IMG/VR virus record: IMGVR_UViG_3300017755_000040 | Span: 1-32,655 of that record | From: a virus | Strand: one strand, 5' to 3' | DNA: 32,655 bases | In this document: piece after piece, positions 1 through 32,655 of the stretch | How positions within the stretch are numbered: position 1 is the stretch's first letter | How the letters are laid out: every line of letters begins with the position of its first letter | Notes under the pieces: model-generated | Told to the model about the DNA's origin: nothing | What the model saw: only the letters and a program-made list of their open reading frames with translations | Database searches by the model: none | Position numbers and translations under genes: made by a program

Positions 1-82
1 GAGTCGCATGGGCAAGAGAAAAAATACGGCCTATTTTTCACTTTTGTAAAAAAGTTTAAGTCAAAAGTGGTCTGAATCGGTG

Positions 83-88
83 TATAAC
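83..88 (+). promoter_or_regulatory. possible -10 box upstream of the structured RNA
   Basis: TATAAC lies about 40 bases before the presumed 5' end of the tmRNA-like RNA, in an AT-rich stretch. The best -35 candidate at a 17-base spacing (GTCAAA, 60-65) is poor. This would be the first rightward promoter and could also feed the packaging genes. Weak, position-based call. Confidence 0.2.
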
Positions 89-125
89 TAATAGGGGCAT
101 GTTGTTCCCGATGACATTCTAGCAC

Positions 126-466
126 GGTGGGGATCGACCGGACGGTTCCAGTCTAGCGATAGACGATCCGAAAAGGGGCTGCACCTGGGCACTGATTGAC
201 GACTTATCAACCCGCTTGCAGATCGGCAAAAACCGACCGAGGGCAAAGGCACAATGAGGATTGACGAATGGAGAAGGCAAACAAGTGACCTCACTCCTCG
301 CAAAGCAACGGGGCTTGAGACCTCGTCGAGGGAAGCTTATCAGGCTTACCTAAAAGTCGAGCTATGCTCTCCCTCGGACAAGGCACAACCAACCCAGGGG
401 GAAACCTAGATTCGACATTATCCTTCGGGGTAGTGGACGTGGGTGCGAATCCCACTTCCTCCACCA
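126..466 (+). ncRNA. ssrA: tmRNA-like structured RNA (tRNA-like 3' end, long-range helices, no canonical tag)
   Basis: The 3' end has a T-arm GTGGG-TGCGAAT-CCCAC (439-455) preceded by GGAC, then TTCCTCC and an encoded ACCA (463-466). This matches bacterial tmRNA 3' ends closely (GGACGTGGGTTCGA-CTCCCAC in Bacillus). The candidate 5' acceptor strand GGTGGGG (126-132) pairs with TTCCTCC with one mismatch and two G-U pairs, and GGATCGACCGG resembles the tmRNA GGATTCGACGGG block. Two nested long-range helices fit a P2-like stem: AGTCTAG (150-156) with CTAGATT (406-412), and CCTGGG (184-189) with CCCAGG (393-398). CGAGGGA (327-333) pairs with TCCCTCG (370-376), as in a pseudoknot domain. The length of about 341 nt suits tmRNA. 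No short frame ends in the usual ALAA-like tail. The candidate tags, starting at GCA 189 or GCA 226, end AKAQ or HNED. It could be a divergent tmRNA, a decayed one, or a captured host 3' end. Confidence 0.55.
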
Positions 467-473
467 ATTTACA

Positions 474-638
474 ATGAAAGAAATAGACATAGAAGTACAA
501 CAACTCACCCCCGATCAGGCTCGGGCCTGGTGTGATGCGTTGCGGGTGGACTGGAGAAACTACATTGACGAGAAAGCGTCACAGCCGGAAACCTGGATAA
601 ATGCCTTACAGAAAAAGGCCTGGGAGTCGGAGGAGTGA
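474..638 (+). CDS. small hypothetical protein (54 aa)
   Basis: This frame runs from ATG eight bases after the RNA 3' end to a TGA that overlaps the next gene's ATG (TGATG at 636-640). That junction argues it is a real, translationally coupled gene. The product is acidic and soluble, with four Trp residues (19, 27, 41, 50), starts MKEIDIEVQQLT and ends AWESEE. I recognise no domain. Its place just before the HNH and terminase genes suggests a packaging-region accessory, but no function can be assigned. The upstream sequence is the structured RNA's CCA end and has no Shine-Dalgarno site. Confidence 0.65.
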   Translation: MKEIDIEVQQLTPDQARAWCDALRVDWRNYIDEKASQPETWINALQKKAWESEE

Positions 639-952
639 TGCCAAGTCTAAACCTTAAAAGCCACTCTAGGCGGAAGGGTAAACCTGTCGGATACAAAGAG
701 TCGCCCAGAACCGATGTCGAAGCAGTGTCGATTCGGTCCAGTAGCAAGTGGACTAGGCTATCGAGACAGATCCGTAGCGAGCGTCCGATCTGCGAGGAGT
801 GCTTGCGTAAAGGTGGGCCTCTAAAACCGAGCCAGGAAGTTCATCACGTTGTCAAGGTTAAGAGTAACCCAAACCTAGCATTCGATCCGGACAACCTAAT
901 GGCCCTTTGTAAAGAATGTCACTTAGAGATCGAGAACAGAGAAAATGGCTAG
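638..952 (+). CDS. HNH endonuclease next to terminase
   Basis: A 104-residue HNH nuclease, counted from ATG 638; a GTG at 635 is an alternative start. Zinc-knuckle cysteines lie at 52/55 (ICEEC) and 91/94 (CKECH). The H-N-H set is His69-His70 (EVHH), Asn86 (DNL) and His95. The basic N terminus (SHSRRKGK) suits DNA binding. A small HNH protein encoded beside the terminase is a common arrangement in HK97-like phages, where it works with the terminase in cutting concatemers at packaging. The gene overlaps the upstream ORF by TGATG and the small terminase by 8 bases, so the three are probably coupled. GGAGGA sits 3 bases before the ATG. The family is confident; the packaging role follows from context. 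Confidence 0.88.
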   Translation: MPSLNLKSHSRRKGKPVGYKESPRTDVEAVSIRSSSKWTRLSRQIRSERPICEECLRKGGPLKPSQEVHHVVKVKSNPNLAFDPDNLMALCKECHLEIENRENG

Positions 953-1319
953 ACCACAAAAACTTGTAACCGACTACGCTCAAATCGAGAAGCTTGCCGA
1001 GATTGGCTGTAGCGACGAGGAAATCGCCGGAGTCATTGGTGTGGGAAAGCGAACATTCGTGCGAATGAAGCAGCGAGACGACGATCTGGTTTTGGCATTG
1101 GATAGGGGTAAAGCTAACTTAAACGTAAAGCTTAGGCGATTTCAGATTGAGATGGCTCTGAGCGGATCGGTCCCAATGCTTATCCACTTGGGTAAGACGG
1201 TCTTAGGTCAGGGCCAGCCAAAGATCGAAGAAGCAAAGGAAAACCCATTGGCACAGTTTTTGCCAAGAGCCGAAACGCTAAAGAATTTACCTAAATCTGC
1301 GGATGAGCCGAGCGACTGA
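945..1319 (+). CDS. terS: terminase small subunit
   Basis: A 124-residue DNA-recognition subunit of the packaging motor. Residues about 14-42 form a helix-turn-helix of the usual small-terminase type (IEKLAEIGCSDEEIAGVIGV, then the recognition helix KRTFVRM). A helical oligomerisation segment follows (about 50-90), then a polar Pro/Glu-rich tail. It overlaps the HNH gene by 8 bases and TerL by 17, the standard packaging order. Its cognate site is not identifiable directly. The tandem repeats at the right end of the window, next to this gene if the ends join, are candidates. Confidence 0.85.
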   Translation: MARPQKLVTDYAQIEKLAEIGCSDEEIAGVIGVGKRTFVRMKQRDDDLVLALDRGKANLNVKLRRFQIEMALSGSVPMLIHLGKTVLGQGQPKIEEAKENPLAQFLPRAETLKNLPKSADEPSD

Positions 1320-2931
1320 ATATGCTCAATCAATTGTCTCTGGCAAAGTCCAGGCATGTAGATGGATTAAGCTAGCTGCCGAAAGGCATATGAGCGATCT
1401 GAAGCGATCAGACGTGTACTACGATCTCGATGAAGAGGATCGACGTTGCGGATTTATCGAGAACATTCTAACGCTCGAGGATGGCTCTCCTTTTCTGCTC
1501 GAGCCTTGGCAAGCTTTTATAGTTGGGTCGATATACGGCTGGAAATATGATCAGGATGATCGCCGTAGATTCAGGAATGCCATGATCTTTGTATCCCGCA
1601 AAAACGGAAAATCTGCTTTATTGGCTGCTATCATACTGTCGTCGCTGGTCCAAGATGGCCAATGTTATTCGCAGATGTTCGCGGTTGCTTCGGATCGCGG
1701 TCAAGCTACGCTGCTTCGCGACTACGTTTCCGGCTACATAAAGCGATCTGAACACTTGTCCGAGATTCTGGATGTTCAAACTTGGCTAACTAGGAACAAA
1801 CTGACCGATACTGTTTTTAAGGCGTTGCATGCCGATCATCGTCGTCTCGATGGCCTGAACCCTGCGGTCGTTGTATTTGACGAACTGCATAGCCAGGAGG
1901 GACCGGAGCTAGACGACGTCATAAACTCGTCCTTTGGATCTCAGCCAAACTACTTATATGCTAAGATATCAACAGCCGGAGAGTTTGGCAGGGAAAAGCC
2001 AGCCATGAAGCAAAAAGACTTGGGCGAGAAAGTATTGGAAGGAGTCGTCGAGCTGGATGACTATTTTTATTTGAACTATACTATCGATAAGGGCGACAAG
2101 TGGGATGACCCGAGCATATGGCCCAAGGCTAATCCAAATCTGGGTGTGAGCAAGAACCTAGATTATATGACCGCCCTGGTAGATGTAGCTAAGGAGATTC
2201 CACAGAAGGTCTTGGATTTTAAAACGAAGCAGCTAGATGTCTGGATAGAAGCTTTCGATCAGTGGATAGACTCGCAGCGTTGGGATGCCTTGAAGGGCGA
2301 CTATGTATGGGAAGACTTGCAGGGATGTAAAGCGTGGCTAGGAATCGACTTGGCTCGTGTTCGCGACATATCTTCCGTAGTGACCGTAGTTCAAACCGAT
2401 CCCGATGAACCACTAAAGATCTGGGGAAAGCATTTCATACCAAACGACGATATCGAGAGAAGAACTAGGCATGACAAGGTTCCGTATGCCGTCTGGCGTA
2501 ACCAAGGCGATATAATCACGACTGATGGCAATACAACCGACTTCGATGCGATATTTGAAACCATAATGCAGTGGAGCGATCATCTAGAGATCCAAGAGAT
2601 CGCCTATGACAGACATTTCTCAGCCGAGCTTGTTCAGAGACTGTATAATGAGTCGCTCGAGCTTATACCGTTTGGGCAAGGCTTTATTAGCATGAATGAC
2701 GCGGTTTGTGGCCTAGAAAGGCTGCTACTTGGCAAGAAAATGCAACATAATGGCGATCCAGTACTAGCTTGGGCGTGTTCAAACACGATTTTGGCCACAG
2801 ATCCCGCAGGAAACCGGAAAATGGACAAAAAACGCTCAAAAGAGAAGATTGACCCAATGGTAGCCTTGGGAATGGCGATTGCTAGATCGCAGGACAACAT
2901 CGAAGACGAAGGACCGCAAATTTACGTTTAG
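1303..2931 (+). CDS. terL: terminase large subunit (HK97-type ATPase-nuclease)
   Basis: A 542-residue packaging motor with the normal two-domain length. In the ATPase domain, a deviant Walker A VSRKNGKS lies at 97-104, Walker B VVVFDEL at 190-195 with catalytic Glu194, and coupling motif ISTAG at 222-226. In the RNase H-like nuclease domain, the acidic residues are Asp349 (GIDLA), Asp436 (AYDRH) and Asp517 (KIDPMVA). All key residues are intact, so it should be active. It starts inside TerS (17-base overlap). Downstream it meets the leftward lysin island tail to tail, with no strong rightward terminator visible, so transcription may continue to the portal gene. Confidence 0.95.
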   Translation: MSRATEYAQSIVSGKVQACRWIKLAAERHMSDLKRSDVYYDLDEEDRRCGFIENILTLEDGSPFLLEPWQAFIVGSIYGWKYDQDDRRRFRNAMIFVSRKNGKSALLAAIILSSLVQDGQCYSQMFAVASDRGQATLLRDYVSGYIKRSEHLSEILDVQTWLTRNKLTDTVFKALHADHRRLDGLNPAVVVFDELHSQEGPELDDVINSSFGSQPNYLYAKISTAGEFGREKPAMKQKDLGEKVLEGVVELDDYFYLNYTIDKGDKWDDPSIWPKANPNLGVSKNLDYMTALVDVAKEIPQKVLDFKTKQLDVWIEAFDQWIDSQRWDALKGDYVWEDLQGCKAWLGIDLARVRDISSVVTVVQTDPDEPLKIWGKHFIPNDDIERRTRHDKVPYAVWRNQGDIITTDGNTTDFDAIFETIMQWSDHLEIQEIAYDRHFSAELVQRLYNESLELIPFGQGFISMNDAVCGLERLLLGKKMQHNGDPVLAWACSNTILATDPAGNRKMDKKRSKEKIDPMVALGMAIARSQDNIEDEGPQIYV

Positions 2932-2935
2932 ACAC

Positions 2936-2966
2936 AAAAAAACCGCCCTCCCGCTAAGGAGGACGG
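2936..2966 (-). terminator. intrinsic terminator of the leftward lysin island
   Basis: The stem CCGCCCTCC (2943-2951) pairs with GGAGGACGG (2958-2966) at 8 of 9 positions around a short loop. Seven A residues (2936-2942) read as a T-run on the minus strand. It therefore terminates leftward transcripts right after the lysin gene. The plus-strand side has no T-run. Confidence 0.8.
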
Positions 2967-2997
2967 CTTGCATAACCAAAACCAGCCCTGATACTGG

Positions 2998-3369
2998 CTA
3001 CCTGGTTGGATCGGTCAAGTGTTTTTTGACCTTTTCCCAGTACGGAATCGTGGATTCCTTCAAATAACCTCGTGGACCCCCGTGGTGGATTCTAGTTATG
3101 AACTCTGCTCGGCTCATCCCCGCTGGCCGCTTGTGATCTTGGGCGTAGCGATCCATATACGCGAAGAAGATTCTGCGAGCCTTGTACGGATCGAACGCAT
3201 CCTCGTGCGTCCAATCTGCTTTGGCCCACTCAGACGCATCCTGCACATATGCAGAATGCATCTGTAAGAGCCCATAGGCCTTTCCGGCATCGCCTATGGC
3301 ATTTGGATCGCCGCTACTCTCAACGGCAATCAGTGCGAGTATTAGAGCAATCACGAGTGTGCCTCCCAT
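2998..3369 (-). CDS. lysozyme-like lytic transglycosylase (endolysin candidate)
   Basis: A 123-residue muramidase/transglycosylase of the SLT/goose-lysozyme fold that would cut peptidoglycan. The catalytic Glu is Glu17 in IAVESSGDPNA, followed by AYGLLQMH (31-38) and the RIHHGGPRGY motif (93-102) that closes the substrate groove in this family. The N terminus before Glu17 (LVIALILALIA) is very hydrophobic. It could act as an export or signal-anchor segment, or simply be the catalytic helix with no separate leader. It overlaps the upstream minus-strand ORF by 19 bases. It is encoded against the late genes, between TerL and portal, and far from the holin-like genes at 9.9-10.9 kb. A virion-associated role is possible, but a lysis role is more likely. 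Confidence 0.85.
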   Translation of the reverse strand: MGGTLVIALILALIAVESSGDPNAIGDAGKAYGLLQMHSAYVQDASEWAKADWTHEDAFDPYKARRIFFAYMDRYAQDHKRPAGMSRAEFITRIHHGGPRGYLKESTIPYWEKVKKHLTDPTR

Positions 3370-3575
3370 CCATTAACCAATGAACCATCATAATGATTCA
3401 TTGGGTCATAAAAGCCCACTGTTGCTTGGGGATAGTCGGCCTTTGCTAGTTTTAAGGTATCGTAGAAATCGACCAGGGTTTTACGGTCTTGGCCTTCTAA
3501 TACGGACCCTCTAGGGTACTTATCGATCTTGTACACGGCTAGGCCATGAATGGATGTTTCTATTGAATAGGTCAT
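3351..3575 (-). CDS. hypothetical protein (74 aa) in lysin island
   Basis: A 74-residue soluble protein with mixed alpha/beta character: a beta-rich start (IETSIHGLAVYKIDKY), a helix (DRKTLVDFYDTLKLAKADYP) and a closing strand (ATVGFYD). I do not recognise the family. It is the first gene of the leftward pair, downstream of a promoter-like TTGACT-17-TTTATA, and its stop lies inside the lysin start region, so the two are probably co-translated. A regulator, inhibitor or chaperone of the lysin would fit the pairing, but nothing in the sequence proves it. Confidence 0.65.
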   Translation of the reverse strand: MTYSIETSIHGLAVYKIDKYPRGSVLEGQDRKTLVDFYDTLKLAKADYPQATVGFYDPMNHYDGSLVNGWEAHS

Positions 3576-3621
3576 ACGTCTCCGAGGCTTTCACCTTCTT
3601 TGAGGATGTCAAAATCAAACT

Positions 3622-3650
3622 TATAAATAAATTGTAAAATATTTAGTCAA
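3622..3650 (-). promoter_or_regulatory. leftward promoter of the lysin island
   Basis: On the minus strand TTGACT (3645-3650) and TTTATA (3622-3627) are spaced by exactly 17 bases, a good sigma70-type match. Transcription would start near 3615, about 40 bases before the ATG at 3575. This gives the two-gene island its own start to go with the terminator at 2936-2966. Confidence 0.5.
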
Positions 3651-3688
3651 TTAACCCTAAAGTCATGTAATATATAGTATAGAGGCAT

Positions 3689-4906
3689 ATGCGTAATCCA
3701 TTCCGTAGAAAATCGAAAGACGAGCCGCAAAATAATCTATCATCGCCCGATGAATGGCTAGTCGATGCTCTCTTTCGTGGATTGTCATCCTCGGGAGTCA
3801 AAGTGACTCCTATCACGGCGTTGGGCATTTCAACGGTCTATGCGTGTGTAAATGTCATCTCAAAAGCTATCTCTAGTCTTCCACTATGCATTTATGAGCA
3901 CAGCGAAAACGGAGACAAGGTAAAGGCCTACAACCATCCTCTTTATAACGTCCTGACACTGAACCCGTCAAAAAACATGACGACCAGTGAGGTCATGGGG
4001 GCAATTGTTAGCAATCTCATACTTCGCGGAAACTCATACTCTCTGTTAGGTCGCGACGGGCTTGGAAACGTCCGGCAGATGATGCCGATTGAACCAAGCG
4101 ACATGAGCTTGCAGATTCATCCTGTCACAAATGAGATAGACTACCTAGTCGATGGCAAAAAGGTTCAGCGATCTAGGATTCTACATGTCAAGGGGCTAAG
4201 TAGCTCCGGTGTTCTCGGCTTTGATACTACGACCCTAGCTAAAGATACAATCGGTCTAGCAATTGCCCTACAGGATGACTTGGCGAGTTTCTTTAAGAAC
4301 GGGGCAAAGATGGGTAGCATCCTGCTATCCGACAAAACGCTAAAGGCTGAACAGATCCAGAGACTTCGCGATGCATTCGACAGCCGTCACAAGGGAACCG
4401 ACAATACATACAAAACGGCAATCCTTACAGACGGTCTAAGGCCTTTTACAGAACGCTTCAGCTATCAGGATTCTCAACTGGCCGAGCAACGCAAGATCAC
4501 GACCCAGGAGATTGCCAGGACATTTGGCGTGCCTTTGTCCAAGTTGCAGATCGAGTCGGCAACGCCTAGAGCTAATGTAGAGGAATCGAATCGGGACTTT
4601 GTCACCGGAACGCTTCGCCCGATTGTAGTCTCGCTCGAGCAGGTGTTAAATTTAAACCTAATACCGGAATCGCAAAGAAACCAATTCTCTATCAGCTTCA
4701 ATATGGACGCTCTCCTTCGCGGGAATGTCGAGGCTAGATACAATGCATATCGGATCGGGCGTGAATCTGGGTTTCTGTCTGTTAACGAGATCAGAAGGAT
4801 GGAAGGACTTAATGGCATAGGCGAAAAAGGAGATACCTACTTGCAGCCACTAAACTTCACGGAACTCGGATCGGCACCTAATGAAGAGGACATAGAAGAT
4901 GAGTAA
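3689..4906 (+). CDS. portal protein (HK97 family)
   Basis: A 405-residue portal, normal for this family. It forms the dodecameric ring at the capsid vertex through which DNA passes and to which the terminase docks. Family marks include GISTVYACVNVISKAISSLP near the N terminus, HPLYNVLTLNPSKNMT, the RGNSYSLLGRD segment, the stem/crown region FFKNGAKMGSILLSD, and TTQEIARTFGVPLSKLQ with ESNRDFVTGTLRPIV in the C-terminal half. The acidic tail (NEEDIEDE) overlaps the protease start by 8 bases. A short GAGG lies 3 bases before the start. Upstream is the divergent region shared with the lysin island. No convincing rightward promoter is visible there. Confidence 0.93.
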   Translation: MRNPFRRKSKDEPQNNLSSPDEWLVDALFRGLSSSGVKVTPITALGISTVYACVNVISKAISSLPLCIYEHSENGDKVKAYNHPLYNVLTLNPSKNMTTSEVMGAIVSNLILRGNSYSLLGRDGLGNVRQMMPIEPSDMSLQIHPVTNEIDYLVDGKKVQRSRILHVKGLSSSGVLGFDTTTLAKDTIGLAIALQDDLASFFKNGAKMGSILLSDKTLKAEQIQRLRDAFDSRHKGTDNTYKTAILTDGLRPFTERFSYQDSQLAEQRKITTQEIARTFGVPLSKLQIESATPRANVEESNRDFVTGTLRPIVVSLEQVLNLNLIPESQRNQFSISFNMDALLRGNVEARYNAYRIGRESGFLSVNEIRRMEGLNGIGEKGDTYLQPLNFTELGSAPNEEDIEDE

Positions 4907-5981
4907 GATTTATATATATGATCAAATCGGCGGGAACGGAATTGTAGCTTTAGACGTCATCAAGCAGCTATCCGATCTAGATGGAGACATCGACGTACAC
5001 ATTAACTCCGGCGGCGGTTCGGTTAGCCAGGGGATTGCTATCTATAATGCTCTTAAGGAATATGACGGTCAGGTTCACGTTTTCGTGGATGGTTTGGCAG
5101 CTAGTATTTCATCGATCATCGCAATGGCTGGAGATACCCTTACGATGGCTGAAGGATCTCTTATGATGGTTCACGAGGTTTGGACCGAGATCGCCGGAAA
5201 TGCCGGAGAACTTCGCAAGGAAGCCGAAGTATTGGAGAAGCACACCAATACTATTTTGGATATATATGAAAGCAACACGCCTTTGAGCCGTGACGAGATA
5301 AAGAAAATGCTCAAGGCCGAAACTTGGCTAACAGCCGAGGAGGCATATGAGCTAGGCATCGCCACAGATATTTCGGGAGCACTTAAGCAAGCTGCCTCGG
5401 TAAATATAAATAGCTTCATGAATGCCCCCAAGGAGCTTGAGGCAATCATCGCTCTTAACACTAAGAGTCTAGATCCAGATCCAGAACCAGAAAAGTCGGA
5501 CCCTGAACCTGAGCAGCCCCGGGGCGAGGAGGATCAAGACGATCACAAAAACATTTCAATGGTTCCAACAGCCGAAATGGCCGCTGAAGCAGCCAATGGA
5601 CTAGAATGGCGAGCGGAATACAATCGCGGTGGAACTGAAGTGGGAGTGGCTAGAGCTAGAGATATAAAGAATCGAAAGACTCTTAGCCAAGACACTGTTA
5701 ACCGAATGATTAGCTACTTTGCGAGGCACGAGGTTGATAAGGAAGCCGAAGGATTTCGCCCTGGTGAAGATGGATACCCGTCAGCGGGCCGGATCGCCTG
5801 GAGCTTGTGGTCGGGAGATGCCGGAAAGGCCTGGGCGAACGCTCGTCGCGAAGATGACTCCGAAGCTTATTACGATCCCGAGGAGGAAGAGGAAAAGAAT
5901 TTCACAGATAAAGAATTTGTCGCTCGTTTAGAATCTGCCAAGCAGCGTCTGGCGACACTAACCAAACTGGCCAAGCTCTAG
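4899..5981 (+). CDS. ClpP-like prohead protease with fused C-terminal phage domain
   Basis: A 360-residue protein in two parts. Residues 1-175 are a ClpP/S14-type serine protease: Ser69 in GLAAS, His92 in MMVHE, the INSGGGSVSQG loop at 35-45, and an Asp in ELGIATD. It would cleave the capsid protein's N-terminal delta domain during prohead maturation. An acidic Pro-rich linker (190-216, DPDPEPE repeats) leads to a second domain (about 220-316) with GGTEVGVARARD, SYFARHEVD and YPSAGRIAWSLWSGD. I associate that motif set with other phage head proteins but cannot assign it a function. A helical C terminus (340-360) could be a scaffold remnant. The order portal-protease-capsid is standard. Confidence 0.88.
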   Translation: MSKIYIYDQIGGNGIVALDVIKQLSDLDGDIDVHINSGGGSVSQGIAIYNALKEYDGQVHVFVDGLAASISSIIAMAGDTLTMAEGSLMMVHEVWTEIAGNAGELRKEAEVLEKHTNTILDIYESNTPLSRDEIKKMLKAETWLTAEEAYELGIATDISGALKQAASVNINSFMNAPKELEAIIALNTKSLDPDPEPEKSDPEPEQPRGEEDQDDHKNISMVPTAEMAAEAANGLEWRAEYNRGGTEVGVARARDIKNRKTLSQDTVNRMISYFARHEVDKEAEGFRPGEDGYPSAGRIAWSLWSGDAGKAWANARREDDSEAYYDPEEEEEKNFTDKEFVARLESAKQRLATLTKLAKL

Positions 5982-6025
5982 CGAGCGACTCGGCCCAAAA
6001 AAACAACCCATACACAACTAAAAAA
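5982..6025 (+). promoter_or_regulatory. capsid gene leader: small hairpin plus A/C-rich, SD-less region
   Basis: A short hairpin CGAG-CGA-CTCG (5982-5992) directly after the protease stop is followed by an unstructured leader containing AACAACCCA (6002-6010) and then an A-tract to the ATG. No Shine-Dalgarno sequence is present. The tail-tube gene has the same arrangement. Confidence 0.4.
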
Positions 6026-7192
6026 ATGGATAAACTAGTAAACAAGCGCGCTCAGTTAGTTACTGAAATGCGTTCTCTCCTCGATGGTAAGGAAGGCTTG
6101 AATACGGAAGACCAAGAGAAGTTGGCTAAAATTGAGGCCGACTTTGATTCTGTTGAAAAGCAAATCCGAGCTGAAGAGAAAATTAATAAGATTGAAGACA
6201 AGTTGGCTTCTGTTATCGAAGACAGCTACGCACCTTCAATCCAAAAGGAAAATAGCGTAGACGACTACCGAGCGGCTTTTGATGAGTATGCTCGCAAAGG
6301 ACTCTCTGCTCTAAATGGCGAAAAGTTGGCTGCTCTACAAGTGGGCACCGATTCCGAAGGTGGCTTCATCGTTCCTGAGTCTTTTGAAACTCAGATCGTT
6401 GAAATCCTTCAGGATGTTAACCCATTCCGTAGCGTTGCAAACGTAATCCGCACGGCTTCAGATCGGAACATTCCGGTTGAGTCCAGCATCGGTTCTTTTG
6501 CATATGTAGCCGAAGAAGGAGCCTATGGATCTTCTGATCCCGTGTTTGCTCGTGTTACTCTCGGTGCTCACAAAGCTGGCGGTATTGTCAAGGTTTCCGA
6601 AGAACTCCTCCAGGATGCTTTCTTCAATCTTGAAACTTACTTGGCTAACGTAGCTGGTCGTCGTTTTGCAAACCTTGAAGAAGCTTCTTTCTGCACTGGA
6701 ACTGGTAGCAGCGAGCCTCAAGGTCTGTTTAACCCAACCTACAGCAACAATGTTACCGGAGCTGTATCGGCTGCCGCCGCTATCACTAGCGACGACCTGA
6801 TCGACGTATTCCATTCCTTGGGACGTCAGTATCGCAGCAGTGCTACATGGCTAATGAATGACTCTGCTGCAAAACTGATCCGCAAGCTCAAAGATGCTGA
6901 CGATCAGTACCTATGGCAGCCAGGTCTGCAAGCAGGTCAGCCCGACACGATTTTGGGTCGCCCCGTTATCGTCTCGACTCAGGCTACTGCTCCAGCGGTT
7001 GACGCAAAGAGTGTTATCTTTGGAGATATGTCTTACTACACGATTGCTGATCGTGCTGGCGTATCTGCTCAGAAGCTAAACGAACTGTTTGCAGCTAATG
7101 GCCAGGTCGGCTACAAGTTCAGCACCAGAAACGACGCTAAGGTAATTCTTAACGAAGCCTTTACTTCTTTCACTCACGGAGCTGCTTCCTAA
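6026..7192 (+). CDS. major capsid protein (HK97 fold)
   Basis: A 388-residue HK97-type coat protein. Residues 1-80 are charged and coiled-coil (the delta/scaffold domain), linked to the shell domain through LAALQVGTDSEGGFIVPESF (about 105-125), where the protease probably cuts. Fold marks include ETQIVEILQDVNPFRSVANV, the FCTGTGSSEPQGLFNP loop, ATWLMNDSAAKLIRKLKD (backbone helix) and ILGRPVIVS in the A domain. Near the C terminus FGDMSYYTIADRAG is also typical. The start ATG follows an A-rich, SD-less leader, so high expression must rely on another initiation mode. Its codon choice looks more uniform than that of neighbours, as expected for a very abundant protein. Confidence 0.95.
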   Translation: MDKLVNKRAQLVTEMRSLLDGKEGLNTEDQEKLAKIEADFDSVEKQIRAEEKINKIEDKLASVIEDSYAPSIQKENSVDDYRAAFDEYARKGLSALNGEKLAALQVGTDSEGGFIVPESFETQIVEILQDVNPFRSVANVIRTASDRNIPVESSIGSFAYVAEEGAYGSSDPVFARVTLGAHKAGGIVKVSEELLQDAFFNLETYLANVAGRRFANLEEASFCTGTGSSEPQGLFNPTYSNNVTGAVSAAAAITSDDLIDVFHSLGRQYRSSATWLMNDSAAKLIRKLKDADDQYLWQPGLQAGQPDTILGRPVIVSTQATAPAVDAKSVIFGDMSYYTIADRAGVSAQKLNELFAANGQVGYKFSTRNDAKVILNEAFTSFTHGAAS

Positions 7193-7194
7193 GA

Positions 7195-7362
7195 TTGCAA
7201 ATTAAAGCAATAAAAAGTTTTGCTACAAAAGGCAGTGGCTATCGGGTTGGGGATACCTACCAGGTAGCTGCTGCCACTGGCAAACAATGGGTCAAAAACG
7301 GATGGGCCGTGGAGGTTAAAACCCCGCGAGCCAAGAAGTCTAAAAGCCCAGAGGTAATATAA
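7195..7362 (+). CDS. small protein after capsid gene (55 aa)
   Basis: A frame opens with TTG two bases after the capsid stop and encodes 55 residues: QIKAIKSFATKGSGYRVGDTY, then QVAAATGKQWVKNGWAVEV and a Lys-rich tail. This pattern (IKAIKSF, YRVGDTYQV, then a short helix ending NGWA) matches the small protein commonly found between the coat and connector genes in HK97-like phages. The exact role is unknown; head completion is likely. No ATG is available in frame before the conserved start, so the TTG start is my choice. Confidence 0.72.
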   Translation: MQIKAIKSFATKGSGYRVGDTYQVAAATGKQWVKNGWAVEVKTPRAKKSKSPEVI

Positions 7363-7363
7363 G

Positions 7364-7422
7364 CCTCCCCGTTCTCAATGGTCTAATAATTTAATCAGTG
7401 GAGACTTCACGAGTCGGGGAGG
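7364..7422 (+). other. inverted repeat between capsid and connector genes
   Basis: CCTCCCCG (7364-7371) is perfectly complementary to CGGGGAGG (7415-7422), with a further three-pair inner helix (CTC/GAG). The loop is large, and no T-run follows (GTGTCCCCTC, then TATATAAAA and the next ATG). It could be a leaky terminator, a processing site or a stem that lowers expression after the capsid gene. Confidence 0.45.
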
Positions 7423-7441
7423 TGTCCCCTCTTATATAAAA

Positions 7442-8035
7442 ATGCCTATCTACTACAGCTACAAAACCACTACAGGCCCAAGCAGTGAGCCTATAACATT
7501 GTCAGAGGCTAAGGCCCAACTTCGTGTAGAGTCGGATTTTACCGACGATGACACTTGGATCACTACGGCAATAACAGTAGTTCGCGAGCAGGTAGAGTCA
7601 TTCACAAATCGGGCTTTAATGCCCCAGAGCTTTGAATTAGCCGTAAGCGAGTTTAGCGACGAAATAGAATTACCTAAACCGCCATATAGTAGTTTGTCCT
7701 CTATACAGTATTATGATTTGGACAACGCTCTTCAAACTCTTTCTAGCAGCTACTACCTGGTCAATGATTATACAGAGCCAGCAGTAATTGCTAAAAAAAC
7801 CGATCAAACTTATCCGGAAACATACGACAGGCCCGACGCGGTTAGGATCGCTTTTTCGTCTGGATATGCAGATGCGGCCAGCGTTCCTGCATCTATAAAA
7901 CAGGCTATGCTAATGCTTTTGACCGATCTATATGATAATAGGTCAGCCAGCTCTAGCCACTTAAATACAGTCAAAATAGACTGGACCCCAGCGGTCTTAA
8001 ATCTGCTATCGACAAATAAAGCCATCCTTTACTAA
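7442..8035 (+). CDS. head-tail connector (gp6-like / phiE125 gp8 type)
   Basis: A 197-residue adaptor that docks under the portal. The N terminus has the family mark PITLSEAKAQLRVESDFTDDD, followed by a helical core (WITTAITVVREQVESFTNR), a beta insertion with PPYSSLSSIQYYD, and the late segment VRIAFSSGYADAASVPASIKQ leading into a final helix (MLLTDLYDNR). Length and order fit. It is preceded by the inverted repeat and a TATATAAAA leader. Its stop overlaps the next start (TAATG). Confidence 0.85.
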   Translation: MPIYYSYKTTTGPSSEPITLSEAKAQLRVESDFTDDDTWITTAITVVREQVESFTNRALMPQSFELAVSEFSDEIELPKPPYSSLSSIQYYDLDNALQTLSSSYYLVNDYTEPAVIAKKTDQTYPETYDRPDAVRIAFSSGYADAASVPASIKQAMLMLLTDLYDNRSASSSHLNTVKIDWTPAVLNLLSTNKAILY

Positions 8036-8343
8036 TGCTATCCTCTAGGCTCCAGGTTTATGCTAAAAGCGAATCTGTAAACAGCTATGGGGAATCCGAG
8101 CTAACTACTTCGCTATACAAGTCTGTCTGGGCACAAGAAATGGAAATAAAGATGGACGAAGTGCAAGATAGCGAATCGGTAAAAAGCATGGATGCTTATA
8201 AGTTCAAAACTCGCTTTAATAGCTGGTTAGATGAGAACTATGAAATCCAGTACGATGGTGGAACTCTGACGATAGAAAGCGTCGAGCCAGCAGGGCATCA
8301 ATTACGCCAATGGCTAATAGTTAAAGCCATTAGACAGCAATGA
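8035..8343 (+). CDS. head-tail adaptor (SPP1 gp16 / H-T join family)
   Basis: A 102-residue beta-barrel stopper/joining protein, normal length. It has the LQVYAKSESVNSYGE opening, KFKTRFNSWLDENYEIQYDGGTL and a closing strand VEPAGHQLRQWLIVKAIR typical of the family. It overlaps both neighbours by 1-4 bases. It would seal the connector under the portal. The NSYGE motif is repeated in the next gene. Confidence 0.82.
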   Translation: MLSSRLQVYAKSESVNSYGESELTTSLYKSVWAQEMEIKMDEVQDSESVKSMDAYKFKTRFNSWLDENYEIQYDGGTLTIESVEPAGHQLRQWLIVKAIRQQ

Positions 8344-8717
8344 ATCAGCGATTTAAAACTTTCACCAGGGGAAGTTCGCTTAATTCATATGGCGAGCTCT
8401 CTGATACATTTACCCAAGGATCATCCATATTCGGTCGGGCTAGACACTATACAGATGGAGAATCCTTGGTATCAAACAAGCACAGGCCTTTGCATAAGGT
8501 TGAGATTCATGCGAGGCACTTTAGTGGCACCATAAAAGATCATATAGAGTACCTAGACTATCGATGGGAAATCGAGGGAGTGAGGAGATCTCACAGGTCC
8601 AGTATTATTAAGATAATAGCCAATAGATTATATGCCATAGCCAAGGGCAAGTATGTACAACCAAACGGCACAAACTTTTATTTAACGCCTTCTGGCAACT
8701 TCTATTTACAGTCATGA
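8340..8717 (+). CDS. second head-tail joining-like protein (paralogue)
   Basis: A 125-residue protein that appears related to the preceding adaptor: both open with a basic strand then NSYGE, and both end the core with a strand pair (here YLDYRWEIEGVRR). It has an extra C-terminal tail with the short near-repeat YVQPNGTNFYLTPSGNFYLQ. It overlaps the upstream gene by ATGA and the downstream gene by 4 bases. Tandem duplication with divergence is my reading. It could serve as the second connector layer (stopper) or as a tail-facing adaptor. Family assignment is moderate. Confidence 0.6.
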   Translation: MNQRFKTFTRGSSLNSYGELSDTFTQGSSIFGRARHYTDGESLVSNKHRPLHKVEIHARHFSGTIKDHIEYLDYRWEIEGVRRSHRSSIIKIIANRLYAIAKGKYVQPNGTNFYLTPSGNFYLQS

Positions 8718-9490
8718 GTGATATTACAGTCAGTAGCGATATTCACACTTTTATGCAGTCGGCCAGCAATTCGGCTGCTCGCGACAATCTTGGTGTTGGA
8801 GACAGCGACGCCGTCAATCACGCATCACTGACGCTGACCGGAAACGCCGAGGCGGTTGAGTTTATTGGCGACCTTGAGGGGGCAGTCCGGTTTAATGCTA
8901 AAGCTGGCGAGGCGTTAACCAAAGGCGATGCGGTTTACGTTTCAGGAGTTAGCGGAAATCTTCCAGTCGTTAGCAAAGCGGATTCGTCTAGTTCGACGAC
9001 CATGCCATCTTTCGGTCTGGCTGCTTCAACGGTTTCGCTAAATGCGTCTGTTCAGATTGTTACATTCGGAACACTATCTAGCATAGACACATCAAGCTAC
9101 ACGGTCGGCGATACTTTATACATCAATGGAACCGGAACGCTTTCAGCAACGAAACCGACCGGAGAATCAAACCTCGTTCAGAATATCGGCAAGGTTCAGC
9201 GAGTCCACGCATCCGCCGGATCGATAAAGGTTGGCGGAGCAGGGAGAACAAACGACACACCAAATCTAAATGAAGACAAAATTTTTATCGGCAATGCGTC
9301 GAATCAAACGACGACTGAAACCTTATCAACAGCTATTTCGGGAGCTGGCTCGCCTATTATTGCAACAGGCTCGACTACTCCTTCGTCGGCTCCTGCAAAA
9401 GCTGGTGACATATTTGTAAACACAACCGACGGCGATGTCTACATCGCCAAGGGTTCTACATCGTCCGCAGATTGGGTTCTAGTTTCATGA
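8714..9490 (+). CDS. phage structural surface protein (fibre/decoration-like)
   Basis: A 258-residue low-complexity, Ser/Thr/Gly-rich, beta-rich protein. It contains GDLEGAVRFNAKAGEALTKG and DAVYVSGVSGN, then YTVGDTLYINGTGTL, a pattern I know from fibres and decoration proteins of environmental phages. A C-terminal block reads PAKAGDIFVNTTDGDVYIAKG, also typical of fibre modules. It sits right after the head-completion genes, which favours a head fibre or capsid decoration rather than the tail tip, but a second receptor-binding protein is possible. There are no membrane segments. Confidence 0.6.
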   Translation: MSDITVSSDIHTFMQSASNSAARDNLGVGDSDAVNHASLTLTGNAEAVEFIGDLEGAVRFNAKAGEALTKGDAVYVSGVSGNLPVVSKADSSSSTTMPSFGLAASTVSLNASVQIVTFGTLSSIDTSSYTVGDTLYINGTGTLSATKPTGESNLVQNIGKVQRVHASAGSIKVGGAGRTNDTPNLNEDKIFIGNASNQTTTETLSTAISGAGSPIIATGSTTPSSAPAKAGDIFVNTTDGDVYIAKGSTSSADWVLVS

Positions 9491-9500
9491 TATACACAGA

Positions 9501-9944
9501 ATGAAAACACTCTTAGCAGCCATTATGTTTGCAACGACGACTCTTTTCGGAGCCGATCTAGTTTTAACGTGGCAAGATAACAGCGACAATGAAGATGGCT
9601 TTGAGGTGTGGCGGAAAACTAATGACGGTCAATGGTTGCTCATCGCCGCGACAAACGCTGGTGACAGTAAGTTTACCGATGGCGTTATCCCTATCGGAAC
9701 GACGCTCACATATCGCGTTCGGGCCTGGAATCAATTCGGGGAATCGGATTGGACTAATATAGTGAGCGTTAGTACATTTCCTCCAGCAGCTCCCAGCAGT
9801 TTAAACGGCGCAGTAATAAAGAGCGAACCTGTTTCAATAGTGCCGCAGCGGTTGCGGGAAGAACTCGGCACGCCGTTGCGTAGAAGCGTTTCAGTGCGTA
9901 CATATAGAGACAAACACGGGAGGCTTGTAATAGAGAGATCGTGA
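9501..9944 (+). CDS. secreted single-FN3-domain protein
   Basis: A 147-residue protein with a signal-peptide-like start (MKTLLAAIMFATTTLFGA, residues 1-18, basic n-region, hydrophobic core, small residues at the cut). One fibronectin type III domain follows (about 20-93: LVLTWQDNSDNEDGFEVWRK, then YRVRAWNQFGESDW and IVSVST). A Pro-rich linker and a basic tail (RTYRDKHGRLVIERS) close it. Export of a phage FN3 protein suggests action at the host envelope, such as superinfection exclusion, adhesion or lysis help. It lies 3 bases before the holin-like gene. The signal call is by eye. A virion protein with a hydrophobic N terminus is the alternative. Confidence 0.65.
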   Translation: MKTLLAAIMFATTTLFGADLVLTWQDNSDNEDGFEVWRKTNDGQWLLIAATNAGDSKFTDGVIPIGTTLTYRVRAWNQFGESDWTNIVSVSTFPPAAPSSLNGAVIKSEPVSIVPQRLREELGTPLRRSVSVRTYRDKHGRLVIERS

Positions 9945-9947
9945 TCA

Positions 9948-10358
9948 ATGAGCAGCGAATTAATAGCAATGCTAGGAGGCGGGGTTACCGGCTTCGTGAT
10001 GAAGCTGATTTCAGCTCAGATGTCGATACAGGCAAAGGCGATAGACAACATGATCAATCGTCAAAAGCTAGCCGACGACTCGGCGGATCGAGCAGCCAAA
10101 CGCGACGGCTCTGGCGGTGCTTGGATTCGTCGGCTCATCGCCATTTGCATTCTATTCTCGATGATCTTCGCACCGTTCGTGATGGCATTCTTCGATATTC
10201 CGGTGACGGTCGAAAAGGCGAAGGGCGGCATTCTGAGCTTTCTGGGGCTTGGCCTCAATGGCTGGAAACATCTAGAGGGCTTTGTTCTCCTTCCCGAGGT
10301 GCGGCAGGGGATGCTCGCCATCCTTGGATTCTATTTTGGCAGCTCTCAAGTTAAATAG
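9948..10358 (+). CDS. holin-like membrane protein (3TM type)
   Basis: A 136-residue protein resembling the GTA/3TM holin family. It has an amphipathic start with GGGVTGFVMKLI, a charged cytoplasmic helix (about 25-60, INRQKLADDSADRAAKRD), a clear membrane helix (RLIAICILFSMIFAPFVMAFF, about 62-82), and a second hydrophobic stretch near the C terminus (MLAILGFYFGS). It would form membrane lesions that let the lysin reach the wall. An open frame overlaps it in frame +2 (9941-10354) but looks like a shadow. It heads a run of three membrane proteins. The lysin itself is 6.5 kb away on the other strand. Confidence 0.7.
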   Translation: MSSELIAMLGGGVTGFVMKLISAQMSIQAKAIDNMINRQKLADDSADRAAKRDGSGGAWIRRLIAICILFSMIFAPFVMAFFDIPVTVEKAKGGILSFLGLGLNGWKHLEGFVLLPEVRQGMLAILGFYFGSSQVK

Positions 10359-10360
10359 TC

Positions 10361-10708
10361 ATGGACATCTCCGATAAAACAGCAGTTACCATTCCCCTTC
10401 GCAATCTGATCGCGTTGATTGGGTTTACCATAGTCTCAGTAACGGGATACGTCAACATGACGAGCCGTATCGCATCGCTTGAGAACGCTCAAAACATTAG
10501 AGACGTTGAAATAGGGATGAATACCGAGTTCCGCATCAAATGGCCTAGAGGAGAACTTGGGGCACTTCCTGACGATGCTGAACAGAATTTACGACTCCAA
10601 TATCTAGAAAAAAACGTTGAGGAGTTGGTCGGATCGGTTGAGCGATTAAAGGATCACGGGTCAGCCAATTTCGGCCTGTCAGACAAGAAATTTCTAGACG
10701 TTAAATGA
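10361..10708 (+). CDS. single-TM coiled-coil protein, possible spanin-like
   Basis: A 115-residue protein with one N-terminal membrane helix (about 11-31, IPLRNLIALIGFTIVSVTGY) followed by a soluble charged region with WPRGELGALPDD and a coiled-coil (LRLQYLEKNVEELVGSVERL). The topology resembles an inner-membrane spanin or another lysis accessory, and it lies between two holin-like proteins. I recognise no catalytic motif. No embedded outer-membrane lipoprotein ORF was found, so the spanin call is only a possibility. Confidence 0.5.
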   Translation: MDISDKTAVTIPLRNLIALIGFTIVSVTGYVNMTSRIASLENAQNIRDVEIGMNTEFRIKWPRGELGALPDDAEQNLRLQYLEKNVEELVGSVERLKDHGSANFGLSDKKFLDVK

Positions 10709-10709
10709 C

Positions 10710-10910
10710 ATGGAACAGCATTTTGTAAAATCTCTCTATTCAGCAGCTTTGGGACTGATCGGATCATTCACATCAATTGCTAGTGTAAGTGAGTTTCTGG
10801 GAATCTTGGGAGCCGCTGTTTCCATCTGTTCGGGATGTTTGGCAAGTTACCATTTGATATTGGGCATACGCATTCGCAAGCGGGACATTGAGGAAAGGGA
10901 AAACGACTAG
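10710..10910 (+). CDS. small two-TM membrane protein, holin/antiholin candidate
   Basis: A 66-residue protein with two probable membrane helices (about 7-30, LYSAALGLIGSFTSIASV, and 30-53, GILGAAVSICSGCLASYHLIL) and a highly charged C terminus (RIRKRDIEEREND). This is the classic small-holin layout. With the larger 3TM-like protein 350 bases upstream, the two could be a holin/antiholin pair. Its stop TAG overlaps the GTG start of the next gene by one base. Confidence 0.6.
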   Translation: MEQHFVKSLYSAALGLIGSFTSIASVSEFLGILGAAVSICSGCLASYHLILGIRIRKRDIEEREND

Positions 10911-11404
10911 TGGCTAAGGCAAATATGGAAGTCAAAGTTCCTACTCGTCAGATAATGGAGATAGAGAAAGAGCTTTTCAAGCTTGGTGATCCTAAGTGGG
11001 TTTTTGGAAGATACCAGGCTGCGGCGAAGCATGCAATGAAGCCAGTGTTGGATATGATTGTGCAAACAGCTCCACACAAAACCGGAACACTTAAAAAATC
11101 TATAACAATAAACAGCAAAAAGAGCAGAAAAAGAAGGGGCCAGTCTTCGGCTCGTGTTGGAGTTGGATCAAAAAAAATCTTTGTAAAAACAAATAAGCAA
11201 GGAAAACCTGAACTATACAAGCCAGCCGTATTGATAAATGCCATAGAGTTTGCTAAAAATGGGAAAGCAGGAAGTGGTTTTATAAGAAAGGCAGCAAAGA
11301 AAAAAGGGAACGCTAAAATATTAGAGCAAGGAATTCGTGAGTTCATGAATAAAGCAGTTAAGAAAAGAACTAAGTTCCTGCTAAAGAAAAGGAGTAAAAA
11401 ATGA
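10910..11404 (+). CDS. HK97 gp10-like tail completion protein
   Basis: A 164-residue protein with the gp10 family core APHKTGTLKKSI (about 60-71) and the later GSGFIRKAAKKK segment. It is very basic (Lys/Arg-rich tail), as usual for this head-tail joining/tail-terminator neighbour. It starts with GTG overlapping the upstream TAG. An ATG five codons on is an alternative. It sits directly before the DUF3168-like terminator, the standard gp9-gp10 order. Confidence 0.8.
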   Translation: MAKANMEVKVPTRQIMEIEKELFKLGDPKWVFGRYQAAAKHAMKPVLDMIVQTAPHKTGTLKKSITINSKKSRKRRGQSSARVGVGSKKIFVKTNKQGKPELYKPAVLINAIEFAKNGKAGSGFIRKAAKKKGNAKILEQGIREFMNKAVKKRTKFLLKKRSKK

Positions 11405-11781
11405 TTTCAGATTTACGATCATACATATTAAGCGACTCATCTATATCTGCTGTTATTGGAACAAGACTTTTCCCAGAGATAGCTCACAATATCACAGCTT
11501 CAGACCCATACGCTATTTACACCATAATAAGTAGCAGCACTGTAGATTCTCACTCCGATTCTGGACTGCTTCATGAAGACTTGCTGGAAATAAGTGTTCA
11601 TGCCTCTACAGCCAGTCAGATATATGATATGGCCGAGTTATTTAGAACAAGGCTAAATAACAAAAGAATTTCTTTGGGATCTTATGACGCCCATATAAAG
11701 TGGTCTTCGTTCAATACTAATTATTCCGACAACGATGAAATTTTCTCAGGGTCTATTACCCTGGATATAACATGGAGCTAA
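11401..11781 (+). CDS. tail terminator / completion protein (DUF3168-like)
   Basis: A 126-residue protein with the usual plan: an N-terminal helix (LRSYILSDSSISAVIGTRLF), then YAIYTIISSSTVDSHSDSG, and a core strand-helix LLEISVHASTASQIYDMAEL. It closes with a strand pair ending ITLDITWS. It would cap the tail tube and fix it to the connector. It overlaps gp10-like by ATGA. A GGAGC-TAAGG-GCTCC hairpin (11774-11788) straddles its stop. Confidence 0.75.
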   Translation: MISDLRSYILSDSSISAVIGTRLFPEIAHNITASDPYAIYTIISSSTVDSHSDSGLLHEDLLEISVHASTASQIYDMAELFRTRLNNKRISLGSYDAHIKWSSFNTNYSDNDEIFSGSITLDITWS

Positions 11782-11819
11782 GGGCTCCTCTAAACAACAA
11801 CCCAAAAACATAAACGCAC
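11774..11819 (+). promoter_or_regulatory. tail-tube leader: hairpin plus A/C-rich SD-less region
   Basis: The hairpin GGAGC/GCTCC (11774-11778 with 11784-11788) is followed by an A/C-rich, probably unstructured leader with AACAACCCA (11796-11804). It lacks a Shine-Dalgarno site. The same hairpin-plus-AACAACCCA plan precedes the major capsid gene. Confidence 0.4.
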
Positions 11820-12218
11820 ATGGCTAAATATGCAGCAAACGGCGCGACCATCACAGTTGGTGGAACCGCCATCTCTAACGTGGTTTCGTTTGGGGTCCCC
11901 TCAGACTCCTCAGAAGAAATCGACGTATCTGATCACAGCGACGACCGTCGCGCATTCGTTAATGGTCTTGTAGACTCAGACGATATGACAATGGAGCTAG
12001 TCTACGATCCAGCAGATTCCGGACAAGGTACTCTTCGGGACAACGTAGGTGGAGCAGCTCAAACATTCGTCATCACACTGAGTGGTCCTAGTGCATCTCA
12101 TATCCATACCTTCTCGGCATTGATAAAGGGATTCGCTATCGATCTACCAGCAGATGGTGCTTTGACCGCTACCGCTACAATCAAGCGTACCGGAGACGAT
12201 ACGATTAGTTCTTCATAA
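11820..12218 (+). CDS. major tail tube protein
   Basis: A 132-residue tail tube subunit. The Ig-free tube fold shows in GATITVGGTAISNVVSFGVP, SDHSDDRRAFVNGLVDSDDM, then a long beta hairpin, and ends with SALIKGFAIDLPADGALTAT, ATIKRTGD, typical of siphophage tube proteins. It is short for the family but complete. It has its own spaced leader, the only clear gap in this part of the operon, as expected for an abundant product. Confidence 0.88.
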   Translation: MAKYAANGATITVGGTAISNVVSFGVPSDSSEEIDVSDHSDDRRAFVNGLVDSDDMTMELVYDPADSGQGTLRDNVGGAAQTFVITLSGPSASHIHTFSALIKGFAIDLPADGALTATATIKRTGDDTISSS

Positions 12219-12235
12219 TCTTTCATTAGCCGACC

Positions 12236-12550
12236 ATGAAAGAACAAACGATCAAAGTTAAAATCAACGGAAAGGATCGCGAAGTCTACGCTGGCAACGC
12301 GGCCCTTTTACGTTTTCGTCGTGCTGGTGGCGATATGGCGTTAATCTCTCAGGCATCTGAGGATAGTAACAACGCTTTATTCGACTCCTTGGACGCGATT
12401 GTTAAACTAATTTGCGTTAACCTAGTTAAGAAGGATTTAACTCCAGATGAAATTGCGGATGGGGTTGAATCTATGCCTGAGCTATTTAATGCAGCCGGAG
12501 TCCTACTAAATCAAGTCCCTTGGTTGGTCGGCTCCAAAGACAAAAAGTAA
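12236..12550 (+). CDS. tail assembly chaperone (gpG-like)
   Basis: A 104-residue protein between tube and tape measure, the conserved position of the chaperone pair that coats the tape measure protein. The start IKVKINGKDREVYAGNAALL, RFRRAGGD and the helical core resemble gpG/TAC proteins. It ends PWLVGSKDKK then TAA (12548-12550). The second chaperone ORF follows in the same frame only nine bases later, so no -1 frameshift can fuse them. See finding. Confidence 0.75.
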   Translation: MKEQTIKVKINGKDREVYAGNAALLRFRRAGGDMALISQASEDSNNALFDSLDAIVKLICVNLVKKDLTPDEIADGVESMPELFNAAGVLLNQVPWLVGSKDKK

Positions 12551-12559
12551 CGGGCTCCG

Positions 12560-12805
12560 ATGACGCAGGGCGACTATGATAAAGCATTGCTAGATGATTT
12601 TGCATTTGCAGTAGTTGCCTTGCGTCTAAGGCCTGACGACTTTTGGGCTATGAGTCGAGGTGAGTATATAGCATGCGTAAACATGTGGAGACGACTAAAC
12701 GGACAAGAAGTCGCCGAAGGAAACACGCAACAAAGAGTAGATTCTTTTTCTAAATATTTAGAAGGAACATTTGGCGGTAAGGTAGATAAGAGAAAAAATG
12801 GCTAA
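12560..12805 (+). CDS. second tail assembly chaperone ORF (gpT-like)
   Basis: An 81-residue acidic/amphipathic protein: DYDKALLDDFAFAVVALRLRPDDFW, then MSRGEYIACVNMWRRLNGQE. The DDFW...EY...W pattern is the usual second half of a G/GT chaperone. It lies in the same reading frame as the upstream ORF, separated by TAA and CGG GCT CCG. No Shine-Dalgarno site precedes its ATG, so re-initiation or stop readthrough is likely. It overlaps the tape measure start by 8 bases. Confidence 0.72.
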   Translation: MTQGDYDKALLDDFAFAVVALRLRPDDFWAMSRGEYIACVNMWRRLNGQEVAEGNTQQRVDSFSKYLEGTFGGKVDKRKNG

Positions 12806-15068
12806 GAATGATATCAGTTCAGTTTATGTCGAAGTAGTAGTTAACGCTGACGGCACTGTTAAGCCTATGAGTGCTGCTCAGAAGGCTTTTTTCAATTTCC
12901 GCAAAGAAACGTCAAGGCACAAGGGCCTGGGCAAATCGATAGCCAATCAAATGACCAAGATGGCTGGTGGAATCTTTGCAGCCCATAAGGCGGTCACTCT
13001 TCTGTCGTCAGCCGCTAAACAAATGTTTACAGACGTTAGTGCCTTCCAGCGAATGTCTGTAGAACTTAAAGTGGCCACTGGATCTGCGATGAGAGCCGAA
13101 GAAGCTTTCGCAATGATCCAAGACACGGCCAAAAAGCTTCCATCATCGATTCAGGATATCACAGAAGGCTTTGTTCGACTCAAGAACATGGGCCTTGATG
13201 CCAGCCAAAATTCACTAATTTCCTTCAGCAATACGGCTGCTGCTATGGGCAAATCCCTTAAGCAATTTATAGAGGGTGTTGCGGATGCCAATACAAGAGA
13301 GTTTGAGCGATTAAAAGAATTTGGTATCCTTGCGAGGAACCAGGGAAACAAAATTAGATTTACTTTTCGTGGTACAACTACGGAGGTTGAGAACAGCTCT
13401 AAGGCCATTATAGGATTCCTAACAGACTTAGGAAATGTCGAGTTTGCAGGAGCAGCAACAGAACAAATAGATACACTTTCCTCGCGGGTTACAAAGCTCA
13501 AGGATGCTTTATTTAATTTAAATGTAGCAGCTGGAACGGGAGAGGCTGGAGCTGTTGGAGACTTCTTTAAAGACCTAGAAGGAATAGCGGATCGTACGGC
13601 AGATGCCTTAACTATGGGTAAGTTTAGATCCAAGCTGACTGAACCCATTCGATTTACGGGTACTGCATCGGGTTTTATGGGACAAGCTGGTCCAGTCGGG
13701 ATTGCTCGTGCGGAAAAAAGTTTATCTGGCATAAGAAGGGTTTTTAAGAATCTTAGTACAAAAGAACTTCCCCTTGCCAATAGACTTATAGAAGAACAGA
13801 AAGATAAGGTAGATGAGGTTCGCGGCGTAAGCGATGAACTTCTTCAGAAGGAGCGAAGTAAGCTTAGGTTTATGGTTAGGGGCCTAAAGGTAAGTAGGGA
13901 GAGAATAAAGGCCGACAGAGACTCTTTAACAGAGGAAGAAAAGAAAACTGCCAGTGTTGCTAAGCAAGAACAAATTGCAGCTCAAGCAGATAAAGTAGCA
14001 GAAGCACGAGAGACTAGGAGAAGGGAATTTGCCCTACAAGTTGCTAAAGAGACAGATGATGTAAACGGATTAGTAAGACTTCAATCTCTAGCGATTGAAG
14101 ATTTAGCTAAAGCTGAAAGCGACCTAGCAAGATCTAGAGAGGAAGTAACTGGCCCTGCTCTTTTAAAAGAATACATAAGTGCTCTAGAATTTGCCGAAGA
14201 TAAACTTATTGAAATCCAATCGGGATTCATAGAAATTGCAGAAAAAAAAGCCGAAGCCGCTAAAGAGGCAGCAGAAGAGCTTGAAAAGGAAACACAAAAG
14301 AAAGCCAAAGCGTTACAAGAACAGATCGACAAAACTGAAGAGCTTGGTGGAGCTGAAAATTTTGTAGCAGAAGCAGAGCGTAAGCGGGCCTTAGAATCCT
14401 TAGTAAGAACAAGTAAGGGTAACCAGTTACTAGATGTTTTGCGAGCCAAGCACGAAGACGTCAGGCTTGAAATACTCAGGGTTAAGGAGGCATCTAAGGG
14501 CTTGATTGGGGATGATATGATTGAGGCCCAGGACAAACTTGACGATCTGCAAGTGGACTTGGATCAAACTGGAAACGCAATCATTCGTCAAAAAAACAAG
14601 ATGGATGAGTTTGCAAACTCAATGAAAGACCTTTTTGAGGATGTTCGCGAGGGAATTGCAGATGCCATAATCGAAGGAGAAAACTTCAAAGGAGTGCTTG
14701 AGTCCATTCTTAAGCAGATAGCAAAAAGCCAAATAATGAAGGCCATAGGTTCTTTCGGGACCGAAGACACAAAGGCTAGCGGGCTGCTGTCATTGTTTAC
14801 CAGAGCCAAGGGGGGACCAGTAACCGCTGGCAGACCTTACTTGGTTGGAGAAAGGGGACCAGAGCTTTTTACTCCTACTGGAAGTGGATCTATCGTTCCA
14901 AACAACAGGATGAGCAGTGGAACTAGAACCGTAAACGTAGTAAACAATTTTTCTATTGATGGCGGAGACAAACGAGAAATGCAGCAAATGATAGCATCCT
15001 CGGTATCTGCCTCGGTGAGTTTAGCAGTAAATAAAATGCAAGATAATAAAAGAAGGGGAATCAGATAA
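12798..15068 (+). CDS. tape measure protein
   Basis: A 756-residue tail length ruler. The N terminus is beta-like (VYVEVVVNADGTVKPMSAAQ), followed by the tape-measure core (about 90-240: FQRMSVELKVATGSAM, SSIQDITEGFVRLKNMGLD, ANTREFERLKEFGI, then SSRVTKLKDALFNL). Long charged coiled coils run about 330-610. The tail end has the lambda-H-like module AKGGPVTAGRPYLVGERGPE, LFTPTGSGSIVP (about 673-705). At roughly 1.5 angstrom per residue, the helical length implies a tail near 110 nm, which is only a rule of thumb. The single hydrophobic stretch is modest, and no peptidase domain is seen. Confidence 0.92.
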   Translation: MAKNDISSVYVEVVVNADGTVKPMSAAQKAFFNFRKETSRHKGLGKSIANQMTKMAGGIFAAHKAVTLLSSAAKQMFTDVSAFQRMSVELKVATGSAMRAEEAFAMIQDTAKKLPSSIQDITEGFVRLKNMGLDASQNSLISFSNTAAAMGKSLKQFIEGVADANTREFERLKEFGILARNQGNKIRFTFRGTTTEVENSSKAIIGFLTDLGNVEFAGAATEQIDTLSSRVTKLKDALFNLNVAAGTGEAGAVGDFFKDLEGIADRTADALTMGKFRSKLTEPIRFTGTASGFMGQAGPVGIARAEKSLSGIRRVFKNLSTKELPLANRLIEEQKDKVDEVRGVSDELLQKERSKLRFMVRGLKVSRERIKADRDSLTEEEKKTASVAKQEQIAAQADKVAEARETRRREFALQVAKETDDVNGLVRLQSLAIEDLAKAESDLARSREEVTGPALLKEYISALEFAEDKLIEIQSGFIEIAEKKAEAAKEAAEELEKETQKKAKALQEQIDKTEELGGAENFVAEAERKRALESLVRTSKGNQLLDVLRAKHEDVRLEILRVKEASKGLIGDDMIEAQDKLDDLQVDLDQTGNAIIRQKNKMDEFANSMKDLFEDVREGIADAIIEGENFKGVLESILKQIAKSQIMKAIGSFGTEDTKASGLLSLFTRAKGGPVTAGRPYLVGERGPELFTPTGSGSIVPNNRMSSGTRTVNVVNNFSIDGGDKREMQQMIASSVSASVSLAVNKMQDNKRRGIR

Positions 15069-15481
15069 TGCCTACCATCCCAGTATCCAATGCTCTTTAT
15101 ACGGGACCGCAGTTTAGCTCGTTTAACGTAACGAGAAGCAAAAGTACACCGTCTACCGTCAGCCCTTTTTCAGGAGACTTGCAGGTATATGAATGGGTCG
15201 GCTCGGAAAAGTTTCAGTGGACCGGACAACTTGCACCAGTGAGTTCATTGAGCGATAAAGAAGATTGGATAGAATTTTTGTTAGACATGGAAGGAATGAG
15301 CGAAACATTTACGTTTGACCTAAACTCGGTAACTAACAAACTGTATAAATACGCTCCACTTCCATCTAGCACCAGTCACACTCTACCTACTACCTGGAGA
15401 CTTGCTGAACCTATTGTAGGCTGGTCAATAGATATTAGCGGTCTCTTAGTAGGAATCCAAATAAAAGCAATAGAACCCTAA
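15068..15481 (+). CDS. minor tail protein, tail-tip region (137 aa)
   Basis: A 137-residue beta-rich protein (SSFNVTRSKSTPSTVSPFSG, LQVYEWVGSEKFQWTGQLAP, then a C-terminal ISGLLVGIQIKAIEP strand). It overlaps the tape measure stop by one base (TAATG). The position matches lambda gpM or the distal-tail component that starts tip assembly. I do not recognise a named domain, so the call rests on shape and order. Confidence 0.65.
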   Translation: MPTIPVSNALYTGPQFSSFNVTRSKSTPSTVSPFSGDLQVYEWVGSEKFQWTGQLAPVSSLSDKEDWIEFLLDMEGMSETFTFDLNSVTNKLYKYAPLPSSTSHTLPTTWRLAEPIVGWSIDISGLLVGIQIKAIEP

Positions 15482-15485
15482 ATTT

Positions 15486-16064
15486 ATGTCTCGCAACCTA
15501 GAGTCAACAATGAGTTCAAACCTGGCTTCTACTGTAGTTAAGCCAGCATTCTTTGTTAAGTTTGAGTTCGACCATACAAGCACTCCTGGAGACAGTGATT
15601 TGCGGTTATGGACGGGTTCTGGAACTATATCATATGATTCTGAAAATTATATAGGATTGGGGAATCTAGTAAACCTAGAGATGCCAGCAGAAAGCCAGGA
15701 CGGATCTGCACAGGCGGTAACATTCACTCTCTCTGGATTGCCTTCGACAAATATAAGCCTTGCCATGACCGAGCAATATCAGAACAGGCCAGTCACCTGT
15801 TGGTTTGCCACTATGTCAAATGCAACGACTATTAGCGGGACTCCTTATAAGATATTTGAAGGACTTATCGACGTCATGGAGGTTTCGGACAATGGTCAGA
15901 CCGCTTCCATATCCGTTAAGACAGAAGGTTTTGCTTATGGAGTTGGGCCATGTTCGGCTAGAAGAACCGAGCAGGATCAGAAAGAAAGATATTCATCAGA
16001 CAGGAGTTTGCGTTTTGTCGCCGACCTAGCCGAGAAGGAGTTTCGTTGGGGAATAAAAGCTTGA
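15486..16064 (+). CDS. minor tail protein (DUF2163 / gpL-like)
   Basis: A 192-residue beta-rich tail-tip protein. Family marks include VVKPAFFVKFEFD near the N terminus, LRLWTGSGTISYDSENYIGL, the Leu/Ser-rich core FTLSGLPSTNISLAM, KIFEGLIDVMEVSDNG, and the C-terminal YSSDRSLRFVADLAEKEFRWG that recurs in this family. It precedes the peptidase and J-like genes, the normal L-K-J order. Cys156 is present near a conserved GPCSARR, but the usual iron-sulphur cysteine set of gpL is not evident. Confidence 0.78.
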   Translation: MSRNLESTMSSNLASTVVKPAFFVKFEFDHTSTPGDSDLRLWTGSGTISYDSENYIGLGNLVNLEMPAESQDGSAQAVTFTLSGLPSTNISLAMTEQYQNRPVTCWFATMSNATTISGTPYKIFEGLIDVMEVSDNGQTASISVKTEGFAYGVGPCSARRTEQDQKERYSSDRSLRFVADLAEKEFRWGIKA

Positions 16065-16423
16065 TGTTTAATTGGTCGAATAATTGTGGTCATCAAGCAA
16101 TTGACTTTTTAAAAGACACCAGGGGAATCAGCTTGGGCGAAGAATTCACATGCATAGACAGTCCTTATAAGGCATGTCGATTGATACGGCCCTACGGATC
16201 GATATCGGCTTTTCTTAGCTCAATATCTTACTTACATAAGATAGAAGTAAAGAAAGCCCGTATAGGCGATCTAATGGTCTTTGATTGGGGCAAGGGAATG
16301 CTTCACTTTTCCCTAGCTATAAACTCAGACGGGATAACCTCAGTTGGCCCTTGTGAGCATGGAAACTTATTTTTTAAAACACTAGAAGCCTCATCGGCGT
16401 TTAAAATATGGCAGGACCAGTAG
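16064..16423 (+). CDS. NlpC/P60-like cell-wall peptidase of the tail tip
   Basis: About 119 residues from ATG 16064, which overlaps the upstream stop as TGATG. A TTG at 16046 is the longer alternative. The nucleophile is probably Cys8 in FNWSNNCGHQAIDFL, with His in MLHFSLAINSDG and the preceding turn KKARIGDLMVFDWG, the pattern of phage NlpC-like proteins (lambda gpK/DUF6950 type). It would nick the peptide cross-links during DNA entry. It overlaps the J-like gene by 16 bases. The family call is moderate because the motifs are short. Confidence 0.7.
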   Translation: MFNWSNNCGHQAIDFLKDTRGISLGEEFTCIDSPYKACRLIRPYGSISAFLSSISYLHKIEVKKARIGDLMVFDWGKGMLHFSLAINSDGITSVGPCEHGNLFFKTLEASSAFKIWQDQ

Positions 16424-19400
16424 CAACTTTTTTAACGAAAACATTTGGCTCGGCAGCGGCTCAAGCGGCTTTTACCGCAACTAAAGCTATCCCACTTTGG
16501 GCCAGTGTAACTGCACATGTAATAACAGCCGGAGCAACTATGATCGGTTCTGCTCTACTTGCTCCAAAGAATAGATTTGGCCAGGGCAGTGATCGAAACT
16601 CTTTAACCGTTCGTGGGGCTAACAGTCTTGGGTCTACAACAAATAGACAATACATTTACGGCGAAGTCAAAGTTGGTGGAACCATTGTGTATATGGGAAC
16701 CAGTGATTTTGACTCTAGTGTAACGGGGAATGACAATAGATATCTTCACATGGCTCTGGTTCATTGTGATCACGAGACCGAAGAGCTAGGTGATCTATAT
16801 GTTAATGGTGAAGTCGTAAATTTTTCTGCATACAGCAGTGACGGTGCATTAAGATCGGCAACAGGAACCAGGTATTCTGGCAGTCTATCGATTGCCGATC
16901 ACCACGGTGGCCCTAGTCAAACTGTCAATAGTACGCTGGATGCCGCCATGGGAAATTGGTATGCCAGCGACAAGCTTAGTGGAATGTCATACACCTATAT
17001 CAGGCTACTACTGAAGGATGGCGATGACAATGCTTTTCCTACTGGCATCCCGCAGTTCCAGAGAGTTGTAAAGGGAAGAAAGGTTTATGATCCTCGGGAG
17101 TCTTCTCATGATCCAGATGATAGTACGACCTGGGAGTATAGTTCTAATTGGGCCTTATGCGTTGCCGACTATTTGCAAAGCGAGTTCGGTTATGGGAGAA
17201 TAGGACTTGGTCACAGCAAAATCAACGAAACAGAACTAATTGCTTCTGCCAATAATAGTGACGAAACAGTAAATAGTAAATGGGATAATTGGTCGGCATC
17301 AGAGGACGTTGCCCTAAACACTCAGAGACTAATAACGGAAGGAGCAATCCTCGTTTGCACAACAGCGGGAACTACCGGAACATCAGAGCCAGCAGGACCA
17401 TACAGTGGTGGAGAAACAAACATTTCCGATGGTACGGCAATTTGGAGAGTTCTGTATGCTAATCCAGCCGGAACCGAAAGCAGGTATGAGTTAAATGGAA
17501 TAGTTAATTCAGATGAAGACCCAATGGAGGTTGTGCGTTCAATGCGTACAGCCGCTGACGGTCTGGTAGAATATATTGGCGGCGAATGGTTTGTTCGCTC
17601 TGGGAGGTACATAACTCCTACAATAACTTTAGACGAATCTGATTTTGCTGGACCAATATCCGGTACGACCAAAGATGACCGTACAGTTTCGGTAAACACG
17701 ATTAAGGGAGTTATCGTAAACAAAGACGATGCATATAATGTTATCGACGTTCCTTCATTCACTAATTCTACATTTGTAACGGAGGATAATGGGGTTGTTT
17801 CGACCAGGGAATTAGAGCTTTTATTTACCAACAGTCCAGCTTCGGCTCAACGGCTATTCAAAATTGCTTTAGCTAAGGCACGTCAGCAGATCAGTCACAA
17901 GGCTACCTTCACGGCAAAGGCGATGCAGCTTCAGGTGGGCGATAATTTCAAGCTGGATTTTGCAAAGTACGCATACAGTTCGACTGCTAGTACTCCAACA
18001 ACATTCCAGGTATGGTCGCATCAGTTAAAGATTGGCGGGAATGGCGAACTCTTGGTTGATATGGAGTTTCGCGAGATTGCCAGTAATACATACGATTTCG
18101 ACGCAACGACCGATCAAACTACAGTCGATCCGGCTCCAACGTCTTTTCTTCCAGATCCGTTTACGGTTACGGCTCCGACCGGAATGTCGGCTAGTAGCGG
18201 TACTGACCAACTTGTAGAGACATCGGATGGAAGCATTTTGCCCACCGTTTTAGTAGAATGGACTGCGGCGGCTAGTGTTAATGTCATCGGGTATCAAATC
18301 CGCTGGAAATATGCAAACCTTGTAAGGGATGCTCATTATAGGTATCTAACAATAAACGGCAGGAACAACACTTCATTAGTTATTACGGGGGTTAGGGAAA
18401 GTAGAGGCAATGCAAACCAGTATATTGATATTGATATTCGCTCTATCACACCATTAAAGGAAGGCGAATGGACGGTCGTCGAAGACGGTCACGACGTCAT
18501 CGGCAAATCGGAGGCTCCAACAGATCCAAGCAGCCCGACCGTTGCTGCGGTCGAGAACGGTGTTACGGTTACGTTTTCCGAGCATCCCGATTTAGACTTT
18601 CTCAATTACCATATCTGGGTTCAGACATCCGCCTCGGCTCCGACGCATACCGGAACCGGACCATTCACGCCCATCGCCACAACGACAACGAGCGGCCTTA
18701 CAAAGACGATTCTAGGCCTTGATCCATCAACGACCTATTACGTTTTTACGGCGGCGATGGATAGTAGTCGGCTGTTCTCGGATATTGTCGCGACAACTCC
18801 GGCGACGATCAGCCCATCGGCAATCGCGGCTGGAGATATCGAAAACTTGGGATTCTTAGCAACCGAAGATTCGATTAATTTAGGGACTGAAGGCAATGGC
18901 GGCGTAACGACAGGAACCATTTTGCCTGTAGGAAACACGGAAGCAACCGACAACGGCACGACAATTGACACTAGCGGCAACATCGATTCTGAAATTAATT
19001 TAAACACGAACGGTGCAGTCGCTGTTGGCAAGACTAGCTCGAGCAGCACGACATCGGGATTCTGGCTCGGTACGGATGGATCAGGCGATTATGATTTCCA
19101 CATCGGCAACACGGCCAAAAGTCTACAGTGGGACGGGTCTGTTGGAAATTTAAGTATTACGGGAGATGTCGATATCAACGTCGATAACGCTTTCTCTGTT
19201 TCCGAGAAAATCCTAGCGACTGGCAATACTTCATATAATACATGGCAAGGACCACCAATTTCAGGAGCTGGCTTGTTCTCGCAGAGCCCAGAAGGCTCTG
19301 ACTCATCAATGGGTCTGCTTAACGTCGGAGCCGCTGCCAATACAGATATAGATTTATTCGCAGCTTTTACGGATGGCACTTACGCATCTAAGACTGCGGT

Positions 19401-22400
19401 CGGCGGCGAAAGACATTTCGATATTGAGGCTTTCGGATATGACGGGAGCAACTATAAAAGAGGCGGAACGATACAGATAAAAATACTAGGCCCAGTGTCT
19501 AGCAGCCATACCTATGCTAGGTCGGACATAGGGATTTTTCCTAAATCGACAGCAGGCGGTGGTGACTCTTATCTATTTACGCCAAGTGGGTTAGTGTTTA
19601 AACGTAGTGCTGGCCTGTATGAGGCAACGCTGCGAAACGATGGGGCCAATGACAGACTGACCGCTGAAAATTTTAGGGTAGCCTACGACTTGACCATCGG
19701 TGGTGCTCTTTACGACGGCCAATCTACGCCTAGCTCTGGCACATCAGGCCAAGTTCTAAGCTCGACCGGAAGCGGAACGCAATGGATTGATTCTGCCGCT
19801 GGACTGTGGACGCAGTCAGGTTCGGATATTTACTATGACACGGGACGGGTCGGCATAGGTGCGGCGCCTACCGCTCCCCTTCAGGTGCAAGCAGATGCCA
19901 TTGCCATTAAATTAGACGGTTCATCAAATACAACTCGCAGTATTTTCTTTAGGAATACAACTTCATCTAATCCTGCACAAATTTTTTCAGATGGATCATT
20001 GCGTCTGTTTACGGAAGACTCCGGAACAGATATTCGTTTTCACACGAATAGCAACGGCTCTACCAACGAACGCCTCCGCATAAACTCCACAGGCATAGAC
20101 GTTACTGGCAATGTTTCATTAGCAGACAACGGTAAGGCTACGTTCGGTTCTGGTGATGATCTACAGATTTATCATGATGGTAGCCATGCAAGGTTGCGAG
20201 AAACTACTGGTGATTTTAGAATACAAACAACCTCAAGTGGTGTTAACGCATTAGTCGCCAAACAAAATGCCCAAGTTGAGATTACACACGCAGGTTCAAC
20301 AAAACTAGCTACAACATCCACAGGCATCGACGTTACTGGCACAGCCAAGGCTGATGGGTTGACTGTAGAAGCAAGTATTTCTTCGACTGTTTCGTCTGCA
20401 ACAGGAACAGTTGGAAGGTTTATAAATAACGCAAATTCTTCTGATGCTGCCATTGTTGATATTGTTGGAGGAAACACAAGTGCAACAAGCGGAGAAGCTA
20501 TTTCGGCTCTTTACTTGAGTGATGCAAATGCAAACGGTAGAGGTCGTGTCGAATATAGCCATCAGAATGACAGTCTTGAGCTATATTCAGCGGCAGTTCC
20601 TAGATTAAACATTGCCAACAACGGCGACATCAGCTTTTATGAGGACACAGGTACTACGGCTAAGTTGTTCTGGGATGCGTCTGCGGAGGGGTTGGGTATT
20701 GGAACTAGTTCTCTTACAACTGGAGCAAACTTAACTTTGTCTGGTCAAGGATTTGGTACGGTTGGTGCAGATAGTGGTAGCATTGCGTTTGGTCAAAATG
20801 CTTCTTATCAGGGCAGGATTTATCAAGACAATGCAACGAGTGATTTCTTTATAGAAAACACATATTCTAGCGGCGACATTGCCGTTAAAACTAATGGCTC
20901 TGAACGCCTCCGCATAGACTCATCGGGCAACGTGGGCATCGGCACTACGTCGCCAAGCAGTCCTTTGACCTTAAATAAGGATACTGGCACTACGTCAGCG
21001 TACAGCACTGCGTCAATTGCCAGAATCGACGGAGGAGCAGGTTCTAATGAAATTGGTGGAATTGGTTTTGGTTACTACAACTCAGATTACAATGGCTACA
21101 AACCACACGCTTTTGTTGGCAGTGTAATTGAATCTTGGACTAACTATTCTAAGGCGGGATTGGTTTTTGCGACACGAGGTGTAGATACCAACACCGAACC
21201 AACCGAACGCCTCCGCATAGACTCGTCAGGCAACGTCGGCATCGGCACGCCGTCGCCTTCTAGTCAACTTACGATAAGAAACACCACTACACAGCTCGCA
21301 CCTGTTGTTACGTTACTAAATGAATCGTTTGCGGGCAATGAAGGTGGTGCTATTGACTTTGACTACTCCCAGACACAACCCACAGCTGCAAGAATAAGCA
21401 CGGAAAATGATGGTGCATTTTCAGCAGACTTACTTTTTTCTACAAAAACAACAGGAGCTACTGGAAACTCTTTGCAAGAGCGTATGCGCATAGACTCGTC
21501 AGGCGACGTCGGCATAGGCACTGCGTCTCCTGATCATAAGCTTTCTGTTTTTGGAGATTCTAGCGGAAATCGCACGGAAATTGGCATAGATAACATCGAC
21601 CAGCGTTTAGTTCTCGGTGCATACTTTGAAACTGGAGTTACTCAGTATTCCACGATTCAGGCTACAAACAACGCAGAATCCTCTGGAACAAATTTAGTTC
21701 TGCAACCCGATGGCGGAAACGTCGGCATAGGCGCGACGCCCAATGACAAGCTACACGTTCAAGGTGTCGCCAAGATCACTACAGCTGTTCTCACTCCGTT
21801 GGTGAAAAGCGGAAACGCCTCGGGAGGTGTTGTTCTTCAAGGTGGAAATTCAGGTGGAGCCAATATTGAGCTTTACGGAGAGTCACACGCTTCAGTCGCT
21901 AACGACGCCTACTACGACGCGGATGTTCATAATTTCAGATCTGCGAGTGCGGCTACTGCTTACGCCACGTTTGCATATGCCGAGATAGATTTCACACGAA
22001 ATCTGAACATGAACAACTACAACATTACTGGTGTTAATGCGTTGCATATAAACGATCCCGGCGTCAACGAGGGGATTCAATGGTCAAACGGAAATGGCTG
22101 GGGAATATGCGAAGCTCCAGACAATTTGAGCAATGCCGCTGGTAACCTACAATTTACTGACTCAGGCAATCGACGAATGACCATCACAACGTCTGGCGAC
22201 GTCGATATTCCAGTCGGGAATCTATACGTTGGAAGACCAGCAGACGCTTGGACAACTAGTTCGACATGGCTATCCATGTTCGGCGGCGAGATAAACACTG
22301 GCGGCTCTTACGCCGTGACCATCAATTCTAACGGCTACCGTAACACAAGCAACACATGGACTAGCTTGGGGATAAATAACTACACCGGAGCCTCACAGAT

Positions 22401-23298
22401 TTGGGCCTATCCAACCGGAGTCATCACACTCAACACCAGTTCATCGCATGCCACCGGAGCAAGCACAGTCGTAAATGAGCGTTTAAGGGTGGCCGCGAAT
22501 GGGCAAGTGAGTATCGGCACCACCTCTGGCGGCTACAAGCTAAGGGTTGCTGGAAACGGCTTCTTCGACGATCAATTAACACTCGGCAGCAATGGTTCTG
22601 AGGGCGGAGAAATTCGTTTACTAGATTCCAGTAGCTCAACCTCGCAAGCCGCTTATTTAGACGTAGACGCGGCCAACAATGCTCGCTTTTTCCAAATCGG
22701 GAATGGTGACATGAAGCTGGGCAACCTAACCGGCGGAACGGGCAACACCAAAATTTATTGCAACGCCGATCTGAAAATCGACGTCAAATCCACGCAGACC
22801 GAAATAACGGATCAGCTCTATGTAAGCGGCTACGCTGGGAGCGATTCGATTGTCACAATCAATGGCATCGACTGCGGCGGTGGAATGCTTGTTCAGGGAT
22901 CGCTTGACGTTGATGTCGATCTAGAGGTGAGCGGCAACAAAAACTTCCGTATCGCTCATCCAGTTCGTGAAGGCCACGATCTTCGCCATACGTGCGTGGA
23001 GTCGCCACAAGCGGATCTGACCTATCGCGGGAAAGCAACGCTCGTCGATGGTACGGTTCAGCTCGATCTCGATAGCGAGTTTGGAATGACCAGCGGAACC
23101 TTTGCGGCGTTAAATGACGACGTGCAAGTGTTCGTTCAAAACGATAGCGGATGGGATGCCGTTCGTGGATCTGTTAGCGATGGGGTTTTGACGATCACCT
23201 GCTACAATTTGGACTCTCACGATTCCGTAGGCTGGCTCGTTATCGGGCGGCGGACCGGAGTTGAAATTGAAATCGAACCCGAAACAAAAATCAAATGA
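16408..23298 (+). CDS. J-like central tail/host-specificity protein fused to repetitive fibre
   Basis: A 2296-residue giant. Residues 1-60 are hydrophobic, Ala-rich. About 60-560 is the J/phage-tail_3 baseplate hub (RFGQGSDRNSLTVRGANSLG, RQYIYGEVKVGGTIVYMG, GMSYTYIRLLLKDGD, then EFGYGRIGLGHSKINE). Two FN3-like domains lie near 590-700 and 700-800 (VNVIGYQIRWKYAN, LDFLNYHIWVQTS). About 850-1150 is Gly/Ser/Thr fibre. About 1211-1784 has repeated units ERLRIDSSGNVGIGTTSP. The last 125 residues hold FRIAHPVREGHDLRHTCVES, PQADLTYRGKATL. This is a fibre C-terminal domain, not an S74 peptidase, because no SDxRLK motif is seen. It is therefore hub, spike and receptor binder in one chain. Very likely the host-range determinant. 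Confidence 0.9.
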   Translation: MAGPVATFLTKTFGSAAAQAAFTATKAIPLWASVTAHVITAGATMIGSALLAPKNRFGQGSDRNSLTVRGANSLGSTTNRQYIYGEVKVGGTIVYMGTSDFDSSVTGNDNRYLHMALVHCDHETEELGDLYVNGEVVNFSAYSSDGALRSATGTRYSGSLSIADHHGGPSQTVNSTLDAAMGNWYASDKLSGMSYTYIRLLLKDGDDNAFPTGIPQFQRVVKGRKVYDPRESSHDPDDSTTWEYSSNWALCVADYLQSEFGYGRIGLGHSKINETELIASANNSDETVNSKWDNWSASEDVALNTQRLITEGAILVCTTAGTTGTSEPAGPYSGGETNISDGTAIWRVLYANPAGTESRYELNGIVNSDEDPMEVVRSMRTAADGLVEYIGGEWFVRSGRYITPTITLDESDFAGPISGTTKDDRTVSVNTIKGVIVNKDDAYNVIDVPSFTNSTFVTEDNGVVSTRELELLFTNSPASAQRLFKIALAKARQQISHKATFTAKAMQLQVGDNFKLDFAKYAYSSTASTPTTFQVWSHQLKIGGNGELLVDMEFREIASNTYDFDATTDQTTVDPAPTSFLPDPFTVTAPTGMSASSGTDQLVETSDGSILPTVLVEWTAAASVNVIGYQIRWKYANLVRDAHYRYLTINGRNNTSLVITGVRESRGNANQYIDIDIRSITPLKEGEWTVVEDGHDVIGKSEAPTDPSSPTVAAVENGVTVTFSEHPDLDFLNYHIWVQTSASAPTHTGTGPFTPIATTTTSGLTKTILGLDPSTTYYVFTAAMDSSRLFSDIVATTPATISPSAIAAGDIENLGFLATEDSINLGTEGNGGVTTGTILPVGNTEATDNGTTIDTSGNIDSEINLNTNGAVAVGKTSSSSTTSGFWLGTDGSGDYDFHIGNTAKSLQWDGSVGNLSITGDVDINVDNAFSVSEKILATGNTSYNTWQGPPISGAGLFSQSPEGSDSSMGLLNVGAAANTDIDLFAAFTDGTYASKTAVGGERHFDIEAFGYDGSNYKRGGTIQIKILGPVSSSHTYARSDIGIFPKSTAGGGDSYLFTPSGLVFKRSAGLYEATLRNDGANDRLTAENFRVAYDLTIGGALYDGQSTPSSGTSGQVLSSTGSGTQWIDSAAGLWTQSGSDIYYDTGRVGIGAAPTAPLQVQADAIAIKLDGSSNTTRSIFFRNTTSSNPAQIFSDGSLRLFTEDSGTDIRFHTNSNGSTNERLRINSTGIDVTGNVSLADNGKATFGSGDDLQIYHDGSHARLRETTGDFRIQTTSSGVNALVAKQNAQVEITHAGSTKLATTSTGIDVTGTAKADGLTVEASISSTVSSATGTVGRFINNANSSDAAIVDIVGGNTSATSGEAISALYLSDANANGRGRVEYSHQNDSLELYSAAVPRLNIANNGDISFYEDTGTTAKLFWDASAEGLGIGTSSLTTGANLTLSGQGFGTVGADSGSIAFGQNASYQGRIYQDNATSDFFIENTYSSGDIAVKTNGSERLRIDSSGNVGIGTTSPSSPLTLNKDTGTTSAYSTASIARIDGGAGSNEIGGIGFGYYNSDYNGYKPHAFVGSVIESWTNYSKAGLVFATRGVDTNTEPTERLRIDSSGNVGIGTPSPSSQLTIRNTTTQLAPVVTLLNESFAGNEGGAIDFDYSQTQPTAARISTENDGAFSADLLFSTKTTGATGNSLQERMRIDSSGDVGIGTASPDHKLSVFGDSSGNRTEIGIDNIDQRLVLGAYFETGVTQYSTIQATNNAESSGTNLVLQPDGGNVGIGATPNDKLHVQGVAKITTAVLTPLVKSGNASGGVVLQGGNSGGANIELYGESHASVANDAYYDADVHNFRSASAATAYATFAYAEIDFTRNLNMNNYNITGVNALHINDPGVNEGIQWSNGNGWGICEAPDNLSNAAGNLQFTDSGNRRMTITTSGDVDIPVGNLYVGRPADAWTTSSTWLSMFGGEINTGGSYAVTINSNGYRNTSNTWTSLGINNYTGASQIWAYPTGVITLNTSSSHATGASTVVNERLRVAANGQVSIGTTSGGYKLRVAGNGFFDDQLTLGSNGSEGGEIRLLDSSSSTSQAAYLDVDAANNARFFQIGNGDMKLGNLTGGTGNTKIYCNADLKIDVKSTQTEITDQLYVSGYAGSDSIVTINGIDCGGGMLVQGSLDVDVDLEVSGNKNFRIAHPVREGHDLRHTCVESPQADLTYRGKATLVDGTVQLDLDSEFGMTSGTFAALNDDVQVFVQNDSGWDAVRGSVSDGVLTITCYNLDSHDSVGWLVIGRRTGVEIEIEPETKIK
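20068..21760 (+). repeat. DNA-level repeats inside the fibre
   Basis: The stretch CGCCTCCGCATAGACTC, continuing with a conserved GGCAACGTCGGCATCGGCAC, recurs with few changes near 20068, 20902 and 21205, in altered form at 21484, and more weakly at 21719. ACAGGCATCGACGTTACTGGC also recurs (about 20092 and 20317). The identity exceeds that expected from protein repeats alone, which points to recent duplication or recombination. Confidence 0.7.
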
Positions 23299-23489
23299 CA
23301 ATAACTGAAAAAATCACAAAAATTGACGCTGATCTCGTTGTTCTTGACGAGGAACTAGATACGGCTCGCGAAAGACTTAATGAATTGACCAGAGAAATTC
23401 GCGATCTCAACGAACGCATCAACGAAATTCCGAAAGAACGTGCGACGTTGAAAGAAGTTAAGACCACTTTGGAATCACTAGACTCCTAG
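23295..23489 (+). CDS. small coiled-coil protein after fibre (64 aa)
   Basis: A 64-residue, almost wholly heptad-patterned and highly charged protein (KIDADLVVLDEELDTARERL, NELTREIRDLNERIN). Its ATG overlaps the fibre stop (ATGA), so it is co-translated. It could be a fibre assembly chaperone or a trimerising accessory. I know no named family. It is the last gene of the rightward operon and is followed directly by the terminator. Confidence 0.7.
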   Translation: MTITEKITKIDADLVVLDEELDTARERLNELTREIRDLNERINEIPKERATLKEVKTTLESLDS

Positions 23490-23520
23490 TAATTTCAGAA
23501 CGTCTCCACTGATAAAAGCG

Positions 23521-23556
23521 AGAGCCCCCAACCGCTCTGGAAGGGGGCTCTTTGCT
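23521..23556 (+). terminator. terminator of the rightward late operon
   Basis: A perfect 9-bp stem AGAGCCCCC (23521-23529) with GGGGGCTCT (23543-23551), followed by TTGCTTGG (a short T-rich run). A strong GC stem directly after the last rightward gene. Confidence 0.78.
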
Positions 23557-23562
23557 TGGTTT

Positions 23563-23576
23563 ATACCTTGGTATAG
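23563..23576. other. 14-bp palindrome TATACC-TT-GGTATA
   Basis: A palindrome with a two-base centre between the two convergent terminators. It resembles the TAATACC-AG-GGTATTA dyad at 31894-31909, so the two may be sites for one protein. Function unknown. Confidence 0.4.
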
Positions 23577-23587
23577 GTCGGCTCTTT

Positions 23588-23606
23588 AAAAGGCCTTACA
23601 TGGCCT
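23588..23606 (-). terminator. terminator of the leftward early operon
   Basis: The stem AGGCC (23591-23595) with GGCCT (23602-23606) and the A-run AAAA (23588-23591), which reads TTTT on the minus strand, come right after the last leftward gene. The stem is short, so the call is moderate. The adjacent 23521-23551 stem could reinforce it. Confidence 0.55.
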
Positions 23607-23614
23607 ATCAGGTC

Positions 23615-23845
23615 TTAATCCTCCGCCACTGGCTCGGGAGCTTCTGGGTCTTCGGGCTTTTTGAATGACTCAGCTATTAGCCTGACTTCGTTGGGCGTAA
23701 CCATGCTTATTCCGTTGAATGGAAACGGAGTAATTTCCTCACTCCCGTCGATGACTTCCTGTAGAGCGTTTGCGACGCTAATTGCGGTTTCGGAGGCCAT
23801 TGGCACGTTATGCCAACGCCTCAAGACTTTCTCAAGATCACTCAT
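23615..23845 (-). CDS. hypothetical protein, last early gene (76 aa)
   Basis: A 76-residue acidic soluble protein: LEKVLRRWHNVPMASETAIS, VANALQEVIDGSEEITPFPF, and a Pro/Glu-rich tail (KPEDPEAPEPVAED). It overlaps the RMF-like gene by 8 bases, so it belongs to the same unit. No family recognised. The acidic tail could act as a DNA or RNA mimic, but this is speculation. Confidence 0.65.
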   Translation of the reverse strand: MSDLEKVLRRWHNVPMASETAISVANALQEVIDGSEEITPFPFNGISMVTPNEVRLIAESFKKPEDPEAPEPVAED

Positions 23846-24044
23846 TTTCTAATTCCTCGATTTCTTGGGCTATTTCTTCCTTTACGGAGTGTATGGTTTC
23901 TTTAACGGACTTGACTGATTCGTCAGTCTGAGCAGCAGTCCATCCGGCTTGCCACTCATTAGCCTTTAGGCTTGATGATGCGTATGGACACTGATTATCT
24001 TTATGATAATCCCTGTATCCTTGGTGATATATTTTACTATTCAT
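23838..24044 (-). CDS. RMF-like (ribosome modulation factor family) protein
   Basis: A 68-residue protein whose first 40 residues match the RMF pattern: YHQGYRDYHKDNQCPYAS, then NEWQAGWTAAQ. E. coli RMF has HQRGYQAG, MCPY and SQWLGGWREAM, so GY, CPY and W..GW..A all align. A charged helical extension (about 42-68, SVKETIHSVKEEIAQEIEEL) is absent from E. coli RMF. RMF binds 70S ribosomes and drives them into inactive dimers. Related small proteins occur in phages, with less certain roles. Here the location in the early operon suggests a takeover role in translation. Sequence-level call only. Confidence 0.6.
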   Translation of the reverse strand: MNSKIYHQGYRDYHKDNQCPYASSSLKANEWQAGWTAAQTDESVKSVKETIHSVKEEIAQEIEELENE

Positions 24045-24055
24045 ATAGTTTAGGT

Positions 24056-25372
24056 TTATTGTGTTATAGATAGTTCCTCCTGGTCGCCTTGAATTTCTCC
24101 ATGAACGGCAGAAAGAATGTCAGAGTGTCTGACTTGTCTGCTCAATCTCAATCCATTCATACTGGTAACTCGGCTTATGGCAACATAAAGAAGACCAGTA
24201 GCGAATGGTTTAGTCGGTGGCAAGTCTATATAAACTTTTTTTATAGTAGATCCCTGCGAACTATGTATGGTCATAGCCCACCCTAGGACAACAGGAAAGG
24301 CTTTGAATTCTCCAGATTTTACCTGCTCCAACTCGGAATTTCTACCTATTGTCCATTTATGCTGAGTCCAAACCTTCTTCGGAAGATTTATCATGCCCTT
24401 GCCGTCTACATCGATCAGCATTCTTCCGTAGCGATCTACTCCATAGAATGTCCCTTGGTCGCCATTAACGCATGTTTGATGGTCGCCTTCGGCCTTCCAT
24501 GATCCATTCGCCTTCACAACCACTCTAGCCCCCCTGCGAAGCATTAGTGGCTGCACAGGATCTTCGCCCTGCCATTGCTTAGACTCGGTAGTGAACTCAA
24601 TCTCTTGGCCGTGCAGCTTTGCTAGTTCGCGCAGATTGACTCGCTTGGCGATAGCTCGGTAGGGAGTTAGCGTAATGCTACCAGGCAAAGGTCGCCCGAC
24701 ACATCGATTGAGAATACGCAAATCTAGGTTAGATTGCTGGCCTGTCCGGATTCTAGAGAATAACTCTCCCTCGGCTCTGGATTGTTGACGAAAAATTCTG
24801 GTTAATCGGTAAGTCTTAATGCCCTTCAGGCACTTGGCCTCGGATATTCCAAACGGGAATTTATACCCCCATGATTCCAACGCCTCAGAGTCTCTCTGAG
24901 AGCTTACTGGTGGGAGTTGACCGTCGTCTCCGACTAGGAGTATTCCGGCCCCGCCAAAAGCGTTTGTAGAGCGTCTGGAGTGCTGTAAGGCACTGTTTAT
25001 AAAGTCTAGCTGGTCTGCCCTGAGCATTGAGCATTCGTCAATGACAATCCAGTCGGCTTGGGCTAGGGGGGCAGATCGCTTTCCACCAAAATACCTGGTA
25101 GATACGTCCGATTGCCTAAGCTTTGTGGCTTTTAGACTTGGGTCTAGTGGATATTGCGATGGCATGCCGAATGTCTTGTGGACTGTCTGACCGCCAACTA
25201 GGGACGCCGCTAGTCCGGTAGGGGCACAATAAACAATCTTGCTCGAGGATTTGTATAACTCACGAACCACAACGCTTTTACCCGAGCCAGCGGGACCAGA
25301 CACACGAAGGACTCGTTCAAAGCCCGACCGAATGGCCTTAACTATTTCTAACTGTTCTCCGGTCAGATTCAT
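24056..25372 (-). CDS. SF1B helicase (Pif1/Dda/RecD2-like)
   Basis: A 438-residue helicase with all core motifs intact: Walker A GPAGSGKS (26-33), APTGLAA (50-56), DECSM (112-116), GDDGQLPPV (148-156), LTRIFRQ (190-196), AMTIHSSQGST (366-376) and YVAISRVTS (396-404). The compact size and the Pif1-type IFRQ and HSSQGST motifs place it with phage Dda/Pif1-like 5'-3' helicases, used in replication initiation, fork progress or recombination. It is the only helicase I see, and no primase or polymerase accompanies it. It overlaps the sigma-like gene by 4 bases (ATGA). Confidence 0.92.
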   Translation of the reverse strand: MNLTGEQLEIVKAIRSGFERVLRVSGPAGSGKSVVVRELYKSSSKIVYCAPTGLAASLVGGQTVHKTFGMPSQYPLDPSLKATKLRQSDVSTRYFGGKRSAPLAQADWIVIDECSMLRADQLDFINSALQHSRRSTNAFGGAGILLVGDDGQLPPVSSQRDSEALESWGYKFPFGISEAKCLKGIKTYRLTRIFRQQSRAEGELFSRIRTGQQSNLDLRILNRCVGRPLPGSITLTPYRAIAKRVNLRELAKLHGQEIEFTTESKQWQGEDPVQPLMLRRGARVVVKANGSWKAEGDHQTCVNGDQGTFYGVDRYGRMLIDVDGKGMINLPKKVWTQHKWTIGRNSELEQVKSGEFKAFPVVLGWAMTIHSSQGSTIKKVYIDLPPTKPFATGLLYVAISRVTSMNGLRLSRQVRHSDILSAVHGEIQGDQEELSITQ

Positions 25373-25926
25373 TTACACCTAGTATGACTGGCAAACTTCT
25401 TCATCGAAACTTTACTGTTATATATGTGATTGCTCACCTGCTTCTCGGATAGGTTAACGATGATTGCAATTTTGCTCAACGAATTGCCTTTTGCGTAAAG
25501 CCTCATAATGCATCGAGCCTTACTCGACTTTAGCATATCTATAAGGTCATACAGGTCCGAGTAACTCTCTTGGTAGTATTCAGTTTGATCGTTTATCGGG
25601 ATTGGCGAGACATTTGGCTGATATAGATCCTTAGATGCATACCAAATAGCCGTAGATAAGTACGGTAGGTTCCATTTATCCGTATTGCGAAGAGGCAATA
25701 TCCTTAACCAAATTTCACCTTCGGCGTCTCCGGCATCTACTGCCCCTGCGGTTTTGCGATTAACAGATCTGCCAGCGATTGATATTATCCTTACCAAAGT
25801 TTCGTCGAGAGCCTCTAGCCTTTGCGACTCGGTAATTAGAAACTCGGCTTTATATCCTGGCATGTCATCAGACCAATACCTATGACCATCCGTTTCTATT
25901 GTTCCTATAGGGGTTTTGAAAATCAT
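25369..25926 (-). CDS. sigma-like transcription regulator (region-4 HTH)
   Basis: A 185-residue protein from ATG 25926, which overlaps the upstream stop as ATGA; an ATG at 25974 is the longer alternative. The C-terminal 147-177 is a sigma70 region 4/LuxR-type helix-turn-helix: GNSLSKIAIIVNLSEKQVSN, then HIYNSKVSMKKF. The middle (about 66-105, GDAEGEIWLRILPLR...YLSTAIWYASKDLY) resembles region 2 helices of ECF-type factors, but the conserved -10-binding residues are not clear. It could redirect host RNA polymerase to late promoters. The N-terminal 60 residues are unrelated to sigma factors. A plain HTH regulator is the alternative. Confidence 0.55.
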   Translation of the reverse strand: MIFKTPIGTIETDGHRYWSDDMPGYKAEFLITESQRLEALDETLVRIISIAGRSVNRKTAGAVDAGDAEGEIWLRILPLRNTDKWNLPYLSTAIWYASKDLYQPNVSPIPINDQTEYYQESYSDLYDLIDMLKSSKARCIMRLYAKGNSLSKIAIIVNLSEKQVSNHIYNSKVSMKKFASHTRCK

Positions 25927-26264
25927 GGGCCATATGGGTTGTGGGGTAAATAAACTGCATGTGTATAGTCGCAAGCGTTTGAAATTGAAGTAAGGTCAAC
26001 AAATAGTTTTTTGTTCTTAGCCATCTTAGATGCTTTTTCAGACTCACTTCTAAGCTTGTTCTTAATCTTTTGATTTATGACCTGCCTCTCAAGCACGTCC
26101 ATCCTCTCTGGGCCAACGACCTTACCCTCTCTATGTGATGCAGCAGCCCTAACTGCTTGTTCGCGGCTAGAATGAGAGGAAACAAACCCCCACTCGTTTG
26201 CAACGATCCAGGGCTTCTCTGTCTTACTCCATGTCTTTCGATTATATTTAGAGTTTTTCTTCAT
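25923..26264 (-). CDS. basic hypothetical protein (113 aa)
   Basis: A 113-residue Lys/Arg-rich protein starting MKKNSKYNRKTWSKTEKPW, with a central segment SREQAVRAAASHREGKVV and a helical basic stretch (ERQVINQKIKNKLRSESEKA). The charge suggests nucleic-acid binding. No family recognised. It overlaps both neighbours (ATGA with the sigma-like gene, 17 bases upstream). Confidence 0.62.
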   Translation of the reverse strand: MKKNSKYNRKTWSKTEKPWIVANEWGFVSSHSSREQAVRAAASHREGKVVGPERMDVLERQVINQKIKNKLRSESEKASKMAKNKKLFVDLTSISNACDYTHAVYLPHNPYGP

Positions 26265-26556
26265 CTTCTAATTTATACCCAGCCGCCCACGCGATGTACA
26301 CGGAGTTTAATTCTTCCTCATTTAAATGCTGATTTTTATATACCAAAATATCGGCATTTCCAAAGCTTAGACAATAAAGTCTCCACATATCGTCATCAAC
26401 TTCCACTTTTAAATTTCGACGACTCACAGGCATTAACTCTCCATGATGCTTTCCACCTAGCAAAGGAGCAACAGACTCGGGTCTTTTGGAATTGCTACTT
26501 AGCAAAATCCTGATCTCGTTAGTCAGAATCTCTATATTCTCATACATATTGGTCAT
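26248..26556 (-). CDS. hypothetical protein (102 aa)
   Basis: An acidic 102-residue protein; a second ATG at residue 4 would cut the upstream overlap to 8 bases. Parts are IEILTNEIRILLSSNSKRPE, then DDDMWRLYCLSFGNADIL, and a C-terminal acidic helix (LNEEELNSVYIAWAAGYKLE). No family known. Its place among nucleotide and DNA genes is the only clue. Confidence 0.6.
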   Translation of the reverse strand: MTNMYENIEILTNEIRILLSSNSKRPESVAPLLGGKHHGELMPVSRRNLKVEVDDDMWRLYCLSFGNADILVYKNQHLNEEELNSVYIAWAAGYKLEDEEKL

Positions 26557-26812
26557 CTTCCTCTCTTAATTTGTCCTGCACGAGCTTTGCATATCCTTGT
26601 ATATCCTCATATGTGTCCAGATGTTTATAGTCGGCGGTCACCGCTCGGCTAATCTTACTTAGTATCATATCAAAGGCTTCGCATATATCAAATGGAAGCT
26701 GTTCATAGTTCACGCCTTCACGGATAACCCGCTTTAGCCTCTGTGCTATTGCAGCGTTATCGGAAAACCTTCCATAGGTTTCGCCGCGTTTTTCTAATGT
26801 TCGTTCTAGCAT
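26540..26812 (-). CDS. DUF6378-like small phage protein (90 aa)
   Basis: A 90-residue helical protein with the pattern seen in phage DUF6378-type proteins: RGETYGRFSDNAAIAQRLKR at the start, MILSKISRAVTADYKHLDTY in the middle, then EDIQGYAKLVQDKL. These are common in phage early operons. The biochemical role is unknown. An all-helical MazG-like nucleotide hydrolase fold is sometimes suspected, but the catalytic EExxE set is not seen here. Confidence 0.65.
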   Translation of the reverse strand: MLERTLEKRGETYGRFSDNAAIAQRLKRVIREGVNYEQLPFDICEAFDMILSKISRAVTADYKHLDTYEDIQGYAKLVQDKLREEDDQYV

Positions 26813-26813
26813 A

Positions 26814-27158
26814 TCAGTATTCTCTTATTCTTATCTCTCTAATTCCGAAACGAGAGAGTGCCTCTGCACATTCCGGACAAACGTACTTGTGACCATAAAC
26901 CCAGACAATGCTAGGTTTTATAGTCATCTCTAAAACCTTAAGCTTGTCGAGTAGTCGCATCTCGGCATGCGTCGATTTGCAGAAGTGTGTCTGATCGCCT
27001 GTAGGCAACTCTAATCTAGCACAAATATGGCCAGTGTCTTCGCAATCATTCGCAGCAGTTAAGAAATCAGCCCCAACGTAGCATCCGGCGGCAACGCCTC
27101 TCTTTTGGCAAGTGCTTTTAGGATGTACCTTCAATCGTAGATATTCAAACTCGGTCAT
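26814..27158 (-). CDS. deoxycytidylate/cytidine deaminase-like protein
   Basis: A 114-residue zinc deaminase. Zn ligand and proton shuttle are His64 and Glu66 (STHAEMRLL), with Cys94 and Cys97 (VCPECAEAL). The N-terminal KRGVAAGCYVGADFLTAAND matches the strand-helix before the active site in dCMP deaminases. It would make dUMP for dTMP supply, yet no thymidylate synthase or dUTPase is seen. The protein is shorter than typical dCMP deaminases (about 140-190 residues), so substrate is uncertain. Confidence 0.8.
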   Translation of the reverse strand: MTEFEYLRLKVHPKSTCQKRGVAAGCYVGADFLTAANDCEDTGHICARLELPTGDQTHFCKSTHAEMRLLDKLKVLEMTIKPSIVWVYGHKYVCPECAEALSRFGIREIRIREY

Positions 27159-27162
27159 TTTA

Positions 27163-27651
27163 TTAATGAGATCCAGGTTCTCTCGTTAGGTCTATCCAGC
27201 TAACATTATTTATGTCCGACATATAACAGTCCTGGGCATACGGCCTATCTCTGTCTGGGATGCTTTTAATCGTCCAAGACTTGTGGTGATGTCCAAAAAC
27301 GACCGCAGCATGGGTCATTGCTGGATTCAGATACATATATAGGAACGGCTTTGGCTCGGCATTGTCCCATGAGTGCTTGGCACAAACTATGAAGTTTGAC
27401 CCAAATGGCCAATCGGTCCTGTCAGTGAAATTGTAGCCAAGGCCCTTAATCTCCATCCGCTTTTCTTCGCCGCTGTGCTTGCTCTTTACATAGCAATCAC
27501 CAGAATCGGCATACTCCTTCCACTGATCGTGAGTAGGCCTGATCTTTGTTTCAGGGATGTGTACTATATAATCCCGGGATTTCCACCAGTCGGCGACAAC
27601 TTCGACGGCCCTCTGGCTTTTCTTTAGTCTTTCGACAAACTTAGTTTCCAT
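27163..27651 (-). CDS. putative PD-(D/E)XK-type nuclease (162 aa)
   Basis: A 162-residue protein with GDCYVKSK (Asp52) and, 14 residues on, RMEIKGL (Glu67-Lys69). This D-X14-E-X-K spacing suits the restriction-endonuclease/resolvase fold, and Glu17 (AVEVVADWW) may complete the site. The rest is beta-rich (FGSNFIVCAKHSW, PFLYMYLNPAMTHAAVVFGH). It could process junctions or host DNA. The evidence is motif-level only, and a non-nuclease function remains possible. An A-rich leader (AAAACCAAAATAAAAT) precedes the ATG. Confidence 0.5.
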   Translation of the reverse strand: METKFVERLKKSQRAVEVVADWWKSRDYIVHIPETKIRPTHDQWKEYADSGDCYVKSKHSGEEKRMEIKGLGYNFTDRTDWPFGSNFIVCAKHSWDNAEPKPFLYMYLNPAMTHAAVVFGHHHKSWTIKSIPDRDRPYAQDCYMSDINNVSWIDLTREPGSH

Positions 27652-27671
27652 ATTTTATTTTGGTTTTGTTT

Positions 27672-28316
27672 TTATAGTTCCATTAGATAGTTAGTAGCCA
27701 CCTTGCCGTGCTCAACTACACCACATGCGATGGCCGGATGCGGCCCATGCTTACCATAGGCCATTGCGTAAGATTTCCGATCTATTCCGTTGCCTACCTG
27801 CATGCCAAAGACACGGCAATTATCGCCCGTATGCCACACCACTCCACATTCGGAATGGTGATGGCCTTGGACATAAGATCTCATGTTGTCCTTGGCTTTT
27901 TGAGGAGCCTTCTTGCCTTCGCCGTGGCAGTAGCGAACGTCATCTATAGTTACGTCTTCAACAAACTTCCATCCAGGTGCGTCAAACATTTCGCCGTAAT
28001 CGCGAACCCACCTGCGGGATATACCCGCAGAGTAGGCCTTGCGATGTACGATGCGATCATGGTTTCCAATGCAGACGTATGCCTCGGGAAATGCCTTATA
28101 CCATTTCTGTATCTCGGTAATCGCCCGATCTAGTTCTTCTCCGGCACTGAATCCATCTGGGTCTGTCTCATGAAATGAGCTATAGTGATTATCCACCAGA
28201 TCTCCTATAAAAACAACCTGGTTACAACCGCATCGGCGATCAACATTCTTACAGAAGCGTAGATACTTCTTCAGCGTGAATGGGGCGTGTAGATCGCCTA
28301 TGGCTAGAACCTTCAT
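27672..28316 (-). CDS. calcineurin-like metallophosphoesterase
   Basis: A 214-residue protein with the complete motif series: GDLH (7-10), GDLVDN (38-43), GNHD (84-87), His131 in CHGEG, and GHHH (151-154). Phage members of this fold act as DNA 3' phosphatases, nucleases or nucleotide phosphatases. Nothing here separates these. It overlaps the upstream ORF by ATGA. The cofactor would be two divalent metals. Confidence 0.9.
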   Translation of the reverse strand: MKVLAIGDLHAPFTLKKYLRFCKNVDRRCGCNQVVFIGDLVDNHYSSFHETDPDGFSAGEELDRAITEIQKWYKAFPEAYVCIGNHDRIVHRKAYSAGISRRWVRDYGEMFDAPGWKFVEDVTIDDVRYCHGEGKKAPQKAKDNMRSYVQGHHHSECGVVWHTGDNCRVFGMQVGNGIDRKSYAMAYGKHGPHPAIACGVVEHGKVATNYLMEL

Positions 28317-28585
28317 AGCGATGGAAGGCCAAGTTTATTGAGAGCTTGGTTTAGCTCAAAGTCCCTGCCGCAAGCATCAGATGGCCTGTAGTCTTTTGTC
28401 ATTTCAAACAGTTCACCTTTGCCGCGAGGATTTGCAGAATTCCACCAGATTACTGATGCCGCCCAATTAGCTATAGTGCCATCGGTTACGTGTTTGCGGA
28501 TCTCATAGACCCAATGCAGTTGAGGCTTCCTTTTGACCTCTTTTCTAAAATCAACCATCTTTTGGGTTTTTTCTAATAATGCCAT
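28313..28585 (-). CDS. hypothetical protein (90 aa)
   Basis: A basic, Trp-rich 90-residue protein (KPQLHWVYEIRKHVTDG, TIANWAASVIWWNSANPRGKG). An internal ATG at 28558 gives an 8-base overlap with the upstream gene (ATGGTTGA) and may be the true start, while the longer start gives 35 bases. No known domain. Confidence 0.6.
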   Translation of the reverse strand: MALLEKTQKMVDFRKEVKRKPQLHWVYEIRKHVTDGTIANWAASVIWWNSANPRGKGELFEMTKDYRPSDACGRDFELNQALNKLGLPSL

Positions 28586-28967
28586 AGGTTTTATTTATCT
28601 CCTTTATCACTTCTTGAATTGGTTGCTGCATTAGCAGCGATGTGAGGTTAATGATTGCTGCGAGTTCTACGGATGCTTCCCGTAGCTCGGTAGATGGCTC
28701 TGGCTCGCCCTCTGGGCCTGGATTAAGATCGACATGAGCATTGACCTTGCTGGAGTCAATTAGCTCATACACGTCGCGACCATCGACTGGTTCACGAGGC
28801 TCAAAACCACCGCTCTTATAGTTTGTTCCGATTCCATAGTCGCCTTGACTCGGTACAATCGCAACGAATTCCGTACCATCCTTTCTCTCAAGAAGGAGGC
28901 GGGTTACCCCGCTCTCCCTTATCTTGATAATGCTCTTTATGCGGCCTTGGATATACTGCACGGTCAA
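28551..28967 (-). CDS. hypothetical protein, possible OB-like N terminus (138 aa)
   Basis: A 138-residue protein. The first 50 residues are beta-rich (YIQGRIKSIIKIRESGVTRL, LLERKDGTEFVAIVP), followed by an acidic Pro-rich linker and a helix (LREASVELAAIINLTSLLMQ). The beta part could be a small OB or SH3 barrel. The start is TTG (28967) or GTG (28961); neither is ATG. It overlaps the SSB-like gene by 4 bases, suggesting a shared role in DNA binding, which is unproven. Confidence 0.55.
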   Translation of the reverse strand: MTVQYIQGRIKSIIKIRESGVTRLLLERKDGTEFVAIVPSQGDYGIGTNYKSGGFEPREPVDGRDVYELIDSSKVNAHVDLNPGPEGEPEPSTELREASVELAAIINLTSLLMQQPIQEVIKEINKTYGIIRKNPKDG

Positions 28968-29611
28968 AACGCTAGATCTTCGCCGACTGAGACCGTCACA
29001 GATGCTTCCTGAACGGTTGCAGTTGGCTTGTCGATGTTTTCATCTACTCGTTGTATAAACGTATCGATCTCCGTATCGAAGGCGGCTTCCATGCTCGACG
29101 TGTCGCGTACCTTGCGACCGAACTTTTCGCTGACCTCGGCCTTTCGCAAGCCAGTAAACCACCTCGCTTCCGAATCGTAGGGCCAAGTCTGAGTAATCCT
29201 TTCGCCTGACTGAGTTATATACAATGCAGTCGGAACAACGGTCTTTCCATACTGGTTTTTCCAAGCTCGCTTCTCATTCAAAGCAGCTTTCAGCTCAATT
29301 GGCTTATTGAGATCTATACCGCCAAGGATATTCGCGACCCCAAGGAAATTGCTTTCATAGAGCTTGAACTGAGCGGCGTCATCGTTGTCTAAGTAGATCG
29401 TGAAGAACATGTCCTCGCCTAACGGCTGTACGGCTGCTCCAGCGACCTTTCCTATAAGTGACTGTTTAAACCAGCCTAGGGTCTTCCCCTCTTTATCTCC
29501 GAAGCTCCAGTGACGAAACTCGCGGCCATCGTTAATATCAGGATCGGCATCCGCTCCTGGAACCTTGGCAAACCATTTGCCTTCGGATTTAATGCTATAG
29601 TATTTTTTCAT
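28964..29611 (-). CDS. putative ssDNA-binding protein (215 aa, SSB-like tail)
   Basis: A 215-residue protein with a beta-rich first half (YYSIKSEGKWFAKVPG, GEDMFFTIYLDNDDAAQFKL, NKPIELKAALNEKRAWKNQY) and an acidic, flexible C terminus ending GEDLAF. This resembles the terminal tip of bacterial SSB (DDDIPF), which recruits host repair and replication proteins. It lies between an HNH/exonuclease block and the OB-like ORF. The fold is not confirmed and no named family is recognised. A recombination mediator or annealing protein is the alternative. Confidence 0.45.
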   Translation of the reverse strand: MKKYYSIKSEGKWFAKVPGADADPDINDGREFRHWSFGDKEGKTLGWFKQSLIGKVAGAAVQPLGEDMFFTIYLDNDDAAQFKLYESNFLGVANILGGIDLNKPIELKAALNEKRAWKNQYGKTVVPTALYITQSGERITQTWPYDSEARWFTGLRKAEVSEKFGRKVRDTSSMEAAFDTEIDTFIQRVDENIDKPTATVQEASVTVSVGEDLAF

Positions 29612-29630
29612 ATGTTTATTTTACTTGAGG

Positions 29631-29831
29631 TTAAATTTCACATTTTAGGCTTATGATATTCGGTATTTCAGGCTGCTTATCGACCCACTCGTCGAAGCCA
29701 GCCAACGAATTAAACCCTAGCATGTTTATATCTTGTCGCTCTTTGCCTCGCTCAACGACTACGACAACGCTGCGAACAGCATTTCTGTTTAAATTGGTTA
29801 TGATCGATTTATCTTTAGTGTATTCTTTCAT
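29631..29831 (-). CDS. hypothetical protein (66 aa)
   Basis: A 66-residue basic protein (RNAVRSVVVVVERGKERQ, DINMLGFNSLAGFDEWVDK). It has a hydrophobic strand VVVVV but no membrane span. It overlaps the HNH gene by ATGA. Unrecognised. Confidence 0.6.
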   Translation of the reverse strand: MKEYTKDKSIITNLNRNAVRSVVVVVERGKERQDINMLGFNSLAGFDEWVDKQPEIPNIISLKCEI

Positions 29832-30238
29832 TGTGATTTTGATTTTTTGTTAATCTGCCTTAATTTTTTTTCATCCGCCGTTTTCAATTTATGACAAGGC
29901 TTACACAAAGCCTGTAAGCCCTCTGTTTCAACGTACAGCCGCCGCAGTACCTGATCCCAATTGTACCCCAGAAATCCCTCACAATCGAAACCGTCGATAG
30001 GAACGACAGGCTCAATGTGATCGACCGCCATGTCTTTTTGTGGAAACAAGTTGCCACATTGCTTGCATTTATGAAGCTTGCACATCCTGCCAGTCGCCGG
30101 ATTCACGCCCGTTTTGATGTAGGCGTCCCGCAGTGCTTGGTATTTAGCTGGCCACTTGGCCCCTCTAAGTGCACTCATGATAAATGATCGGAATCGGGCC
30201 AAAGTCCATTGGCCGTTAGCATACGGTTTCTCAACCAT
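29828..30238 (-). CDS. HNH endonuclease of the early operon
   Basis: A 136-residue HNH protein with zinc-finger cysteines at 58/61 (CKQCG) and 112/115 (CKPCH), the catalytic DHIEPV (His74), and LQALCKPCHKLKT, a typical phage early HNH. It is unlike the packaging HNH at 638-952. It may act in recombination, homing-like processing or DNA degradation. The operon has no intron, so an ordinary early nuclease is preferred. The tail is very basic. Confidence 0.88.
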   Translation of the reverse strand: MVEKPYANGQWTLARFRSFIMSALRGAKWPAKYQALRDAYIKTGVNPATGRMCKLHKCKQCGNLFPQKDMAVDHIEPVVPIDGFDCEGFLGYNWDQVLRRLYVETEGLQALCKPCHKLKTADEKKLRQINKKSKSQ

Positions 30239-30413
30239 TGTTCATGATGTCGCGAATATATTCGGTTCCGATCTGATCAATCAACGGCACTAGGTGTTCG
30301 TCTTGGCCCTTGAAATAGATCTTCATCTCTTCATCAGCCACTACACCGACGACTACTGCGTCGCAGTTGTCGAGTAGGGTCTGTATGGTTCTCTCATAAA
30401 GTTGTTCGTTCAT
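30231..30413 (-). CDS. hypothetical protein (60 aa)
   Basis: An acidic 60-residue protein (LLDNCDAVVVGVVADEEMKI, IDQIGTEYIRDIMNN). It is coupled both ways: ATGA with the exonuclease and ATGGTTGA with the HNH gene. Alpha/beta pattern, no known domain. Confidence 0.6.
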   Translation of the reverse strand: MNEQLYERTIQTLLDNCDAVVVGVVADEEMKIYFKGQDEHLVPLIDQIGTEYIRDIMNNG

Positions 30414-31165
30414 CTTAGCTTATTCACTATTAGGTATAAATTGCAGCACGCGTCGAAAACATCTAGGGCATGCTGTTGCTGGTCTCGTGTCCAGCGGCGA
30501 ATTCCGGTTCTCCCATCCTCTACGGCGATCACAATGGACATTATGTTCGGCATATAGTCTAGGCCTTCACGCTCGCGAATAATGTCAGCTTCGACTGCTA
30601 GCTGGGCACAGTCCTTTATATAGGCTTTTGCCTCGGGTTTGCCAACCGTCACAGATCGCGTCTTAAAATCCATCAGCACGTATTGGCCTGCCGAATCCTT
30701 AGCTAGTACGTCAATTGTTCCAGCCGTTTTACGGCGTAGGCAATAGCAGATGCTTTCTGCTGCGACTAATTCATGCCCAGTATCTCGGAACCACTTGGCA
30801 AATGGGTTAACATAGGTCGCGTATGGGCCACTGTTAGGGCTTAGATCGCCCTGAGCCATCCGGTCTAAGTGACACTCTAGTGCCTTATGCACCGACGTGC
30901 CAAACTCGCTAGAGGTGACCTCACGACCGTCAACGTCTTGACGCATCCCGTATCGCCGACGCTCGCATTCTTCCCAAGATATACCGCATTGGGCCATGTC
31001 CCAAATCTGACGCCTCATCCAGCCGGACAAGAAGTCGTTTGGAAGGCACCCAAGCATCGTAGTGACACTTGCCAAAGCATTAGACTTCCTAGCTTGGGTT
31101 GGCGTCGTGACGCTCTTAAGTAGCCTTACATCGCCACTAGCGTTTACCTTATAGAAGTGGCTCAT
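30410..31165 (-). CDS. RecB/Cas4-like PD-(D/E)XK exonuclease
   Basis: A 251-residue nuclease with the full motif set: GTSVHKALE (89-97), Glu137 (AAES), Asp152 (GTIDVL), MDFKTRS (Asp166-Lys168) and Gln188 in CAQLAVEAD. These are the catalytic and structural residues of the PD-(D/E)XK exonuclease superfamily used in phage recombination. No Cas4 iron-sulphur Cys cluster is evident. With the SSB-like and helicase proteins it could give a recombination-dependent replication system. Confidence 0.82.
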   Translation of the reverse strand: MSHFYKVNASGDVRLLKSVTTPTQARKSNALASVTTMLGCLPNDFLSGWMRRQIWDMAQCGISWEECERRRYGMRQDVDGREVTSSEFGTSVHKALECHLDRMAQGDLSPNSGPYATYVNPFAKWFRDTGHELVAAESICYCLRRKTAGTIDVLAKDSAGQYVLMDFKTRSVTVGKPEAKAYIKDCAQLAVEADIIREREGLDYMPNIMSIVIAVEDGRTGIRRWTRDQQQHALDVFDACCNLYLIVNKLR

Positions 31166-31332
31166 AGCTTTTGCCCTTCTACTTCCTTGCGATCCATGAT
31201 CGCCGTATATACGTCGCCGTCGTCGTCATACCATCTGACAACTAAGCGACCGAACAACGTGATTCCCACTATTGCTACATGCCCCTCCAGAGAAGGACAG
31301 TACACGATATCATTTATTTCGATTTTTTTCAT
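31162..31332 (-). CDS. small hypothetical protein with SH3-like strands (56 aa)
   Basis: From ATG 31332 the frame encodes KKIEINDIVYCPSLEGHVAI, then VGITLFGRLVVRWYDDDGDV, a compact beta-barrel-like pattern. An ATG at 31374 would add a Cys-rich head (CSRATKGGCCK) that lies inside the upstream gene, so I prefer the shorter form. It overlaps the exonuclease by ATGA. Function unknown. Confidence 0.58.
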   Translation of the reverse strand: MKKIEINDIVYCPSLEGHVAIVGITLFGRLVVRWYDDDGDVYTAIMDRKEVEGQKL

Positions 31333-31549
31333 TTTGCAACATCCTCCTTTGGTGGCCCTTGAGCAATGGCCCAAGGCATTTTTCTAACTCGTCCCGTGCG
31401 ATTTCGATGTCGCACTTGAGCCCGTAGATGTCCTGCTTATTCCTGAAGCAGTCATCCGTGCATTCATCTAAAAAGCTGATCAGGTGGCTGATCTCGGCGT
31501 GTTCGCCAACGGTAATGGGCTTTGTAAATTTAAACCTTTCTAAACTCAT
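31310..31549 (-). CDS. hypothetical helical protein (79 aa)
   Basis: From ATG 31549, four bases after the upstream stop (TAGGACAATG). An ATG at 31591 would extend into the previous gene, so I prefer this start. It is charged and helical: ERFKFTKPITVGEHAEISHL, ISFLDECTDD, CDIEIARDELEKCLG. It has four Cys. No named family. Confidence 0.58.
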   Translation of the reverse strand: MSLERFKFTKPITVGEHAEISHLISFLDECTDDCFRNKQDIYGLKCDIEIARDELEKCLGPLLKGHQRRMLQNEKNRNK

Positions 31550-31553
31550 TGTC

Positions 31554-31799
31554 CTAATAATAATTAATAAATGCATTTGTACGCCATGCACTTACAAAAG
31601 TCTTACGGCTAGGCATCCGTCCGATGAAATCGGCATCGCTATCAGGAGCCATTGTTGGCCCTTCAAAAACTAGCGCATGACGCCGTCCTAAGTCTCTTGC
31701 CAGGCGGTCATAAAGATCGGCTTCGCAACTGTTGCCAATCAAGGCCAACGCGTTGCAAAGGTTTTGAATTTCTTCTCTTGAATACTTATAATCACGCAT
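31554..31799 (-). CDS. hypothetical protein, first early gene (81 aa)
   Basis: An 81-residue protein: MRDYKYSREEIQNLCNAL, then CEADLYDRLARDLGRRHALV and a C-terminal RKTFVSAWRTNAFINYY. It is the first gene after the presumed leftward promoter, with an A-rich leader ATAAAAACCAAAATAAT and no Shine-Dalgarno site. The place suggests an immediate-early takeover factor. Nothing in sequence proves it. Confidence 0.62.
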   Translation of the reverse strand: MRDYKYSREEIQNLCNALALIGNSCEADLYDRLARDLGRRHALVFEGPTMAPDSDADFIGRMPSRKTFVSAWRTNAFINYY

Positions 31800-31893
31800 A
31801 TTATTTTGGTTTTTATAACATAGGTACCCCCCCCGCCGACTTTTGAAAATCGAGGGATTGGATCTGGTTATTGTTTTGGTTAGTGGTTCCTAT

Positions 31894-31909
31894 TAATACC
31901 AGGGTATTA
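31894..31909. promoter_or_regulatory. perfect palindrome TAATACC-AG-GGTATTA, operator candidate
   Basis: A 16-bp dyad in the leader of the leftward operon. The centre (TACCAGGG) also occurs in the right-end tandem repeats. Probably a protein-binding site. No matching repressor is recognised. Confidence 0.45.
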
Positions 31910-31914
31910 GTGCA

Positions 31915-31927
31915 GTCGATAATCGAC
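31915..31927. promoter_or_regulatory. perfect palindrome GTCGAT-A-ATCGAC, operator candidate
   Basis: A 13-bp perfect inverted repeat with a one-base centre, 5 bases from the previous palindrome. The sequence differs from it, so two different factors are possible. Confidence 0.42.
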
Positions 31928-31987
31928 GATTCACCAATCACAATTTGGCCTAGGTTCCGGTTAGTGTACAAGTTTTGCACAAATTCT

Positions 31988-32015
31988 AATCTAGCGCCGG
32001 TCGATCTCGTGTCAA
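31988..32015 (-). promoter_or_regulatory. candidate leftward early promoter
   Basis: On the minus strand a perfect TTGACA (32010-32015), 16-base spacer, then TAGATT (31988-31993). It would give a leader of about 180 nt that includes both palindromes. The -10 is weak (4 of 6), so the call is moderate. Confidence 0.38.
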
Positions 32016-32300
32016 ATCGTTTTATGCTGGTTTTGTGCTAATAAAGTGTAAAATGATTCCTAACCAATTTTACCGAGCAGCTAGTGCGCTTTAAAGAGGG
32101 GGACTTTTGGCATATGTAGAAAAACAGCCAAAATCGGGCGATAAATATTGAATTTATTAAAATGCCAGAAACGTACAAAAAATTATCTTTGGGATAAGGC
32201 CTAAAAATAAAAAATCAAAAACTTGGCGAGGCTGGTAGTAAAAAAAATTAACTCGGTAATCGACCCCTATAGGTGATTTCTAAGAATTTATAAAAAAGTT

Positions 32301-32505
32301 GTAAATGTAAATGAAATGTAAATTTACATGGTTTTTACATATGTAAAACAATCGTAAATGTAAAACAAATGTAAATGTAAAACAAACGTAAATGTAAAAA
32401 GAACGTAAATGTAAAATGAATGTAAATGTAAATTGATTGTAAATGTAAAAAATTTACATATGTAAATGGGTTGTAAATGTAAAAAATTGTAAATGTAAAA
32501 AAGTA
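32301..32505. repeat. 17-bp iteron-like tandem repeats, origin candidate
   Basis: Repeats with consensus GTAAATGTAAAA plus five variable bases recur at exact 17-base steps from 32337 to 32488: starts 32354, 32371, 32388, 32405, 32422, 32439, (degenerate 32456) and 32473. Palindromes such as TTTACATATGTAAA (32334 and near 32453) and ATGTAAATTTACAT occur too. Tandem direct repeats with a fixed step next to AT-rich DNA are the hallmark of replication-initiator or partition sites. No Rep/Par protein is recognised in the window. Confidence 0.72.
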
Positions 32506-32534
32506 GTTAACGCGCAAAACGCTAGCAAAACCGC

Positions 32535-32561
32535 AAAACGAGCGGAAAAACCGCCGTTTTT
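32535..32561. terminator. A/T-flanked hairpin, possible bidirectional terminator
   Basis: AAAACG-a-GCGG (32535-32545) pairs with CCGC-CGTTTT (32551-32560) with one bulge, with a loop of five A. Rightward it is followed by TTTTT (32557-32561). It could insulate the iteron side from the repeats or from transcription across the junction. Confidence 0.45.
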
Positions 32562-32564
32562 AGC

Positions 32565-32655
32565 TACCAGGGCACACGGTACCAGGGCACACGGTACCAG
32601 GGCACACGTCTACCAGGGCACACGGTACCAGGGCACACGGTACCAGGGCACACGC
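32565..32655. repeat. six 15-16-bp tandem direct repeats at window end
   Basis: TACCAGGGCACACGG is repeated at 32565, 32580, 32595 (16 bases, ends GTC), 32611, 32626 and 32641, almost without change, and the array is cut by the window edge. It may be longer. Candidate roles are terminase recognition (the terminase genes would follow if the ends join), initiator binding, or a terminal redundancy. No spacers, so not a CRISPR array. Confidence 0.8.

Follow-up and report, generated by a model that had tools for sequence, protein, structure and literature searches.

Near one end of a tailed-phage contig lies an array of short direct repeats beside A+T-rich DNA, and the question that this locus raises is what reads it: a replication initiator, as an earlier note on this DNA implied, or another protein of the phage or of its host. 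The window that we analyzed is the whole IMG/VR record (G000), linear and 32,655 bp long. The terminase gene (1303-2931) lies on the + strand, as do those for the portal, protease, capsid and tape measure, and a leftward early block (24056-31799) encodes a Dda-like SF1 helicase, a PD-(D/E)XK exonuclease and an HNH protein. This block opens with an ORF of 81 aa (31554..31799, - strand) ~500 bp from the array, and the genes for the helicase (24056-25372), an SSB-like protein (28964-29611) and the exonuclease (30410-31165) lie deeper in it. The closest TerL relatives are only ~33% identical.

Elsewhere in the window, a lone reversed lysozyme/transglycosylase-like gene (2998-3369, - strand) sits between terminase and portal and shares ~60% identity with one in the group C phages described below, and a small early protein (26814-27158, - strand) shows weak similarity to deaminases of the cytidine/APOBEC-like kind (E ~0.003). 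A 70-nt tmRNA tRNA-like domain (397-466, + strand; Rfam RF00023, 48.8 bits), with a G-U third pair in the acceptor stem and no mRNA-like part, is preceded by a non-coding stretch (130-396), and the mean column identity of the segment is 95% over four relatives. What looks like a tag-less tmRNA thus appears to be carried by the phages of group A, to which the window belongs.

Structure of the Repeat Array

Array 1 (32300..32499, + strand; A+T content ~80%) consists of nine YGTAAAYGTAAA units (YGTAAA-YGTAAA-N5) that start at 32300, 32353, 32370, 32387, 32404, 32421, 32438, 32472 and 32488, with a step of 17 bp and a last step of 16 bp. The 17-bp register from 32353 comprises eight YGTAAAYGTAAA units and one with an inverted first half-site (32455), and TRF reported a period of 17 with 12.4 copies over 32291-32502; the array is thus a tandem direct repeat of fixed register within the range of about 17-22 bp. 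Between the early block and the array runs an A+T-rich stretch (32150..32299, 68-72%), a possible unwinding region. Read by half-sites, the array holds GTAAA-N6-GTAAA boxes (11-bp step) on the + strand at 32343, 32360, 32377, 32394, 32411, 32428 and 32462, spanning 32343..32493, and a GTAAA-N5-GTAAA box at 32479 (+); another GTAAA-N6-GTAAA box (32307..32322, +) lies at the left array end, outside the 17-bp register. Inverted half-site pairs, TTTACATATGTAAA, occur at 32334..32347 and 32453..32466; the right half of the latter is in the 17-bp register, so that this pair represents a unit with a flipped left half-site.

As a null model we used 2000 first-order Markov shuffles of 31800-32563, counting as a near-match any site with at most one mismatch in GTAAATGTAAA. 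Nine near-matches were observed against a shuffle maximum of four, and five 17-bp-spaced pairs against a shuffle maximum of zero. The earlier note had described a 17-bp direct-repeat array with TTTACAT-ATGTAAA-type palindromes at this place, and both features were confirmed, the palindromes being the two TTTACATATGTAAA pairs. Its suggestion that TGTAAAA also marks other control regions did not hold up, as the six copies outside the array (+ strand at 45, 3633, 10724, 11182 and 32047; - strand at 4444) compare with 5.7 expected by chance on both strands; of the positions it listed, 3633 and 32047 on the + strand were right and 44 should read 45.

The Segment Beyond the Contig End

The contig ends 160 bp beyond array 1, inside a GC-rich tandem array that the earlier note did not include and of which six copies of a 15-bp unit, TACCAGGGCACACGG, remain (32564..32654, + strand) before the contig end cuts it. 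The relative G001 (36,201 bp; 88-91% identity to the window over most aligned parts) adds 1.8 kb absent from the window. Past array 1 it has ~26 of the 15-bp units, strong hairpins, a GP88-family gene and then array 2 (12450-12549), which carries the same iteron in the orientation opposite to array 1; three TGAGATTGAGTCTCA-type palindromes follow, and then the tmRNA-like element that opens the window. No cognate Rep or other initiator was found in the early block or in the relatives' copy of the missing segment. The earlier statement that no Rep protein is recognizable therefore extends to the G001-type full segment, although in the window it is partly an effect of contig truncation.

GC-rich tandem arrays of 15-17 bp, whose unit differs from phage to phage, were seen beside the iterons in the window and in other carriers (window 32564-32654; G001 10789-11174; G002 33-151 and 345-518; G006 1879-2131). 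The GP88-family gene of G001, located between the two arrays on the minus strand, encodes 328 aa (Pfam GP88, E=2e-19), and the family has 129 relatives in viral contigs, with seven invariant Cys. Its AlphaFold model (pLDDT 89.8) gave no fold match in the PDB at E<=0.001 and no replication initiator, with the radical SAM enzyme spore photoproduct lyase among the weak structural matches. GP88 was thus rejected as the Rep protein for want of an initiator fold match, and as a common iteron binder because it is absent from group B. Of 60 GP88 loci, 9 have a tandem array that begins no more than 600 bp beyond the gene on its 3′ side, a density ~seven times that found elsewhere, and a link between GP88 and the GC-rich arrays is possible.

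Distribution and Conservation of the Array

Searching 2.9 million viral contigs for exact occurrences of two 17-bp-spaced cores returned 11 stretches, which correspond to groups A, B and C plus G004 (two cores). In group A, array 1 is present in the window, G001 and G009, and array 2 in G001, L009 and L011. Group B (G005, G003 and L016) has structural genes that differ from those of group A, with identities to it of 41% for the helicase and 77% for the metallophosphoesterase. Group C (G002, G006 and G007) encodes PolA and a primase together with a GP88 protein 54% identical to that of group A, and carries genes that we take to be DUF2800/DUF2815-like. By phmmer, A and C have GP88 and a peptidase in common, and A and B the helicase, the metallophosphoesterase and the SSB-like protein; no protein was detected that is common to B and C, nor to all three groups, in a comparison where G003, G006 and G007 are fragments and remote homology could escape. 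The array lies at 29562-29714 in G005 and at 158 of 41657 in G002; in group C it is flanked by TerS and GP88, both of which end towards it (3′ ends), with no obvious promoter adjoining.

A looser scan for GTAAA repeats gave extra matches only with periods of 6, 18, 24 and 27 bp, which are probably low-complexity or coding repeats; its 17/18-bp GTAAA matches were discarded as further arrays, none having a 17-bp step. The iteron array was not found in a genome collection of 84,980 species, in which the matches L073-L075 proved to be isolated or of low complexity. Group B phages also contain an array of TTTGATTAGTCAAA palindromes at a 22-bp step (28010-28155 in G005, the L065/L066 contig; 1476-1623 in G003; 4337-4438 in L229), just upstream of the gene in the TerS position, and it is retained even in those without iterons.

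The 73 units from the three groups show near-total agreement at each position of the 12-bp core, with Y tolerated at core positions 1 and 7 in both A and B. The 133 half-site steps in nine arrays are mostly of 6 bp (60) or 11 bp (57), with four of 10 bp and the remaining 12 of 17, 22, 18 or 25 bp, and the array can be read as GTAAA-N6-GTAAA boxes tiled one base apart. For 161 bp through the array G005 and G003 do not differ at all, against an identity of 82-85% in the flanks and in the helicase DNA, which implies that the array sequence is constrained or was recently exchanged. At the same time, the group B relatives L227, L230, L231, L234-L237, L239 and L240 have no array and keep the helicase and SSB-like DNA at about 80-95% identity. 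In L229 and L242, two samples that are 99.4% alike, the array is down to one GTAAA-N6-GTAAA with intact flanks, possibly through assembly collapse. Absence of the repeats from close relatives, which the earlier note would have taken as counting against its proposal, was therefore observed for some group B phages; in group A, by contrast, all relatives covering the place have an array. Judged by sequence, the array is a conserved, dispensable and presumably cis-acting element in a phage control region.

Candidate Functions of the Array

In the reading nearest to the earlier note, an initiator would bind the 17-bp units, open the A+T-rich DNA and load a helicase and the host polymerase. The 17-bp step, the direct orientation and the A+T-rich neighbor match iteron origins, and in each of the three groups the GC skew reaches its minimum at the array or close to it (G001 12188, between the arrays; G005 29408; G002 39334). 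This skew, however, tracks the switch in coding strand, and we set it aside as origin evidence because divergent transcription confounds it. The group A phages encode a helicase and an SSB-like protein, yet no recognized polymerase, primase or DnaB, so that host recruitment at some site would be needed, and in the relatives without an array, G008 and C75C1, the genes include one for a primase/helicase, or those for DnaB and an annotated replication initiator. On the other hand, phmmer found no initiator common to the array carriers, no exact DnaA box (TTATNCACA) occurs in the array regions of G000, G001, G005 and G002, the array is missing from close group B relatives whose helicase and SSB-like genes are the same, and group C has it alongside its own PolA and primase. 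From the proposal of an iteron site forming a novel-looking phage origin we consequently retain a conserved, iteron-like array in a control region; the origin itself, with no Rep, no DnaA box and no unconfounded skew, we consider doubtful.

The array could instead function as the operator from which the divergent early and late blocks are controlled, read by a phage regulator too divergent to recognize. Both arrays of G001 read TTTACATTTAC towards the block that they precede (array 1 the early, array 2 the late), and the window encodes a weak sigma/LuxR-like HTH protein (25369-25974), but no such regulator is common to A, B and C despite the near-invariant site, and the group C array is not promoter-proximal, which makes this explanation quite unlikely. 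Even less probable is a pac/cos or partition site bound by TerS or a ParB-like protein: the group C arrays do adjoin TerS, within about 2.5 kb of TerL, but phages with TerS proteins that are not similar to one another have the identical iteron, and in group B TerS adjoins another array, the 22-bp TTTGATTAGTCAAA one. A packaging or partition role would suit the 15-17 bp GC-rich arrays better than the iterons; the sequence of the GC-rich arrays varies among phages, as does TerS. A decoy that titrates a host regulator would account for the many strong copies, for the group C array without a nearby promoter and for dispensability in some group B phages; its place in the control regions of A and B speaks rather for a local role, and we hold the decoy to be highly improbable.

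A Host OmpR/PhoB-Type Regulator as the Putative Reader

We favor, still tentatively, a reading in which an OmpR/PhoB-type regulator encoded by the host binds the array at the early/late control region. A winged-helix protein, presumably host-encoded and of the OmpR/CpxR type, would bind cooperatively to the direct GTAAA half-sites, whose spacing alternates between 6 and 11 bp, and its occupancy might switch early and late transcription, the access of host replication proteins, or both. No binder encoded by all three groups was detected, so that one conserved phage protein for this task is not apparent; together with the near-invariant site, this suggests that a host protein is what reads it. 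The array is either kept letter-perfect or dropped, and it is common to phages with differing replication genes, so an optional hook for a host factor appears to fit better than a site for a phage-specific initiator. The location of the group C array between the TerS and GP88 3′ ends speaks against a promoter-side role, and a simple promoter operator cannot explain all cases.

Among known specificities, that of CpxR would be the best match to the array. The CpxR consensus is GTAAA-N4-8-GTAAA (PMC5063474, PMC9603713), and the CpxR site of Pseudomonas aeruginosa mexA, GTAAACCTAATGTAAA, has the spacing N6 (PMC5063474). In the Serratia pig promoter the OmpR footprint is CATTTATTTACATTTAC (PMC9712742), a sequence over which a CpxR site has also been predicted (PMC7283389). 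The 11-bp (57) and 10-bp (4) steps of the arrays fit the CpxR consensus, which would be relevant in a host with CpxR or a similar regulator. This match arose from a text search on the repeat and is a post hoc lead, no test. Against CpxR, the sites in the cited papers are single boxes and not rows of eight, the 6-bp step is left unexplained by the CpxR model, and TyrR sites are TGTAAA-N6-TTTACA, so that TGTAAA half-sites also serve other regulators.

Fur-box-like palindromes of the TGAGA-N5-TCTCA type were found at most ~100 bp from an array in groups A and B (G001 12556-12644, G005 29715-29757, G003 3556-3598) and nowhere else in these contigs, and the palindrome TGAGAATGATTCTCA at position 3584 of G003 has the same sequence as a Fur box that has been reported from Enterococcus faecalis. 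In an extended form that we regard as unlikely as a whole, unrelated phages would have independently kept or exchanged a CpxR-like tiled array, joined in two groups by Fur-like boxes, through which host envelope-stress or iron signals would directly time early transcription or replication without a phage initiator. If the array is read by the host, it would offer a way to trace uncultured phages to their hosts and would allow a direct test of the wiring of lytic phages into bacterial stress signaling. As a caution, iteron-like arrays in viral contigs are not necessarily origins.

Comparison With Known Systems

Theta-plasmid iteron origins and lambda-type origins, the latter with the O protein, have direct repeats of about 17-20 bp beside A+T-rich DNA, as found here; unlike them, the array has no cognate Rep or O gene and no exact DnaA box, is dispensable in close relatives and is common to phages with differing replication genes. 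An iteron site on a phage-related element is also known from PLE, whose origin iterons act with RepA and are targeted by Odn of phage ICP1 (PMC8263062); no such Rep protein was found with the present array. The 'Gp88' (Odn) of ICP1 resembles the Pfam GP88 family in name only. Phage P4 has two separated repeat sites, ori and crr, with the alpha protein as initiator and primase. The two arrays of G001, about 1.8 kb apart, are spaced in a like manner, whereas no counterpart of the alpha protein was found with them. Compared with the CpxR box of the OmpR/PhoB family, the array differs in tiling at least eight boxes 1 bp apart, in being on a phage and in adding a 6-bp step and some inverted half-sites, and shares with it the GTAAA half-site, the direct orientation and the 11-bp step (N6).
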